Shown in pieces: positions 1 through 64,000 of a stretch of 64,000 bases of DNA. Origin of the DNA: Helicobacter sp. 11S02629-2 (GTDB taxonomy: Bacteria > Campylobacterota > Campylobacteria > Campylobacterales > Helicobacteraceae); NCBI RefSeq assembly GCF_002272875.1, contig NZ_MLAN01000001.1:186001-250000 (forward strand), given 5' to 3'. The position numbers and the translations under genes were made by a program. The notes below the pieces were generated by a model, which was not told where the DNA came from, did not search any database, and saw nothing but the letters and a program-made list of their open reading frames with translations. Position 1 is the first letter of the stretch. Every line of letters starts with the position of its first letter.

Positions 1-1218
1 AATACTTCTATTTTTGATAAATACTATTTTGAAGCGCTTTTTTCTCATATTACACTGCCTGATTTCTCTAATCCAAAGTGGGAAAGCGTAGAGAAGCTAC
101 AACGCTTTTTTATGGCGTGGTTTAATAAAGAAAGAGAAAGGGCCATCCTTACTTTTCCAGTTATAACTGCTGCTTTCATCACAGAGCTTGATAGCAAGAC
201 TAAGAATCTTATGCCAAAAGATCTAGACTTTTTAGACTTTATAAGCGAAGAGATGTCAAGGGGTAATAGCTTTTTTATCTATAGTAGTGATAATGCAGAT
301 TCTTTATCATCTTGCTGTCGGCTTAAAAATGAGATCACAAAAGATATGAAAAATACCTTTGCTTACACACTTGGAGGGACTGGCATAAGCACAGGGTCAA
401 TCAAGGTTTTTACTATTAATATCAACCGCCTAGTTCAAAAAGGCTATAACTTAGAATCCATAGTAAAAGAAGTGCAAAAGTTTCTTGTGGCATTTCGCGA
501 TTTAGTAGAAGATAATCTAAAGCATGGCTTACTACCTGATTATGATGCAGGTTTTATTAGCGCTGATAAGCAGTATTTAACTATTGGCATAAATGGCGTG
601 GTAGAAAGTGCTGAGTTTTTAGGGTTTGAGATAAGTAATAATGAAAAGTATAAGGCTTATTTAAGTGGGCTATTTCAAAAAATTGCAAGTTTAAATAAAA
701 AATATAGCCAAATTTATACTCAAAAGATGGGCTATAAGATCCGCTTTAATACTGAACAAACCCCCTGTGAAAATCTAGGTGCAAAAAATGCAAAATGGGA
801 TAAAAACGATAACTTATTTGTACCGCGCGATGTTTATAACAGCTACAACTATGTCGTAGAAAGTGACGCACTAGATATCTTTGAAAAGTTTGACTTATAT
901 GGAAGTGGGGTTACAAAACATCTTGATGGAGGCAGTGCCTATCATATGAACTTATGTGAATTGCCAACTAAAAGTGTATTTAAAAAACTAGTACTTTACT
1001 CAGTCAAAGTTGGCTGCAACTACTGGACTTTTAACGTCAAAGCTACTTGTTGTAATAATAAAGAGTGTGGTTATATCAACAAACACACAAAAGATCATTG
1101 CGTGAAATGTGGAAGTAAAGATATAGATTATGCAACGCGTGTTATTGGTTATTTAGTACGTGTGGGAAGTATGAGCACTGAAAGAAAGCAAGAATCTAAA
1201 AGACGCTTTTATGCATAA
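1..1218 (+). CDS. nrdD: Anaerobic (class III) ribonucleoside-triphosphate reductase, C-terminal part
   Basis: The reading frame is open from base 1, so this is the last 405 codons of a longer gene whose 5' part lies outside the window. NrdD reduces ribonucleoside triphosphates to deoxy forms with a glycyl radical, under anaerobic conditions. The C-terminus carries the expected zinc cysteines (a Cys pair and CGY around 1048-1071, then HCVKCG around 1098-1115) and the glycyl-radical loop TRVIGYL, with the radical Gly encoded at 1147-1149. No activase gene (nrdG) follows. The next gene is convergent and is separated by a hairpin. The family call is firm; the enzyme's full length cannot be judged here. 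Confidence 0.92.
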   Translation, partial: NTSIFDKYYFEALFSHITLPDFSNPKWESVEKLQRFFMAWFNKERERAILTFPVITAAFITELDSKTKNLMPKDLDFLDFISEEMSRGNSFFIYSSDNADSLSSCCRLKNEITKDMKNTFAYTLGGTGISTGSIKVFTININRLVQKGYNLESIVKEVQKFLVAFRDLVEDNLKHGLLPDYDAGFISADKQYLTIGINGVVESAEFLGFEISNNEKYKAYLSGLFQKIASLNKKYSQIYTQKMGYKIRFNTEQTPCENLGAKNAKWDKNDNLFVPRDVYNSYNYVVESDALDIFEKFDLYGSGVTKHLDGGSAYHMNLCELPTKSVFKKLVLYSVKVGCNYWTFNVKATCCNNKECGYINKHTKDHCVKCGSKDIDYATRVIGYLVRVGSMSTERKQESKRRFYA

Positions 1219-1264
1219 ACTAGCTTAGAGGTTTATAAACTAGAGGTTTTGTTTTAAGATTCTA

Positions 1265-1291
1265 ATAGCTAAGAGCTTAACTCTTAGCTAT
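1265..1291. terminator. Bidirectional hairpin between nrdD and prpD
   Basis: There is a perfect 11-bp stem (ATAGCTAAGAG / CTCTTAGCTAT) with a 5-nt loop CTTAA, between two converging genes. The flanks are T/A-rich but without a strong U tract, so efficiency is uncertain. Confidence 0.6.
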
Positions 1292-1313
1292 CTTAACTTA
1301 ATGCATCTAACTT

Positions 1314-2759
1314 TTATAATACAAATAAATCACTAAACTCATTAAAGTTTAACTCCAAAAAGTCTTTACTATCAAAAGTAGATTCTATAAGCCCTGCTTG
1401 CTTAGCTGCAAACTTCACGCTTAAGGCCTTTTGAAACTTCTTTATTAAAAGTGGGATTCCTTCTTTTCTTCTAAATCTATGTCCTATTGGGTAGTCAATC
1501 TCTACTTTTTTAGACACTGTGCCATCTTTATAAAAGATTTGCACAGCATTTGCTATAGATCTTTTATCAGGGTCAAGATACTCTTTAGTATATCTATCAT
1601 CAACTATCACTTCCATCTTTTCACGTAAAAGATCTATACGTGGATCACTTGCAGTGCTATCTTCATAGTGCCTAGCTTCTAAGCCTCCATAGATTAAAGG
1701 CACTGCTACCATGTATTGTATGCAGTGGTCTCTATCTGCTGGATTTTCAAGCTTGCCAACTTTGTTTATGATTCTATGGCCACTTTCTTGAGTAGTGATA
1801 ACTATCTTTTTTATAGAATCTAATCTATCTTTTACCTCATCATGAAGCTTTAAAGCACACTCTACTGCAGTTTGCGCGTGAAACTCTGCTGGGAAAGAGA
1901 TCTTAAAAAGTATATTTTCCATAACATAGCTTTTAAAAGCTTGGTTTAAAACTAAAGGCTTACCCTTCATCTTTACATCACAAAAGCCCCAAAACTTAGC
2001 ACTTAAAACACTAGGGTAGCCCATCTCACCTTTTAAGGCTTTTAATGCTAAATCAACCCCACGACTTGAAGCATCTCCTGCTGCCCAGCTTTTTCTACTG
2101 CCAGTATTAGGCGCGTGTCTATAAGCACGCAAAGCCCCTCCATCCATAAAAGCATTACTTAAAGCATTTAGCACTTCTTCATAACTCCCACCTAGTAGCT
2201 TACAAGCAATAGCTGTGCTTGCTATCCTTACTAGTAAAACGTGATCTAGCCCTACTTTATTAAAGCTATTTTCTAAGGCTAAAATCCCTTGTATCTCATG
2301 GGCTTTTATCATGGCTACTAAAACATCTTTTACTTTTAAAGCCTTCTTACCTTTGGTGATATTTGCCCTACTCATATAATCACTTACTGCCCATATAGCT
2401 CCTATATTATCACTTGGGTGCCCCCACTCGCTAGCTAGCCAAGTGTCGTTAAAATCAAGCCATCTAACCATAGCTCCTATATTAAAAGCAGCCCTCACAG
2501 GTTCAAGCTGATAGCTAGTAGCTGGCACTTTTGCCCCTAAGTTAAAGCTAGCACCCTCCACACTTGGCCCTAAAAGCTTAGTGCAAGCTGGAAACTCCAA
2601 AGCTAAAAGCATGCAAGCTATACTGTCCATTAAGCAATACTTTGCACTCTCAAGTGCTAGTTTGGAATCTATTTCTACATCCATTACATACTTTGTTATA
2701 TCAACTAGCAAGCTATCAAACTCTGGTCTTTTTGCATCTAAGATCCCCATATCATTCAT
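1314..2759 (-). CDS. prpD: 2-methylcitrate dehydratase, MmgE/PrpD family
   Basis: The 481-residue protein belongs to the MmgE/PrpD family, whose PrpD members dehydrate 2-methylcitrate to 2-methyl-cis-aconitate in the propionate-degrading methylcitrate cycle (cytosolic, cofactor-free). Family landmarks are the N-terminal LMDSIACMLLALEFP stretch, RWLDFNDTWLASEWGHPSDN near residue 100, the HAQTAVECALKL segment and the DRDHCIQYMVAVPL segment. It is the last gene of the run prpE-prpB-prpC-prpD, starting 14 bp after prpC. Family size is normal. PrpD paralogues also occur in itaconate gene clusters, but the position next to prpC supports the methylcitrate role. Confidence 0.9.
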   Translation of the reverse strand: MNDMGILDAKRPEFDSLLVDITKYVMDVEIDSKLALESAKYCLMDSIACMLLALEFPACTKLLGPSVEGASFNLGAKVPATSYQLEPVRAAFNIGAMVRWLDFNDTWLASEWGHPSDNIGAIWAVSDYMSRANITKGKKALKVKDVLVAMIKAHEIQGILALENSFNKVGLDHVLLVRIASTAIACKLLGGSYEEVLNALSNAFMDGGALRAYRHAPNTGSRKSWAAGDASSRGVDLALKALKGEMGYPSVLSAKFWGFCDVKMKGKPLVLNQAFKSYVMENILFKISFPAEFHAQTAVECALKLHDEVKDRLDSIKKIVITTQESGHRIINKVGKLENPADRDHCIQYMVAVPLIYGGLEARHYEDSTASDPRIDLLREKMEVIVDDRYTKEYLDPDKRSIANAVQIFYKDGTVSKKVEIDYPIGHRFRRKEGIPLLIKKFQKALSVKFAAKQAGLIESTFDSKDFLELNFNEFSDLFVL

Positions 2760-2773
2760 ATTATTCCTTTTTG

Positions 2774-3913
2774 TTATTTTCTATCTTTTAAGGCTACAAA
2801 GCTTTGTTTATCTAAGCCGATGTACTCACTACTTGGACGTATAAGCTTATTATCCTTTCTTTGTTCAAAGATATGGGCTAGCCAGCCGCTAGTGCGACTT
2901 ATAACAAAGATTGGCGTAAAGTAAGCAGTTGGCACACCTAAGAAGTGATAAGCACTTGCGCTATAAAAATCAAGATTAGGGAAAAGCTTTTTTTGCTCCC
3001 ACATCTCTTTTTCTATAACCTCGCTTATATCATAAAGCCTTGTATCATTAAGCTTATTAGCTAGCTTTTGGCTATAGCTTTTTATGATCACATTACGCGG
3101 GTCATTATCCACATAAACCCTATGTCCAAATCCCATAATCTTAGCCTTAGAATCTAGTTTTGCTTTTATACCTTTTAATGCATCTTTAGTATCTTTAAAC
3201 TCTGAGATTAACTCATAAGCTGCTTCATTAGCCCCACCGTGGAGATTCCCACGCAAAGTGCCAATGCCCGCTGTAATACAAGAGTAGGTATCTGAGTTTG
3301 TAGAAGCACAAATCCTTGCTACAAAAGTAGAGGCATTAAACTCATGCTCTGCATAAAGTATAAGACTAGCATTCATCACTTCAGTGCCCAGTGGACTTAA
3401 AGCAAGGCTTACTTTAGAACTTGGCTTACTAAAAGCATGAAGCTTTTCTAAAAAGTAGCTTGCTATATCTTCTTTTGTGCTTTGTGTGTCTATCTCTTTA
3501 CCGTGCACATGGAAGTTATGCCAAAAGGCAAGTATGCTAGGTAAGATTCCAAGTAATCTCACATCAACTAGCTTATCATCTGCTGAGATATTTCCTAAAA
3601 AAGACACACCCGTTCTCATAACATCCATAGGGTGTGCATCACGCGGTATAAGCTTTAAGACCTCTTTAAGCCTATCTGGCAAGGCTCTAAAGTGTATAAG
3701 CTTTTCTTTAAACTCCGCTAGCTCTTTAGCATTTGGCAACTTTTCTTTTAAAAGCAAATAGGCTACTTCTTCAAAGCTAGCGTACTTTGCAAGCTCATAG
3801 ATGTCATATCCTCTATAGTTTAGTCCATGCCCTGTGCCAACTGTACTTATACTTGACTTTCCAGCTACTACACCTGCTAAGCCTCCAGTTTTTATCTGCT
3901 TTTTTTGTATCAT
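2774..3913 (-). CDS. prpC: 2-methylcitrate synthase
   Basis: The 379-residue protein is a short-type citrate synthase fold enzyme. It condenses propionyl-CoA with oxaloacetate to 2-methylcitrate. The N-terminal LAGVVAGKSSIS and LNYRGYDIYELA, the HGGANEAAYE motif and the GFGHRVY catalytic motif are all present, followed by FYSASAYHFLGVP with the catalytic Asp region. The length (about 370-390) is typical of PrpC rather than the longer GltA. It lies between prpB and prpD. A purine-rich AAAGGTAAAAG stretch precedes the ATG. Citrate synthase side activity is possible in this family. Confidence 0.9.
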   Translation of the reverse strand: MIQKKQIKTGGLAGVVAGKSSISTVGTGHGLNYRGYDIYELAKYASFEEVAYLLLKEKLPNAKELAEFKEKLIHFRALPDRLKEVLKLIPRDAHPMDVMRTGVSFLGNISADDKLVDVRLLGILPSILAFWHNFHVHGKEIDTQSTKEDIASYFLEKLHAFSKPSSKVSLALSPLGTEVMNASLILYAEHEFNASTFVARICASTNSDTYSCITAGIGTLRGNLHGGANEAAYELISEFKDTKDALKGIKAKLDSKAKIMGFGHRVYVDNDPRNVIIKSYSQKLANKLNDTRLYDISEVIEKEMWEQKKLFPNLDFYSASAYHFLGVPTAYFTPIFVISRTSGWLAHIFEQRKDNKLIRPSSEYIGLDKQSFVALKDRK

Positions 3914-3992
3914 ATCTTTTACCTTTAATATTTACTTATCTTTTAACTAGTCACTTACTCTTCTTTCTCTTTGATTTATAAAACTACAAAAT

Positions 3993-4009
3993 GCTATTTG
4001 CCAAATAGC
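3993..4009 (-). promoter_or_regulatory. Intercistronic hairpin over the prpB stop codon
   Basis: GCTATTT and AAATAGC form a 7-bp stem with a 3-nt loop that contains the prpB stop. On the minus strand it is followed by ATTTTG. It could act as a processing site or partial terminator ahead of the 80-bp prpB-prpC gap. Its function is inferred only from structure. Confidence 0.4.
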
Positions 4010-4869
4010 TTATCTAGTGTTTTTTCATACTCTAGATAATCAAGCATGGCATAAAGCTCATCACGTGTTTGCATAGAATCTAAACTTTGTTTTTGACTAC
4101 CATGCTCTAATATGTCTTTATAAACATTTAGTGCTGCCTTATTCATAGCTCTAAAAGCTGAAAGTGGATAAAGGATCATGTCTACTCCTACACTTTTAAG
4201 CTCTTCTTTTGTGAAGTAAGGTGTTTTACCAAACTCAGTTATATTAGCTAGGACTGGCACTTTTAGCTCTGTGCAAAAAAGTTTATAGTCTTCTAGGGTG
4301 CTTAGTGCTTCAGCAAAGATCATATCTGCTCCTACTTCTTCATAAGCAAGGGCGCGCTCTAGTGCTTTATGTAAGCCTTCATTAGCAAAGGCATCAGTGC
4401 GCGCCATAATGCTAAAGTCTTTATCTAGGCTTGCTTTTGCATTTATGCAAGCTTTTAGACGGTCTTGCATCTCTTTAGTATCTACTAGCTCTTTATTTGG
4501 GCGGTGTCCGCAGCGTTTTTGAGCTACTTGGTCTTCTATATGCACAGCACTAGCTCCTGCGCGCGCTACTTCTTTGATAGTCCTTTCTATATTAAAAGCT
4601 CCTCCAAATCCAGTATCTATATCAACTAGCAAAGGAAGCTTAGTAATATAAGTTATACGTCTTATATCTATACAAATATCTTCTAAGTTAGATATACCAA
4701 GATCAGGCAAGCCTAAAGATGCATTAGCCACACCTGCCCCACTTAGATAAAGTGCTTTTGCAGAAGCTTTAGTAGCTTGCAAGGCGGAGTAGGCGTTTAT
4801 CGTGCCTAGGATTGTAAGAGGCTCACTTCTTTTTTTTGATTCTAAAAGTGCTTGTTTAAAACTGCTCAT
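3994..4869 (-). CDS. prpB: 2-methylisocitrate lyase
   Basis: The 291-residue protein of the isocitrate lyase/PEP mutase superfamily cleaves 2-methylisocitrate to pyruvate and succinate, the last step of the methylcitrate cycle. The diagnostic [12 protein letters not shown] loop (catalytic Cys) is present, along with the metal-site segment [18 protein letters not shown] and the IEDQ motif; ARTDAF follows. Length is normal for PrpB (about 290-300). It lies 21 bp downstream of prpE and 80 bp upstream of prpC. Confidence 0.93.
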
Positions 4870-4890
4870 TAATGCTCCTTTTTGTTAGGT

Positions 4891-6951
4891 TTAATTTATC
4901 TCTCTTGGAAAGCCTATATCTTTTAAGACTTCTTTTATAGCTTCTATAATGCTTACATCTTCTATAGTTGAAGGTATAATGTAGTCTCTAGCACAAGCGA
5001 TATCTGCGATTAGATTCCTTAAAATCTTGCCGCTTCTAGTTTTGGGGAGTGAAGCACTAAAAGCTATGGCACTAAGCGTAGCTATAGCGCCTATTTCTTC
5101 TCTAACTAATGTATTAATACCTTGTTTTAAAGAATCTAAGTCTCTTTCAACATCCCTCATAACACAAACTGCCAAAGGCACTTCACCTTTTAAGCTATCA
5201 CTAATGCCAACTACTGCACACTCTATAATGTCAGGATGTTTTAAGATAGCCTCTTCTATAGCCCCAGTAGAAAGCCTATGTCCAGCTACATTTAAAACGC
5301 CATCCATCCTGCCCATAGCAAAGATATAGCCATCTTTATCTTTATAGCCACTATCTCCAGTTAGATAATAGCCCTTATAGTGATCTAGATAGCTTTTTTT
5401 ATATCTTTCATCATCTTCCCATATACCCATTAAACAAGCGGGAGGAAGGGGTAGCTTTAAGACTATATTACCTTGCACATTAGGCTTGCACTCATTTCCT
5501 TCTTCATCTAATACTTTTACATTAAAGCCTGGCATAGCTATGCCTGCAGATCCGGGCTTACTTAAAGGCACAACACCATTAGCAGCTATAGCCCAGCCAG
5601 TTTCAGTTTGCCAATAATTATCAAAAACTTCTTTCCCTGTTATCTTTTTTATCCAAGCAAGCGTGTCAATATCACACCTCTCCCCTGCCACAAAAATAGC
5701 TTTTAGGCTTTCAAGGTTGTATCTTTTAGCAAAACTACCCTCTATGTCTTCTTTTCTAATAGCCCTAAAAGCTGTTGGGGCAGTAAAAAGGACACTAACC
5801 TTATACTCCTCACAGATTCTAAAAAAAGCACCGGGATCTGGCGTTTTGATGGGCTTTCCTTCATAAAGCACAGTTGTAGCACCATTCATCAAAGGAGCAT
5901 AGACTATATAGCTATGTCCTACTACCCAGCCAACATCTGAGGCTGTAAACATAACATCACCACTTTTTATCTTATAGATATTATCCATAGACCACTTCAT
6001 AGCAACACTATGACCGCCATTACTTCTAACTACACCTTTTGGCTTGCCTGTAGTGCCACTTGTATAAAGTATATAAAGTGGGTCTATAGAATCTACTGGT
6101 ACGCAGTCTATCCCTTTAACTTTCTTTTCTTCTTCTGCCCAGTCTACATCCCTCCAAGGAAGCATAGAACAGATATCTTGTGGTCTTTGATGGATTAAAC
6201 AAGTAGTTGGCTTATGAGTGCTTTGCTTTATGGCTTCATCAAGGATGATTTTATATTTTATGATTCTAGAGATTTCTATACCACAGCTTGCACTAATGAT
6301 AACTCTAGGCTTAGCATCTTGTATACGTGAGGCTAACTCACTAGCTGCAAAGCCTCCAAACACCACCGAGTGGATAGCACCGATGCGCGCACAAGCAAGC
6401 ATGGCAATAAGGGCTTCTGGAATCATAGGCATATAAATAACTACTCTATCGCCCTTATTTACCCCTTTGTTAACTAAGATATTAGCAGTCTTAGCCACCC
6501 TCTCTCTAAGTTGCTTATAAGTATAAGTCTTTTTAGTATCAGTAACTGGAGAATCATAAATTAAAGCTAGCTTATCGCCACTTCCATGGTCGATATGAAG
6601 ATCTAGTGCGTTATAGCAAGTGTTCATACTGCCACCTACAAACCACCTATAATGGCCATCTATAACCTCTAAGGCTTTATCCCACTTATGATACCAGTGT
6701 ACTTTAGAAGCTGCCTCTTCCCAAAACTGTGCTGGGTTGCTTATAGATTCTAAGTAGGCTTTTTGGTAGTTTTTACTTACTAAATCTAGCGCTACTTGCT
6801 CTTTTTTAATGCTAGGTTGCTTACTGCTTGCTTTGCTATTTACTTTGTCTAGTTTGGATCTTATATCTGAGTTAGATTTTACGTGTGGGCTAGTTTTTGC
6901 CTCACTTGCGGGCGGTCTTTCATTAGTAGAATCTTTGGTGGCATCTTTCAT
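4891..6951 (-). CDS. prpE: Propionyl-CoA synthetase with hydrophilic N-terminal extension
   Basis: The 686-residue acyl-adenylate-forming enzyme activates propionate to propionyl-CoA using ATP and CoA, feeding prpC. It shows the AMP-binding P-loop YTSGTTGKPKGVVR, the NYWQTETGW motif, the YLTGDSGYKDKDGY hinge and the C-terminal KTRSGKILRNL with the adenylation Lys. PrpE proteins usually begin near the YQKAYLESISNPAQFWEEA segment, so the first 55 or so residues (rich in Lys, Ser, Thr, Asp) are an added low-complexity tail. The ATG at 6951 has AAGGAG 8 nt upstream, so the tail is probably translated. It is the first gene of the prp operon. Confidence 0.9.
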   Translation of the reverse strand: MKDATKDSTNERPPASEAKTSPHVKSNSDIRSKLDKVNSKASSKQPSIKKEQVALDLVSKNYQKAYLESISNPAQFWEEAASKVHWYHKWDKALEVIDGHYRWFVGGSMNTCYNALDLHIDHGSGDKLALIYDSPVTDTKKTYTYKQLRERVAKTANILVNKGVNKGDRVVIYMPMIPEALIAMLACARIGAIHSVVFGGFAASELASRIQDAKPRVIISASCGIEISRIIKYKIILDEAIKQSTHKPTTCLIHQRPQDICSMLPWRDVDWAEEEKKVKGIDCVPVDSIDPLYILYTSGTTGKPKGVVRSNGGHSVAMKWSMDNIYKIKSGDVMFTASDVGWVVGHSYIVYAPLMNGATTVLYEGKPIKTPDPGAFFRICEEYKVSVLFTAPTAFRAIRKEDIEGSFAKRYNLESLKAIFVAGERCDIDTLAWIKKITGKEVFDNYWQTETGWAIAANGVVPLSKPGSAGIAMPGFNVKVLDEEGNECKPNVQGNIVLKLPLPPACLMGIWEDDERYKKSYLDHYKGYYLTGDSGYKDKDGYIFAMGRMDGVLNVAGHRLSTGAIEEAILKHPDIIECAVVGISDSLKGEVPLAVCVMRDVERDLDSLKQGINTLVREEIGAIATLSAIAFSASLPKTRSGKILRNLIADIACARDYIIPSTIEDVSIIEAIKEVLKDIGFPREIN

Positions 6952-7167
6952 AGAGTAAGCTCCTTTTTTTTGAGTTTCGCTTGGTAGCTTACGATCTAGT
7001 GTTGTAGAAAAAAACTTAGATTCCCAAATTTAAAGCATGTGTTAAGAAAAGTTTTACAAAATATGTGATGATTAGTAACAAGTGATAATAAAATGGGTAT
7101 AAAAGTAGCATATTTTAGGTGATTTACAAGCTACAAACTTAGAAAAACTAGAGATAGTTAATAAAAC

Positions 7168-7199
7168 TTGATACTTACACAAAAGACTTGTGATATCAA
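7168..7199. promoter_or_regulatory. Inverted-repeat element upstream of prpE
   Basis: The outer arms TTGATA / TATCAA enclose inner arms CACAA / TTGTG around AAGAC. It lies about 217 bp upstream of the prpE start. It could be an operator or a second 3' hairpin for dapD. There is no evidence beyond symmetry. Confidence 0.3.
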
Positions 7200-7243
7200 A
7201 AAAGTGATACTAGAGATAAATATTATTAAAGATTTTAAACTCC

Positions 7244-7263
7244 ACTGCCTTTTAGATGGCAGT
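7244..7263 (-). terminator. Probable dapD terminator hairpin
   Basis: The stem ACTGCC / GGCAGT has an 8-nt loop and lies about 30 bp past the dapD stop. On the minus strand it is followed by GGAGTTTAAAATC, so the U tract is weak. Confidence 0.5.
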
Positions 7264-7291
7264 AGAAAAAGATGAAAGATAAAAGATAGTT

Positions 7292-8470
7292 TTAGTGCAG
7301 GCTTTTATTTAAAGCAAACACTTTAGAGTTAGTCAAGGCTTTCATAGCACCCGTTTTAGAATCCATCCTAAAGTGGATTCCACTTAAGCCACTAAGCTCT
7401 TTACCTTTATAGAAACCATCTTCTTTTACAACAAAACTAGCATTCATACTTTTTATCTCTTTGGCAGTCTTAGAATCCATACTAAAGACACTTCCAGCCA
7501 AAACTGCTATCCCAGCATCAACTATACAGCCATCCCCTAGACTTATACCAGTGACTGAGTTTGCTCCTAAAAGGCAGTTTTTACCTATGCTTATAGGCTC
7601 ACTATTACCACCACTTAAAACGCCTAATATACTAGCACCCCCTCCTATATCACTGCCTTCACCAACTATAACGCTAGAGCTTATGCGTCCTTCATTCATA
7701 CAAGCACCTAAGGTTCCTGCATTAAAGTTAACATAGCTAGCCCCGGGCATCTGGGTGTAGCCACTAGCAAGTGAGGCACCAAGTCTAGTATTAGCACTAT
7801 CAAGTAGTCTAATATTATCAAATGGCGGGATGATGTGCATAAGATAGCGAGGGAACTTATCTACAAAGTCAACTGCTGGATAGTTTCCTTTAAGCTTTAA
7901 AGCTAGCTCATTTTCACGCAAGTAAGCTAGCTCATAAGGGGTGTTTTTACTCCAAGCGACATTTTCAAAAAGACCAAAGATAGATTCTAGGTTTAAGCTT
8001 CTAGGCTTAGCCTTACCCAAAGAAAGGGCATAAAGCTTAGCAAAGGCTACTTGCATGCTTTGAGGTTTTAAGTCTTCATAAAAGGCTATAAACTGAAAGC
8101 TAGTATCTCTTGGATTAGCAAAATTATTAGCAGCTAAGATCTCTTGAACTTTTAAGATGCTTTGTATATTTTTATGAGACTGCCTGTCATTTAAAGCCTC
8201 TTTTAAGTAAGGGTCAAACTTAGCTAGCGCATGGAGTATAAAGTCTCTATCTATATTATGGACTATCTCATTTTGATCTAGTGTGCCTTTAGGCAAGCCA
8301 CTAGCAAAGACTGCAAAAGACCCAAAGTTCTCTTCCCAGTTAAAAGTAGCAAAGCTGACATTTAAAGGCTTTTTTGATATCTGCCCTAGGCTAACTCTAG
8401 CTATACCAAAAAACTTTGGCTTTTTATTACCCTTATAAAACTCATCTACAAACTGCTTAAATTTATCCAT
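7292..8470 (-). CDS. dapD: Tetrahydrodipicolinate N-succinyltransferase
   Basis: The 392-residue enzyme is of the long epsilonproteobacterial DapD type. It succinylates tetrahydrodipicolinate from succinyl-CoA in the succinylase route to lysine and meso-diaminopimelate. The C-terminal third shows a left-handed beta-helix of hexapeptide repeats (for example VGEGSDIGGGASILGVL, IGKNCLLGANSVTG and LGDGCIVDAGIAVLAG). The segment GASLASGYTQMPGASYVNFNAG is the conserved active-site region. The start ATG at 8470 follows AAGGAAT. It is 16 bp downstream of hydE on the same strand, with its own 3' hairpin. Confidence 0.9.
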   Translation of the reverse strand: MDKFKQFVDEFYKGNKKPKFFGIARVSLGQISKKPLNVSFATFNWEENFGSFAVFASGLPKGTLDQNEIVHNIDRDFILHALAKFDPYLKEALNDRQSHKNIQSILKVQEILAANNFANPRDTSFQFIAFYEDLKPQSMQVAFAKLYALSLGKAKPRSLNLESIFGLFENVAWSKNTPYELAYLRENELALKLKGNYPAVDFVDKFPRYLMHIIPPFDNIRLLDSANTRLGASLASGYTQMPGASYVNFNAGTLGACMNEGRISSSVIVGEGSDIGGGASILGVLSGGNSEPISIGKNCLLGANSVTGISLGDGCIVDAGIAVLAGSVFSMDSKTAKEIKSMNASFVVKEDGFYKGKELSGLSGIHFRMDSKTGAMKALTNSKVFALNKSLH

Positions 8471-8486
8471 ATTATTCCTTTTTAAT

Positions 8487-10025
8487 TTATGGTAAGAGTA
8501 TCTTTAAGTTGCTAGGGATTTGTTCTAGCATGCCATTTAAAAAGACATCTTCTAAAAGCATATCACCACATAAAAATATCTCTTCTATACCATCATTTTT
8601 TATTAGGTCTGCAAGGTAGTCGCCCATGAACTCACAGATAGAATCTATCATGCCTTGAGAGAGTAAACTATCATCAATGCCCGCTACTTCAAAAGTCATA
8701 AGCCCGCGTAAGATTCTTACGTAGTCTAGGGTGTTAGGACACTCATGGTTTTTTTTAACTTTTATATCTATCTTTGGCCCCTTATCTCTTATACAGTCAT
8801 GGGCTAGCTTCATAAGAGTAAAGCTATCACTTAGCTTCTCATCAAACCCTAGTAAAAAAGAAGTCACTTTAAAAAAGTCCACTAGGTTAGCACTCTTTAC
8901 AACTGTGTTCATATCAGCCCTAGATTCCAAACCTTTGCGTTCTTCTAAAAACTTAGTAGCTATCTTAGCTCCAGTCTTTTTAGACCTCATAGAATCTAAA
9001 AGCTCTAAAGGAGAAAAACTAAAACTAAAATCTAACTCCTTGTGAAACTCCCCATCTCCAGCTATCAAAAATAGTGTATCTGCTTTTTTATCAAACTGAA
9101 ATAAAGCTCTTTTAGGCTTAACTAGCAAGTTAACATCACGCGGTATAAAAAGCTTTTTGTGAGAAAGCATAAAGTTGCGCTCTGCAAGTGTGAAAGAGTT
9201 AAAAACTGGCTCTAAAAAACTAAGTGTTTCATAACTTAGATCAAAGCTAAGCTCTTTTACTTCTTTAGAATCTAGGCTTTTTATAAATACAAAGTCTATC
9301 TCAAAGCGCTCTAAGAACTTTAAAAAGCAGTTTAAAAGGATATCTTTAGGCAAGGAGGCAAATAAAAAATGATAGTTTTTTGTATCAAACATATCTTTAA
9401 ATATCTCTTTAACCTTAACACTTATAAAGGGACGCTCAAAGCTAGGAAGGGAGTTTTTTGTCTTTTCATCTAGTCTTAGATAGCTACTAGCAGCACCAAG
9501 ATTAGCAAACATAGCGTAGTTAGATATAGGATTTGCAGAGATGACAAAAGGCATATTATTAACTTCTACATAGATGTTTTCTTTATTTTTAAGCTTGATA
9601 GCTAAGTCATCAAAGCTTTTAGAGTTTTCTTTGATATCTACAAAGTTTGAAAGACCTTCAAAGTCTTCGCTTTTTAAGATCTCAGTTAGCTCTAAAACAT
9701 CATAGACTTTATGATCTTTTTCTTTTTTGTCAAGCTTTTCATAGTTTTTGGTATCTATGAGACTAAAGGCTACTACTTCTTTAAAAGTGATACTTGAACA
9801 AAATGGCAGTCTTGAAGAAAGGGCGTTTGCAAACTCTAAGACTTCTTTACTATCTCCTGAAGCTACTACATAAAGCATAGAATCTTCATATAGAAAATAA
9901 AAACTAACATCTTTAAAGTCTAAGGCTATATTTTTTAGTATCTTTATAAAATTGCCAAGTATCCCAAAACTTTTATCAAATCCCACATCCACGCTAAAGC
10001 TAAACCTTAAAGTTAACTCTTCCAT
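8487..10025 (-). CDS. hydE: Hydrogenase-associated protein HydE (Helicobacter type)
   Basis: The 512-residue protein directly follows hydD (stop and start abut as TAAATG). Size and position match HydE of Helicobacter (HP0635 in H. pylori), a large protein coded at the end of the uptake-hydrogenase operon. HydE is linked to formation of active Ni-Fe hydrogenase but has no well-defined enzymatic motif. The sequence shows a ValAspValGlyPheAspLysSerPheGly-like N-terminal segment, alternating alpha/beta character and a Cys-containing GIEEIFLCGDMLLEDVFLNG end, reminiscent of HypF C-terminal (Kae1-like) folds. No CxxC metal sites are seen. The structural hydrogenase genes are not adjacent. Confidence 0.7.
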   Translation of the reverse strand: MEELTLRFSFSVDVGFDKSFGILGNFIKILKNIALDFKDVSFYFLYEDSMLYVVASGDSKEVLEFANALSSRLPFCSSITFKEVVAFSLIDTKNYEKLDKKEKDHKVYDVLELTEILKSEDFEGLSNFVDIKENSKSFDDLAIKLKNKENIYVEVNNMPFVISANPISNYAMFANLGAASSYLRLDEKTKNSLPSFERPFISVKVKEIFKDMFDTKNYHFLFASLPKDILLNCFLKFLERFEIDFVFIKSLDSKEVKELSFDLSYETLSFLEPVFNSFTLAERNFMLSHKKLFIPRDVNLLVKPKRALFQFDKKADTLFLIAGDGEFHKELDFSFSFSPLELLDSMRSKKTGAKIATKFLEERKGLESRADMNTVVKSANLVDFFKVTSFLLGFDEKLSDSFTLMKLAHDCIRDKGPKIDIKVKKNHECPNTLDYVRILRGLMTFEVAGIDDSLLSQGMIDSICEFMGDYLADLIKNDGIEEIFLCGDMLLEDVFLNGMLEQIPSNLKILLP

Positions 10026-10571
10026 TTAAAATCCTTTATAAGAGAGATTAGCCACTTCTTGTAAGTCTAAGTTGGCATTTTTTATCTCATATCTAAAGCC
10101 TAGTTTTTGCAACTGGCTTAATGCCTCTTCTTCCATGACGCCTATAGACTTTAAAAGCTCTAAGCTTAGCTCAAAAGTTGTATCGTGACCTATAACATAG
10201 GGCACTATACCTATAACATGAACATTTGGGAGATCCCCCATCATCTCATGTAGTCTTAAAGTCTGAAGCATCTCTACTTCATGTGCGCTACCTGCCCACT
10301 GCACCACGTTTGGTATAGCTTTAAAGTTAAAACTATACACATCACCGACATTTCCTCCTTCTGCACTAACGCAATCAAGGATTAGCACTTCATCATACTC
10401 ACTTATTAGCGGTATTAAAGCATTAGCCAAAGTACCACCATCTATAAACTCTACACTTAGCCCATCTGCTTTAAAAGCATACTTTAGCTTTAAGTAGTTG
10501 CATAGGTGCACACCTATACCCTCATCGCCAAATAAGATATTACCAACTCCTAAAACTAAAACTTTTTTCAA
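10026..10571 (-). CDS. hydD: Hydrogenase maturation endopeptidase, HupD/HyaD family
   Basis: The 181-residue M52-family protease removes the C-terminal peptide of the Ni-Fe hydrogenase large subunit after nickel insertion. The N-terminus LVLGVGNILFGDEGIG gives the conserved metal-binding Glu, and FIDGGTLANALIPLI and LILDCVSAEG follow with the second acidic ligand. The AHEVEMLQTL segment supplies the metal-binding His. Length is typical (160-190). It is followed without a gap by hydE. The large subunit substrate must be coded outside this window. Confidence 0.88.
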   Translation of the reverse strand: MKKVLVLGVGNILFGDEGIGVHLCNYLKLKYAFKADGLSVEFIDGGTLANALIPLISEYDEVLILDCVSAEGGNVGDVYSFNFKAIPNVVQWAGSAHEVEMLQTLRLHEMMGDLPNVHVIGIVPYVIGHDTTFELSLELLKSIGVMEEEALSQLQKLGFRYEIKNANLDLQEVANLSYKGF

Positions 10572-10605
10572 AATCCATCTCCCTTATCTTTAGCTTATAT
10601 AGAGT

Positions 10606-11223
10606 TTAATTAAAGTATCTATAAAAGCCACAGTCTTTACTTGCAAGGGTTAACATCTCTTTATCTCCCCTAGTGTCACCATAAACATAGATCTTTTCAT
10701 ACTTACTTAAGTCAAAAAGCTCTTTTATGCGTCTTACTTTTTCAGGACCATAGCAGTTTTTGCTTGCAAAGTTGCCACTTAGTTTTAAGCCTTTTTTTTC
10801 TAGCTTAGTTCCTATTAACTCCATGCCCATACTTTTTGTAAACTCTTGTAAGTAGTCTTCAAATGAAGCACTTACTAGCACAACTTTTGCGCCCTCTTCT
10901 CTATGCTTTTTTATCCTATCAAGTCCACTAGCTTTGCAATCACTTAAAAGTAAGGGCAAAAAGTCTTTGCATTTTTGGTTAAAAAACGCTAAGTCTAGAT
11001 TAGAAAAAGCCTTACTAACTACTCTTTTTTTTACTTGCTCATTAGTTAAAAACTTTAGCTTAAAAGCTATCAAAAGATGTAAGTTAGAAAAAACAGCTTT
11101 ATAAAACCCCTTTTTACCTAAGACAAACTTCATAAAACGTGCAAAGGAATCACTCCTTGTGATGGTTCCATCAAAGTCAAAAAATGCTATCTCTTTAGAT
11201 ATATTCACCTTATTTGCATCCAA
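10606..11223 (-). CDS. HAD-IB family phosphatase (PSPase/PgpC-like)
   Basis: The 205-residue HAD hydrolase has motif I FFDFDGTITRSDSF (nucleophile Asp), motif II LVSASFEDYL, and motifs III/IV around GPEKVRRIKEL and YVYGDTRGDKEML. The helical cap after motif I is of the HAD-IB type. Relatives include SerB-like, CicA-like and PgpC-like enzymes (phosphatidylglycerophosphate phosphatase), and the substrate cannot be assigned from sequence alone. A lipid role is worth considering because the PgpA-like protein at 21907 lacks its catalytic acids. The ribosome site before the ATG at 11223 is weak. Confidence 0.75.
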   Translation of the reverse strand: MDANKVNISKEIAFFDFDGTITRSDSFARFMKFVLGKKGFYKAVFSNLHLLIAFKLKFLTNEQVKKRVVSKAFSNLDLAFFNQKCKDFLPLLLSDCKASGLDRIKKHREEGAKVVLVSASFEDYLQEFTKSMGMELIGTKLEKKGLKLSGNFASKNCYGPEKVRRIKELFDLSKYEKIYVYGDTRGDKEMLTLASKDCGFYRYFN

Positions 11224-11465
11224 AAGCCAGTCCTTAGTTTATAGGGTTTTAAGCCATACTTTTTTTGTATATTTGTTTATATTTTACATCAAAAGTCATG
11301 CTTAAGAGAAGAATGCTTTTAAAATCATAAAACTTTAAGGATAGCTCTAGTGGCTTAAGGCTTAGATGTAAGTTGAAAAATATAAGTGAGATATAAAAAA
11401 TAGTAAGAGAATTAGGGAAAAAGATAAGAAAATGAGGATAAAAAGAAGAAGGATAAAAACTAGCT

Positions 11466-11885
11466 TTATGTCCTATGCTGGCTTAAATGCTTGTGTTCAA
11501 GCTCTGCTAGCACGTCTTTTTCTAAGTCATAAAGCTCATATCTTATATCTTTATAGTCTTCCCATCTGCCAAGCTCTTTAAGCTCTTCTATCTTTAAGAA
11601 CTCTTCTAAAACTCTAGCACTTTCTTCAGCACGCTTAAAGTTTGCCTTTAGTATGGAGGAAAGATCTAAGCGTGCCCCTTCAGATTCTATATTTTGCTTT
11701 AAGACATCATGTGTGCTATCTCTAGCATAAAGCACTTTAGAATCTAAAACTACTTTATGTCTTAGAAGTTTTAATCGTAAGCTTAGTTTTTTGGAATCTA
11801 AAATATAGCGCGTGCAGTCTTCAACCACACGCAAGCCTTCTTTAAGACGATTGACATTTGCATCAAGTAGTCTTAAAGTTTTCAT
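11466..11885 (-). CDS. thiD2: Stand-alone ThiD2-family protein (HMP-phosphate kinase)
   Basis: The 139-residue protein opens with LRLLDANVNRLKEGLRVVED followed by LRLKLLRHKV and an EESARVLEEF segment, which are signatures of the ThiD2 domain. That domain is known alone or fused in front of thiamine-phosphate synthase, and is described as a monofunctional hydroxymethylpyrimidine-phosphate kinase. It is often misannotated as thiamine-phosphate pyrophosphorylase, but no ThiE TIM-barrel is present here. The gene starts exactly after the stop of the Bax-inhibitor-like gene. With thiC and thiL in the same window, it fits the pyrimidine branch of thiamine synthesis. Confidence 0.75.
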   Translation of the reverse strand: MKTLRLLDANVNRLKEGLRVVEDCTRYILDSKKLSLRLKLLRHKVVLDSKVLYARDSTHDVLKQNIESEGARLDLSSILKANFKRAEESARVLEEFLKIEELKELGRWEDYKDIRYELYDLEKDVLAELEHKHLSQHRT

Positions 11886-12590
11886 CTATCTATTGTTGCT
11901 GCCTAAGATTCCAAAGATTTGAAGTAGTGAAACAAACACGTTCAAGAAGTCTAGATATAAAGCAATAGCCGCCATGATAGGGCTGTTATATCTACCTTTG
12001 ATGATGTTTTGAGTGTCATAGGCTATATAGATGCTAAATATAATAGTAGCAATACCTGCTATGCCTAATTGAAGCATAGAGCTTTTTAGTAAAAACATAT
12101 TAAGCAAAGAAACTATAACAACTACTATGACAGATATAAATAAGATCTTGCCGATGTTTGCTAAGTCTCTAGGCGTCTTTATAGCATAAAGGCTCATGAC
12201 ACCAAAGATGATAGTAGTCATAGCTAAAGCCTGTACTACGCCACTTAAACCATTAACGCTTATAACAAAGGCTAATAGCGGCACTAAGGTCACACCACTT
12301 AAAAATGTAAAAATAGCAAGTAGGGCTATGTTGATACCCGGCTTTTCTTTTAGAAACATTAGGGCTATCAAAGCTACTATTTCTAATATGAATATAGGCC
12401 ATCTAAAAGATACTACGAAATTAACGTTATATAAGCCTATAAACGCACCTATAGTCGCTAAAAGCAAACTGGCTGCAAAAAACTTATAGGTAGTTTTCAC
12501 AAAGTTCACTAAAGCGGTGTCAGACTGGGCTGAAGCAGCTTCTCTTTCTTTGTGTGAATCTCTTGTGTAATTTCTATTATACAATCCCAT
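11886..12590 (-). CDS. Bax inhibitor-1/YccA family membrane protein
   Basis: The 234-residue integral membrane protein has about seven hydrophobic helices after a 30-residue polar N-terminus. The C-terminal IFSIYIAYDTQNI segment, with its conserved Asp, and YLDFLNVFVSLLQIFG are typical of the BI-1/YccA (UPF0005) family. Members are proposed pH-sensitive calcium leak channels or protease (FtsH) modulators; the role in this group is not settled. It is divergent from gapA, an arrangement also seen for HP0920/HP0921 of H. pylori. It overlaps nothing and is followed directly by thiD2. Confidence 0.85.
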   Translation of the reverse strand: MGLYNRNYTRDSHKEREAASAQSDTALVNFVKTTYKFFAASLLLATIGAFIGLYNVNFVVSFRWPIFILEIVALIALMFLKEKPGINIALLAIFTFLSGVTLVPLLAFVISVNGLSGVVQALAMTTIIFGVMSLYAIKTPRDLANIGKILFISVIVVVIVSLLNMFLLKSSMLQLGIAGIATIIFSIYIAYDTQNIIKGRYNSPIMAAIALYLDFLNVFVSLLQIFGILGSNNR

Positions 12591-12631
12591 ATATTCTCCC
12601 TTTTTAAAATTAACTTTAACTTCGGGATGTT

Positions 12632-12671
12632 AACACAAGATATTTAATCTTTAAACACAAGATATTATAAT
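12632..12671 (+). promoter_or_regulatory. gapA promoter with two direct repeats
   Basis: The 13-bp sequence AACACAAGATATT occurs at 12632-12644 and again at 12654-12666, 22 bp apart (two helical turns). The second copy runs into a -10-like TATAAT at 12666-12671, about 40 bp before the gapA ATG. The spacing suggests side-by-side protein binding at the promoter. The regulator is unknown. Confidence 0.5.
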
Positions 12672-12710
12672 TAGCCTCTAATAGGTGTACGATAAGGACG
12701 GACTAAGCTA

Positions 12711-13691
12711 ATGATAACAGTAGCAATAAATGGCTTTGGAAGAATAGGCAGGGTGATATTAAGAGAGGCTTTAAAACGCAACGATATCAAAGTAGTAGCT
12801 TGTAATGACATATCTAGCTGGGAGATTCTAAGCTATCTACTTGAGTTTGACACAGCACATGGCCCACTTAATAAAGAAGTGATCTTAGAAGGTGATAGGC
12901 TGCTAGTTGGGAATCAAGATATAAAACTAACTAGTCTTCCAAACTTTCATATTAGTGATGTAGACTTTGTCTTAGAGTGCACTGGGAAAGTTGGCTCTAT
13001 AACTGATGTCACCTACCATCTAGATAATGGAGTAAAAAACGTCATCATCGGTGCTAATGCCAAAGATACGCCAACTTTCGTGCTTGGTGCTAACACCCAC
13101 TTATATAAGGGTGAACGCATCATCTCTAATGCCTCTTGTACCACTAACTGCATAGCTAGTATTTGTAAGATTATAGATTCTAACTTCACTATAAAAAGTG
13201 GGACTTTAAGCACAGTCCACAGTTACACTAATGATCAAAATCTAGTAGATAGTGCCCATAGAAGTGATAAAAGAAGAAGCAGGGCTAGTGCACAAAACAT
13301 AGTCCCAACTACAACTAACGCAGCCCTTGCCCTCCACAAAGTTCTTCCTAACCTAAAAGGCAAGATGCATGGTCATAGCCTTAGAGTGCCAGTGCTTGAT
13401 GTATCTATGTCAGACCTTAGCTTTTGTGTAGAAAAAAGAGCCAGCAAAGAAGAGATAAATGACCTTTTTATAAAGCACTCACAAACTGATCTAAAAGGTA
13501 TATTAAAAGTAGATTCTAAGCATCGCGTAAGTAGTGACTTTTTAGGCGATAGTGCTAGCTCTATAGTAGCACTAGATCTAACCTTTAGTATACAAGATAT
13601 GATAAAAGTCATGGCTTGGTATGATAATGAAACTGGCTATGCTAATAGGATGCTTGATATGTGCAACTTTATACATAATTTTAAGGGATAG
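12711..13691 (+). CDS. gapA: Glyceraldehyde-3-phosphate dehydrogenase
   Basis: The 326-residue type I GAPDH interconverts glyceraldehyde-3-phosphate and 1,3-bisphosphoglycerate using NAD(P). The Rossmann start INGFGRIGRVILREAL, the catalytic SNASCTTNCIAS (Cys), the HSYTNDQNLVD segment with the catalytic His, and the C-terminal WYDNETGYANR are intact. The residue pair after the second strand (CND) suggests NAD use. It is slightly short compared with the usual 330-335. It is divergent from the BI-1 gene and overlaps nothing; the ABC ATPase starts one base after its stop. With fbp in the same window, a gluconeogenic role is likely. Confidence 0.93.
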   Translation: MITVAINGFGRIGRVILREALKRNDIKVVACNDISSWEILSYLLEFDTAHGPLNKEVILEGDRLLVGNQDIKLTSLPNFHISDVDFVLECTGKVGSITDVTYHLDNGVKNVIIGANAKDTPTFVLGANTHLYKGERIISNASCTTNCIASICKIIDSNFTIKSGTLSTVHSYTNDQNLVDSAHRSDKRRSRASAQNIVPTTTNAALALHKVLPNLKGKMHGHSLRVPVLDVSMSDLSFCVEKRASKEEINDLFIKHSQTDLKGILKVDSKHRVSSDFLGDSASSIVALDLTFSIQDMIKVMAWYDNETGYANRMLDMCNFIHNFKG

Positions 13692-13692
13692 G

Positions 13693-14328
13693 ATGCTAAA
13701 ACTAGAGAGTATAACCCACGCCTTTGATATAGAGCTTTATAAAGACTTAAATCTAGATGTAAAAGCACAAGAAAGTGTGGCTATCTTAGGAGTTAGTGGA
13801 AGTGGAAAAAGCACTATCTTAAATCACGCCTCAAGCTTTTTAAAACCTCTAAAAGGTAGCGTAAAGATAGATGAAGTTGATATCTACTCACTTAAAAGTG
13901 ACAAGCTTGCAAGCTTGCGCAAACAGACTTTGGGCGTTATCTTTCAGTCTCATTATCTTTTTAGAGGCTTTAGTGCTTATGAAAACTTAAAAGTAGCAAG
14001 TATCTTAGGTGATAAAGAAATAGATTCTAAGATGCTAGAAAGCTTTGGTATAGAACATGTCTTAAAACAGCAAATCGGCACACTTAGTGGAGGGCAGCAG
14101 CAACGACTTAGCATAGCACGCGTACTAACCAAGATGCCGCGAGTGCTAATAGCAGATGAACCAACGGGGAATCTTGATTCTAAAACTGCTAGAGATGTTA
14201 TGAATCATCTTTTTAACTATATCAAGGCTAATGACGCCTGCATGCTTTTAGCAACACACGACACAGAGCTTGCAAGGCTTTGTGATAAGACCTATATGCT
14301 AAAAGACTGCAAGCTAGAAAGAATCTAA
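13693..14328 (+). CDS. ABC transporter ATP-binding protein, LolD-like
   Basis: The ATG at 13693, one base after the gapA stop, gives a 211-residue protein; an upstream in-frame Met at 13621 lies inside gapA and is unlikely. Walker A GVSGSGKST, Q-loop FQSHYLF, signature [15 protein letters not shown], Walker B VLIADEPTGNLD and the switch His (LLATHDTELA) are complete. Size and the ADEPTGNLDSKT sequence place it in the MacB/LolD/FtsE subgroup, which acts in lipoprotein release or envelope remodelling. No permease gene is next to it, so the partner is unknown. Confidence 0.85.
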   Translation: MLKLESITHAFDIELYKDLNLDVKAQESVAILGVSGSGKSTILNHASSFLKPLKGSVKIDEVDIYSLKSDKLASLRKQTLGVIFQSHYLFRGFSAYENLKVASILGDKEIDSKMLESFGIEHVLKQQIGTLSGGQQQRLSIARVLTKMPRVLIADEPTGNLDSKTARDVMNHLFNYIKANDACMLLATHDTELARLCDKTYMLKDCKLERI

Positions 14329-14441
14329 ATATCTTCTTAGCCTACTAGCAGTTGCATCTTAAGTTTTATTCTTACTTCAAATACAAAAGTAAGCCCACAT
14401 AACTTTGAGAAACTTTTAGCACAAAAGTCTCTCACTCTCTA

Positions 14442-15722
14442 CTAAAAGTGAAACTTCCTTGTATCTATCCTTACATTTAGCACTTGATGATAAGTAAAGT
14501 TCATGCCCGGTAAAGAAGCCACTGTGTTATTAAAGCTAGCCTTCCACCACTCAAATACAGCATCAAGCCTCCAAGTCACATATTTACTAGATTTTAAAAC
14601 TACAAAGAAGTCATTAACCACTAGTCTATCTGCTCTAAAAAGTGCTATAGGCTGATAAAGATTGTTTCTATACCCTGCTCCATCATAAGAAAGTAGCTGA
14701 CCAGTTCCTTCATAGTAAGTACCGTTATAGCCTAGCCACTTATACTGTAGCTGCCAAGCTAGCTCTAAGCCACCACGAGGCACATACTTATCTATAACTG
14801 GTCTAAAACGCTCAGCACTTCCAGAGTAGCCAAGACCTATATAAGCCCTATTTAACCCTATAAATCTACCTAGATCACTTCCAACACTAGCTCTATAGTA
14901 AAGCTGCTCAGCTATATCTACAGCTCCATTTGCTCTTGGGAAGCTAGCTGCTGCAAGAGTATTAGGAGTAACTCCACCTTGAAGATAGTCTCTATCGTGT
15001 ATATGGTGATAAAGCCCTTGTGCGTCAAAGATTAAAAGTTTATTAAAAAACTCATAGTGGCTATTAAGTGCTACTCTAAATCGCTCCTTGCTAGCACCAC
15101 CACCTAGTATATTACCTCCATACCAGTCAAGGTGAAACTGACTATAACCATACTTTGTAGTACTATCTAGTAAAAAGCCTTTTACGTTAGGGTTTAAGAA
15201 GTAAAACGGCGCCCAAAATATAGACATATTAAAAGGCTTCATAATGTCTCTTGGGAAGATTCCAAAAACTGCCCTTAAGTGAGATCCTTCAGTATACTTA
15301 TTAAGATACTGATAATAAAGTCTTAGGCCATAGTCTCCTAGTCCATCTTGGTTGCCCATAGTAGTGCTAATTTTAGGTGCGTTATACTGAAGCTCTTGTC
15401 TTACATAACCACCAACGTGGATAGAGCTTTTATCATCAACCGCGTAACCTAGATCATAGCTACCTCTAACTCCACCACGGGTTATATCACCCCAAAAAAG
15501 ATTAGAATCTTCTATATTAATAGCAAACATATCAAACTGAAAACCTAAAGTAAAGCCTTTTTTGTTGTTTTTATGTTTTATCTCAAGCATATTAGTACTA
15601 GGAAGCACGCCTTCTTTAACCTGCGTATTGGCTAAATTAAGCTCCTGTGTGCTCTTTGGTAGTTCGCTAGCATTTAATGCTAAAATACCGCTTAGTGCTA
15701 AAAGTCCAAAAGATTTTTTCAT
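14442..15722 (-). CDS. Outer-membrane beta-barrel protein
   Basis: The start at 15722 (after AAAAGGGTG) gives 426 residues with a clean signal peptide, KKSFGLLALSGILALNASE; the frame can extend 31 codons upstream but lacks a ribosome site there. The mature part is rich in aromatic residues and alternating beta strands (GGVRGSYDLGYAV, LRLYYQYLN, WRLDAVFEWW) and ends in Phe (DTRKFHF), as barrel proteins do for BAM recognition. It does not show the classic Hop family N-terminus. Its cargo or ligand is unknown. It is divergent from mnmA. Confidence 0.7.
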   Translation of the reverse strand: MKKSFGLLALSGILALNASELPKSTQELNLANTQVKEGVLPSTNMLEIKHKNNKKGFTLGFQFDMFAINIEDSNLFWGDITRGGVRGSYDLGYAVDDKSSIHVGGYVRQELQYNAPKISTTMGNQDGLGDYGLRLYYQYLNKYTEGSHLRAVFGIFPRDIMKPFNMSIFWAPFYFLNPNVKGFLLDSTTKYGYSQFHLDWYGGNILGGGASKERFRVALNSHYEFFNKLLIFDAQGLYHHIHDRDYLQGGVTPNTLAAASFPRANGAVDIAEQLYYRASVGSDLGRFIGLNRAYIGLGYSGSAERFRPVIDKYVPRGGLELAWQLQYKWLGYNGTYYEGTGQLLSYDGAGYRNNLYQPIALFRADRLVVNDFFVVLKSSKYVTWRLDAVFEWWKASFNNTVASLPGMNFTYHQVLNVRIDTRKFHF

Positions 15723-15865
15723 GTTCACCCTTTTAAATGTTTTGCAATACTTTAATGCATAGTAAATGGTAACTAAAAATATATTTTTTCCAAATATATC
15801 AAGTTTTATTGACAAATAAACTTAAAACTAAACTTAAAAATTATAACTACACACAAAGGATTTTA

Positions 15866-16906
15866 ATGAAAGGTAAAAAAATTGCTCACTTAATGAGTGG
15901 AGGAGTTGATAGCTCTTATTGTGCTTATCTTTTAAAACAGCAAGGCTATGAAGTGCTTGGCATGTATCTAAAACTGCATAATAAAGATAAAAAACATGAC
16001 ATTTTTATAAAAAACTGCGAAGAAGTAAGCCGCCATCTTGACATAGAGTTTATAGTCATAGATGCAAAAAAAGAGTTTAAGGCTAGTGTTTATGACTACT
16101 TTATAGATAGCTATAAAGAAGGCATCACCCCTAATCCTTGCGCAGTTTGTAATCCTCTAATGAAGTTTGGCTTAGCCTTACAAAAGGCAAAAGAGTTAGG
16201 CTGTGAGTACATATCTACTGGGCACTATGCAAGGATAGAAACGCTTGATGGAGTTAAAAGGATAAGGTGTGCACTTGATGAAAGCAAAGATCAAAGCTAC
16301 TTTTTATATGGTCTAAGCCAAGATGCCCTAGATAGACTTATCTTCCCACTAGGTGATATGAAAAAAGTTGATATAAAACCTATAGCCCTTAAAGAGATGC
16401 CCTTCCTTGGCACGCTAGAAACTTACAAAGATAGTCAAGAGATATGCTTTGTAGATAAAAGCTATATAGACTTACTAAAAGAGCATCTAGAAGTAGAAAG
16501 AGAGGGAGATGTGCTAGATACTAAAGGTAACATAGTTGGCAAACACAAAGGCTATATGCAATACACCATAGGAAAACGCAAAGGCTTTAGTGTAAAAGGT
16601 GCCTTAACGCCTCACTTCGTACTAGACATAAACCCAAAGCTTAATCAAATCATAGTAGGTGATAAAAAAGACCTAGAGACCTATGAAGTAAAAGCTATCA
16701 ATAAGTCGCTACCTACAAACTTTGTGAATGGAATCTATAATGTAAAAGTGCGTTACAGAAGTGCTTTTAGCAAGGCTGAAGTTAGTCTAAATAGTGATAA
16801 CACCATAACTGCAAGACTTAAAGCCCCAGTTTATGGAGTGGCAAAAGGACAGGCTTTGGTTATCTACACTGATGATGTAGTAGTTGGCGGTGGGGTTATA
16901 GTTTAG
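15866..16906 (+). CDS. mnmA: tRNA-specific 2-thiouridylase
   Basis: The ATG at 15866, preceded by AAAGGA, gives 346 residues. MnmA adds sulfur to U34 of tRNA Lys, Glu and Gln. The PP-loop [13 protein letters not shown] near the N-terminus, the catalytic Cys in NPCAVCN, TGHYARI, the DQSYFLYGL segment and SQEICFV (second Cys) are all present, followed by the [15 protein letters not shown] central domain. Length is typical. A second PP-loop enzyme at 29752 is a different family. Confidence 0.92.
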
Positions 16907-16957
16907 ATTCTAGCAAGGCATTAACTACACTTACTACTATTGATAAAGAAGTCACAA

Positions 16958-17008
16958 AGGAGTGATAGAAGTTTTAAAACTTATATCACTCCTAGCTTAA
17001 AAAAGCTA
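16958..17008. terminator. Double hairpin between convergent mnmA and thiC
   Basis: The first stem, AGGAGTGATA / TATCACTCCT (16958-16967 with 16984-16993), encloses an inner palindrome AAGTTTTAAAACTT. The second, TAGCTT / AAGCTA (16993-17008), is followed by CTTTTAACTC on the plus strand. Together they probably terminate both transcripts. Confidence 0.65.
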
Positions 17009-17011
17009 CTT

Positions 17012-18361
17012 TTAACTCTCTTCTTTATAGTTTTTAAATATATCTTGAGTTATCTTATAGCTACAAAACTTTGGTCCACACATAGAGCAAAACTCAGCAT
17101 CTTTAAATACATCTTGCGGTAATGCTTCATCGTGGTATTCACGTGCCCTTTCGCTATCAAGTGCTAGTTCAAACTGCCTATTCCAGTCAAAGCCATATCT
17201 TGCATCACTCATTAAGTCATCTCTAATACGGGCATTAACCCTACCCCTTGCTATATCTGCAGCGTGGGCTGCTATCTTATAAGCGATTATCCCTTCTCTT
17301 ACATCTTTTGCATTTGGCAAGCCAAGATGCTCTTTTGGAGTGACATAACAAAGCATAGCTACACCCTTCCAAGCCGCTACACACGCACCTATCGCACTTG
17401 CTATATGATCATAACCTGCAGCGATATCTGTAACTAATGGCCCTAAAACATAAAAGGGTGCATCATTACAAAGCTCTTTTTGAAGCTCGACATTACGCTC
17501 GATTTGATTAAGTGGCACATGTCCGGGCCCTTCAATCATAACTTGCACATCTTTATCATAAGCTCTTTTTGCTAGCTCACCTAAGACTTTTAGCTCAGCA
17601 AACTGTGCTTCATCACTAGCATCAGCCAAGCAACCCGGACGTAAAGAATCTCCTAAAGATAAACTTACATCATACTCTTGGCAGATCTTAAGTATCTCAT
17701 CAAAGGCTTCATAAAAAGGATTTTGCCTATGATAGTGCATCATCCAAGATGCCATAAGACTGCCACCACGAGAAACTACGCCCATCTTTCTTTTAGCGAC
17801 ATAAGGCATATGCTCTAATAAAAATCCACAATGTATCGTAAAGTAACTTACTCCTTGTTTTGCCTGCTTTAATAAGCAATCAAGCATAATGTCAATATCA
17901 AGCTTCATAACATCATTTTTAACATCATGGAGTATTTGATACATAGGCACTGTGCCTATAGGCACGCTAGAAGCGGCAATAATTGCCTCTCTTATGGAAT
18001 CTAAATCCCCACCAGTACTTAAGTCCATAACAGTATCTGCGCCGTACTTTATAGAGACTTTTAGCTTTTCTACTTCCTCATCTATATCTTCTACTATTTG
18101 AGAGCTACCGATGTTTGAGTTTATCTTAGTTTTTAGGGCTATGCCTATGCCCATAGGTTGCAAGGCTTTATGGTTTATATTAGCTGGGATTATAAGTCTG
18201 CCACGTGCAACTTCACTTAGTATAAGCTTAGAATCTAACTCTTCAACATTTGCCACGTATGCCATCTCAGGAGTTATGATGCCTTTTTTTGCATAGTGGA
18301 GTTGAGTTTTAATCTTATCGTTTTTATTTTTTTCTATCCATTCATTTCTTGAAACTGACAT
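17012..18361 (-). CDS. thiC: Phosphomethylpyrimidine synthase
   Basis: The 449-residue radical SAM enzyme converts 5-aminoimidazole ribotide to HMP phosphate in thiamine synthesis. The C-terminal CSMCGPKFC (CX2CX4C) iron-sulfur motif is intact, and the [13 protein letters not shown]-type sequence ([14 protein letters not shown]) and the [12 protein letters not shown] and [16 protein letters not shown] segments are characteristic. This is the shorter ThiC form lacking the N-terminal domain. There are only about 40 bp between the likely -10 and the ATG, so a TPP riboswitch does not fit upstream. Confidence 0.95.
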
Positions 18362-18399
18362 GTTTTTCCTTGTAGTTATAGTTAGGCTCTATTGTTCAA

Positions 18400-18405
18400 A
18401 TTATA
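18400..18405 (-). promoter_or_regulatory. Putative thiC -10 element
   Basis: On the minus strand TATAAT lies about 39 nt upstream of the thiC ATG, in AT-rich sequence. No -35 is obvious, which is common in this phylum. Confidence 0.4.
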
Positions 18406-18467
18406 TTATGTTTTGACCTTTTTCAGGGCAATTAAATGTTACTATTTAGTCAAATATGCCTTGAATG

Positions 18468-18477
18468 TGTGTATAAT
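18468..18477 (+). promoter_or_regulatory. Putative ispDF promoter, extended -10
   Basis: TGTGTATAAT forms an extended -10 (TGN-TATAAT) about 30 bp before the chosen ispDF start. Confidence 0.45.
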
Positions 18478-18507
18478 TTCGCAACAAGAATATTTACGGA
18501 GATGTTT

Positions 18508-19809
18508 ATGCTGTCTTTATCTGTTGTGATTCTAGCCGCTGGAAGCTCTAGACGCTTTAGCTATGGCTCTAAAACAAGCATAAAAAAACAATGGATTAGA
18601 AAGCAAGATCTCCCCCTTTGGCTTTACAATACTTACAAGATTCAAAAAATCTGCACTAAGCTAAATACACAAGTGTTACCAAAATATACACTAGCTGATA
18701 TCATAGTAGTTGGTTCAAAAGAAGATGTTTCATATATGAAAAAACTAGCTAACTCAGATATCAAGATAGTAGAAGGAGGAAACACACGTCAAGAAAGCCT
18801 ATTTAATGCCCTCTCTTTTACTAACTCAGACTTAGTTTTAGTAAATGATAGCGCTAGATTTAATACATCTAAAAAAGTAGTGCTTAAGCTTTTTAATGCC
18901 TTAAAAGAATCTGCCTTAAAAGCTAAGATATCTATGGAAGACTTGCAAGATAAAACACTTGATAGCACCTCTTTTTTAAGCCTTCTTCCAGCAGGAATAG
19001 TGCCTTATTTAAACATAACTGATACTGTAGTTTTAGAATCCACAACTACCCAAAAGACAAAGCTAGACTATCTTAATCGAGACAAAGTCTATCTAGTCCA
19101 AACACCACAACTTTCACAAACTGCTATCTTAAAAAAAGCCCTTTTAAAAGCTAAAAGTGAAGGCAAAGACTATAGCGATGAAAGCAGTGCTATTAATGCC
19201 TATTTGGAAAACGAAAAAGCAGACCTTAAAACTCCCCTAGCCTTTGTAAAAGGAAGCAAGGCACTAAAAAAGATAACTTATAGTGATGATGTAAAGTTAA
19301 AATGGAGTAAGTACGCACTAAGTGCTAGCGGTATAGATATACACGCCTTTGAAGAAGGCAAAAAGATGTATCTTTGTGGAGTAGAAATAGATTCTCCTTT
19401 TGGCTTTAAAGCCCATAGTGATGGAGACGTAGCACTTCACGCTATTATAGATTCCATCCTTGGGTGTATGAACTATGGGGATATAGGCGAACTCTTCCCA
19501 GATACAGAGGCACTTTACAAGGATGCAGATTCTCAAGTGCTTTTACAAAAAGTTTATGACTACGCAAAAAGCGTAGGTTTTAAACTCATCTCTTTGGATC
19601 TAACCTTGCTTGCAGAGCTGCCCAAGATTAGCCCTTATAAAACAAGGATGCAAGAAAGTCTAACTAAACTCTTAGGGGTGAGTAAAACAAATATAAGTAT
19701 TAAGGCAACTACAACAGAAAGACTAGGCTTCGTAGGCAAAAAGGAAGGAATCTTAGTGCATGCGGTAGTGAATATGAAAAAAATCTCATTAAAAATGTTA
19801 AAGAAATAG
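18508..19809 (+). CDS. ispDF: Bifunctional IspD/IspF, isoprenoid MEP pathway
   Basis: The protein fuses 2-C-methyl-D-erythritol 4-phosphate cytidylyltransferase (residues 1 to about 260; SVVILAAGSSRRF, VEGGNTRQESLFNAL, VNDSARF) to 2-C-methyl-D-erythritol 2,4-cyclodiphosphate synthase (SGIDIHAFEEG, GFKAHSDGDVALHAI, ISIKATTTERLGFVG). This fusion is known in Campylobacter and Helicobacter. Start choice: CGGAG lies directly against the ATG at 18502, but 6 nt before the ATG at 18508, giving MLSLSVVILAAG. The IspD half carries polar inserts around residues 120-180. The regulator gene follows 13 bp later. dxr of the same pathway is at 46718. Confidence 0.92.
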   Translation: MLSLSVVILAAGSSRRFSYGSKTSIKKQWIRKQDLPLWLYNTYKIQKICTKLNTQVLPKYTLADIIVVGSKEDVSYMKKLANSDIKIVEGGNTRQESLFNALSFTNSDLVLVNDSARFNTSKKVVLKLFNALKESALKAKISMEDLQDKTLDSTSFLSLLPAGIVPYLNITDTVVLESTTTQKTKLDYLNRDKVYLVQTPQLSQTAILKKALLKAKSEGKDYSDESSAINAYLENEKADLKTPLAFVKGSKALKKITYSDDVKLKWSKYALSASGIDIHAFEEGKKMYLCGVEIDSPFGFKAHSDGDVALHAIIDSILGCMNYGDIGELFPDTEALYKDADSQVLLQKVYDYAKSVGFKLISLDLTLLAELPKISPYKTRMQESLTKLLGVSKTNISIKATTTERLGFVGKKEGILVHAVVNMKKISLKMLKK

Positions 19810-19822
19810 GAAGGATTAAGCC

Positions 19823-20710
19823 ATGAAAGTTTTGATTTTAGAAAATGAAACATACCTTGCCCAAAGCATTTCGAGTAAATTAGGCGATAACGGACACGCA
19901 TGCACCATAGTTTCAAGCGTAGAAGAAGCTATGAATAAGCCAACCCACTTTGACGCACTCCTGCTTTCAACAAGTGTAGCAGGCTCTCAGTGCAAAGATA
20001 TAATTTTAAAATTTAGAGATAGCATTATCATCCTTTTAGCTTCATATGTAAGTGATGATACGGTTATGAGGCCACTTTTATTAGGAGCTAAAGACTATAT
20101 CATAAAGCCTTTTATCATGGATGAAGTGATAAGAAAGATAGAGCACTATAAGGAGTGTGAGGACTTAAAAACTAAGATTAGATTCCTAAGAAGCTACTTT
20201 GCTTTTATAGAAAACGAGCTTCAAGTGCCAAATCTCCCCCAGTACGCCCCACCCATACTTATAAAGGCTAACTCCCAAAGGAGTGCAGATATTTATGCTA
20301 TGAAGTATGCTAGGGAGAAGCAGACTTTTTTTAAGTTCTTAAACCTAAAAAGCATAGACTGGAATGAATATAACTTTGATGATAATGAAATCTACTACAT
20401 CACTAACTTTGAGTTTTTAAAGAAGCAAGAAAAGAAAGACTTTTTAGACTTTGCTTTGAAAAAGAAGTTCATCATATCCATGATATCTGATGATAAGGTC
20501 ATCTTCCCTCAGATAGTAGACATCACAAGCATGGCTAATAATTTAGAAATAGGCAGTGAGATCTTAAGTGTAAAAGACTATGAGCGTATAGTTATATCAA
20601 AGTTTGAAGGAAGATATCCTGATGTAGAGCTTGCCAAAAAGCTAGGTATGAGTAGAAAAAGCCTATGGGAGAAGCGCAAAAAGTATGGAATCTTAAAAAA
20701 GAAGAATTAA
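19823..20710 (+). CDS. Atypical orphan response regulator, HP1021-type
   Basis: The 295-residue protein has an N-terminal receiver-like domain (VLILENETYLAQSISSKL, then KDYIIKPF with the conserved Lys) and a C-terminal helix-turn-helix (DVELAKKLGMSRKSLWEKRKKYGI) resembling Fis/NtrC-type DNA binding. The usual phospho-acceptor Asp is replaced by Ser49 (FDALLLSTS), so it probably works without phosphorylation. Size, sequence type and the position directly after ispDF match HP1021 of H. pylori and Cj1608 of C. jejuni. HP1021 is known to bind the replication origin and to control many genes, including redox responses. No sensor kinase is adjacent. Confidence 0.85.
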   Translation: MKVLILENETYLAQSISSKLGDNGHACTIVSSVEEAMNKPTHFDALLLSTSVAGSQCKDIILKFRDSIIILLASYVSDDTVMRPLLLGAKDYIIKPFIMDEVIRKIEHYKECEDLKTKIRFLRSYFAFIENELQVPNLPQYAPPILIKANSQRSADIYAMKYAREKQTFFKFLNLKSIDWNEYNFDDNEIYYITNFEFLKKQEKKDFLDFALKKKFIISMISDDKVIFPQIVDITSMANNLEIGSEILSVKDYERIVISKFEGRYPDVELAKKLGMSRKSLWEKRKKYGILKKKN

Positions 20711-20725
20711 AGGAGAAGTTAGATT

Positions 20726-21898
20726 ATGAAAAAGCAGATTTACATAGACAAGGAGGCCTTAGCGGTGCTATCACTTGCTAAGGCAGAGCTTTTAAGCCCT
20801 GTCACTAGACTTATGAACAAAGAAGAGATGGAACAAGTAAATCGTGATTCCATGTATGAGGGTAAAAGTTTCCCTTGCCCCTTTCTTTTAAATCCAAGCG
20901 GTAAACGTAACAAGGAAGTCTTAAAGTCACTAAAGAAAAATGAAATCATAGACCTAGTTACTGAAGGTGAAGTAGTAGGAGAACTAAAAGTAGATTCTAC
21001 TTTCAAGATAGACTTAGATGTTAGGATTAGAAAGCTTACTGGTGGGGATTTTAGTGCGCACGACTTGCCTTCTCTAACTGCACGTATGGGCGATATAGCC
21101 CTATGTGGCGAGTATAAACTTCTAGAAAACCCTCAACTTGAGTACTTTAATAGACTTAGCACAACTATAAACTCCCTTAGTGCAAAAAATATCACTGGCT
21201 TTTTTATAAGAGCAGAGCCACTCCATAGAGTGCATGAGAAGATTCTCCGTGAAGCTTTGATGAACACTGATGTATTAGTTATCTTTCTACTTAAGCCTTA
21301 TAAAAAAAGCTTTATAGACTATGACTTAAGACTAAGATGTGTTGAGTTTTTTATAGATGGCTATTTACAAAAAGAAAGAGTAGTAGTTATACCAATAGAT
21401 GATACCTATCTTTATGCCGGACAAAATAAGATGGCACTAAATGCCATAGTGGCTAAAAACTATGGCTGCACTAAGATGATAACAGGTGAGCACAACCCCG
21501 GTCTTGGTGTCTACTACAAAGATAGGCAAATCCACTCCATATTAGATGAACTAAAAGGTATAGATATCAACTTTGAGATAATCTCAGAGTTTGTCTACTG
21601 TGATACTTGTAGGACTATAGTCTCTACTAAAGTCTGCCCTCACGGACACCACCACCACATAAGCTATAACTCAGAATCTTTTATAGAGTTTTTTAAACTT
21701 GGACTTTTACCACCTGCTATGTTTGTAAGACAGCAGATTTCTGCGATCATGCTTTCTCACATCTTCCCTAATAGGTTCAAGAAACTTAATAGATTCTACT
21801 ATGACATGATGACTTCAAAAGGTATAGTACAAGATGCCCCAGAAGAAGAGTTTTATCTAAAACTGATGCAGCTTTATCAAACGACTTCTCTTACTTAA
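20726..21898 (+). CDS. ATP-sulfurylase-like (Sat family) protein with altered active site
   Basis: The 390-residue protein has the domain order of ATP sulfurylase: a PUA-like N-terminal half, a nucleotidyltransferase core with the helix motif PLHRVHEKILREA, the GEHNPGLGVYY loop, and a zinc-type region YCDTCRTIV...VCPHG as in archaeal/single-domain Sat. Two hallmarks differ from canonical enzymes: the QxRN motif before the HxxH helix reads FIRAEP, and the GRDHAGxG loop reads GEHNPGLG. Sulfate adenylylation is therefore uncertain. No reductase, APS kinase or sulfate transporter genes are near. The position after the HP1021-type regulator matches Cj1609 in C. jejuni. Confidence 0.7.
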   Translation: MKKQIYIDKEALAVLSLAKAELLSPVTRLMNKEEMEQVNRDSMYEGKSFPCPFLLNPSGKRNKEVLKSLKKNEIIDLVTEGEVVGELKVDSTFKIDLDVRIRKLTGGDFSAHDLPSLTARMGDIALCGEYKLLENPQLEYFNRLSTTINSLSAKNITGFFIRAEPLHRVHEKILREALMNTDVLVIFLLKPYKKSFIDYDLRLRCVEFFIDGYLQKERVVVIPIDDTYLYAGQNKMALNAIVAKNYGCTKMITGEHNPGLGVYYKDRQIHSILDELKGIDINFEIISEFVYCDTCRTIVSTKVCPHGHHHHISYNSESFIEFFKLGLLPPAMFVRQQISAIMLSHIFPNRFKKLNRFYYDMMTSKGIVQDAPEEEFYLKLMQLYQTTSLT

Positions 21899-21906
21899 GC
21901 CCTAGT

Positions 21907-22383
21907 TTGACAAATATAGCCACCCTTTTTGGAATCTATAGACTTGGTGCATTTGGTACTTTGCTTTGTTATATCTTTAGTTTAATCACTGGCTTTTTGG
22001 TTTACACCTACTTTAAAGAAAGCATCTTTATAGCCGCACTTGTATTAGCAGCCCTATGTTTTAGAGTGATAAAAACAGATGAAAGCTTAAAAGAAAAAGT
22101 ACTTTTACAAAAAACTGCAGGTATCTGGCTTAGCTTTTCCTTTCTAGTCATGCTTAGTCCTTTAAGCCTCATACTATGCTTTGTGATATTTATACTTTTA
22201 GAACGTTTTAGATTCTCTTTTATAAAAAAGCTAACAGCTAGCGATAAAAGCTACACACTCATCCTAGCTACACTACTAAATGGCGTCATAAGTGGCTTTT
22301 TTACAGTAGTTATATATAAGTTTTTATTAGAAAAAAGTGAGTTTTTAAACACTCTTAGTCTAAAAGTAGAGCACTTTTTATAA
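21907..22383 (+). CDS. PgpA-like membrane protein lacking catalytic acids
   Basis: The 158-residue, strongly hydrophobic protein has about four to five membrane helices. GAFGTLLCYIFSL near the N-terminus, KVLLQKTAGIWLSF and LLNGVISGFFT align in order with the PgpA (phosphatidylglycerophosphatase A) motifs PGTxGSL, WDExxGxW and DDxxAGxxS. The acidic residues of the last two motifs are replaced (Gln-Lys and Ala-Thr), so it may be a pseudoenzyme. The first usable start is TTG at 21907, 8 bases after the Sat stop and with no clear ribosome site, implying coupling. Its position matches Cj1610, annotated pgpA. Confidence 0.55.
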   Translation: MTNIATLFGIYRLGAFGTLLCYIFSLITGFLVYTYFKESIFIAALVLAALCFRVIKTDESLKEKVLLQKTAGIWLSFSFLVMLSPLSLILCFVIFILLERFRFSFIKKLTASDKSYTLILATLLNGVISGFFTVVIYKFLLEKSEFLNTLSLKVEHFL

Positions 22384-22410
22384 AGAGCAAACTAGCTTTG
22401 AGTATGCCAT

Positions 22411-22454
22411 ATAAGCAAATGCGTGCTTATATCTTCCATCACGCTTAAGCACGC
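22411..22454. terminator. Two mutually exclusive hairpins between convergent genes
   Basis: ATAAGCA / TGCTTAT (22411-22430) and GCGTGCTTA / TAAGCACGC (22421-22454) share one arm, so only one can form at a time. They lie between the PgpA-like gene and the lyase gene and probably serve one transcript each. Confidence 0.5.
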
Positions 22455-22463
22455 AAGGCTTGC

Positions 22464-23276
22464 TTAAAGTGCTTTAGTAACTATACTTTTAGCCCTTAAG
22501 ATAACTGGCAGATCTATCATCTCTCCTTTATAGTTAAAAACAGCATTGTTATGAAGCTTTGCTAACTCTAAGATTTCTCTTGCCCACGCTAGTACTTTGG
22601 GGCTTGGGTTAAAAGCCTTATTTATTACTTCAACTTGACTTGGATGTATGCACAAAGCCCCACCAAATCCCATACTTTTTGCTACTTCGCACTCACTTGC
22701 TAGCCCTTCTAAATCTTTAAAGTTAGCATAAACTCCATTTAATGGAGATGGGAGGTTATTAACCCTAGATTGCACTACTAGCTTAGCTTGACAAAACTCT
22801 AACATCAAGTCTTTGCCTCTCCCTTTTTCTAGTCCTAAATCAAGGGCAAGATCTAAAGAGCCAAAACTTAAAGCTAGCAAGTTTTTAGCACGTGCTAGCT
22901 TTTTTAGATTAGAGATTCCCAAAGCTGTCTCTATCAAGGCTATAACCTTAAAGTCTAGTGCTTCTATCTCTTTTTTACTTTGTGCCTTTGATAGCATAAC
23001 GCCTAGCAAGCTAGGCTTTATGGAATCTAAAAGCTTTAAGTCATCTTGATAGAATCTAGATTTGATACTATTAATACGCACAAAAAACTGCAAGGCCTTA
23101 TTATCCCTAGCAAAGGCTTTTATATGGTTTCTTGCTAGCTCTTTGCTATCTTCATCTACAGCATCTTCTAGATCTAAGATAACCCCACTTGCTTTAAAAC
23201 TAAAAGCTTTTAAGAAACGCTCAGGCTTACTTCCCGGCACAAAAAGCAAACTTTTTAAGGAATCTAACTCCATCAT
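22464..23276 (-). CDS. CitE-like lyase, probable (S)-citramalyl-CoA lyase
   Basis: The 270-residue protein is of the HpcH/HpaI-CitE superfamily. LLFVPGSKPERF at the N-terminus, ILDLEDAV (metal-site acids), RINS, ALIETALGI, SFGSLDLALDLG and CIHPSQVEVIN are the family landmarks. Members cleave malyl-, methylmalyl-, citryl- or citramalyl-CoA. Its start (ATGATG) overlaps the TGA of the CoA transferase gene. With the neighbouring transferase and MaoC hydratase, the best fit is citramalyl-CoA cleavage to pyruvate and acetyl-CoA, the third step of itaconate breakdown (Ccl). There are no citrate lyase alpha or gamma subunit genes next to it, which argues against citrate lyase. Confidence 0.75.
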   Translation of the reverse strand: MMELDSLKSLLFVPGSKPERFLKAFSFKASGVILDLEDAVDEDSKELARNHIKAFARDNKALQFFVRINSIKSRFYQDDLKLLDSIKPSLLGVMLSKAQSKKEIEALDFKVIALIETALGISNLKKLARAKNLLALSFGSLDLALDLGLEKGRGKDLMLEFCQAKLVVQSRVNNLPSPLNGVYANFKDLEGLASECEVAKSMGFGGALCIHPSQVEVINKAFNPSPKVLAWAREILELAKLHNNAVFNYKGEMIDLPVILRAKSIVTKAL

Positions 23277-24451
23277 ATAACGCCTTTTTCCTTAAAGCTT
23301 TCAAGTTCAGATTCTAAACCTAACTCTTTTAGTATCATAACTGTGTGCTCCCCAAGATCTGGGATAGCATCCATCCTAGCTTTAAAGTTACTATTAGTCG
23401 CAGGTGGTATTAAAGCAGGCAAGATTCCAGCTGGACTGTCCACTTCAGCCCATCTATTACGTGCTTTTAGCTGAGGGTGCTCCCAAAACTTATCTAGCGT
23501 GTTCACCTTGCCATTTGCTATCTTTGCTTCTTCAAGTCTATACGTCACTTCCTCACTAGTTAGATTAGCAAAGCAAGATTCTATAATGTCTCTTACTTTT
23601 TCGTTATTTTGCGTTCTTAAAGTATTAGTTTTATGATCTTCATGTAAGACTAACTCTTCTCTTTGCAAGACTATATGGCAAAAGTTTGCCCACTCTCTTT
23701 CATTTTGCAAGCCAAACATCACAACACCATCTTTAGTTTTATAAGGTCCATAAGGAGTTATAGATGCGTGAAATGCCCCACTTCTAACAGGAGGCTCTGC
23801 CCCTTCAAATGTATAATAAAGCGGATAGCCCATCCACTCGCCCAAACACTCAAGCATGGAGATTTCTACCTTTGAACCTTCTCCGGTTTGTTCAAGATGT
23901 AAAAGTGCACTTAAGATTCCACTATAAGCATACATGCCAGCACTTATATCAGCTATAGAGATAGGCACTTTTACGACATCTTCTTTTGTGCCAGTTATAG
24001 ATAAAAGCCCGCTTTCAGATTGGATAAGTAAGTCATAGGCCTTTTTGTGCTCATAAGGACCACCAGCACCATAGCCTGAGATATCACAGACTATAATTTT
24101 TGGATTTATCTTTTTTAAGCTTTCATAGTCTAGTCCTAGCCTTGTGCTAGCACCGGGTGCTAAGTTTTGTACAAAAATATCAACTTTAGGCAAAAGCTTT
24201 TCTAGTACTTTTTTAGAATCCTCTTCTTTTAAGTCTATAGCTAGGCTTTCTTTAGATCTATTAGTCCAGACAAAGTGACTTGCTAGCCCTTTTGTCCTTT
24301 TATCATAGCCCCTTGCCAGGTCTCCAACTTTTGGTCTTTCTATCTTTATAACTCTAGCACCTAAGTCTGCTAACTGACGTGTGGCAAAAGGTGCTGCTAT
24401 AGCTTGCTCTATACTTAAAACTATCTTTCCTTCTAGTGGTAACTTAGTCAT
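23273..24451 (-). CDS. CaiB/BaiF-family CoA transferase, probable itaconate CoA transferase
   Basis: The 392-residue class III CoA transferase has the N-terminal APFATRQLADLGARVIKIERP, LAPGASTRLGLDYESL, SGYGAGGPY and AYDLLIQSESGLLSITG. Asp140 in the last motif is the expected catalytic residue (it corresponds to Asp169 of formyl-CoA transferase). This family activates carboxylic acids by moving CoA from a donor such as succinyl-CoA. Placed between a MaoC hydratase and a CitE-type lyase, the likely substrate is itaconate (Ict as in Pseudomonas) or mesaconate. It overlaps the lyase gene by four bases, and a GGAT ribosome site lies in the end of the hydratase gene. Confidence 0.75.
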   Translation of the reverse strand: MTKLPLEGKIVLSIEQAIAAPFATRQLADLGARVIKIERPKVGDLARGYDKRTKGLASHFVWTNRSKESLAIDLKEEDSKKVLEKLLPKVDIFVQNLAPGASTRLGLDYESLKKINPKIIVCDISGYGAGGPYEHKKAYDLLIQSESGLLSITGTKEDVVKVPISIADISAGMYAYSGILSALLHLEQTGEGSKVEISMLECLGEWMGYPLYYTFEGAEPPVRSGAFHASITPYGPYKTKDGVVMFGLQNEREWANFCHIVLQREELVLHEDHKTNTLRTQNNEKVRDIIESCFANLTSEEVTYRLEEAKIANGKVNTLDKFWEHPQLKARNRWAEVDSPAGILPALIPPATNSNFKARMDAIPDLGEHTVMILKELGLESELESFKEKGVI

Positions 24452-24454
24452 GTT

Positions 24455-25285
24455 TTATCCTTTTTGTTTAAATATTATCTTGCCTCTATGTGCGATGCTT
24501 TCTCCTTCTGCTATCCAAAGAGAAGCTTCTGTAGCACTACTTATAACCCCTTGTGCATGTAAGGTCGAAGGTACACAAAGTGGCCTTAGTCCTTGGTAGC
24601 TATACTCAAGTATCTCTTTATCTTTATGGAAGTGCGAAAAGGTATTAATCATATAAGTTGCAAGCAAAGGCCCATGTATAACTATGCCCTTATAGCCTTC
24701 AACTTCAGTAGCGTAAGGGAAATCATAGTGAATCTTATGCCCATTAAAAGTAAGGGCGCTATAGCGAAAAAGAAGGGTTGAATCTGGAGTAAAAGTAAGT
24801 GAAAACTCTGGCTTTGGAAGGCTAGCATCACTACTTGTCTTAGGAAGGCTAGGCTCTTTATAAACTATATCTTGCTCTTCACTTACACATAAAGTATCGC
24901 TTTGAAAGTACTCATGAAGCAAAGTTACAAAAGTAAGCTTACCGCTTCTGCCTTCTTTTTCACTTATATCTTTTATAGTAGTTTTTTTCCTAGCTTCTTT
25001 GCCTATAACTAAGTCTTTTATAAACTTAAATCTCCCCCCTGCCCACATCCTATTTCTATTTTCTATCAAAGGCAAAAAGCCTCCAAGCTTTGGATGGCCA
25101 TCACGCCCTAGCTTACTTGGATCTAGTGCTTTAACAAAAAAGCACCACTGCCAAAGATGGGGTAAACTCTCACCAGCTTTTAGCTCTTCTTGTCCTAAAG
25201 TGGCACATATCTTTTGAATCTGATGGATATTTATGTCTTCAGTAAACTCTTCACTTTTGCCTATATAACTCTTTAACTCTGACAT
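24455..25285 (-). CDS. MaoC-type hydratase, probable itaconyl/mesaconyl-CoA hydratase
   Basis: The ATG at 25285, preceded by AAAAGGAG, gives 276 residues; an in-frame Met 16 codons upstream lacks a ribosome site. The protein is a double hot-dog of the mesaconyl-C4-CoA hydratase/HTD2 type: an N-terminal degenerate half and a C-terminal half with FRYSALTFNGHKIHYD (hydratase motif 2, catalytic Asp/His region) and IVIHGPLLATYMI. Relatives hydrate mesaconyl-C4-CoA or itaconyl-CoA to citramalyl-CoA. It is the first gene of the three-gene run and is divergent from the dicarboxylate carrier. Confidence 0.75.
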   Translation of the reverse strand: MSELKSYIGKSEEFTEDINIHQIQKICATLGQEELKAGESLPHLWQWCFFVKALDPSKLGRDGHPKLGGFLPLIENRNRMWAGGRFKFIKDLVIGKEARKKTTIKDISEKEGRSGKLTFVTLLHEYFQSDTLCVSEEQDIVYKEPSLPKTSSDASLPKPEFSLTFTPDSTLLFRYSALTFNGHKIHYDFPYATEVEGYKGIVIHGPLLATYMINTFSHFHKDKEILEYSYQGLRPLCVPSTLHAQGVISSATEASLWIAEGESIAHRGKIIFKQKG

Positions 25286-25597
25286 AAGTCTCCTTTTATG
25301 AATAAAATCGCACATCCCATATAAACTTACCACTTAAGGTAATAAAAGTACTAAACATACTTTTTTATCTATAACAGAATGTTATATATCATAAGAATAA
25401 TTCTTGTAAAACAACAATATTTCATGACTACTATTAATAAAAATTGACTTATAGTTACTTTTTTTAACATTAAGAGTATTTATATACTGCTAATTTACTT
25501 TTTTATACAAAGGAATAATCTTTTTGATAATATGTAAAATATCTCTGTAAACATAAAGAGATACTCAATAAATAAAATTTGTTATAAAGGGAGTTAT
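25286..25597. promoter_or_regulatory. Divergent control region of the C5-dicarboxylate module
   Basis: The 312-bp AT-rich region between the hydratase and carrier genes contains two symmetric sites, TATAAC-N5-GTTATA at 25370-25386 and AAGAATAATTCTT at 25393-25405. It also holds a stem TATCTCT / AGAGATA about 30-55 bp before the carrier ATG. No regulator gene is adjacent. Promoters for both directions must lie here, but no clear -35/-10 pair is assigned. Confidence 0.5.
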
Positions 25598-26884
25598 ATG
25601 GAGGTTATACACATTATTATAATAGGCTTTATCATACTGTCTATTATTCTTGGCTATGTTTTTAAAACTAACATTGGTGCATTTGCTATACCACTAGCCT
25701 TCATAGCTGCATTCTACTATGGGCTTAAACCTTCTGATATAGTGAACTTATGGGGCTTAAACCTCTTTTTTATACTTATATCTATCACATTTTTTTATGG
25801 CTTTGCTATTAGCAATGGCACGCTTAACTTGCTAGCCCATAAAGCCATTTACTCAGCTAGGAACTATGCGTGGAGTATACCAATAGTGCTTTACATAGTA
25901 GTAGTTATATTTGTAGCTATAGGACCTGGTCACTATGCAGGCTTTGCCTTCATGTCTCCCCTTGTGCTTTACATCGCTAATAGAATTAAAATGAGTAAGC
26001 TACTAGCCGCTATCATCATCTACTCTGGGTCTTGTGCTGGTGGCTTTAACCCCTTCACCTTAGGAGGTCGCTTCGTAGAAGGCTTTTTAGCTAATACCTT
26101 GCATATGGAATCTTCCCTAGCTAGCACTCTAACGTGGCAGATAGGAGAGAGTATGTTTTATGTTCATACCTTGATTTTTATAATTGGCTACTTTGCTTTT
26201 AAGGGCTATAAGGTCATATCAACTGAGTTAGACCTTCCAGAAAAGATTAGTGCTAAGCAAGCTAGAACTATAGGCTTAGTAGTTTTAATCTTTGCCCTTG
26301 TCATCATCCCTTCTGTGTGGCTAGCTTTTGATCCAAGCAACCTAAGCCTTAAGAAAGTAACTACTATCTTAAATCCAACCTTTTTGTGTTTCCTTGGCGT
26401 AGTGCTTGCTATCATCTTTAGAGTTGGCGATGAAAAGGCTGCTTTTAAAAACATACCTTGGGATCTAATCATCATGGTAGGCGGCCTAGGCATGCTAATC
26501 TCCATAGGTGTGCAAGCTGGTGCTATAAAAGCACTAGGTAGTTTTATAACAGATAGTGGAGCACAAAGTGGAGTTATAAGCTATCTTTTAGCTATAGCTT
26601 CTTCAGCTATGAGTTTATTTGCTTCTAGTATGGGTGTAGTTATGCCGACTTTTTTCCCACTAGTGCCAACTCTAAGCATAGGCTTGCCTCTTGGACTAAG
26701 TGTAGTGGCAGTTTTTGCTACCTTTACAGGCTACTCTCCTTTTAGCACTGGAGGTGCTTTAGTTTTAGCTGGGACTAAAGATGAGCATGAGAAAAAAGAA
26801 GTCTTTATCAAGCTTTTATTTTTCCCATTCTTCTTAGTTATAGGTGGGTTTATCTTGCTAAGCATAGGCTTTTTTAGCCTCTAA
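25598..26884 (+). CDS. Dicarboxylate carrier (MatC/ion-transporter superfamily)
   Basis: The 428-residue protein has about eleven to twelve membrane helices. The start GFIILSIILGYVFKTNIGAFAIPLAFIAA, the SGSCAGGFNPFTLGG loop and the second-half GYSPFSTGGALVLAG loop resemble the paired substrate loops of SLC13/MatC-type anion carriers. MatC-family members are linked to malonate and other dicarboxylates. Because it is divergent from a CoA transferase-hydratase-lyase set, it probably imports the starting acid (itaconate, mesaconate or a related C4/C5 dicarboxylate). A good ribosome site (AAGGGAG) precedes the ATG. Substrate is inference. Confidence 0.65.
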   Translation: MEVIHIIIIGFIILSIILGYVFKTNIGAFAIPLAFIAAFYYGLKPSDIVNLWGLNLFFILISITFFYGFAISNGTLNLLAHKAIYSARNYAWSIPIVLYIVVVIFVAIGPGHYAGFAFMSPLVLYIANRIKMSKLLAAIIIYSGSCAGGFNPFTLGGRFVEGFLANTLHMESSLASTLTWQIGESMFYVHTLIFIIGYFAFKGYKVISTELDLPEKISAKQARTIGLVVLIFALVIIPSVWLAFDPSNLSLKKVTTILNPTFLCFLGVVLAIIFRVGDEKAAFKNIPWDLIIMVGGLGMLISIGVQAGAIKALGSFITDSGAQSGVISYLLAIASSAMSLFASSMGVVMPTFFPLVPTLSIGLPLGLSVVAVFATFTGYSPFSTGGALVLAGTKDEHEKKEVFIKLLFFPFFLVIGGFILLSIGFFSL

Positions 26885-26966
26885 GGGCGTACTTGCAAGG
26901 AGATATAAATCTTGCTATGTGGCAATTTTTACATTGTCTTAGTACTAAGGAGGTGCTTATATCAAC

Positions 26967-26991
26967 ATGGCAATTAGATTCTAATTGCCAT
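26967..26991. repeat. 25-bp near-perfect palindrome centred on TAGATTCTA
   Basis: The arms ATGGCAATTAGA and TCTAATTGCCAT are exact reverse complements around a single central T. It lies 83 bp after the carrier stop and just before a terminator. Its centre is the genome-wide motif described in the findings. It could extend the terminator or be a protein site. Confidence 0.55.
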
Positions 26992-26999
26992 TACTGCTG

Positions 27000-27027
27000 T
27001 AGCACTCTTGTAATGAGTGCTATTTTT
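27000..27027 (+). terminator. Rho-independent terminator after the carrier gene
   Basis: The stem TAGCACTC / GAGTGCTA has a 7-nt loop and is followed by TTTTTAT on the plus strand. Confidence 0.75.
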
Positions 27028-27081
27028 ATAAACTAAGAGTATTTTGCTAGGGTGAAGTCATCAAATCTTTATATCATTATG

Positions 27082-27103
27082 AAGTTTGCCTTTAGGCAAA
27101 CTT
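27082..27103 (-). terminator. Hairpin downstream of folB
   Basis: There is a perfect 9-bp stem AAGTTTGCC / GGCAAACTT with a 4-nt loop, 14 bp beyond the folB stop. The following U tract is poor. A similar TTTGCC/GGCAAA hairpin is found at 51590-51604. Confidence 0.5.
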
Positions 27104-27116
27104 ACACAACAATCTC

Positions 27117-27461
27117 TTAAAAAAGCTCGCTGTTTTTTATCTTAAGTCTAGCGCCAACTTTTGCGCCCTCTATTATCTCTAGCTTTATAAGGCTTAGATC
27201 TAGGCTTTTTATACTCGGATACTTTATAAAAAGCAGTCTTGATATATCTAGCAAAGCGTCTTCTAGTAAGCCATAGCCTCCTTCTTCTAGTCTAGATTCT
27301 ATGCATCTTAAGATACTAGCGTAGTTTAAGTAGGCTTTGTTTGTGTTTTCATACTCATACTTTATCTTTGCTTTAAGCTTTAAGGCTTGAGGCTTAGCCT
27401 CGCTATCAAGTATGCCTATAACTGCTTTAAGCTTAGAATCTATCACAAGAGTAAAGACCAT
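27117..27461 (-). CDS. folB: Dihydroneopterin aldolase-like protein (FolB family)
   Basis: The 114-residue protein has the layout of a small T-fold enzyme: IGILDSEAKPQALKLKAKIKYEY (pterin-site strand region) and YASILRCIESRLEEGGYGLLEDALLDIS, where the Glu before DAL matches the catalytic/binding Glu of FolB. Length is typical (105-125). FolB cleaves 7,8-dihydroneopterin in folate synthesis. AAGGAG precedes the ATG at 27461. It is the last gene of the minus-strand run after the fucosyltransferase. The family is divergent in this phylum, so the call is moderate. Confidence 0.55.
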   Translation of the reverse strand: MVFTLVIDSKLKAVIGILDSEAKPQALKLKAKIKYEYENTNKAYLNYASILRCIESRLEEGGYGLLEDALLDISRLLFIKYPSIKSLDLSLIKLEIIEGAKVGARLKIKNSELF

Positions 27462-27470
27462 AGCCTCTCC

Positions 27471-28661
27471 TTATCTTAATATTAACTTTTTAAAAAAGTT
27501 TACCACCTTAGCAATTTTAGTAGTTTTTTGAAGAGGTATATTACCCCCCCCCCCCCCAGAATTAGGGTTATAAACAACATCAAATGCAGCTTCAAACATC
27601 TCTGTAAAAGCTGACACTTTAAGACTTTTTGGGCTTTTAGAGTTTGTATACATATAGTCTTTTTCTTCTAAAACTTCCCCTGTCTTGCAATCAAGCACTA
27701 TAAAATCCCTAGGCAGCAAGTCCATATTAGAATGTATAAAATGAAAAGGAAAGGGGGCGATTACCACTTTAGGATTTTCCATTAGATAAGCACCCCAGTA
27801 ACTAAAGCTAGAGTTAGCAGTAATGGCTCCTTTGCAAGCCTTCATAAGCTCTAAGTCAAGATAACCAGCATTTGGACTATTCAAGTTGACTACTTCATAA
27901 TCTAGCTTATTAAGCCCAAACAAAGAGATACCTTCTTTTTTAACCCAAGCAACATCATCACTAAAGATATAAAACTTAGCATTTGGACACTTTTGCAAAA
28001 CCAAAGCTATAGCCTTAGTGTAGTAGTTAACACCAAGCTGGGCATACTTGGTAACATTAACACTAGATAAGTAGTCACCTCTTCTAATATGTAAAAAGAT
28101 AGAATCTTGCTCTTTAATCTTAGTAAGCAAAGCTTTAAAAGCACTAACTTTCATAACAGGGAGGTGGTTTTCTTGTAAGCTAAAGTCTTTTTTTAGCTCT
28201 TCTTTTACATCTTCAAAGTAAAGCTCACTTTGAAAGTAGCCTATGATAAACTTATTTAAACACTTAGCTATCACAGCTTTATCAAACTCACCATTTTCGT
28301 AAGTTTCCATTAGCGTTTCTGGTAGCATATGAGGCACTTCTTTATTTTTATGCCGATAGCTTATAGTTTTTTTAGTGATTAGATAAATACCCTTTCTTGC
28401 AACTCTAAACATAAAGAAAAAAGCTTTATCTATAGTAGTCTTAAAGCCATGAAAGGCACTAGGTCTAAAAAAGCTTTTATCAACATTATACTTTAAGATA
28501 TCAGGCACTTCATAGCTGTGAATGTCATCACACACTAATATAACTTCTTGCTTTGCAAGCTTAGGGCTATTAGAGTTTCTTAGATGCTTTCTTAGATTCT
28601 TAGCAAAAGCATAGATAAAAAACTGATTCCCCAGTCTTCCTTGAAGCCTTATCTCTATCAT
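27471..28661 (-). CDS. futC: Alpha-1,2-fucosyltransferase (GT11) with 3' poly-C tract
   Basis: The 396-residue glycosyltransferase of family GT11 shows the N-terminal LQGRLGNQFFIYAFAKNL, the donor-site HIRRGDYLS near residue 190, KFYIFSDDVAWVK and ITANSSFSYWGAYL. GT11 enzymes transfer fucose from GDP-fucose in alpha-1,2 linkage to galactose; in Helicobacter they make H-type/Lewis b or y caps on LPS O-chains. A run of 14 G (27544-27557, C on the plus strand) encodes Gly369-373, followed by a basic tail of 23 residues ending NFFKKLILR. Slippage would change only this tail (see findings). A GGAGGT site lies in the end of the peptidase gene. The exact acceptor is not known. Confidence 0.85.
   Translation of the reverse strand: MIEIRLQGRLGNQFFIYAFAKNLRKHLRNSNSPKLAKQEVILVCDDIHSYEVPDILKYNVDKSFFRPSAFHGFKTTIDKAFFFMFRVARKGIYLITKKTISYRHKNKEVPHMLPETLMETYENGEFDKAVIAKCLNKFIIGYFQSELYFEDVKEELKKDFSLQENHLPVMKVSAFKALLTKIKEQDSIFLHIRRGDYLSSVNVTKYAQLGVNYYTKAIALVLQKCPNAKFYIFSDDVAWVKKEGISLFGLNKLDYEVVNLNSPNAGYLDLELMKACKGAITANSSFSYWGAYLMENPKVVIAPFPFHFIHSNMDLLPRDFIVLDCKTGEVLEEKDYMYTNSKSPKSLKVSAFTEMFEAAFDVVYNPNSGGGGGNIPLQKTTKIAKVVNFFKKLILR
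27544..27557. repeat. Homopolymeric C14 tract (phase-variation type)
   Basis: There are fourteen C on the plus strand inside the 3' end of the GT11 gene. Long C/G runs mutate by slippage in this phylum and are typical of phase-variable surface genes. This is the only such tract seen in the window. Confidence 0.85.
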
Positions 28662-28663
28662 AC

Positions 28664-29740
28664 TTAAAGCACCTCCGCCCTACCATCTTTTAAAACCACT
28701 AAGTCTTCTATCCTTATACCAAAGCTTTCTGGCAAATAGATTCCGGGCTCTATAGAAAACACCATGCCATCTTCTAAGATAGTCTCACTTCTCTTTGTTA
28801 TAAAAGGCTCTTCATGTATATCTAAGCCTATGCCATGTCCTAGTGAGTGTACAAAGTATTTAGAGTAGCCTCCTTTATCTATAACATCTCTAGCTATAGC
28901 ATCAAGATCGCGTGCTTTCATGCCACTTCTTGCTTTTTTAGTCGCTTCATCTTTTGCTTTTTTTACCAAGTCATAGATCTTTTGGTGCTCTTTTTTAGTA
29001 AAGGTCTGAGTTTGAGAGAACTTAAAATCTTCTTTTATATAAGCACTTCTAGTCCTATCGCTGCAGTATCTTTCATACTTTAATCCAGCATCAACTAGCA
29101 AGCAGTCCCCTTCTTTTAAAAACACATCCTTACTAGGTAAAGCATGAGGCTTAGCGGCGTTGCCATTAATTGCCACTATTGGCTCAAAGCTTAAAGGATA
29201 GCTACCTTTATCTTCTAAAAAGCCCTTCATCTTAAACCATAAAAACTGCTCACTTAAACCTTTATCACCTTCAGTAAATAAGACCTTATTTATAAACTTT
29301 GAAAGTTTTTTATAAGCCTTTTTATTTAAAGCTTGAGAGTGTTTTAAAAGCTCTAGCTCATAAGGCTCTTTTATAGCCCTTAACTTTTGAGTAAAGTTTG
29401 GCACTTCTTTTAAGCTAACTTCATCTTTTAGCCTTAAGTACTCACTAACTTGCATCCTTAAAGGGTCAAAAACCAAGCTTTTTATCTTTTGCTTTTTTAT
29501 TAAAGCTAAAGCATCTTCTAGCAAATCACTAGATTCTACAACTTCTACGTTTTTACACTTTTTATACTTAGAATCTTTTATCTTTTCTTTGGCCTCTGTT
29601 GTATATCTAGCATCAGTTATAAAGTAGCCACTATCCCCATGTTTTAAAAACAATACATTATCGCAAGAAAAACCACTCTCACTATAAGCCGCACTTTCAT
29701 CCCTAGTGATGAAAGCCTCTTTTAAGATAACCTTTGACAT
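28664..29740 (-). CDS. pepQ: Xaa-Pro aminopeptidase/dipeptidase, M24 family
   Basis: The 358-residue metallopeptidase has a creatinase-type N-terminal domain and a C-terminal pita-bread domain. Metal ligands appear in LLVDAGLKYERYCSDRTRS (Asp, Asp), FVHSLGHGIGLDIHEEP (His), VFSIEPGIYLPESFG (Glu) and GIRIEDLVVL (Glu). It releases N-terminal residues before proline or cleaves X-Pro dipeptides. It sits between the PP-loop gene and the fucosyltransferase gene, with only two bases to the latter. The short length suggests PepQ/YpdF-type rather than the long PepP. Confidence 0.88.
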   Translation of the reverse strand: MSKVILKEAFITRDESAAYSESGFSCDNVLFLKHGDSGYFITDARYTTEAKEKIKDSKYKKCKNVEVVESSDLLEDALALIKKQKIKSLVFDPLRMQVSEYLRLKDEVSLKEVPNFTQKLRAIKEPYELELLKHSQALNKKAYKKLSKFINKVLFTEGDKGLSEQFLWFKMKGFLEDKGSYPLSFEPIVAINGNAAKPHALPSKDVFLKEGDCLLVDAGLKYERYCSDRTRSAYIKEDFKFSQTQTFTKKEHQKIYDLVKKAKDEATKKARSGMKARDLDAIARDVIDKGGYSKYFVHSLGHGIGLDIHEEPFITKRSETILEDGMVFSIEPGIYLPESFGIRIEDLVVLKDGRAEVL

Positions 29741-29751
29741 ATTGCCTCCTT

Positions 29752-30837
29752 TTAAGTAAAGAGTAGGTATTTATGAGCTTCTTCTTTTGCTAAAGGGCTA
29801 ACTTCATAAACTTCTTGCCCTAATTTTACATCATAAAGCTTGTCTTTGCTAGCCTTAGAGTAGCCTAAAACTATCTGGCAAGCTAACTTTTTATCAGCCT
29901 TACTTGCATCTTTTTCTACTAGTGCTACTGGCCCTACTACATCACCTAAGCTTATATGCTCCATCAAAGAGTGAGGGCTTTCAAGCTTTATACTTTCTTC
30001 TTCATTCCTAGCTATAACACATCTTGCCCCTTCTGGAAGCACAAGATAGCGTCCAACTTTAAGCATACTTAAATCATCAAAAACAACCTTTCTATGCTTA
30101 CTTAAATCTTTTAGCTTAGTAGATACACCAAGGTCTGTAAGCAAGCAGCCACCACCTGGCTTTTCGTGATACTTCCAGTTATTTTGTGTTACATAGCCTA
30201 GCTGCAAGCTTCTACCACGCCCACTTACATCAAGCAATCTTTCTCTATCTACCCATCCAGCTTTTTCTGGGAAACTTGGCTCTAGCAGCTTTGCACTCAT
30301 GGGACGAAGGATTAGCTCATCTAAGCTTTTTGGCTTAGAAGGATCACTACCATCACGGCTTAATATGGAATCAAATATAGGCTCACTACTTAGCTCGCTT
30401 ACAAGTTTTTTAACTTGATTAAGCGCATCTTTTCTTTGGCTTTTTGGTCTTTGACCAAGTACTTCTCCACTTATAGCAAAGCTAGCACCTAGTTCTACCA
30501 TCTTATAAAAAGCAAAGCGAAACATATTAGCATGGCAGTCTATGCAGGGGTTAAAAAAGCGTCCATAGCCATACTTTGGCTTAAAAAGCACCTCATCAAA
30601 AAACTGCTTTTTAATATCTACTTGGATAAGCTTAGCGCCAACTTGGCTGCTTGCGTTTTTAAAGTACTCGCTTTTATCTTTATTACTCCCAAAGCCTATG
30701 TTAAAGTTTAAGGCATAGACTTCTATACCTTGCTTTTGAAGTAAGTGCATAGATATCATGGAATCTAGCCCGCCACTAAAAAGTGCTACTGCTTTAATCT
30801 TTTTACTATCTTTATCTTGTCTCAAACTTGCACTCAT
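29752..30837 (-). CDS. PP-loop tRNA thiolation-like protein (HP0013 type)
   Basis: The 361-residue protein has an ATP pyrophosphatase PP-loop (ALFSGGLDSMISM) and a paired cysteine segment NPCIDCHANMF followed by ISGEVLGQRP, as in MnmA/ThiI-like thiolases. The C-terminal part (WKYHEKPGGGCLLTDL onward) is a separate domain unlike MnmA. Proteins of this type next to dnaG are known in H. pylori (HP0013/HP0012) and are often loosely called thiouridylases; the target nucleoside is not established. True mnmA is at 15866. Its ATG overlaps the dnaG stop by four bases. Confidence 0.65.
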   Translation of the reverse strand: MSASLRQDKDSKKIKAVALFSGGLDSMISMHLLQKQGIEVYALNFNIGFGSNKDKSEYFKNASSQVGAKLIQVDIKKQFFDEVLFKPKYGYGRFFNPCIDCHANMFRFAFYKMVELGASFAISGEVLGQRPKSQRKDALNQVKKLVSELSSEPIFDSILSRDGSDPSKPKSLDELILRPMSAKLLEPSFPEKAGWVDRERLLDVSGRGRSLQLGYVTQNNWKYHEKPGGGCLLTDLGVSTKLKDLSKHRKVVFDDLSMLKVGRYLVLPEGARCVIARNEEESIKLESPHSLMEHISLGDVVGPVALVEKDASKADKKLACQIVLGYSKASKDKLYDVKLGQEVYEVSPLAKEEAHKYLLFT

Positions 30838-32492
30838 ACTGTCACTAACTCTCCACTTCTTAGTTTTATAATCTTTTTTTGAAGTTCGTTAATCTTTTCA
30901 AACCTCTCTTTTGGATCTAATATAATATTATCTTTTAACACTTGTAGGCTAGACATAGCACAAGCTAGTAAAAAAAGTCTTACTTGGCTTATGAACTCTT
31001 CTTTACTTAAAACTTTTAGATTACTTTCTACATATAAAAAGTTAAGCACTTTTGCATCTTTATCTTTTAAAAGGGCTTCAAAAAAGTAAGGATTGCTAAA
31101 GTTTTTAGGGTCTAGGTAGTTAAGCCCTAGTTCAAAAAGGCTTGTATCTTCTTTCATAGAAAGAAGGATGTTTTTTTCAGCTAGGGAGAGAGAAGATTCC
31201 ACACTGTTTAGATTAGCTTCGCTTTTATAGTTTTTAGATGTGCTAAGTCTTTTAGGTGCTATAAGCTTAGAATCCATCCCTACAAGTAAGCCCACATAGT
31301 TTTTATACTCGTTAAATAAGAAAGGATCTAGCGTGTTTAAAAAGCTAAGACACTCTTCATAGGCTTTCTTTTTTTCAACTGGATGTGAGAGATTATAGTT
31401 TTTAACTATCTCTTCAAGACTGAACCTAAAAAAGTCCTTAGAGTTTTTTATAAGTTCTAAAAACTCCTTCTTTTTATCAAGCTTCATCATATCTGCTGGG
31501 TCAAGCCCTCCTTCTATGATACTTACACTACCATCTATTGAGTGCTTAGCTAGCAAAGTGCTTGCGCGAAAAGCAGCCTTTATCCCAGCGCTATCTCCAT
31601 CAAAGCAAAGACGCACTTTAGAATCTAGCTTTTTTAACTGGGCGATATGAAGCTCATTTAAAGCAGTCCCTAGTGTAGCTACAGCGTTTTTTATACCGTA
31701 TTGATGTAGCATGATGACATCAAGATAGCCTTCACAGATAATGACTTCTTTAGTGTTGTAAATCTCAGGTCTTGCTAAGTTATAGCCATAAAGTAGTTTT
31801 GATTTATTAAATACCCTGCTTTGAGGTGAGTTTAGATACTTAGCTACATTTTTTTCAGCGCTTAAGGTGCGTCCACCAAAGCCTACGACATTACCAGTGT
31901 TACTTTGTATGGGGAAGATGATACGATTAGCAAACTTAGCATAAGTCCTATCATTACCTTCAGTTATAACGCCTAGCTCTAAGGCTTCAGCGCGTGAGAA
32001 CTTATTAGATTCTATAAAGTTAAGTGTTTCTATACTACTAGAAGAGTAGCCTATCTTAAAAACTTCTATGCTTTCTTCACTAAGCCCTCTTTGTTTTAAG
32101 TAGTCTAAAATTGCTTGGTTTTTAAAAAGATTAGAGTGGTAAAACTTAGCCAAAGCACCTAATATATCACTTAATGGCTTATCTTTGCTAGCACTTTCTT
32201 TTGTGTACTCTAAAGTGACATTAAACATAGAAGCAAGCTTGCTTACTGCTTCATTAAAGTCTAACTTTTCATACTCCATAACAAAAGATATGCCATCACC
32301 ACTTTGCCCACAGCCATAGCAGTGATAGAATCCTTTTTCTTTGTTAATAACAAAAGATGGTGTTTTTTCATTATGAAAAGGGCAAAGTGCCATGTAATTT
32401 ATGCCACTTTTTTTAACTTCTATATAGTTGCTAATTAGCTCTACTATATCTATGGAATCTTTTAGCTTTTCTATACTTTCTTTTTTTATCAT
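30834..32492 (-). CDS. dnaG: DNA primase
   Basis: The 552-residue primase makes RNA primers at the replication fork. The CHC2 zinc finger (CPFHNEKTPSF then FHCYGCG-type FYHCYGCGQSGD) lies at residues 35-65. The RNA polymerase domain (VVGFGGRTLS, AKYLNSPQSRVFNKS) and Toprim acids (EGYLDVIML, LCFDGDSAG, GGLDPADMM) follow, and a DnaB-binding C-terminus ends the chain. The start overlaps the AsmA-like stop (TAATG), indicating coupled translation. Length is close to H. pylori DnaG. Confidence 0.95.
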   Translation of the reverse strand: MIKKESIEKLKDSIDIVELISNYIEVKKSGINYMALCPFHNEKTPSFVINKEKGFYHCYGCGQSGDGISFVMEYEKLDFNEAVSKLASMFNVTLEYTKESASKDKPLSDILGALAKFYHSNLFKNQAILDYLKQRGLSEESIEVFKIGYSSSSIETLNFIESNKFSRAEALELGVITEGNDRTYAKFANRIIFPIQSNTGNVVGFGGRTLSAEKNVAKYLNSPQSRVFNKSKLLYGYNLARPEIYNTKEVIICEGYLDVIMLHQYGIKNAVATLGTALNELHIAQLKKLDSKVRLCFDGDSAGIKAAFRASTLLAKHSIDGSVSIIEGGLDPADMMKLDKKKEFLELIKNSKDFFRFSLEEIVKNYNLSHPVEKKKAYEECLSFLNTLDPFLFNEYKNYVGLLVGMDSKLIAPKRLSTSKNYKSEANLNSVESSLSLAEKNILLSMKEDTSLFELGLNYLDPKNFSNPYFFEALLKDKDAKVLNFLYVESNLKVLSKEEFISQVRLFLLACAMSSLQVLKDNIILDPKERFEKINELQKKIIKLRSGELVTV

Positions 32493-35400
32493 TACTGTTT
32501 ATTGTTTTCTATGATGGTGTCTATTAAAAAGTCTATTGGCGTGAAGACTCTTTTTAGAATATTAAAAGGTGCTTTTATAACATCTTCTGCAAGGCTTATA
32601 TTAACTTTTGGGTTATCATACTTGCCTGTTAAGATTAAATTAGTACTTATCTTTCCTTCCCTTCCTAAGATGATATATCCAACAACTGGGATTCTACTAA
32701 GTAGGCTACTTACGTTTTTGATAGTTGAGATATTTAAAGTCACTGAAGTTTCTTTGCTTGCAAGGTCTATTATCCCTTCTCCATTTATATCCATAGTTGA
32801 GCCAACTAGGTAGATGTTTTCTAATCCAAGATAGTCTTTGTTCATAGCAAGCTTTATTATCCCCCTATCTACTTTGTAGCCATCTGCGCCAAGATGAGGA
32901 TTTTTAAACACTATCAAAGAAGGTACTGTATCTATAAGTGCAAAGATGTTTTGTACTACTTTAAAGTCAGTAAAGGCAGTATTGTTCATGTTAATAGTTG
33001 CACTTATATTGTCACCTCTCATAAAGGCTTTTATATTAAAAAGGCCTCCACTTACTATATCTTTACCACCGCCATTAGACTTAAGCACTCTATTAATAAA
33101 GTCGCCACTAAAGTTTTTTGCATCAAAGAACATGACGCCATCAACCATGGTCATATTAAAGATTCCATTACCATAAGATCCATCTATTATAGTCTTATGG
33201 CTTTTTATACGTGCGTTAACATCTTCTAGTGGAATCTTATAGCCTTTAAACAAAAACGTCATATTATTTAAGACTATATTAAAGTCTAAGGCGTGGATAC
33301 CAAGCTGCTTTCTAAGGCTAGCTTTTGCTTGCTCTAGCTTTACGTTTTGCTCTGCTTCTTCTTTAGATATAGGAAGAGAGTTAGTGTCTTTAAAAAGCTC
33401 AGCTAAAAAAGGTATCTTAGAATCTAAGGCTAAATCTAAGTCTATAGCATAGCCACCACTTTTAAGCATACTTAAAGAATCTTTACTCTTATAGACTATG
33501 TTTTTATCACTAGTGATATTTAAAAAGCCTTTTTTACTTTCGCCAGCTAAGGAGATGTCAGTTAGCTTTTTGTTATCAAGAGAATAGATTGGATAATCAA
33601 GCTTTGTTAGCTTAGCTTTAAAGTTAAAATCATGCGTTTTATTATCATCTAGTGGATAAGCCAAAGTCACATCTCCACCTTTTAGCCCATAGTATCTAAG
33701 CAAAGGTGATATATCTACTAGCTTTTGTAAGTCACTAGCTTGTACGTGTAAGATTCTATGTTTAAGCTCACTTATAGCTACTTGTGCCTTAGTGTCGCTA
33801 TTAGCTTGTGTGCTTGAAGTAGGCAGTGCTACTTCTTGACTTGCTTCATCTTGGCTTTTTGGACTAGGTGGCGGGGTGCTAGGTTTTACATTAGCTTCGC
33901 TTAGGGCTTCATCTATACTTAAGTTAAGATTAAGCGTAGGTACTTTTAAGATAAGGTGCTTTTTAAAGTCTATCTCAAAGCTAAGTTTTGTATTTGTCAT
34001 ATCTAGTAAGTCTTGTTCTAAGTTAAGCTCTTTTTCTTTTTCAACTTCTTTTCTTGCAAGGCTTGCTATATCTTTTGGACTTAGCTTAGTAAAAGGTCTA
34101 GTTTCTTGCTTTTGCACCTTTAGCTTATCCCATACTTGACTTTTAGTAGGCTTGGTTATGATGACATCTTTTGCATCTTTTTGCTTAGTAGTATCTATGC
34201 TTTTAGAATCTTGAGTATTGTTAGAATCTTTATTAGCATCTATGTCTTTTTCATCTTGCAGGCTTTGTGTTTTAGGCTGCGTAGTATTAATATCTTTATT
34301 TTCATTGGCATTTGGGCTTGTAGCATTTTCTTGTGTCTTAGTATCTAGACTAGGCTGCTTACTAGTTTCACCAACACTGCTAGGGTTGCTTTCTAGCGGT
34401 GGAATGGGTGTTATTATGATAGGAGTGCTTGGAGTTTGTGGGGCTTTTAAAGCATTAGTAGTGTCATCTTCATCTAAGCTTGATGGACTTGTTACTATCT
34501 CTTCTTTAGGTGTGCCTTTTAAGCTTTGGTCTATGGAATCTATGGAATCTTTTGGCTGTGATGGCTTTGAAGCCTCTATATCTGAATGAAGCTCATAGTA
34601 AAGATTTTTATCTTTAGATTCTATATCACTAGGCTGAAGTAAGCTAGGGGCTACATCGCTTACCTCACTAGGGTTATTAAGACTAGCATCAGCTAAGCTT
34701 CCATTAAAAGCAGTCTTTAGCACACTAGCCCCATAAGGCTTAACACCTAGTCTATCATCAAAGTAAAAAAGCCCTAATGCTTCTTTTTGTAAGGGCTTAT
34801 CTTTAGTGTTAGTGCTTTCAGTAATGGGTGTAAACTTATCTAAGTCATTAGTGTTAATAGTGGCTTTTTTTATTAAAGTATTAGCCTTTAAGACTTCTGT
34901 TTTTAGGTCTAAAGAAGCCTGCATATTGCCATTTACTAAATCTTTATAAGTCACATCATTACCAGTTATGTAAATCATCTCTTGAGTGTGATTTATATCA
35001 AGGGCGACTTGTAAGTCTTTAGCACTTAGCGGGTAGTCAAAAAGTGCTAGCTGCATGTTCTTGCCAGTTATGATGCCTTTGGTAGTAAACTCATCTTTTT
35101 TAGTCTCTGGGTTATAGATAAGATTCATAGCAAGGCTTACTTTCATGGTGTTATCTAACATAGCACTACTTAGATCTCCACCATCACCTTCTTGGCTATC
35201 TTGGGTGCTAGAAGACTCACTTTGCTCTCTATCTGTGCTAGCTTTATTACTAGCTTCTTCTTTGGTGCTTTGTGTATCTTCTTGCTGCTTTACTTCTTTG
35301 TTTTCGTCTTCTTCTTGCTTTACTTCTTCTTGCTTTACTTCTTGCAAGCCTTCTTCTTTTGAAGCCTCTTTGTTTTCTGTGCTTAAAGATTCTGCATTAG

Positions 35401-37834
35401 TTTTAGTTGCATCTAAGTTTTGTGCTTTATCCTTGCTAGCTAGTCTAAAGGCTTCTAAGGTACTTTTTGAAGGTATAGCAAGCTGCTTTAGAGGCATATG
35501 CACATCATAGTGTTCTAGCAGTCTTTCTAGGCTTTCATCTAAGACTGCATTTTGTGCGATTATATTTATATGTATATCAGGATGAGGCATATTAACTATA
35601 TCTACACTTGAATTATCAAGCACAGCTTCATTAAAGCTAGCCTTAGGAGTTTTTATATAAAGTCCTCTATCTTTGTAAGTAAGATAGGCATTAGGCGCTT
35701 CTATTGGGTCAAGTCCTTGGGCTAAAGTGACTTTTAAGTCAGTAAAGCTGATTTTGGCGTGGGTTTTATGTAAAAAGTCATAGGCTATGTCTTTAGGATC
35801 TAACCTTACATCAAACCTAAGATCTTCTATCTTTAAACTGCTATAAGCGATATTGGTATAAAGCCACTCTTCTAAAGTAGCTTTTAAGTGCTCATCTTCT
35901 ATCAAATCAAAGTACTTTTTAAACATAGCAAGGCTTGCAAGGTTAGTGCTTTGAGTGCTAAGACGTAGCTTTTTAGTAGTGCTTATACCAGTAAAGGTAA
36001 GGGCTTCTTTTCTAGTAAAGTTAGCTTTTATATTAAAGGCTAGCTCTTTTTTAGGCACAGAGTAGATTAGGTCTCCACCTAAGATCGCATCAAAGCCTTT
36101 TATCAAAAACTGTCTTACGTTTAAGACTAGATCCCTTCCTTCACTTACTATGCTAAAGCTAGCATTAACTAAAGGCGTTTTTAAAATATAGCTTTTCCCA
36201 TCAAATCTAACGCTGCCGGTGTATTTGTGATTGATACTTATATCTTTTATCTCTAAGAACTTAAAGTAAGAAAAGATAAAGATACTTTTTTGTATGTAGT
36301 TTATGGCGTCATTGACATTTTCTTCTATAGTCTTAGTGTTTTCTTGCTTAGCTTTAGAATCCATCACATCAACTTTATCTATAGTCAAAACAAACTTATT
36401 TTCTAACTTCAAAAAGACATTTTGCACTTCTATGCCAGCTATGCTTACATCTTTTATATGTATACCACCAGCTAGGATTCTATAAAGCACTACTAGGATG
36501 ATGACTATTATAATTATGATGATTGAGAGTTTTAATAAAGCCTTGTTAGATTTTTTTTTTGCTATGTGCTTTGGATTCTTAGGGGGCTTTTTAAATGAAA
36601 GTAAGCTAGGCTTGCTTTCAGAGTTAGCTAAGTTAGAATCTTTTGAAACGTCTAAAACTTCAGGGTTTTTTTTTAGTGCATCTTCAGTGTTAGATTCTAA
36701 GTCTTTACTTTTATCTTCTATGCGTTTTGGACTAATAGGCTCGCTTTTTACTTCTTGCATTGTCGCATCTTGCGTTTTTATCTCTTGTGTTTGTGCCTCT
36801 TTTGGCTTTTCTTCTTGTGTTTTTGCTTCTTCTGCTTGTGCCTCTTGTGGCAAGCTTGCTTCAGTATTAATAGCCTTTGTTTGTATCTTAGCTTCATCTA
36901 CTGCAGGGATTTTTTCTTTAAGCACATCTTTAGAAGCATCTTTTTTATCATCTGGCGTTTTTATCTCATAAAGCTTAAAATGAGGATTTGAAAGCTCATC
37001 TAACAGTATAGTTTGCTTTTTATCTTCACTTACTTTATGCCCTTCCTCACTGCTAGCTTTAAGACTAAGCTCTCTTGCCTTAGCCTCTGCTTCAAGTAAG
37101 GAATCTTTTATAGTTTTAAGATTAGCAAGGTTAAGATTTAAAGACTTTTCATCTAGATACTCTTCAACCCTTATAGCCTTTGGACTTATGTCATCAAGTG
37201 AGACTGACTTAACACTTGGCTCTTTTGTGTCTTTTAAGCTGCGTTTAGATTCTAACTCCTGCCCATCTAGCTTGCTAGCTTCTTTGGAATCCACTTTTAT
37301 ATCTTGTGCTTTTATGTCTACTTCTTTAGTGCTTGCTTCTTGGACGTCTCTTTCTTTGGTGCTCTTCTCTTTAGTGTTTGCTTCCTTAGTGCTTTCTACT
37401 TTGGAATCTTCACCTTTAGATTCTATATCCTTAGGGCTTTCATCATAGTTTTTTATCTCTAAGTCTGCATCTTCACCTAAGTCAAGATTTTTTATCTTAG
37501 ATATGACATCACTAGAAATATCAAGATTTTTACCATCTTCTTTGTTTATAATGTCTTCATTAGGAACGACTTTTGTTATATTTGAAGCTGTAAGTACTGG
37601 CACAGCTAAGATATCCACACTTTTATCTTTCTTGCCAAAGAGTCTTGTAAAGAAGTTTCCAGTTTTTTTAGAAGGAGCCTTTTTGTCAGCATCTACCTCT
37701 TTTAGTAAGCTAATATCTCGCTTTTTCTTTACTTCCACACTTTCTTCGGTATGGACACTTCCTAAAGGCTTAGAATCTACGCTAGTGTCAGCTAGGATAC
37801 TGTTAAATTTTTTATTATTTTTATTGATTGCCAT
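32492..37834 (-). CDS. Giant AsmA-like (DUF3971/YhdP-type) protein with low-complexity regions
   Basis: The 1780-residue protein has a single membrane helix at about residues 434-455 (LSIIIIIIVIILVVLY). The roughly 430 residues before it would face the cytoplasm and are almost entirely Lys/Glu/Ser/Asp repeats (TKEA, KTQE, VDSK variants). Two more low-complexity inserts lie near residues 790-885 and 1070-1280. The rest is periplasmic beta-rich AsmA/YhdP-type sequence, and the C-terminus (GLFNIKAFMRGDNIS, LGREGKIST, LTGKYDNPKVNISL) is typical. AsmA-like bridge proteins carry phospholipid to the outer membrane in other bacteria. The start at 37834 lacks a clear ribosome site and overlaps mltG. 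Confidence 0.75.
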   Translation of the reverse strand: MAINKNNKKFNSILADTSVDSKPLGSVHTEESVEVKKKRDISLLKEVDADKKAPSKKTGNFFTRLFGKKDKSVDILAVPVLTASNITKVVPNEDIINKEDGKNLDISSDVISKIKNLDLGEDADLEIKNYDESPKDIESKGEDSKVESTKEANTKEKSTKERDVQEASTKEVDIKAQDIKVDSKEASKLDGQELESKRSLKDTKEPSVKSVSLDDISPKAIRVEEYLDEKSLNLNLANLKTIKDSLLEAEAKARELSLKASSEEGHKVSEDKKQTILLDELSNPHFKLYEIKTPDDKKDASKDVLKEKIPAVDEAKIQTKAINTEASLPQEAQAEEAKTQEEKPKEAQTQEIKTQDATMQEVKSEPISPKRIEDKSKDLESNTEDALKKNPEVLDVSKDSNLANSESKPSLLSFKKPPKNPKHIAKKKSNKALLKLSIIIIIIVIILVVLYRILAGGIHIKDVSIAGIEVQNVFLKLENKFVLTIDKVDVMDSKAKQENTKTIEENVNDAINYIQKSIFIFSYFKFLEIKDISINHKYTGSVRFDGKSYILKTPLVNASFSIVSEGRDLVLNVRQFLIKGFDAILGGDLIYSVPKKELAFNIKANFTRKEALTFTGISTTKKLRLSTQSTNLASLAMFKKYFDLIEDEHLKATLEEWLYTNIAYSSLKIEDLRFDVRLDPKDIAYDFLHKTHAKISFTDLKVTLAQGLDPIEAPNAYLTYKDRGLYIKTPKASFNEAVLDNSSVDIVNMPHPDIHINIIAQNAVLDESLERLLEHYDVHMPLKQLAIPSKSTLEAFRLASKDKAQNLDATKTNAESLSTENKEASKEEGLQEVKQEEVKQEEDENKEVKQQEDTQSTKEEASNKASTDREQSESSSTQDSQEGDGGDLSSAMLDNTMKVSLAMNLIYNPETKKDEFTTKGIITGKNMQLALFDYPLSAKDLQVALDINHTQEMIYITGNDVTYKDLVNGNMQASLDLKTEVLKANTLIKKATINTNDLDKFTPITESTNTKDKPLQKEALGLFYFDDRLGVKPYGASVLKTAFNGSLADASLNNPSEVSDVAPSLLQPSDIESKDKNLYYELHSDIEASKPSQPKDSIDSIDQSLKGTPKEEIVTSPSSLDEDDTTNALKAPQTPSTPIIITPIPPLESNPSSVGETSKQPSLDTKTQENATSPNANENKDINTTQPKTQSLQDEKDIDANKDSNNTQDSKSIDTTKQKDAKDVIITKPTKSQVWDKLKVQKQETRPFTKLSPKDIASLARKEVEKEKELNLEQDLLDMTNTKLSFEIDFKKHLILKVPTLNLNLSIDEALSEANVKPSTPPPSPKSQDEASQEVALPTSSTQANSDTKAQVAISELKHRILHVQASDLQKLVDISPLLRYYGLKGGDVTLAYPLDDNKTHDFNFKAKLTKLDYPIYSLDNKKLTDISLAGESKKGFLNITSDKNIVYKSKDSLSMLKSGGYAIDLDLALDSKIPFLAELFKDTNSLPISKEEAEQNVKLEQAKASLRKQLGIHALDFNIVLNNMTFLFKGYKIPLEDVNARIKSHKTIIDGSYGNGIFNMTMVDGVMFFDAKNFSGDFINRVLKSNGGGKDIVSGGLFNIKAFMRGDNISATINMNNTAFTDFKVVQNIFALIDTVPSLIVFKNPHLGADGYKVDRGIIKLAMNKDYLGLENIYLVGSTMDINGEGIIDLASKETSVTLNISTIKNVSSLLSRIPVVGYIILGREGKISTNLILTGKYDNPKVNISLAEDVIKAPFNILKRVFTPIDFLIDTIIENNKQ

Positions 37835-38738
37835 GTCTTTTTATCTAAGCTACCCTATGAAGTCAGCAGTTATTTTATACATCCCAAAAGGAACTACTAG
37901 AGAGATTATAACACAGTTGCAAAGCCAAAACTACGATGTAAGTAAGGTAGATGCCTACATCACAAGGCTCTTTGGTTTTACTCAAAGTGGCTATATAGAG
38001 ATGCCAAGCTCTACACTTTCAAAGGGTGAGTTTTTATACTATCTAGTTAAATCTAAGGCGGCTACTAGAAAGTTTACTTTGATACCGGGTGAGACTAGCT
38101 ACTTCTTTTTACGTGACCTTGCAAGTGCTTATAGCTTTGATGAAGCTAAGCTTGAACTGCTATATAAGCTAAAGTTTCCCTACACTGATGGAGTCATCCT
38201 TGCTAACACCTACAACCTCCCCTACTCTACAAATGAGCAAAATCTAATAGACATACTTTATAACATCTCCATGCAAGAACAAAAAAGACTAGCTATCAAA
38301 CTAACTGGAAGCTATGATGAAAAAAAGTGGTTTAAAGTCATAACTAAGGCTTCTATCATACAAAAAGAAGCAGCTAACATCAAAGAGATGCCTATCATCT
38401 CAGGTGTTATAGATAACCGTATAAAAATAGGCATGCCTTTACAGATGGATGGCTCGCTAAACTATGGCAAGTACTCTCACATAAGAGTAACTCCAGAGCG
38501 TATACAAACTGATAAGACTACATTTAACACTTATAAGTACCTAGGGCTTCCAAAAGAGCCTAGTGGAAGTGTAAGTATAGATGCTATAAAAGCAGCACTT
38601 AATCCTAGTAAAGTGCCCTATCTTTACTTTATGAGAAACGACAAAGGCACGCATGACTTTTCAACTACTTATCAAGCCCACTTGAGTAATGTAGAAAAAC
38701 GTCAAAAGACACTAGATATAACAGATAAGGCAAGATAA
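37785..38738 (+). CDS. mltG: Endolytic murein transglycosylase (YceG/MltG family)
   Basis: MltG cuts nascent glycan strands and helps end glycan polymerisation in the inner membrane. The YceG core is clear: VILYIPKGTTREIITQL (LysM-like), LIPGETSYFFLRDLA, TDGVILANTYNLPY, and the catalytic ASIIQKEAANIKEMPIISGVIDNR with the key Glu. The obvious ATG codons (37833, 37857) leave no membrane anchor, whereas an in-frame GTG at 37785 adds LLNFLLFLLIAMSFYLS, a good transmembrane helix expected for this family. That start overlaps the first 50 bases of the opposite AsmA-like gene. No strong ribosome site marks any of the starts. Confidence 0.85.
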   Translation: MSARILLNFLLFLLIAMSFYLSYPMKSAVILYIPKGTTREIITQLQSQNYDVSKVDAYITRLFGFTQSGYIEMPSSTLSKGEFLYYLVKSKAATRKFTLIPGETSYFFLRDLASAYSFDEAKLELLYKLKFPYTDGVILANTYNLPYSTNEQNLIDILYNISMQEQKRLAIKLTGSYDEKKWFKVITKASIIQKEAANIKEMPIISGVIDNRIKIGMPLQMDGSLNYGKYSHIRVTPERIQTDKTTFNTYKYLGLPKEPSGSVSIDAIKAALNPSKVPYLYFMRNDKGTHDFSTTYQAHLSNVEKRQKTLDITDKAR

Positions 38739-38768
38739 AAACTAAGGTAGTAGGTGCTAAAAGGCTTT

Positions 38769-41120
38769 TTAAACCTTACTAAAAACACGGGCGATTTTAG
38801 ATTCTAAAATTAGCGTTACTATGCTAGATTTTAAAGTGCTAAGTCCTTCATAGACTAAAACTTTAGGTTTATCTTCTAAGTGGCTTAAAGTCCTTAAAGC
38901 ACTATCTTTAAAGCCTTCTTTTACTAAAAGCACTAAGGTGTTTTCATCTACTTCTTCTTCTACTAAAAAGCCTTCTTTTTTTAAAAGCTTAGTGATATCT
39001 TTTATATCACCTTCTAAGCCAGAATCTAAAGCTACAGTTATAAAACTAGGGTCTAGTGCGTAGCTAAACTCCCTTATCTTGCCACTAAAGTTTATCTTAA
39101 GGCTTATTTTAAATGCATCACTTTCTACACTTTCAACTACTCCTATGCCAAGTACTGCGTGTTTTAAGATGTCATTTCTTTTAAGACCTGTTAGTGTTCT
39201 AGCTTGAATTAAACTAGCTTCTTTACTTCTTTCAAATCTACCTGTGCTACCCCCTTCAAATCTAACACCATCTCTATAGCTTAAAGTCTCTTTTATCCCT
39301 AGTAAGTCTTTAACCTTGCACTCTTTTATAAAGCGTGATGTTGGCGTTTGCTTTCTTGTGCCGTGATGGAGGCGATTTTTAGCACTGCTTAGATAAAGCC
39401 CCTCTTTTGCACGCGTAAAAGCAACATAAGCTAGGCGTCTTTCTTCTTCTAGGTTGTCTTCACTTACTGGTAAAAAGCCCTCATTAAGCCCCATTAAAAA
39501 GACGTGCTTAAACTCTAAGCCTTTGCTTGAGTGTATATTTAAGACTGAAACCTCATCACTATATATATCTTCATCACTACTTGAAGTTAAGCTTATCTCA
39601 TCTAAAAAGCGCTCCAAGCCAAAACCAAGCTCGTGCATATCTTTACAAAGCCCTAAAAGCTCATCTATATTCTGACGTCTTGAGTTAGCTTCCTCGCTTA
39701 TATCTTTATCAGAGATTAGCTTTATGCTTCTTTTAAAGTTACCTGAGACTTCATAGAGGTTAAGTTTAAAATTAGATTCTATAAAGTCAAAAAACTCTTT
39801 TAACTTAGCAAAGCTTTTATGGCCATCTAAAAGCCCCTCTTTATAGGCTTGATAGACACTTAAGCCCTTACTTGCCTCTAAGATAGAATCTAGACTTTTT
39901 TCACCAAGACCACGTTTAGGGGAGATGATAGCCCTTAAAAAAGAATAATTATCATTTGGATTAATGATAAGTCTAAAGTAAGCAAGTGCGTCTTTTATCT
40001 CAGCCCTTTCATAAAAGCGAACAAGTCCTATAAGCTTATGTTTAATCTTGTAGCGATTAAGCGTAGCTTCTATGACGCGCGAGAGGGCATTAACCCTAAA
40101 GATGATAGCTATATCTTTTAGCCTTTCACCTTTGCTTTGTAGCTCATAAATAGCCTTGCAGACTTGCTCTATCTCTTCATACTCTGAAAAAGCATCGCTA
40201 TAAGTTATGCTAGCTTTAGATTCTATAGTTGGGCGAAGGATCTTGTTAAGCCTAGTTTGATTGTGTTTGATTAGGTTATTAGCAAGTTCTAAGATCTCTT
40301 TTTTAGATCTATAATTAGATTCTAATTTTATAGCCTTAGCGTCAAAGTCACTTTGAAAGTTTAAGATATTTTCTAAAAGTGCCCCCCTCCACTCATAGAT
40401 ACTTTGATCATCATCACCAACTACGCAGATATTATTATGCTCACTGCATAAAAGCTTTATAAGCTCTAGTTGAAGCAAGTTTGTATCTTGATACTCATCT
40501 ACCATAATGTACTTATAACGCTCAGATATAGCCCTCCTTAAAGCGTCAAACTCTTTAAGCAAAAGTGTTGGCATAAGTAGTAAGTCATCAAAGTCTACTA
40601 GGTTATTAAAGGCTAGATAGTCTTCATAGTCTTGATAGAGTCTAGCTTTTAAAGGGTGCTTTAAAGATAGCTCTTTGGGAGATAAAAGCTTGTTTTTAGC
40701 AGTACTTATAAAGTCGCGTACATCTTCAAGCTTTTCTTTATTTATCTTTTTGATGATGTCTTTTTGATCGTTTGAATCAATAATCACAAAGCTGCTATTT
40801 CGCTTATTGTCTAAAGATTCTATGTACTCGCGTAAAAAGATAAGTCCAAACTTATGGAAGGTGCAAAGGAGGGGGTCAAGCTTTTCTTTAGATTCTATTA
40901 AAGCAAGGGCACGCTCCCTCATCTCGCGGGCAGCTTTATTAGTAAAAGTAAGCGTTAAGGTGTTATAAGGGTCTATGCCTGCTTTATCTATCATGTAAGC
41001 TAGTCTTGTGGTTATAGTCTTAGTCTTGCCACTTCCAGCCCCAGCTATGATTAAAAGTGCACCATCTATGTGAGTGGCTGCGTAGCGCTGGGCTTCATTT
41101 AAGGAATCTAATATATCCAT
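38769..41120 (-). CDS. uvrD: UvrD/PcrA-type superfamily 1 DNA helicase
   Basis: The 783-residue 3'-5' helicase acts in repair and restart. SF1A motifs in order: Q-motif LNEAQRYAA, Walker A IIAGAGSGKTKTI, TLTFTNKAAREMRERA, YIMVDEYQDTN (motif II), VVGDDDQSIYEWRGA (III), LESNYRS (IV), SVLNIHSSKGLEFKHVFLMGL (V) and RRLAYVAFTRAKEGLYL (VI). The roughly 130 residues after motif VI are a divergent C-terminal region. It is followed on the plus side by the convergent mltG, only 30 bp away. UvrD, PcrA and Rep cannot be told apart by eye. Confidence 0.9.
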   Translation of the reverse strand: MDILDSLNEAQRYAATHIDGALLIIAGAGSGKTKTITTRLAYMIDKAGIDPYNTLTLTFTNKAAREMRERALALIESKEKLDPLLCTFHKFGLIFLREYIESLDNKRNSSFVIIDSNDQKDIIKKINKEKLEDVRDFISTAKNKLLSPKELSLKHPLKARLYQDYEDYLAFNNLVDFDDLLLMPTLLLKEFDALRRAISERYKYIMVDEYQDTNLLQLELIKLLCSEHNNICVVGDDDQSIYEWRGALLENILNFQSDFDAKAIKLESNYRSKKEILELANNLIKHNQTRLNKILRPTIESKASITYSDAFSEYEEIEQVCKAIYELQSKGERLKDIAIIFRVNALSRVIEATLNRYKIKHKLIGLVRFYERAEIKDALAYFRLIINPNDNYSFLRAIISPKRGLGEKSLDSILEASKGLSVYQAYKEGLLDGHKSFAKLKEFFDFIESNFKLNLYEVSGNFKRSIKLISDKDISEEANSRRQNIDELLGLCKDMHELGFGLERFLDEISLTSSSDEDIYSDEVSVLNIHSSKGLEFKHVFLMGLNEGFLPVSEDNLEEERRLAYVAFTRAKEGLYLSSAKNRLHHGTRKQTPTSRFIKECKVKDLLGIKETLSYRDGVRFEGGSTGRFERSKEASLIQARTLTGLKRNDILKHAVLGIGVVESVESDAFKISLKINFSGKIREFSYALDPSFITVALDSGLEGDIKDITKLLKKEGFLVEEEVDENTLVLLVKEGFKDSALRTLSHLEDKPKVLVYEGLSTLKSSIVTLILESKIARVFSKV

Positions 41121-41134
41121 TATCTCTTAGCTAG

Positions 41135-41950
41135 CTAGCCTTTTAGCTGCTCTAGCCTTTCTTTTTTAGTAGCTATCTCAGTTATCTGCACTGCAAAGTT
41201 TCCATCCACTACTACAACTTCACCCTTAGCTATTACTTTATCATTAACTAGTATTTCAAGTGGGTCACTTGCTAGCTGATTAAGCTCTATGACACTTCCT
41301 ATATCCATAGAGATAACGTCTTTTAAAAGCATGCGTTTTTGACCTATACGCACTTTTACATTTAAACCTATATCTAAAAGCATGGCTATGTTTTTTAGCT
41401 CGCGTTCATTTAGCACTGGCTTTGCTTGGACTTGTGGTTTTGGTGCTTCTTTAGATTCTAATAAGTTATCTTGGGTTAGCAGGAAAAAGCTTGATTTTAA
41501 AGAATCTATGGCGATGGAAAACTTATAAGCTTTATCATAGATAGTTAAGTTAGCTTCATCTTGCACAATTTCTAGATTTTCTACTTTAAAACTATACTTT
41601 GGTAAGGAATCTTGTGAGTTTAAAGTGGTACTTAGTGATCCTAAGACGTTATTAATAATCTCTTTTAAAGCATCTTTATCATCTTCTTCTAAGCTATCTT
41701 TTATAGCCCCATCCCCACCTAACATCATATCAGGCAGTGCTGTAGCTAGATCATAGCCCATAGCAAAGCTAAGCTTGCTAGAGACTTTGGAATCTAAGAT
41801 GACATTTACACTTACTAGCACAAAAGGTGTTGGTAAGATGTCATTACTAGCCCTACTTTCTCCTTTATACTCTAAGATAGCATCCCTTCCAAAAAGGCCT
41901 TCTAGTGTACCTTTAAACTCTTTAAGTACTAGATCTAAGAACTCTTTCAT
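41135..41950 (-). CDS. fliY: Flagellar motor switch protein FliY
   Basis: The 271-residue C-ring protein has an N-terminal CheC/FliM-like part and a C-terminal SPOA (FliN-like) domain (LDIGLNVKVRIGQKRMLLKDVISMDIGSVIELN, DPLEILVNDKVIAKGEVVVVDGNFAVQITEI). It binds with FliM and FliG to set rotation direction. Its start overlaps the fliM stop by four bases. The gene order matches HP1030-HP1031 of H. pylori. A CheC-type phosphatase motif is not evident in the N-terminal half. Confidence 0.9.
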   Translation of the reverse strand: MKEFLDLVLKEFKGTLEGLFGRDAILEYKGESRASNDILPTPFVLVSVNVILDSKVSSKLSFAMGYDLATALPDMMLGGDGAIKDSLEEDDKDALKEIINNVLGSLSTTLNSQDSLPKYSFKVENLEIVQDEANLTIYDKAYKFSIAIDSLKSSFFLLTQDNLLESKEAPKPQVQAKPVLNERELKNIAMLLDIGLNVKVRIGQKRMLLKDVISMDIGSVIELNQLASDPLEILVNDKVIAKGEVVVVDGNFAVQITEIATKKERLEQLKG

Positions 41951-43011
41951 ACATCTTCCTCTTGTATATCATTAACTTTTGACTTTCTTTGAGTTTCAAG
42001 CATTTCTATAACTTCTTTTAACTTATCTTTTTCAGTTTTTATCTCTTCTCTTATCTGTATGGTTTTTCTATACCTTTGAAGGCCGATACTTGCTGCATAC
42101 TTCTCTCTTCCATCTATATTAACAGTTACTACATCATCTGCCACTTTATCTAGCCTTATAACATCTCCTACTTTTAGCTCTAAGATATCTTTTAAGCTTA
42201 TATTAGTGCTACCAAGTATGGCAGAGACGTTAACATCAGCCCCTCCGATAAGTGCTTGCAGCTCTTTGTTACGCGACTTTTTACCACTAGTCTCACTCAT
42301 CAGTAAGTCTCTACTTGCTAGACGACTAAGTATAGTTTCAAGAGATATAACTGGATAGCAAAGGTTCATCATCCCACTGCTATGACCTATGACTATCTCC
42401 ATAACTACCATAACTACTACTTCGTTTTGTGCGACTATCTGAACTACGTTTGGACTAGATTCCTTAGCGTCTACACTAGGGAAGATATCAGCTATAGGTG
42501 CCCAAGCTTCTTTTAAGTTTTGCATGATCTGACGAAGGATGGTATCAAGCAAGTTAAGTTCTATATTAGTAAACTCCCTAGTGCCTTCATACTGATCACC
42601 CCTACCACCTAAAAGCCTATCTATCATAGGAAAGGCAATAGTTGGGTTTATCTCACACACCCCTGCTCCATCCATTGGCTTCATGGAAAATACGTTAAAA
42701 GAAGTTGGGGTTGGAAGGGACATCAAAAACTCACCATAAGTCATCTGGTCTACTGAGTGAAGCTGGATTTCAACTATACTTCTCATGATGGCAGATATCT
42801 GATTTGATAGATTCCTAGCCATCTTATCATGGATACTTCTAAAGCTTCTTAGCTGCTCGCGGCTTACGCGGTTAGGCCTTCTAAAGTCATATACTATAAC
42901 TTGCTTTTCTGTAGCAAGGTCTACTAGATCCCCACTTTCAAACCCATCTCCATCTTCATCCATAACATTTAGTAGGGAATCTATCTCTTCTTGACTTAGA
43001 ATCTTAGCCAT
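41947..43011 (-). CDS. fliM: Flagellar motor switch protein FliM
   Basis: The 354-residue C-ring protein opens with the CheY-binding peptide ILSQEEIDSLLNV. It continues with the middle domain (MARNLSNQISAIMRSIVEIQL, MIDRLLGGRG) and ends with a SPOA domain (LGSTNISLKDILELKVGDVIRLDK, VNIDGREKYAASIGLQRYRK). It lies between fliA and fliY; the fliA stop is two bases upstream. This is a standard chemotaxis-controlled switch component. Confidence 0.95.
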   Translation of the reverse strand: MAKILSQEEIDSLLNVMDEDGDGFESGDLVDLATEKQVIVYDFRRPNRVSREQLRSFRSIHDKMARNLSNQISAIMRSIVEIQLHSVDQMTYGEFLMSLPTPTSFNVFSMKPMDGAGVCEINPTIAFPMIDRLLGGRGDQYEGTREFTNIELNLLDTILRQIMQNLKEAWAPIADIFPSVDAKESSPNVVQIVAQNEVVVMVVMEIVIGHSSGMMNLCYPVISLETILSRLASRDLLMSETSGKKSRNKELQALIGGADVNVSAILGSTNISLKDILELKVGDVIRLDKVADDVVTVNIDGREKYAASIGLQRYRKTIQIREEIKTEKDKLKEVIEMLETQRKSKVNDIQEEDV

Positions 43012-43013
43012 GG

Positions 43014-43703
43014 TTACGCTCCTAGGGACTTTCTAATTTTTTTAATGACCTCTTTTGAGATTTGTGAGATTCTAGATTCTGTTATGTCTAAAATCTCGCT
43101 AATCTCACTCAAACTTAACTCTTCTAAATAATAAAGCTGTATAACTAACTGCTCCCTTTGGCTTAAAGTACTAAGTATCTTTTTAACTGAAGCAAGCACT
43201 TCTGCATGCTCACACTCTTTTAAGATATCACCATCTTCTAAAGCATTATACTGCTCATCAATTGGTATAACCGTATAGATATCAGCAGCGATGCGTGCTT
43301 GCTTAATCTTTTCTAAGTCTTCGTTTAAAACCTTAGCTAAGTACTCATTACTTGGCTCTTCTTCATGAGTGTTAAAGTACTTTGAAACTTCATAGTCTAT
43401 AGCCTTAACCAGTCTTCTTGAAGCACGTGATAATACATCTAAGCTTCGTAAGTAATCAAGCATAGAGCCATTAACCCGCTTTCTAGCATAGCCCCAAAAA
43501 GAATCATTTTTAGCGCTATCATAGCGACGAGAAAGCTTTATAAGCTCTTCAGTACCAATGGATACAAGATCATTCATATCTATAGAACTAGGCAATCTTT
43601 CTTTTAGCTTAAATGCCATAGCCCTAACTGCAGGGATGTACTGCAGTGCTAGTTCATCTTGAGTATCTCTAAGGTACTGATCGTAGTGGTTTTTTGGCTT
43701 CAT
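43014..43703 (-). CDS. fliA: Flagellar sigma factor sigma-28
   Basis: The 229-residue sigma factor has region 2 (YIPAVRAMAFKLKERLPSSID, DLVSIGTEELIKLSRRYD, FWGYARKRVNGSMLDYLR) and region 4 (SQREQLVIQLYYLEELSLSEISEILDITESRISQISKEVIKKIR). It directs late flagellar genes such as flagellin. It lies in the run flhG - small membrane protein - fliA - fliM - fliY, as in H. pylori and C. jejuni. No anti-sigma gene (flgM) is adjacent. Confidence 0.95.
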   Translation of the reverse strand: MKPKNHYDQYLRDTQDELALQYIPAVRAMAFKLKERLPSSIDMNDLVSIGTEELIKLSRRYDSAKNDSFWGYARKRVNGSMLDYLRSLDVLSRASRRLVKAIDYEVSKYFNTHEEEPSNEYLAKVLNEDLEKIKQARIAADIYTVIPIDEQYNALEDGDILKECEHAEVLASVKKILSTLSQREQLVIQLYYLEELSLSEISEILDITESRISQISKEVIKKIRKSLGA

Positions 43704-43712
43704 TGCTTACTT

Positions 43713-44027
43713 CTAGTCTGAGCTTTGTATACTTTTTATAAAGTTTCTAATATTTTGTACTTCTTTTTCTTTTTTATCAAACTCTTTTCTGTAGTACTCA
43801 AGGCTATCTTCTAGCTTTTCTTTTGGTATATCACGCTCTTTGCTTAAGTCTACAAAGCGAGAGTAGACTGAAACGCAGGCTATGACTATAAGATAGATTC
43901 CAGCTGTAGCAAGGATAGCCCAAAGGATGATTAAAGCTGGGTCACTAAACTTGATTATCCCAAACATAATCCCTATAAAAAAGCCACAGACTATAGAAAA
44001 ACCTATAAAATTATCCTGTCTTAACAT
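43713..44027 (-). CDS. Small two-helix membrane protein of the flagellar run (HP1033-like)
   Basis: The 104-residue protein has two membrane helices (FIGFSIVCGFFIGIMFGII and ALIILWAILATAGIYLIVIA) and a charged C-terminal coiled-coil (YYRKEFDKKEKEVQNI). It lies between flhG and fliA, the same position as HP1033 and Cj0062c. Its function is unknown; the conserved position suggests a flagellar or number-control link. Confidence 0.65.
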   Translation of the reverse strand: MLRQDNFIGFSIVCGFFIGIMFGIIKFSDPALIILWAILATAGIYLIVIACVSVYSRFVDLSKERDIPKEKLEDSLEYYRKEFDKKEKEVQNIRNFIKSIQSSD

Positions 44028-44049
44028 GTTACAAATCCTTTTGTAAAGC

Positions 44050-44922
44050 CTATATATAACTTAGCATACGCCTAAAAAAGCTATTAAAGCCTTTACGGTC
44101 TGAAAGCATGTTTTGTTCCAAACTGTTAACTTCATTATGAAGTTTTAGTGCTATCTCTCCTAACTCTACAGATACAGGGTTAAATGGCTCAACTTTAGCA
44201 ATAAGTGATCTATTCCTCGTGGCCTTATTCACAGCGGCGTTACTATCTAAACCACCAAGAAACTTAAGATTCATAGAAGGGATGTTTTTCTTAGCTATGG
44301 TTTGGATTCTAGAAAAGACTGACTTAGCTTCACTTTGATCCTTGCACATATTTATAATCATAAATATCTCAGACTTAGAATCTGCATTTATCTTAATAGT
44401 CGTATAAGCATCAGTTATAGCTGAAGGGTCTGGCATAGTAACTACTATGATGTACTCACTAGCTTTAAGTGTGGCTTGATTAAGTGCGCCTATGCCTGCA
44501 CCTGTATCTATGATAAGATAGTCTAGAGTGTCAAGTATAGAGCTTTTATCAACTATAGATTCTACGATGTTGTTTTGTGCGTACTTTAGTATCTCTTCTC
44601 CACTATCCCCGGGTATAAGATATAAGTTTTGATCAACTTTATGGATGATGTCATCTATGCTAGCATAGCCTTTTAAGACATCTAAAAGACTGTGTTCTAC
44701 CTTAACTCCAAAGATAAGATCTAAGTTAGCTAAGCCTATATCTGCGTCAAATACTCCCACTTTATAGCCAAGCTTGCTTAGCTTATAAGCAAGATTAGCA
44801 CTAATAGTGGACTTACCTACGCCGCCTTTACCTGAAGTTATGGAGATATATTTAATGTTAGATTTATTAGATTTTCGTTTGTCTAGTAGGTCATCTAACT
44901 TCTTAGCTTGATTATATGCCAT
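44050..44922 (-). CDS. flhG: Flagellar number regulator, MinD-type ATPase FlhG
   Basis: The start at 44922 is chosen because GGAG lies six bases before it; a Met nine codons upstream would place the ribosome site inside the gene. The 290-residue P-loop ATPase has the deviant Walker A ISGKGGVGKSTISANLA, FDADIGLANLDLIFG and LIIDTGAG. It restrains FlhF and sets flagellar number and position. Its usual upstream partner flhF is missing here; the neighbour is a Crp-type regulator. A C-terminal membrane-targeting helix is plausible (FNSFFRRMLSYI). Confidence 0.9.
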   Translation of the reverse strand: MAYNQAKKLDDLLDKRKSNKSNIKYISITSGKGGVGKSTISANLAYKLSKLGYKVGVFDADIGLANLDLIFGVKVEHSLLDVLKGYASIDDIIHKVDQNLYLIPGDSGEEILKYAQNNIVESIVDKSSILDTLDYLIIDTGAGIGALNQATLKASEYIIVVTMPDPSAITDAYTTIKINADSKSEIFMIINMCKDQSEAKSVFSRIQTIAKKNIPSMNLKFLGGLDSNAAVNKATRNRSLIAKVEPFNPVSVELGEIALKLHNEVNSLEQNMLSDRKGFNSFFRRMLSYI

Positions 44923-45022
44923 TACTAACTCCATAAATAAAATCTTCAAAAACCATTACATCAGTCCCTTCCAAGGATATCTACAACCTAAAATATAAAT
45001 CCAAACCTTTATTAAAGTCCTA

Positions 45023-45044
45023 TTGCTAGAAAAGCAACTAGCAA
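45023..45044 (-). terminator. Hairpin after the Crp-family gene
   Basis: The stem TTGCTAG / CTAGCAA has an 8-nt loop. On the minus strand TTTTT precedes and ATAGGACTTTAA follows. It probably separates the Crp gene from flhG. Confidence 0.45.
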
Positions 45045-45079
45045 AAAGTATACCTTTAATCTAAGTTTTTAACAAACTT

Positions 45080-45727
45080 TCAAGATTCTGAAATATCTTT
45101 TAAAAACTCTAAGTCTAGTATCTCTATCTTGCTTTTTATCATACTTATAGCACCCTCTTCTTTTAGAATCTTAAGATTACGATTAAGCGTCTCTGGTGTT
45201 ATAAAAAGCTCTTTTGCGATCTGCTTTTGATTTAGCATAGCAAGTCTTGCCTCATTTAAAATTATATACCTTGCTATCTTTTGCTTAGCTTTTAAAATCA
45301 TCTTATTAGAGATTATCCCTTCTAAAATCCTTACTTTTTCAGTTAAAGATATAACAAAGCTTTTTAAAACCTGCTTGTTGTCTAAAAACTTCTCAAAGCC
45401 TTCATAGTCTATACTCAAAACACTACTATCCCCCTCAAAGATGGCAGTTGCTGGGAAGATTCCATGAGTAAAGTAGACTACTTCAGCTACCAAAGATATA
45501 CCTTGAAGCCTGTGTAATATAATCTCATTTGAATTATTATCAACCTTAAAAAGCTTTAACTTACCATCAAGTAAGATATAAAGCCTACTTGGACGCTCAC
45601 CTTCATAAAAAAGCACATTATCTTTTTTGTACTCTACTATGTTGCTAATGCGTAATAGCTCATCTAAATGCGTATCATCTAGTGACTTAAAAATATCTAT
45701 ACTTTTTAACAATCTCTTATCTAACAT
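45080..45727 (-). CDS. Crp/Fnr-family transcription regulator
   Basis: The 215-residue protein has an N-terminal cyclic-nucleotide-binding fold (SLDDTHLDELLRISNIVEYKKDNVLFYEGE, LYILLDGKLKLFKV) and a C-terminal winged helix with KQIAKELFITPETLNRNLKILKEEGAI. The four Fnr-type cysteines for an iron-sulfur cluster are absent, so it is not an oxygen-sensing Fnr. The E/R pair for cAMP is not clear. The effector is unknown; related regulators in this phylum include nitrosative-stress NssR. GAGGAG precedes the ATG. It follows thiL on the same strand. Confidence 0.8.
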   Translation of the reverse strand: MLDKRLLKSIDIFKSLDDTHLDELLRISNIVEYKKDNVLFYEGERPSRLYILLDGKLKLFKVDNNSNEIILHRLQGISLVAEVVYFTHGIFPATAIFEGDSSVLSIDYEGFEKFLDNKQVLKSFVISLTEKVRILEGIISNKMILKAKQKIARYIILNEARLAMLNQKQIAKELFITPETLNRNLKILKEEGAISMIKSKIEILDLEFLKDISES

Positions 45728-45743
45728 CTATTTCTCTCCTCTT

Positions 45744-46703
45744 TTAATGCCATACATTAAGCCTTATATCTAGCTTTGAAACACGCTCAAAACTGCCTAC
45801 ATCTTTAAAAGCTATCCTATGCTTTTTTGCTAGCCTTTTTAGGCTAAGCCTATCTTTTTTATTATAGGCAAAAAGCATCTCATACTCCTCCCCACTTTTC
45901 CAAATCTTAGAGTTAAGTTTGATAAGTGATTTTAAGCCTAGTTTATTGCTAGATTCTAAATACTTTACTTCACTAGCTAGCCCATCTGATATATCTAGTC
46001 CTATAAGCATCTTTTTCCTTGCCTCAGCTACAAATCCACTTCTTAGTTTTGGGCTTAGAAATCTCTCATCACGCCTATTATGCACTAGTCTTTTAGGGTA
46101 TCTTAAAAGGGCATTAAGTGTTTTTAGTGAAGTGCCTAAGTCTCTATCACGTGCCCTTGTGTAGGCTAAAAGCCCACCTTTAAGGTGTCTACTTTGCCTA
46201 CTAAGGAATCTTCTTTTAACAAAAGTCTTACTAGTCTTTCTTTCATCTTGCAAGATTCCAAAAACTACTATATTAAAACTAAGTGCTTTTGCATTAGTTG
46301 TATCCCCACCTATTAGATATATCTTATAGTCCTTGCAGATTTTGGCTATAGCTTCTGCTATCTCTTTTAATTCAAGCTTGCTAAGACTTGGCAAGGCTAT
46401 GCTTAAAAGGGCGTATTTTGGCACTGCATTACAAGCTACTATATCTGAAAAGTTAACTAAGAAAGCCTTTGTCGTTATGTCCTTCAAAGACATAAAGCTT
46501 CTTTTAAAGTGAACCCCTTCTATAAAGCTATCAAAGCCAACTACCTTATCTTTATAGTCTAGGACTTGAAAGCTTTTTAGAGATTTTAGATTTGCTGCAT
46601 AACTAAGATTAACACAATCATCACCAACGCCTTTAAACACACCTAGGCCTTTAAGGGTGTCTAAAAAGTACTTTTCTTTATCAAATCTAGTCTTTGTGCA
46701 CAT
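45744..46703 (-). CDS. thiL: Thiamine-monophosphate kinase, divergent
   Basis: The 319-residue protein of the PurM/ThiL fold forms thiamine diphosphate from thiamine monophosphate. Family motifs are VGDDC near residue 28, DSFIEGVHFKRSFMSLKDI, NFSDIVACNAVPKYALLSIALPS, LIGGDTTN, LIGLDISDGLASEV and SGEEYEMLFAY. The middle (residues about 155-230) is unusual: the canonical R-x-G-A-K-P-G-D loop is replaced by Arg/Lys-rich sequence (FVKRRFLSRQSRHLKGG, RARDRD). There is no ribosome site before the ATG. With thiC and thiD2 it completes part of a scattered thiamine pathway. Confidence 0.75.
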   Translation of the reverse strand: MCTKTRFDKEKYFLDTLKGLGVFKGVGDDCVNLSYAANLKSLKSFQVLDYKDKVVGFDSFIEGVHFKRSFMSLKDITTKAFLVNFSDIVACNAVPKYALLSIALPSLSKLELKEIAEAIAKICKDYKIYLIGGDTTNAKALSFNIVVFGILQDERKTSKTFVKRRFLSRQSRHLKGGLLAYTRARDRDLGTSLKTLNALLRYPKRLVHNRRDERFLSPKLRSGFVAEARKKMLIGLDISDGLASEVKYLESSNKLGLKSLIKLNSKIWKSGEEYEMLFAYNKKDRLSLKRLAKKHRIAFKDVGSFERVSKLDIRLNVWH

Positions 46704-46717
46704 AGCTAAGTTTTAAA

Positions 46718-47887
46718 TTATATAAGATCATGTAACTGCTTTAACGCTACGCTTCGTGCCTCTTTATGAAGGGCTAAGATGTCTTCTAAGCTATCATTTA
46801 TCTTAGTATCTTTAAAGGCTTCTAAGGTCTTACTTACTATATCAACTATAACTTTTAAAGAGAGATTCTCACTTAAAAAAGCTTCTAAAGCGACTTCATT
46901 GCTAGCATTTAAAACAGCTCCCAGACTTGGTTTTTCAAGTAGTAAGTCTTTATACTTCCAAAGTGGATAAAGCTTTGTATCTATCTCTCTAAAGTCTATC
47001 TTTACTAAGTCTTTTAAGTCTAATTTGTTAATAATAGATTCTTTAAAAGCTTCCTTACCACCTATGCCAAAGCTAAGTGGCAGCCTCATATCAGGGTTTG
47101 CAAGGTGGGCTAGCAAGCTAGAATCTTCTAGCTCGACAAGAGAGTGGATGCTTGAACTTCGCTCTATTAAAGAATCTATTTTTAGATTCTTATTTAAGTC
47201 TTTAAAAAGCCAGTAGGTTTCAAGGACTTCATAAAGCTTATTAACCATAGTCGCACTATCAATCGTTATGCGCGCACCCATCTTCCAGTTAGGGTGTGCA
47301 AGTACACTTTTTAGTTTAGAATCTAAAACTTCTTTAGCACTCTTATCTCTTAAAGCCCCACCACTTGCGGTAATAATAAGCCTAGTTACATTAGTCTCCC
47401 CCTTAGCTTTTAGGCCTTCTAAGATATACCAAAGCCCAAAGTGCTCACTATCAATTGGGATAATCTTACTAACATCAAATCGACTTCCAGCCACCACTAA
47501 ACTTTCTTTATTAGAAAGGATTAAGTCTTTTTGTAGCTCTAATGTTTTTAGGCTTGCATGTAAGCCTGCAAAGCCAGCTATGGCATTTATGACTTTTAAA
47601 GACTTTGCTAGACTTAGCATCTCTAAAAGCCCCTCTTCACCTATAAAGACTTTTGCGCCCTTTGGCTCTAGCCTTTTTAGATCCCAGCTGTTGGCTATGC
47701 AAACTAAGCTTGGGCTATAAAGACTTATTTGTTCATTTAATAGCTCTATATTACTTCCTGCACTCAGTGCTTCTACCTTTTTACCAAAAGCACTTATAAC
47801 CTTTAAGGCATTAACCCCTATACTACCAGTTGCACCAAGTACTACAAAAGATTCCATATCTTTAGAATCCAAAATGCTTTTTTTCAT
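46718..47887 (-). CDS. dxr: 1-deoxy-D-xylulose 5-phosphate reductoisomerase
   Basis: The 389-residue NADPH enzyme makes 2-C-methyl-D-erythritol 4-phosphate in the MEP route. VVLGATGSIGVNALKVI (NADPH fold), NKESLVVAG, IPIDSEHFGLW, ITASGGALRD, HPNWKMGARITIDSATMVNKLYEVLE and NASNEVALEAFL are the expected motifs. The first ten residues (MKKSILDSKD) are extra; a second Met sits just before the Rossmann strand but lacks a ribosome site. It follows cdsA by nine bases, as in H. pylori HP0215-HP0216. The next pathway steps are carried by ispDF at 18508. Confidence 0.93.
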   Translation of the reverse strand: MKKSILDSKDMESFVVLGATGSIGVNALKVISAFGKKVEALSAGSNIELLNEQISLYSPSLVCIANSWDLKRLEPKGAKVFIGEEGLLEMLSLAKSLKVINAIAGFAGLHASLKTLELQKDLILSNKESLVVAGSRFDVSKIIPIDSEHFGLWYILEGLKAKGETNVTRLIITASGGALRDKSAKEVLDSKLKSVLAHPNWKMGARITIDSATMVNKLYEVLETYWLFKDLNKNLKIDSLIERSSSIHSLVELEDSSLLAHLANPDMRLPLSFGIGGKEAFKESIINKLDLKDLVKIDFREIDTKLYPLWKYKDLLLEKPSLGAVLNASNEVALEAFLSENLSLKVIVDIVSKTLEAFKDTKINDSLEDILALHKEARSVALKQLHDLI

Positions 47888-47896
47888 AACTTTTCT

Positions 47897-48682
47897 TTAC
47901 ATCAAAACATAAAATACTAAAAGCATGGCAATAGAACCAAACAAAAGCCCATCCATCCTATCTAGCACACCACCATGCCCAGGAAGCAAGCTTCCAGAAT
48001 CTTTAACATCAACACTTCGCTTTAAAAAGCTTTCATATATATCACCTAGCACACTAAGCACACTTATAATAAAGCTAAAGCCTAAAGACACCCAAAAACC
48101 ATCAACCACACCTAGCCCAACTAGAGAGCCTATAGCACTTCCTATAATGACACCTATGATGGTCCCTTCTATGGTCTTATTAGGAGAGGTCTTTGTAAGT
48201 TTGTGCTTTCCAAACTGCCTACCGCCTATATAAGCTAAGGTATCAGTTAAAGCCACTACTACTATAAGCCATACAAAGGCATAAGTTCCAAAGTTAGCAT
48301 AGATGTCATAGAGGGCTAAAAACATCACACTTGGATATAAAAAAGGCTTTATCTCATTACCATCGTTTTCTTCTTTGCTTTCACCTCTAAAAGCTTTTAT
48401 GCCACTTAAAAGCACCCAGACAAAGATTCCAAGATAAACAGGATGGGAAACAAAATAAGCTACTATCCATATCACTATGGAAATCACTATCTTTTGGACA
48501 TTAAAAGAGGTTTGATACAAAACGCAGGCTTCTTTCATGCCGATTAGAAAGATTAAGCCTAATATAACCCAAGTAAGGATTAGATTTTCTATCCATAAGA
48601 TGATTATTAAGGCTACGATTAAAATCACACCCGTTATTAAGCGATTCTTACTGCTTTTAAGCAGTTCTGTAAATGAACTCAA
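47897..48682 (-). CDS. cdsA: Phosphatidate cytidylyltransferase
   Basis: The 261-residue integral membrane enzyme makes CDP-diacylglycerol from phosphatidate and CTP. It has about seven to eight helices. The C-terminal signature SVLGDIYESFLKRSVDVKDSGSLLPGHGGVLDRMDGL is complete, with the conserved Asp residues, and DTLAYIGGRQFGKHKL lies in the middle. It leads the cdsA-dxr pair. The 155-bp upstream region holds three AT-rich repeats. Confidence 0.93.
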   Translation of the reverse strand: MSSFTELLKSSKNRLITGVILIVALIIILWIENLILTWVILGLIFLIGMKEACVLYQTSFNVQKIVISIVIWIVAYFVSHPVYLGIFVWVLLSGIKAFRGESKEENDGNEIKPFLYPSVMFLALYDIYANFGTYAFVWLIVVVALTDTLAYIGGRQFGKHKLTKTSPNKTIEGTIIGVIIGSAIGSLVGLGVVDGFWVSLGFSFIISVLSVLGDIYESFLKRSVDVKDSGSLLPGHGGVLDRMDGLLFGSIAMLLVFYVLM

Positions 48683-48738
48683 AGTACTTTCCTTGACTGA
48701 CGTGATTTGGTATTTAAGTATAAAAAATGCTTTGTGTC

Positions 48739-48786
48739 AAATTTATATTTTCATTGCAAATTTATATTCAATTGAAAACTTATATT
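48739..48786. repeat. Three AAA(T/C)TTATATT repeats upstream of cdsA
   Basis: AAATTTATATT at 48739-48749 and 48758-48768, and AAACTTATATT at 48776-48786, recur every 18-19 bp, 57-104 bp before the cdsA start. They could be a regulator array or AT-rich promoter periodicity. Confidence 0.45.
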
Positions 48787-48790
48787 TAAT

Positions 48791-48803
48791 GAGGGAATCC
48801 CTC
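48791..48803 (-). terminator. Short hairpin after aroQ
   Basis: GAGGGA / TCCCTC around a single base, 35 bp upstream of the aroQ gene's high-coordinate neighbour region. The aroQ stop is at 48838, so on the minus strand this lies just beyond it. The stem is six pairs with no loop, so formation would open the centre. Confidence 0.3.
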
Positions 48804-48837
48804 TTTAGTAAAAGAAGGACTTAAGTGTATCTAAAGC

Positions 48838-49323
48838 TTAAGCTTGAGGATTGTTAGCTTGCTCTTGGCTTTCTTTAAGCTGTTTTATCTCTTGGATAAT
48901 ATTAGTTAAAGCTAATAGACCTAGGTGATATCCTAAAGGCCCAAAGCCAGCTATTATCCCAACGCTTACTGCCGCAGTTATAGACTTTTGTCTAGCTTCT
49001 TCTCTAGCTTGAATGTTGCTAAGATGCACTTCAACTACAGGCACACCACAAGATGCTATGGCATCAGCTAGTGATATAGAAGTGTGAGAAAGACCGCCCG
49101 GGTTCATCAAAACACCTTCGTACTCTCCACCTACACACTCTTGAATCTTATCTATGATCTCACCTTCGTGATTACTTTGCAAGAACTCAAGCTCTAGCTG
49201 ATTTTGACTTGCCCACATCTTCATGTTTGCATGTATTTGCTCCAAAGTCAAAGTGCCATAAATCCTAGGGTCTCTATGCCCTAGCATGTTAAGGTTTGGA
49301 CCTTGTATAACTAAAATTTTCAT
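48838..49323 (-). CDS. aroQ: Type II 3-dehydroquinate dehydratase
   Basis: The 161-residue dodecameric type II dehydroquinase acts in the shikimate pathway. ILVIQGPNLNMLGHRDPRIYG carries the catalytic Tyr, followed by LEFLQSNHEGEIIDKIQ, MNPGGLSHTSISLADAI and VVEVHLSNIQAREEARQKS, which contain the conserved Asn, His and Arg. Length is near H. pylori AroQ (167). A spaced hairpin at its 3' side may end the transcript. It is 89 bp from lctP but does not share an obvious function. Confidence 0.95.
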   Translation of the reverse strand: MKILVIQGPNLNMLGHRDPRIYGTLTLEQIHANMKMWASQNQLELEFLQSNHEGEIIDKIQECVGGEYEGVLMNPGGLSHTSISLADAIASCGVPVVEVHLSNIQAREEARQKSITAAVSVGIIAGFGPLGYHLGLLALTNIIQEIKQLKESQEQANNPQA

Positions 49324-49350
49324 GTTTTCTCCTAAATTCTAAATAGCGTA

Positions 49351-49381
49351 TTATACAAATACCTAGAAGGTATTTGTATAA
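49351..49381 (-). terminator. Strong hairpin after lctP1
   Basis: There is a perfect 13-bp stem TTATACAAATACC / GGTATTTGTATAA with a 5-nt loop, 31 bp past the lctP1 stop and before aroQ. There is no long U tract, but the stem is the longest in the window. Confidence 0.6.
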
Positions 49382-49411
49382 CTTAGCTTTGAAGGCTATT
49401 AGTGCTTATGC

Positions 49412-51085
49412 CTAGTGAAGTTGTACTATGATACCTGGGAAGACATAAGCCACTAGGCTTATCCAAATACCAATTAGTATAACTATGATGATAGAGTACT
49501 TTAAGACGTACTTTAATAGATCAGATTCTTTACCTAGCATACCAACAGCAGCACATGCTATAGCTATACTTTGAGGGCTTATCATCTTACCTACAGTACC
49601 ACCAAGTGAGTTAGCAGCTAGCAGTAAAGTCTCTGGTACGCCTATACCAGTTGCTGTTGCTTGCTGAAGTGAGGCAAATAGTAAGTTTGAACTAGTATCA
49701 GACCCTGTTAAGAACACACCTATCCAACCAACTATTGGCGAGAAGAAGGTGAAAACCTTACCAGTTTGTGCTAAAGCTAGCCCCATAGTAGTTCCAAGAC
49801 CACTATACTGAGAGATAAAGGCAAAACTTACAACCAAACCTATCATGATAACTGATTGCCATACTTCTTTATAAGTATCAACTATAGCTTCACCTATAAC
49901 TTTTGGTTTAGCCCTAAGTACAAAAACACTAATAATAGCTGCTATTAAGATAGCTGTTCCTGCTGCAGTTATGATGTTCCATACAAAGGATGTATTTATC
50001 ACATGTGGATGGCTAACTATAGGTGCAACTTCATAAATAGTATTAGTTATGTAAGGTAGGTGGAAGACTATATTTGTAGCCGCTAAAGCATGACCCGGTT
50101 TAAATAGATCTTTAAATCCCGGGATACTCCAAATGATAATGGCAATAATTAAGAACACAAATGGTGACCAAGCAAGCACTATGGTACCTGTGCTATGTTT
50201 GCTTTTTATATCATCTTTTGTTAGAACTTTACCATCCATCCTATAGATGTTTTTAGGTCTCCAAAACTTTAAGAAAATAGCACTTAATACAAGAGAAACT
50301 ATTGAAGCTAGTATAGAAGTAAGCTCAACACCTACAAAGGCTAGAACCAAAGACTGAACTATAAGGAAACTTATAGAAGCCACTAATACAACTGGATAAG
50401 TTTCTTTTATACCCTTCCAGCCACCAACTAAGAATACCAATAAGAAAGGAATTAGTATAGTTAAAGGTGGAAGTAGTTTACCCATCATAACACCTATAGC
50501 TTCAGGCGGTACGCCTACAGTTCCAGCCATAGCTATAACTGGTATACCTATAGATCCAAAAGCAACTGGTGCGGTATCTGCTATCAAACAAAGACCTGCT
50601 GCGTAAAGTGGTCTTAAGCCAAGTCCAACTAGCAAGGCAGCAGTTATGGCTACTGGAGCACCAAAACCAACAGCACCTTCTAGGAAAGAACCAAAACAAA
50701 AACCAACTAGTATGATTTGGATTCTATGGTCTGGAGTTATAGACATAACGCTTTCTTTGATGATATCAAAGTAGCCAGTTTTAACTGATATCTTATATAA
50801 AAAGATAGCTGCTACGATGATCCAAGCAATAGGCCATAGACCATATAAGAAACCTTTTACAAATGACAAGATGACCATACCAAAAGGCATCTTATATGCA
50901 AAGTAAGCTATTATCATAGCTAGTATCACTGTTAGCAGTGATGCAAGCCATCCTTTTAGCTTAAACCCAACCAAACAGACAAAAAATAAGATGATAGGCA
51001 ATATAGCGACAAAACCACTAAGCCATAAGTTGCCTAGCGGGTTATAGTTTTGTAGCCAGTGTGCCGATGTTTCTGCTACTCCCAT
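49412..51085 (-). CDS. lctP: L-lactate permease, copy 1
   Basis: The 557-residue LctP-family transporter has about 12-14 helices and takes up lactate with protons. The N-terminus (HWLQNYNPLGNLWLSGFVAILPI), GSFLEGAVGFGAPVAITAALLVGLGLRPLYAAGLCLIADTAPVAFG and GWIGVFLTGSDTSSNLLFASLQQ are characteristic. It is about two-thirds identical by eye to the next copy. Tandem lctP genes are known in H. pylori (HP0140-HP0141). It has its own 765-bp upstream region with a palindrome just before the start, so it is probably expressed separately. Confidence 0.93.
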   Translation of the reverse strand: MGVAETSAHWLQNYNPLGNLWLSGFVAILPIILFFVCLVGFKLKGWLASLLTVILAMIIAYFAYKMPFGMVILSFVKGFLYGLWPIAWIIVAAIFLYKISVKTGYFDIIKESVMSITPDHRIQIILVGFCFGSFLEGAVGFGAPVAITAALLVGLGLRPLYAAGLCLIADTAPVAFGSIGIPVIAMAGTVGVPPEAIGVMMGKLLPPLTILIPFLLVFLVGGWKGIKETYPVVLVASISFLIVQSLVLAFVGVELTSILASIVSLVLSAIFLKFWRPKNIYRMDGKVLTKDDIKSKHSTGTIVLAWSPFVFLIIAIIIWSIPGFKDLFKPGHALAATNIVFHLPYITNTIYEVAPIVSHPHVINTSFVWNIITAAGTAILIAAIISVFVLRAKPKVIGEAIVDTYKEVWQSVIMIGLVVSFAFISQYSGLGTTMGLALAQTGKVFTFFSPIVGWIGVFLTGSDTSSNLLFASLQQATATGIGVPETLLLAANSLGGTVGKMISPQSIAIACAAVGMLGKESDLLKYVLKYSIIIVILIGIWISLVAYVFPGIIVQLH

Positions 51086-51099
51086 TTAACTTCCCTTCG

Positions 51100-51118
51100 T
51101 TAATTAAAATTTAATTAA
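51100..51118. promoter_or_regulatory. TTAATTAAA-A-TTTAATTAA palindrome before lctP1
   Basis: This perfect 9-1-9 inverted repeat lies 15-33 nt upstream of the lctP1 ATG, in the leader. It is positioned as an operator would be. No matching copy is seen before lctP2. Confidence 0.4.
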
Positions 51119-51589
51119 AGCGATGATCTACAAAGTGTCAAAATAGCAAAAACATGACACTAAGATACGAGAGATGTTAGTACTTTATTTACTAAAGATA
51201 GCTTAAGTAGCTTACATTTTCTTTATGTTTTTAGGCGTAATATGTGTATAAAAGTAATAAATAAGTAAAAAAGTAAAGTAAATTTTACCTATTAAAAACT
51301 TTAAAAAAACAAAAAACTGCTAAATGTGGCAAAACTAAAAAGATTCTAAAAAGACCTTATTAAAAACTTGTAAAAACTCTGCTTTTTCTAAGTCTATAAG
51401 CATTTTTAATAAAACTATCTTCAATAAAAATACCGCATAATGTAAAGCAAGTATAAGTTTGTATAAGTTTGTAATATACAAGAAAAAAAGATGGCTTTAA
51501 GCTCTCATTCACTCCCATTAAGTTTTTAAAAAATACTTTCTTATGAAAATCTAGCTGCTTATAGGCAACTAAAATTTTTATAGGGAAGT

Positions 51590-51604
51590 TTTGCCTTTGG
51601 CAAA
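51590..51604. repeat. TTTGCC-TTT-GGCAAA hairpin
   Basis: This small hairpin has the same core as the one after folB at 27082-27103. It may be a dispersed 3'-end element. Confidence 0.3.
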
Positions 51605-51798
51605 TAATTAGAAGGTTAAGCTCATTTTTATTTCTAGTAAAGATGGCTAAGTCTGCACTGATTCCATCCTTTTAATGCCATTTTGTAATCATGAAATAAT
51701 CAAAGGATGTGCTTTGACTTGAAAGAAGATTCTTATTATAAAGTTAGCATCTTATTAATTAATATCTAGATCTATAAGATCTTAATTTGCCTAGTAAG

Positions 51799-51813
51799 TC
51801 CCCCTTTAAGGGG
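51799..51813 (-). terminator. CCCCCTTTAAGGGGG hairpin after lctP2
   Basis: This GC-rich palindrome lies about 37 bp beyond the lctP2 stop on the minus strand and probably ends that transcript. No U run follows. Confidence 0.45.
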
Positions 51814-51850
51814 GAGATAAAGGCTAGTAGATTTATAAGGCTAAAGTATC

Positions 51851-53539
51851 TTAGTGTGCATAGTTTGCTATATCTGGAATCATGCCCGGGAAGACATAAG
51901 CTATAAGGCTTATCCAAATACCTATGACTATAACAAAACCTATAGAGTACTTAACTGCGTATCTAAAGAGTTCAGATTCTCTTCCTACAAGTCCAACTGC
52001 CGCACAAGCTATAGCTATACTTTGAGGACTTATCATCTTACCTACAACTCCACCTACAGAGTTAGCAGCTAGGAATAGTACTTCTGGCATACCTAGTCCT
52101 TTAGCAGTAGCTTGTTGAAGTGTACCAAAGAGTAAGTTAGCAGAAGTATCAGATCCTGTTAAGAAAACGCCTATCCAGCCTACTATTGGCGAGAAGAAGG
52201 TAAACACGCCTCCAGTTTGTGCTAAAGCTAGCCCCATAGTAGCACCAGCTCCACTATACTGAGAAACAAAAGCAAAGCTTACAACTAAGCCTATAGTGAT
52301 GATAGGTATCCACATCTCTTTAAAAGTCTCGGCAATAGAACTAGCCACTACACTAGGTCTTGCGCGAAGTGCAAAGATACTAATAATAGCGGCTATTAAG
52401 ATAGCAGTTCCAGCAGCACTTATGATATTCCAAGTATAAGTAGTGTTTATAACTTTTGGTGCTTCAACTAAAGGTATATTTTGCAATATAGTGTCAAAGA
52501 TATAAGGCATATGGAAGCTTATATTAGTAGCGGCTAAGGCTCCGCCAGCTTTTACTAGGTCTTTAAACCAAGGAGTGCTCCATATAACTACAACTATGAT
52601 TAAAAACACAAAAGGAAGCCATGCAACTATGACTTTACATATATGGTGTTTTTCACCTATGCTAAGTGCGGCTTCTGAAGTATCACCATCAGTTCTAAAG
52701 ATGTTTTTTGGCTTCCAGAACTTTAAGAATATCGCTGTTAAGAAGATAGAAACTATAGCTGAGATGATATCTGGTAATTCAGCACCTAGATAGTTAGAGC
52801 TAAAGTACTGAACTAGCACAAAGCTTATAGCTGCTACAAAGATTGCAGGGAAAGTTTCTTTAACTCCCCTCCAACCATTCATCAAGAAAACTATAAAGAA
52901 AGGTACAAAGATAGTTAAAGGAGGTAGCATCCTACCAACCATAGCAGAGATTGCATCAGCTGGTACACCTACAGACCCAGCCATGGCGATGATTGGAATC
53001 CCAACTGCACCAAAGGCAACTGGTGCGGTATTAGCTATCAAGCAAAGACCAGCAGCGTAAAGTGGTCTTAAGCCAAGTCCAACCAAAAGGGCTGCAGTTA
53101 TGGCTACTGGACCACCAAAGCCTATAGCACCTTCTAAGAAAGACCCAAAACAAAAGCCTATTAGCACAACTTGGATTCTATGGTCTGGAGTTATTTGCAT
53201 AACACTTTGTTTTAAAACATCAAAATAGCCTGTTTTAACTGAAAGCTTGTATAAGAAAATCGCAGCCACAATAATCCAAGCAATCGGCCATAAACCATAC
53301 AAGAAACCTCTAATAAAAGACATGATGACCATATTAAAAGGCATCTCATACATAAATAAGGCTATAAGCATACTGAGTATAACTGTAAGTAAGGAAGCAA
53401 GCCATCCTTTTGCTTTAAATACGACTAAAGCTACGAAAAATAAAATAATAGGAAGTATTGCTACAAAGCCACTAAGCCATAAATTACCTAGTGGATCGTA
53501 GTTTTGCAACCACTGACCAGACACTTGCTCAACGCCCAT
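51851..53539 (-). CDS. lctP: L-lactate permease, copy 2
   Basis: GGAG five bases before the ATG at 53539 decides the start; the frame extends 11 codons further up without a ribosome site. The 562-residue protein has the same LctP landmarks as copy 1 (GSFLEGAIGFGGPVAITAALL, GWIGVFLTGSDTSANLLFGTLQQ, MISPQSIAIACAAVG). The two differ mostly in loops and in the segment near residues 290-310. The gene is divergent from rpoN. The duplication is old enough to have diverged through most of its length. Confidence 0.93.
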   Translation of the reverse strand: MGVEQVSGQWLQNYDPLGNLWLSGFVAILPIILFFVALVVFKAKGWLASLLTVILSMLIALFMYEMPFNMVIMSFIRGFLYGLWPIAWIIVAAIFLYKLSVKTGYFDVLKQSVMQITPDHRIQVVLIGFCFGSFLEGAIGFGGPVAITAALLVGLGLRPLYAAGLCLIANTAPVAFGAVGIPIIAMAGSVGVPADAISAMVGRMLPPLTIFVPFFIVFLMNGWRGVKETFPAIFVAAISFVLVQYFSSNYLGAELPDIISAIVSIFLTAIFLKFWKPKNIFRTDGDTSEAALSIGEKHHICKVIVAWLPFVFLIIVVVIWSTPWFKDLVKAGGALAATNISFHMPYIFDTILQNIPLVEAPKVINTTYTWNIISAAGTAILIAAIISIFALRARPSVVASSIAETFKEMWIPIITIGLVVSFAFVSQYSGAGATMGLALAQTGGVFTFFSPIVGWIGVFLTGSDTSANLLFGTLQQATAKGLGMPEVLFLAANSVGGVVGKMISPQSIAIACAAVGLVGRESELFRYAVKYSIGFVIVIGIWISLIAYVFPGMIPDIANYAH

Positions 53540-53594
53540 TTTTTCTCCTTGAATTTCTAAGATATGATGCATGTTATCAAAATAAGAGTTAAAA

Positions 53595-53623
53595 TTGACA
53601 CAATATTCATAATTTATTAATAA
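53595..53623 (+). promoter_or_regulatory. Putative rpoN promoter
   Basis: TTGACA, 17 nt, then TAATAA, about 115 bp before the rpoN start. The match is fair, but the AT-rich context makes chance matches likely. Confidence 0.3.
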
Positions 53624-53737
53624 ATCTTGACGTCTTTAAAGCCCTAGCAACTATTAATCTTTAAAAAATATAAAGCTTTTGATCCACTTGCGTGTGATAA
53701 AATTAAAAAAAGATTAAACCGAGTTATAGGTAGGCTT

Positions 53738-55045
53738 GTGGCAAAACTTAAAACGCAAATTTCAGCAAAAGTTAAACTTTCTTCTACGTTAAAAGGTTGG
53801 CTTCCACTGCTTCAAAGCTCTCTTACAGACCTAGAAAGCGTCATCTCTAAGATGAGTGAAGATAATCCTTACATCAACGTAGAAAGCAACTTTCAGACCT
53901 CACTTGAAGGCAGCCTAGCCCCAACTAAAAAGATCCAAAAAGAAGTCTTTAGTGCCAAAAACTCCTTAAGCGATAAGATAGAAAGTCTAAGCACTTATGA
54001 ACTTAGTCTCTATGAAGTCTTAAGCGAACAGATAGTGCCTCCACTTTTTCCAAGCCCAAAAAGCCAAAGTATAGCCTTTGAGATAATAGACAATCTAGAT
54101 GAAGATGGCTACCTTGATACAGATTTAGATTCTTTAGTAGAAAGTTTAAAAGTTAAAGAAATCTATACTTTTAAAGAAGAGATAGAGCGTATAAGGCTTC
54201 GTTTTAGCAGACTTACTCCAACTGGTATAGGCGCAAAAGATGCTTTAGAATCGCTAATCTTCCAGCTTGATTCTAGTGAGCTAGAAGGCAAAGACTATGA
54301 GCTAGCAAGTAAGATACTTTCAAACTTACAAGCCCATGCAAGCTATAAAAACCACGCAAGCTATGCAAAAGTTATGAACGTTATAAAGCATTTTAAACGT
54401 CCTCCAGCCATAGACTATAAGCCAAGTGACAGCGTGATAGTCCCAGATCTAATCTTAATGCAAGATAAGCATAACATCGAGCTTAGACTAAATGACGCCT
54501 ACTATCCAAACATCTTTGCTTCAAAAACTGAAGGGATAAAAAAAGAAGTGCTAAAAGATGCCTTTTTTAAGTCCAAACTCAAAGAAGCAAGAGACTTAAT
54601 AGACGCCCTTGATATGAGAAAAGCGACTTTAAGAAAAATAGGCCTTATGATAATAGAGTATCAATATGACTTCTTTTTAGGTGGAGAGATAAAACCTATG
54701 AAGCTAAAAGATATAGCAGATGAGCTAAAGCACTCACCAAGTACTATATCACGTGCCATACAAAATAAGTTTTTAGAGTGTAATCGTGGTATCTTTCCTA
54801 TAAAAAGCTTTTTTACAACTGCCATAGATGAAAACACAAGTAATGCAAGCATAAAAGACTTTTTACTAGAGTTAATAAAAAATGAAAACAAAAAACAGCC
54901 TCTAAGTGATGTCAAAATCCTAAGCCTCATAGAAGAAAAGTTTAATCTAAAAATAGTAAGAAGAACTATCACAAAGTACAGAAAGCAGCTTAATATCGAA
55001 GGCTCAAGCCAACGTAAAAAGATGTATAAGATAGCCTGTGAGTGA
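53738..55045 (+). CDS. rpoN: RNA polymerase sigma-54 factor
   Basis: The 435-residue sigma-54 has region I at the N-terminus (LSSTLKGWLPLLQSSLTDLESVISKMSEDNPYI), a core-binding region (LDEDGYLDTDL, LRFSRLTPTGIGAKD), the HTH (LKDIADELKHSPSTISRAI) and the RpoN box RRTITKYRKQL near the end. It starts at GTG (AGGTAGG upstream). In this phylum sigma-54 serves mid-class flagellar genes such as hook and minor flagellin with FlgR. The C-terminal tail (NIEGSSQRKKMYKIACE) is typical. Confidence 0.95.
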   Translation: MAKLKTQISAKVKLSSTLKGWLPLLQSSLTDLESVISKMSEDNPYINVESNFQTSLEGSLAPTKKIQKEVFSAKNSLSDKIESLSTYELSLYEVLSEQIVPPLFPSPKSQSIAFEIIDNLDEDGYLDTDLDSLVESLKVKEIYTFKEEIERIRLRFSRLTPTGIGAKDALESLIFQLDSSELEGKDYELASKILSNLQAHASYKNHASYAKVMNVIKHFKRPPAIDYKPSDSVIVPDLILMQDKHNIELRLNDAYYPNIFASKTEGIKKEVLKDAFFKSKLKEARDLIDALDMRKATLRKIGLMIIEYQYDFFLGGEIKPMKLKDIADELKHSPSTISRAIQNKFLECNRGIFPIKSFFTTAIDENTSNASIKDFLLELIKNENKKQPLSDVKILSLIEEKFNLKIVRRTITKYRKQLNIEGSSQRKKMYKIACE

Positions 55046-55234
55046 GTATATCAACCGCACTTTTTTAAATATCTATTATGAATAGTTATTTTGCATTATG
55101 ATTGCCCTATTGCAACTTTAGCCACTTCTTACAATTAATTAAATAGTATTAAAAAACTAAAACAATGCAATAAATCTACCTAAGATATCTAACCTTTTAG
55201 CATGAGTGCAAGTAGTATCACACTCACACTAGTG

Positions 55235-56272
55235 CTACTTTTTATCATGACTTCTTAAAAGCATAGTCTTTGTCATAGCATGGAATCTTAAAAAGTCTTT
55301 TAAAGGAAGTATAGGCATACCACTCCACTTAGTGCCCGGTTGCAATAAGGACTTAGTAACTCCAGCTTGTGCGCCTATTTGTACAAAGTCAGCTATATGG
55401 ACATGCCCGCCAACACCTGCTTGCCCTCCAAAGACTACATTACGCCCTGTTGTCGTGCTACCTGCAAGACCTACTTGAGAGACTAGTAGGTTGCTTTTTC
55501 CTAGTATGCAGTTATGAGACACGGCTATAAGCTCGCCAAGCTTAGAGTTTTCTCCTATGATAGTTTTATCAAAAACTGCCCTTGATATAACAGTATTAGG
55601 CCCTATTTCTACGTCGTCTTCTATTATGGCTATACCGTTATGAAAGATCTTTTTGTTAAGCCCAGTTTTTTTTGAAGTCCCAAAGCCAAAGCCATCACTA
55701 CCTATAACCACTCCAGCATGAAGTCTTACATTTTTACCTATCAAGCTTTTATGATAGATGGTTACGTTAGGATAAAGGAAGGTATTATCACCTATTACCA
55801 CACCATCACAAAGCACAACATTAGGCATGATAGTTACATTAGCTCCGATATAGACATCATCTCCTATCGTTACATTAGGCATGATGGTAGTTCCTTCTTT
55901 TACTACTAGATTCTTCCCTGCTAGTACATTTTGATGGATATCTACTCTTTCAAAACTTTTAGAATCTAAAAGCTTAAAACTAGGCTTGCTAAACTCTCTT
56001 ACTTCAAAAAAGGCACTTAGGCGCGCTAAATTAAAGTGCATATCTTCAATAACTATAGTTTGCAAACCCTTTGGTGCATGTTCTAGCATACTTTGTTCTA
56101 AAAATACAGCACCAGCTTTTGTGCTAGCTAAGTCTTTTAGATACTCTTCTTGCATAACAAAAGATATATCTTTAGGGCCAGCTTTATCTAGTGTAGTTAG
56201 GTTTTCTACCTCATAGTCATGCTCTAATTTGGAATCTAGCTTTAAGATTCCTAATATCTCACTTAACTTCAT
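55235..56272 (-). CDS. lpxD: UDP-3-O-acylglucosamine N-acyltransferase
   Basis: AAAGGAG places the start at 56272; the frame opens six codons earlier. The 345-residue lipid A enzyme transfers the second acyl chain from acyl-ACP. It has an N-terminal uridine-binding domain and a long beta-helix of hexapeptide repeats (IGDDVYIGANVTIMPNV, IGDNTFLYPNVTI). The catalytic His region VIGSDGFGFG and GELIAVSHNCILGKS follow, ending in the acyl-carrier region. The 65-aa Cys protein gene follows upstream in operon order. Confidence 0.93.
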   Translation of the reverse strand: MKLSEILGILKLDSKLEHDYEVENLTTLDKAGPKDISFVMQEEYLKDLASTKAGAVFLEQSMLEHAPKGLQTIVIEDMHFNLARLSAFFEVREFSKPSFKLLDSKSFERVDIHQNVLAGKNLVVKEGTTIMPNVTIGDDVYIGANVTIMPNVVLCDGVVIGDNTFLYPNVTIYHKSLIGKNVRLHAGVVIGSDGFGFGTSKKTGLNKKIFHNGIAIIEDDVEIGPNTVISRAVFDKTIIGENSKLGELIAVSHNCILGKSNLLVSQVGLAGSTTTGRNVVFGGQAGVGGHVHIADFVQIGAQAGVTKSLLQPGTKWSGMPILPLKDFLRFHAMTKTMLLRSHDKK

Positions 56273-56322
56273 CTTTGCTCCTTTTAACAAGGCAAGATTC
56301 TATCTTTAACTCCCTAGCTATA

Positions 56323-56520
56323 CTAGTTAAAGTCAAAGCTTCCACCCTGCCCGTTATTCATACTTTCATAAACTGAGTTTACATATCTTTTCCTAGTCTC
56401 GCACTCAAAGACTTTTTCGCACTTTAGACACGAAGCTAGACCTTTTTGCCTTTGACACTCTTCAAGCTTAGCTTTTTCTTCTTTTAAAGCTATCTTAAAC
56501 TTTTCATCTATAGACATCAC
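56323..56520 (-). CDS. Small conserved cysteine-containing protein
   Basis: The 65-residue protein has three closely spaced Cys (LASCLKCEKVFECETRKRYVNS) and a conserved-looking end YESMNNGQGGSFDFN. The Cys pattern (CxxCx5C, with another Cys earlier) suggests metal or thiol chemistry. Its start lies inside the fbp 3' end (17-bp overlap), implying coupling. I recognise the type as a short protein seen in Campylobacter and Helicobacter but know no function. Confidence 0.6.
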   Translation of the reverse strand: MMSIDEKFKIALKEEKAKLEECQRQKGLASCLKCEKVFECETRKRYVNSVYESMNNGQGGSFDFN

Positions 56521-57358
56521 TAACCTCTTTCATCTCAACCTTACTTCCAAAAAAGCAAGGTGTGCTTGCATGAAGACTTGGCACTTCTATATCTAGCAAC
56601 CTCTTTTTACCATCACTTGCCTCCCCGCCTGCTTTTTCATAGATAAAAGCAAAAGGAAAGACTTCAAAGAGGATTCTAAGCTTGCCACTTTTTGCATCAC
56701 TAGTAGCAGGATAGCTAAAGATACCACCTTTTTTACAAAGTATCTGATGTAAGTCAGCGACCATCCCTCCACTATATCTAAGTCTATAACCCCTAGCAAA
56801 AAAAGAATCTATTAGCTCTTTATGCTTTTTATCCCAGTACTTTTGAGTGCCACCTGGAGAGTTTAGCTTGCCTTTAGATTCCATTTTAAAGTCTTGGATG
56901 AACTTCCACTCTTTATCTACATAGACATAGTGCTTAGCCTCTTTTTTTGCTACTACTAGCTCTAAGCGAGGCCCATAGATAAAATAAAGCGCAGTGACTA
57001 GATTTTCCCCCTTAAGCCCACCTTCATATATGCCAAAGATAGATCCTATAGAAAGGTTAGAATCTACTAGTGAAGACCCATCTAGTGGATCAAAAGTCAC
57101 TATCAAACTTGCATCTTTATTAACATCTACAAAATTAGGCTGCTCCTCACTTACATAGCCTTTAACACACTTTAGTGTTTTTAAAGCCTCTCCAAAAAGT
57201 AAGTCAGCTTTCATATCTATCTTTAAGACGTGATCCCCACTTGCATTATTAATATCTGAGTAGCCTGCAAGCCTTTCTTTTAGCATCTCGCTTAATACTA
57301 CTGCCTTAGCTTTTAATACTTCTAAAATCTCTTCTATATTTTTCTCCATACTAGACAT
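56504..57358 (-). CDS. fbp: Fructose-1,6-bisphosphatase, class I
   Basis: The 284-residue gluconeogenic enzyme hydrolyses fructose 1,6-bisphosphate. Metal-site motifs YVSEEQPNF, VTFDPLDGSSLVDSNLSIGSIFGIY and the later LRYSGGMVADLHQIL and KLRILFEVFPFAFIYEKAGGEASDG are intact. AGGAGG stands before the ATG at 57358. Short class I enzymes of this kind are normal in this phylum. Together with gapA and lactate/propionate uptake it fits growth on organic acids. Confidence 0.93.
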   Translation of the reverse strand: MSSMEKNIEEILEVLKAKAVVLSEMLKERLAGYSDINNASGDHVLKIDMKADLLFGEALKTLKCVKGYVSEEQPNFVDVNKDASLIVTFDPLDGSSLVDSNLSIGSIFGIYEGGLKGENLVTALYFIYGPRLELVVAKKEAKHYVYVDKEWKFIQDFKMESKGKLNSPGGTQKYWDKKHKELIDSFFARGYRLRYSGGMVADLHQILCKKGGIFSYPATSDAKSGKLRILFEVFPFAFIYEKAGGEASDGKKRLLDIEVPSLHASTPCFFGSKVEMKEVSDVYR

Positions 57359-57370
57359 GCTTAGCCTCCT

Positions 57371-58765
57371 TTATTTATCTTTGTCTATGTTGCCATAAAG
57401 TTTAGTTACTGTTTTTATAACAGGATTAATATTACTATTAACCCAGTCTTCATCTAGCCACTCACTTGGTCTTACATAAAGACCTTGCACTAAAGTCTCA
57501 AGATGTACATGATCACCAAAGGCAAGCCCTGTAGCCCCACTTAAACCTAAAAACGTTCCAGCACTAAGATCTGTCCCAAGTTTTTCAACCTTAGACATAT
57601 GGGCATAAAGCGTGCTAAAACCTAGCTCGTGATTTATCATAAGAGTGTGGCCATGTATACTTAAGCTTTCATTAATTGCTACGTGGCCGGCATTTTGAAG
57701 AGTAAGCTTAGTGTGTCTATGGGTATCTACTAAGTCTATGCCCATGTGCATAGCTGTGCCTATATTTTGCCCTTTAAACCAATAAGTTCGCTTATCATAA
57801 AAACTACCTACTACACGAGGATTCTTAAAAGGAGTGATTGCGTTAAAAGGCACTAAAGTGTCAATCTTATAGTTAGTTGGAGTAGCCTTATCTAGTATCT
57901 TTTGTGCATCTTGAGTGCGTAAGACTTCATTAACGTACTTAAAGCGACCTATAAAGTCACTTGGAGCGTCAACCTTATCTATACTTATTATCTCATTAAT
58001 CTTTTTTCTAAGGAAAGATTCTCTAAGTCTGATATTAGACTTCCTTAGCATAAAGCCTACACTTTTGTTGAGATTTAACCTAGTAGAAGTCTTATTTAAA
58101 GCATCATCTATTGCTATTATCTTCCCTTCAAAAAAGTCATTACTACTAGGCCAAGCCATAAGGGCTATATAGATATCTTTGTCATCTAAGTGCCTATATA
58201 AGAAAGGCTTGAAGTTATTTATCCCATTAGTTAAAGTGACGCTTTTTACATTCTTACCCTTCACACTAAAAGCTATTATTGCGCTTCCACCGTTATTAAT
58301 CTTAGGCGACATAGCTATGATTTTAACTTCTGGGGGCTTAGTGTCAACTATGAAATCTTTTTCTACTACAGTTTTATTACCACCAAAAAAGCCTGCATTA
58401 CTCCAGTCTTTAACTTCTAGTATGTAAGTTATCTTACTTCCATCTTCTAAGTTGGTCACTTTTGGAAGATTTATATCTATATTTTTATCTTTTTTTAAAA
58501 AGATTCCATATTTTTCGCCTATGACTTTAGACTTAGAATCTAAGATCTTAAAGCTATACTCCCTTAGCCCACTACTATCAAAAGAAGTAAAACTAACTGC
58601 GTTATTAGGATTGATATACTTAGAATCTAAGGGCACTTTTTCATGACTTTGGTTAGTGACATAAAGCGTTACATTTGGCTTTACCCTCTCAAAGCTTTGA
58701 CTATCAAATAAAACATAAGCAAACAAAAGTATGATGAGAAAGATAACAAATCCAATATAACGCAT
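57371..58765 (-). CDS. M23 family peptidoglycan endopeptidase with N-terminal anchor
   Basis: The 464-residue protein has one N-terminal membrane helix (YIGFVIFLIILLFAYVLF) that anchors a periplasmic chain. A beta-rich N-terminal part (residues about 30-240, fibronectin-like) leads into an LytM/M23 domain. That domain carries the zinc motif HMGIDLVDT (HxGxD), the TLYAHMSKV loop and GDHVHLETLV (HxH). Such enzymes trim peptide cross-links and, as Csd-type proteins, help shape helical cells. Which Csd or Pgp protein it matches is not certain. It is 12 bp upstream of fbp. Confidence 0.8.
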   Translation of the reverse strand: MRYIGFVIFLIILLFAYVLFDSQSFERVKPNVTLYVTNQSHEKVPLDSKYINPNNAVSFTSFDSSGLREYSFKILDSKSKVIGEKYGIFLKKDKNIDINLPKVTNLEDGSKITYILEVKDWSNAGFFGGNKTVVEKDFIVDTKPPEVKIIAMSPKINNGGSAIIAFSVKGKNVKSVTLTNGINNFKPFLYRHLDDKDIYIALMAWPSSNDFFEGKIIAIDDALNKTSTRLNLNKSVGFMLRKSNIRLRESFLRKKINEIISIDKVDAPSDFIGRFKYVNEVLRTQDAQKILDKATPTNYKIDTLVPFNAITPFKNPRVVGSFYDKRTYWFKGQNIGTAMHMGIDLVDTHRHTKLTLQNAGHVAINESLSIHGHTLMINHELGFSTLYAHMSKVEKLGTDLSAGTFLGLSGATGLAFGDHVHLETLVQGLYVRPSEWLDEDWVNSNINPVIKTVTKLYGNIDKDK

Positions 58766-58777
58766 TAAAACCTAACT

Positions 58778-59566
58778 TTAAAAAATATTAGCTATAGACA
58801 CATGGAAAAAGTACTCTATGACCTTATTTAAAGTAGCTAAGACTGATAGGACGTAGATGATTATTAAAACTATCCTGTGCCATTTAAGGCTCATTTTAGT
58901 TATTAAAAAGATTCCTATGCTTACGCCTATGATGCTTCCTATACCAAGGATGGAGCCATTTTTTAATACCACGTGATCAACAACGTGTAATCTTAGCAGA
59001 GATACCATCCCAGCAATAGAGCTAAATACTATAAAAAACAAAGCAACTGGTGCTATCTTCTTACTATCAAGCCCTAGCATCTTTGAAAGCAAAGGCCCCA
59101 GTATAACGCCTCCTCCTATGCCTAAAGGTATGGCAAAGATACCAGTTATAAAGCCTATAAAAAGCATGCTAAAAAATCTTTTTATCTTATTGACTTGCTT
59201 GACTATGGTTTCTTTTTTCTTATTAAAGATAAAGTTTAAAAGAGAGTAGATTCCAACTAGTAAGAAGATAAACATAAGCCATCTTGAAGGTATATAAGTT
59301 AAAGCAAGTCCACTAAAGCCAGCACCTATAAAACCACCTACCCCAACAGTCAAGCCAACTAAGATAGAAAGCTTTTTAGTTTTTAGATTAATAGCTGTCC
59401 CAAAGATAGAAGAAAAAATCATCTGCATAACTGAGATAGCAACTGCTTCAGTAGGCGAGACAAAATAAAGCATAACTGGAACTATAACAGTCCCCCCACC
59501 TATACCAAACATCCCACTTAATGCCCCTGTAACTATTCCAAGCAAAGCAAAATATACTACATCCAT
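58778..59566 (-). CDS. TSUP (TauE/SafE) family permease
   Basis: The 262-residue protein has about eight helices and the two-fold TSUP repeat: LGIVTGALSGMFGIGGGTVIVPVMLYF in the first half and FITGIFAIPLGIGGGVILGPLLSKML in the second. The family exports or imports sulfur-containing or carboxylic anions. The substrate cannot be inferred from the neighbours (M23 peptidase on one side, divergent glycosyltransferase on the other). Confidence 0.85.
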   Translation of the reverse strand: MDVVYFALLGIVTGALSGMFGIGGGTVIVPVMLYFVSPTEAVAISVMQMIFSSIFGTAINLKTKKLSILVGLTVGVGGFIGAGFSGLALTYIPSRWLMFIFLLVGIYSLLNFIFNKKKETIVKQVNKIKRFFSMLFIGFITGIFAIPLGIGGGVILGPLLSKMLGLDSKKIAPVALFFIVFSSIAGMVSLLRLHVVDHVVLKNGSILGIGSIIGVSIGIFLITKMSLKWHRIVLIIIYVLSVLATLNKVIEYFFHVSIANIF

Positions 59567-59661
59567 AATAGACTATCCTTACTTAAAGGGTTAAAACTAA
59601 CCCTAAAACTCTAAATGCAAAATCCATGTTGAAATGAAAATATTTTAACCAAAAAGACTGC

Positions 59662-59667
59662 TACAAT
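59662..59667 (+). promoter_or_regulatory. Putative -10 of the GT2 gene
   Basis: TACAAT lies 33 bp upstream of the start. There is no clear -35. Confidence 0.3.
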
Positions 59668-59699
59668 TAAAAAGTAAATTAAATACATAACGGAAGGCT

Positions 59700-61034
59700 A
59701 TGCCATATTTAAAACCTCAAATCTCAATCATTACACCTTTTTATGATACTGATTCTTACTTCAGAGACTGCCTAGATTCCTTAGTCAAACAGACCTATGA
59801 CAATATAGAAATCATCCTCATAGATGACGGAAGCAGTGATAAAAGCTTAGAAATAGCACTAGAGTATGCAAGAAAAGACCCAAGAATCTTCATCATCTCT
59901 AAGCCTAATGGCGGACAAAGTAGTGCTAGAAACTTAGGATTAGAGTTTATAAAAGGTACTAATTTAAGAGAGGCTTTAAAAAGTAAAGATAATGTAAACT
60001 TAACGCCTAAAGAAAGGGAGTTTTTAGACCTAGTAAAAACAAAAGCTAGCAATCACATCTACGTCGATAAAAGCGTACTAGAAACTGCTATCTCAAAGCT
60101 TCCTGAAGACTCTTTTGTCCACTTTGTAGATAGTGATGACTTTATAACTTTAGAGTGCATCAAAGACTGTGTTGATGTTTTAGATAAAGAAGTTGATATA
60201 GTCTGGCATGGTATGGGCTCTCAAGTAGAAGGCTATGGGCTAGGAGAGTTTATAGTTGACTACTACATGCAATCTTTAAGAAGATCTAGTAAAAAGATAG
60301 TTTCAACCTATCAGATTTTAAATGATATGTATTTTGGTGATCTTCCTTGGGTTTGTCATGGAATCTTTCGTGCAGATAAGCTTAATGTCTTAGATCTAAG
60401 ATTTAAATACATAGAGTGCGAAGACCACCTTTTTGGGTTGCTGCTTTTTTTAAGCTGCTCTGTTGGCATAAGTGAAGAAGATTTTAAAGCACATAAGAAT
60501 CTAAAGATTATAAATAAGCAAAGCTATATTTATAGGATTAGGGCTAATTCAACTTGTGATTACTTTAAAAGTAAGGATATAGGGCAAGTTCCTAAGCACT
60601 TAAAGCCTATATCTACTTACTTTAAAGACTTTAGCAAGCTTAGAAAGTACTACCATGCTTACTGCTTTTCTATAGTTTTAAATGAGCTTTTAAATAACAA
60701 AGATAGATTTGAACCTAAGACTTTTAAAAGGATAGTTCAAGTCTACTTGCCAGTAAGCCTAGGACTTAAAAGGCCTAGTATAGACCCTTTAAACGCCAAG
60801 GCTTTAGATGCTAAGGTATTAGAGTATATAAGCACTCAAGGCTTTTCTTATAGATTTATATCTACTAAACCTAAAACTGCTAAAACCTTTTATGCACTAA
60901 GAGATGGTATTTATTTTTCATTCAAGATAGCTAGAAGAGCCATCGTGCTTACTTTAATAGCCCTTGGAGTAAAAGAAACTATAAAAAGGCTTTTAAAAAA
61001 AGAAGCTAATAAAGACTTACCTTTAGAGCACTAA
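59700..61034 (+). CDS. Family 2 glycosyltransferase, probable surface glycan enzyme
   Basis: The 444-residue GT-A enzyme has ISIITPFYDTDSYFRDCLDSLVKQTYDNIEIILIDDGSSD at the N-terminus, KPNGGQSSARNLGLEF, and the DxD-type FVHFVDSDDFI near residue 145. An insert of about 50 residues lies between the last two motifs; it is charged and absent from most GT2 proteins. A basic, partly hydrophobic C-terminal helix (FKIARRAIVLTLIALGVKETIKRLLKK) may hold it to the membrane. It probably acts on LPS or another surface sugar; donor and acceptor are unknown. GGAAGG precedes the start. Confidence 0.8.
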   Translation: MPYLKPQISIITPFYDTDSYFRDCLDSLVKQTYDNIEIILIDDGSSDKSLEIALEYARKDPRIFIISKPNGGQSSARNLGLEFIKGTNLREALKSKDNVNLTPKEREFLDLVKTKASNHIYVDKSVLETAISKLPEDSFVHFVDSDDFITLECIKDCVDVLDKEVDIVWHGMGSQVEGYGLGEFIVDYYMQSLRRSSKKIVSTYQILNDMYFGDLPWVCHGIFRADKLNVLDLRFKYIECEDHLFGLLLFLSCSVGISEEDFKAHKNLKIINKQSYIYRIRANSTCDYFKSKDIGQVPKHLKPISTYFKDFSKLRKYYHAYCFSIVLNELLNNKDRFEPKTFKRIVQVYLPVSLGLKRPSIDPLNAKALDAKVLEYISTQGFSYRFISTKPKTAKTFYALRDGIYFSFKIARRAIVLTLIALGVKETIKRLLKKEANKDLPLEH

Positions 61035-61143
61035 GACATAGCCTAAGATAACCCATGCATAAGCTTTTAAATCTTGTCATAATTAAGTCACAAAACCTTT
61101 TTACAATTCAGCCATTAACTTAAGTCTAATCACAGGAGAGTAT

Positions 61144-62238
61144 ATGAAAGGACAAAAAGATAAAAAGCCTTCCCCCCAAGAGCGTGCTAACTCACGCTAC
61201 TTAGAAGAGCTACAAAAAGCAGAAATCGCTAAAAACCTAGCTAAGCAAAGCATCCAAAAAAGGCACTTTATCTCTAACTTCAACTCTCCTCTTGCAAAAG
61301 AAAGAAGAAGAAAAAGACTAAAAAAACTAAACTTCCTAAAAAAGATTAGAAAACTTAAAAAGCAGCTTAGGCGTCACAGGATAACGCTTGCTGATATCAT
61401 CTATCAAAACATCTCAACCATCTTTGCGTGGATAGTAGTAATAGTGCTTTTTGCCATAGCTTTAAGCATCATAATTAATGCCATCCCTGCTTTTAGCAAG
61501 TTTGGCTTTGGCTTTTTGATATCGACTAAATGGGATTCTGGGCGAGAGGTCTTTGGTGCACTAAATGCCATCTATGGAAGTATAGTTGGTGCAATCATCG
61601 CTATGGTTATAGCTATTCCTATATCAATTGGCATAGCTATCTTTTTAACAGAGCTTGCCCATAAACATGTAAAAGTAGTAGTAGGCGTGGCTATAGAGCT
61701 ACTAGCTGCCGTGCCTTCTATAGTTTATGGCATGGTAGGGCTTATCTTTTTAGTGCCACTTGTTGCCAAACTAAGCCCAGATGGCACAAGTATAGGAGTT
61801 GGAATCTTAAGTGCATCTATAGTTTTAAGCATCATGGTGCTACCTTTTATGGCTTCTTTGATGAGAGATAGCATAGATGCAACCCCACCCATGCTTAAAG
61901 AATCTGCTTACGGACTTGGAGCTACTCGCTTTGAAGTAGTAAAAGATGTAGTCTTTCCTTATGCTAAAACTGGCGTTGTAGGTTCCATGATACTAGCTTT
62001 ATCTCGCGTGCTTGGCGAAACTATGGCAGTAGCCCTTTTAATAGGCGGCACACAAAAGATCCCAGCTTCCTTAATCCAGCCAGCAACTAATATCCCAGCA
62101 ACCATAGCTATAAATTTTGGAGAAGCAGGAGATGGGATCTATAGCTCAAGTCTTTTTTACCTAGCCTTAGTTTTACTAGTCTTAAACTTTATAATCATAT
62201 TCATAGCTAAAAAATTTATAAATAGAAAAAGGGGTTAA
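61144..62238 (+). CDS. pstC: Phosphate ABC transporter permease PstC with basic N-terminal tail
   Basis: The 364-residue permease of the high-affinity phosphate importer has six helices from about residue 90. GREVFGALNAIYGSIVGAIIAMVIAIPISIGIAIFLTEL and the EAA loop KESAYGLGATRFEVVKDVVFPYAKTGVVG are typical. The first 85 or so residues are very basic and helical (KERRRKRLKKLNFLKKIRKL), an extension not found in ordinary PstC. GGAGAG precedes the ATG. The binding protein gene pstS is not upstream. It is followed by pstA after three bases. Confidence 0.9.
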   Translation: MKGQKDKKPSPQERANSRYLEELQKAEIAKNLAKQSIQKRHFISNFNSPLAKERRRKRLKKLNFLKKIRKLKKQLRRHRITLADIIYQNISTIFAWIVVIVLFAIALSIIINAIPAFSKFGFGFLISTKWDSGREVFGALNAIYGSIVGAIIAMVIAIPISIGIAIFLTELAHKHVKVVVGVAIELLAAVPSIVYGMVGLIFLVPLVAKLSPDGTSIGVGILSASIVLSIMVLPFMASLMRDSIDATPPMLKESAYGLGATRFEVVKDVVFPYAKTGVVGSMILALSRVLGETMAVALLIGGTQKIPASLIQPATNIPATIAINFGEAGDGIYSSSLFYLALVLLVLNFIIIFIAKKFINRKRG

Positions 62239-62241
62239 ATT

Positions 62242-63084
62242 ATGCATAATGCCAATCTAACAAGAAGAAGGATTATAAACGTCATAGCCCTAAGCCTAAG
62301 CTATATCTTTGCGATATTTGGTGTTTTGGTATTAATCTTTATCATAGGGGCTGTGCTTTATAAAGGCTTACAGCACTTTGGCTTGCACCTTTTTATTAAT
62401 GATGACTTAGGGCCAAGGGACCCTGCTAGTGGTTTGCGTGCTGCCATAGTAGGGCAGATAATCTTAGCCATAGGTGCTAGCATCATCTCTATACCTATAG
62501 GGCTTTTAGCTGGGACTTTTTTAAGAGAGTACTGCAAGAATCAAAAAGTGCTAAACATAGTTAGGATGTGTGGAGACTTACTAAACTCCATGCCAACTAT
62601 CATAATCGCCACTTTTATCTATGCCATCATAGTTGTGCCAACACATGGTTTTAGTGGCTATGCTGGAATCTTAGCCTTAAGTATCATAATGATTCCAATC
62701 GTTTTAAAAACTACTGATGATATGCTATCTCTAGTGCCTGATAACCTTAAAGAAGCAGCCATGGCACTAGGGGCTTCAAGATATAAGATGATAACCCAGA
62801 TAGTTTATAGAGCCGCTAGAAATGGCCTTCTAACTGGAATCTTACTAGCCTTTTGTAGGGTAAGTGGAGAAAGTGCGCCTTTACTTTTTACAGCCAGCAA
62901 CTCTCAAATCTTAACTTTTAACCCAGTAAACCCTATGCCTAGTCTTAGTATATGGATGTATAACTTTGCTACTAACCCAGAACACATCTATCAAACCCTA
63001 GGGTGGAATGCAGCCTTTTTACTAACTGCTTTCATACTAATAGTAAATATAGGCACAAGATTGCTAATTGCCAAAAAGAAATAA
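62242..63084 (+). CDS. pstA: Phosphate ABC transporter permease PstA
   Basis: The 280-residue permease has six helices. PASGLRAAIVGQIILAIGASIISIPIGLLAGTFL, LLNSMPTIIIATFIYAI and the EAA loop LKEAAMALGASRYKMITQIVYRAARNG are typical, as is the SGESAPLLFTA segment. It pairs with PstC. The coupling distance to pstB is 41 bp with a good AAAGGAG site. Confidence 0.95.
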   Translation: MHNANLTRRRIINVIALSLSYIFAIFGVLVLIFIIGAVLYKGLQHFGLHLFINDDLGPRDPASGLRAAIVGQIILAIGASIISIPIGLLAGTFLREYCKNQKVLNIVRMCGDLLNSMPTIIIATFIYAIIVVPTHGFSGYAGILALSIIMIPIVLKTTDDMLSLVPDNLKEAAMALGASRYKMITQIVYRAARNGLLTGILLAFCRVSGESAPLLFTASNSQILTFNPVNPMPSLSIWMYNFATNPEHIYQTLGWNAAFLLTAFILIVNIGTRLLIAKKK

Positions 63085-63125
63085 GGCAAAAGAAGTAAGA
63101 TAAAAACAAAAGGAGAACTATCCAC

Positions 63126-64000
63126 ATGAAAGAAAACAAAAAGCAAGATATCCAAAAAGATGTGTATGGACCTAAAGAATCTAAAGTGATAAAAACTGAC
63201 TTAAAAGATAAAAATACAAAAGCTAGTAAAGACTTAAAAGATAGTCCTTCTAAAGCACCTAGCAAAGAAGATTCTATATTACAAGTTAAAAATCTTAGCT
63301 TTTACTACCCACAGGCAAAAGTAGCAAGCATCAAAAATATCAATCTAAAAGTTGATAGAAATAAAGTCTTAGCTTTAATTGGCCCTAGTGGCTGTGGTAA
63401 AAGCACGCTACTAAGGTGTTTTAATCAGATACATAGTCTATATCCGGGTGCAAAGTATGAAGGTGAGATAGTCTATGAAGGACATAACATCCTAAGCAAA
63501 AAAACTGATCTAATAGACCTAAGAAGTAAGATAGGCATGATCTTTCAAAAGCCTACTCCCTTCCCTATGAGCATCTTTGATAATATAGCTTATGGCTTAA
63601 GACTTAAGGGTATAAGGTCTAAGATGGAGCTTTATCCACGTATAGAAAAAGCACTTAAAGGAGCTAATCTTTGGACTGAAGTAAAAGATAGACTAGATGA
63701 TAGTGCTATGGGGCTAAGTGGGGGACAGCAGCAAAGACTTTGCATAGCAAGGGCTATAGTTTTAAGCCCAGAGATACTGCTTTTTGATGAGCCTACTTCT
63801 GCACTTGATCCAATCGCAACTAAGGCTATAGAAGAGCTAGTAATTGAGCTAAAGAAAAAAGTTACTATCTTGATTGTTACGCATAATATGCAGCAAGCCC
63901 AAAGGGTTAGTGATGAAACAGCTTTTATGTATCTAGGCAATTTAATAGAGCTTAATAAAACCAAAGACATCTTTGATAACCCAAAAGAAAAGCTTACTAA
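63126..64000 (+). CDS. pstB: Phosphate ABC transporter ATPase PstB, 3' end cut by window
   Basis: The ATG at 63126 follows AAAGGAG, and the frame stays open to the end of the window, so about 291 codons are seen. After a 50-residue hydrophilic Lys/Asp/Ser-rich extension not usual in PstB, the ATPase shows [17 protein letters not shown] (Walker A), [19 protein letters not shown] (Q-loop, PstB-specific), [15 protein letters not shown] (signature), [16 protein letters not shown] (Walker B) and [13 protein letters not shown] (switch His). The last few residues are missing. Confidence 0.93.

Follow-up and report, generated by a model that had tools for sequence, protein, structure and literature searches.

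A GT11 fucosyltransferase-family gene of Helicobacter sp. 11S02629-2 appears, with a probability we put at roughly 0.5, to be a C-terminal phase-variation locus: the predicted enzyme would be complete in every state of a poly-G tract near the 3' end of its gene, but would carry one of three C-termini, with membrane association or stability as the property most likely affected. The gene lies within a stretch of 64,000 nucleotides (the window) of a 1.88-Mb, 61-contig draft genome belonging to the Helicobacteraceae. Long poly-G tracts in Helicobacter slip at a high rate. As we envisage it, slipped-strand mispairing at the 14-base tract (G14) would switch the complete GT11 protein among a 23-residue basic C-terminus (tract length n = 14), a 14-residue basic C-terminus (n = 13), and five glycines followed by a stop (n = 15). 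All three states would yield the catalytic fold; what changes would most likely be performance on a lipid-linked substrate, via membrane association or stability, rather than production of the enzyme. We infer that tract length varies in the population from which the window derives, that the tails are functionally relevant for this gene, and that their effect is exerted through the membrane. A membrane role is plausible because two C-terminal amphipathic helices are said to anchor the H. pylori GT10 enzyme in the membrane (review PMC4202792).

Membership in GT11 is indicated by a Pfam match to PF01531 (E = 7.4e-25; 88 bits, cutoff 23.9) that covers residues 1 to 304, and by an HxRRxD motif (HIRRGD, residues 191 to 196) that is invariant in the same-genus orthologue. 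The AlphaFold model, which was built from five sequences and serves solely to place the domain boundary, is confident to approximately residue 338; pLDDT is <50 over residues 339 to 396, where low-confidence helices occur at 349 to 363 and 378 to 395. A phmmer search of solved structures with the GT11 protein found no relative, and Foldseek comparison of the model with the PDB gave weak matches, mostly to sugar-nucleotide-binding proteins (one below E 0.001; TM <0.45), so we claim no fold from Foldseek. The window gene is a deep branch on the GT11 tree. An alpha-1,2 specificity of the window enzyme is putative: GT11 counts among its members HH0072 of H. hepaticus, which has alpha-1,3 specificity (as cited in PMC4202792); H. 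hepaticus has two GT11 genes.

Coordinates of the GT11 gene, its parts, and its neighbors (window positions)
Feature	Position	Strand	Basis or remark
GT11 fucosyltransferase-family gene, 396 aa in deposited frame	27471..28661	-	PF01531
Catalytic core, residues 1-338	27648..28661	-	Pfam 1-304; model confidence <50 from residue 339
Linker, residues 339-368, nonconserved, probably disordered	27558..27647	-	Orthologue alignment; pLDDT ~30
G14 homopolymer on coding strand (C14 on +), five Gly including next T	27544..27557	-	Sequence; G14 at same place in orthologue (L054/L025)
Tail at n = 14 (deposited), NIPLQKTTKIAKVVNFFKKLILR, 23 residues, charge +6	27474..27542	-	Stop at 27471-27473
Tail at n = 13, VIYLFKKLLKLLRW, 14 residues, charge +4	27500..27543 (including stop)	-	
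TAA adjoining tract, stop for n = 15 right behind five Gly, no tail	27541..27543	-	
FolB-like gene (dihydroneopterin aldolase family), downstream of GT11	27117..27461	-	PF02152, E 9e-08; start 9 bases past n = 14 stop
Upstream gene, Xaa-Pro-peptidase-like by inspection, 2 bases before GT11 start	28664..29740	-	Gene order same in relative

The tract occupies codons 369 to 373 of 396, past the GT11 domain, as the sequence-only reading had claimed; it lies ~30 residues beyond the folded core defined by AlphaFold and Pfam, and a GT11 profile built from Helicobacteraceae genes ends 117 bases before it. Slippage this far past the catalytic domain is predicted to alter the tail alone. The three-frame translations of the same reading (23 residues at n = 14, 14 at n = 13, a stop at n = 15) were also correct. 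Thus, a frame change affects only the C-terminus (tails of 23, 14, or 0 residues), as in C-terminal phase variation, and the tract does not lie within the catalytic domain, where that of a futC-type on/off switch is found.

Comparison within the genus involves one relative (G001) and one genome per species, both with G14; the relative's orthologous locus is identical in DNA to a contig of Helicobacter sp. 13S00401-1, which was isolated from a Central Asian tortoise (PMC5566214). The window strain is probably the second tortoise isolate in that paper. The two GT11 proteins are 54% identical, gene order is the same, and the relative's G14 is at the orthologous position, whereas over the 90 bases on each side of the tract the two sequences align no better than shuffles. 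Given that about two-thirds of flanking bases match, all 14 tract bases would be kept by chance with a probability well under 1% (0.67^14, a rough estimate). An intact G14 between strongly diverged flanks suggests that the tract is under maintenance between the two species, and by this measure it is real biology, above chance. Runs of at least 12 G or C are scarce: the whole genome has just 15. In the window genome, four genes carry a tract past the catalytic domain, and every one encodes a glycosyltransferase: GT11, GT10 (L012), GT6 (L018), and GT2 (L019). The relative retains the 3'-end tracts of GT11 (L025), GT10 (L066), and GT6 (L069), with lengths that are identical in GT10 (G16/G16) and GT6 (G13/G13) as well.

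Several other features of these genomes were noted. Tracts placed early or mid-gene in the window genome occur in a GT4-like enzyme, a chemoreceptor-like gene, and a restriction-modification-like gene (all by inspection only). The chemoreceptor-like genes (L017, L062, and L071; likewise by inspection) carry G12 to G22 at codons 85 to 89 in both species, and in the relative this tract is present in more than one paralogue. The GT6 gene L018:2493-4418 (-) encodes a 641-aa protein with a fused N-terminal GT9 domain, and its deposited frame ends right behind the 3' tract; the relative's GT6 (L069, 331 aa) is without this fusion. The window genome (G000) has two GT6, two GT10, and one GT11 genes, a set that in principle may be able to make blood-group-like sugars; the host strain is probably reptile-associated. 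We rejected the TAA right behind the GT11 tract as a designed off state. TAA or TAG directly follows long G tracts in 7 of 15 cases in the window genome (1.2 expected locally; L009 to L023) and in 6 of 14 in the relative (1.1 expected; L057 to L071), and family-wide counts of the same kind are inflated by related rows. The excess occurs even where the G strand is noncoding, so a posttract stop is no evidence of design; judged from these counts, it is a DNA-context effect.

For the window gene itself, the amphipathic-tail idea is weak. Charge and hydrophobic moment, compared with random reads from the window, gave p ~0.015 (n = 14) and 0.003 (n = 13), two basic frames arose in 1.5% of dinucleotide shuffles, and best-frame charge alone gave p 0.05, all in tests devised after the tails had been seen; the basic character of the window tails thus appears only marginally above chance. 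In the relative, the three frames yield NTFRYGQ, VTPSDMVNKNFTGFKTFVENN, and no tail (an immediate stop), with charges of +1/0/none against +6/+4/none in the window. DNA behind the tract is alignable with that of the relative, where the frame equivalent to window n = 14 (read by hand) is interrupted by stops. Together with the absence of similarity between window and orthologue tails (p 0.13 to 0.81), this means that even the other member of the genus does not share the exchangeable tails. A tractless orthologue of the window GT11 was not found in the genus, represented by this one relative. We initially took the window tail for the equivalent of a conserved tail present in a separate GT11 clade (below), but rejected this idea when similarity tests detected none (p 0.29 to 0.98). 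The sequence-only reading had proposed that slippage preserves the catalytic part while exchanging two amphipathic, cationic tails: the former is upheld by Pfam and AlphaFold, and the tails are indeed cationic, if only mildly beyond chance, but an exchange of two amphipathic tails finds no counterpart in the neutral or very short, unrelated tails of the orthologue.

To place the locus in its family, we surveyed 121 genomes, in which 103 GT11, 74 GT10, and 9 GT6 genes were placed. A G or C run of at least 8 is present in or near 75 of the GT11, 48 of the GT10, and 6 of the GT6 genes. GT11 tracts fall into four classes: in the 5' part, mid-domain (H. pylori group), within a late catalytic motif, and at the 3' end. 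Those of the H. pylori type (C8 to C14) are at profile position ~155 to 161 of 323, in agreement with the earlier assertion that futC-type genes have the repeat mid-gene. The 3'-end class needs six changes on the GT11 tree and was therefore gained or lost more than once. In four GT11 genes (L032, L048, L134, and L156) a G9 run falls on the Trp-Gly codons of the FSxWGG motif, toward the end of the catalytic domain, so that a frame change there would cut the enzyme short. We also considered that mid-gene GT10 tracts are sited on a Trp-Gly-Asp motif, an idea contradicted by the sequences themselves.

A layout that would allow tail switching behind an intact catalytic domain, as postulated for the window gene, recurs in GT11 and GT10 relatives. 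Three GT11 genes (L183, L193, and L194, the last counted as tractless at the 3' end because its sole tract is near the 5' end) end in a basic amphipathic tail, e.g., NKIRLKLFKYLRNKLMQKGIL. In six others (L160, L185, L190, L191, L151, and L186), a tract sits just upstream of this conserved basic tail: one frame resembles the tail of the tractless homologues (p 0.003) and has a charge of +6 to +9, whereas the remaining frames do not match and are of lower charge, except that the n = 15 frame of L186 also matches, more weakly, and is not lower in charge. Likewise, in each of three GT10 genes (L240, L095, and L205) the one frame with a charge in the range +6 to +9 is similar to the tail of a homologue that lacks the tract (p 0.003 to 0.007). 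The deposited sequence is tail-on in L185, L160, L240, and L205 and tail-off in L190, L191, L151, L186, and L095. Between L185 and L190, the 90 bases that follow the tract contain a single difference, yet the tracts themselves are C12 and C13, respectively, which gives the two genes different tails. Within the GT11 tail clade, the tail frame has a pN/pS of 0.49 (pS 0.76) versus 0.92 and 1.28 for the other frames, by which measure the tail frame is under purifying selection. From these comparisons, gating of a conserved basic tail by a 3' tract is a design that recurs among GT11 and GT10 relatives; the role of that tail may lie in membrane binding, activity, or stability.

In a subgroup of three GT11 genes (L162, L182, and L195), one frame encodes a long basic tail (+10 in L162), with pN/pS of 0.73 to 0.91 in what is a low-information test, and the GT6 genes of the window genus have weakly similar basic tails (p 0.017). 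We rejected the GT10 genes of the genus as support for tail gating: their basic helix is positioned before the tract, which therefore cannot gate it. In four genes of the GT11 tail clade (L185, L160, L191, and L151), the tail frame either overlaps the following gene in the ATGA manner or stops within a few bases of it, and AAAGGA, the ribosome-binding-like sequence of that gene, doubles as the codons for the tail's conserved Lys-Gly; tail switching may thus touch translational coupling too.

The tract of the window gene may slip without consequence, its three C-termini being functionally equal and the 3' end merely tolerating tracts that would be lethal to the enzyme elsewhere. We consider this possible but somewhat unlikely: the tails are not conserved between the two species, the region past residue 338 is predicted to be disordered, and GT11 and GT10 of the genus each have three very different tails per gene, but a neutral G14 in a low-GC genome should decay, whereas here, as in GT10 and GT6, the tract is fully kept between flanks at background, and all four genes of the window genome with a coding tract past the catalytic domain encode glycosyltransferases. 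The related GT11 clade, in which one of three frames retains a selected tail, raises a different prospect, that one tail is required for stability or membrane docking and the other frames are functionally off, so that the locus is an on/off switch in disguise; the C-terminus of H. pylori GT10 reportedly determines its structure and stability (Lin et al. 2006, as cited in PMC4202792). That prospect is improbable for the window gene, of which two frames yield similar basic tails and whose orthologue lacks any.

The tract might instead tune the downstream folB by translational coupling, since the distance from stop to folB start would be 9 bases at n = 14, ~38 at n = 13, and ~79 at n = 15, or act as an RNA element comparable to the target of RepG, which recognizes a variable G-repeat in H. 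pylori tlpB (PMC8295292). We regard either as very unlikely: the relative's deposited frame ends ~58 bases upstream of folB, the 3' tract of GT6 has no close downstream gene on its own strand, and an Rfam search around the locus gave no match. Homopolymers are error-prone, and the genome is a draft, but an incorrect tract length or frame has a negligible chance of explaining the locus; the tract recurs at the identical site in a relative whose genome was assembled independently, and a one-base error would only alter which tail is deposited. We retain switching of the C-terminus on a complete GT11 enzyme as our reading; against it stand the unrelated, neutral to almost missing tails of the orthologue and the marginal basicity of those of the window. 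A broader proposal, that slippage in the Helicobacteraceae toggles a membrane-binding basic tail on intact blood-group-type GT11, GT10, and GT6 enzymes and so tunes the place and efficiency of their action and not their presence, with the window gene as one case having two interchangeable tails and a tailless form, is one we hold only tentatively and rather doubt.

C-terminal switching is not unprecedented. Snyder et al. reported C-terminal phase variation through 3'-end poly-G for H. canadensis in 2010 (PMC2823697), and a description from N. gonorrhoeae followed in 2016 (PMC5320596); these are the only two papers in which a full-text search, covering few subscription papers, found the term. 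The mechanism class is thus already named and described in the same bacterial family, and the window gene adds a case. Like the window gene, those of H. canadensis and N. gonorrhoeae have a long poly-G near the 3' end and three short C-termini, with the main protein still expressed. However, none of the eight such genes of H. canadensis was annotated as a glycosyltransferase, and the report contains neither a conserved tail nor a homologue-based test of the ancestral frame; on the other hand, the H. canadensis tracts varied in length among reads (PMC2823697), while the window gene is known from one genome. A 2010 study (as cited in PMC5320596) has a repeat near the 3' end toggling an attachment signal, as in the proposed tail switch, but there the signal is the sortase anchor of a surface protein rather than the tail of a cytoplasmic transferase.

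The futC gene of the H. pylori group belongs to the same enzyme family and likewise shows homopolymer switching of a terminal fucosyltransferase, but its tract is mid-domain and a shift destroys the catalytic domain. Eight GT11 genes of the family (L160, L162, L182, L185, L190, L191, L195, and L151) share with the window gene a tract past the domain and short alternative tails; their deposited states are mixed, and they form a separate clade of the tree with a conserved, selected tail that the window tail does not resemble. A full-text search with the same restricted access to subscription papers found no paper on phase-variable glycosyltransferase tails, and the tail-gating pattern in these relatives would be new if confirmed.

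It is common to regard the phase variation of host-mimicking sugars as an on/off matter. If 3' tracts do switch a membrane tail on an intact enzyme, a cell could reach intermediate levels of fucosylation through an equally cheap mutation, and such genes would be misread when on/off states are called automatically from genomes; for each GT11 and GT10 gene, comparison with homologues predicts which frame would be tail-on.
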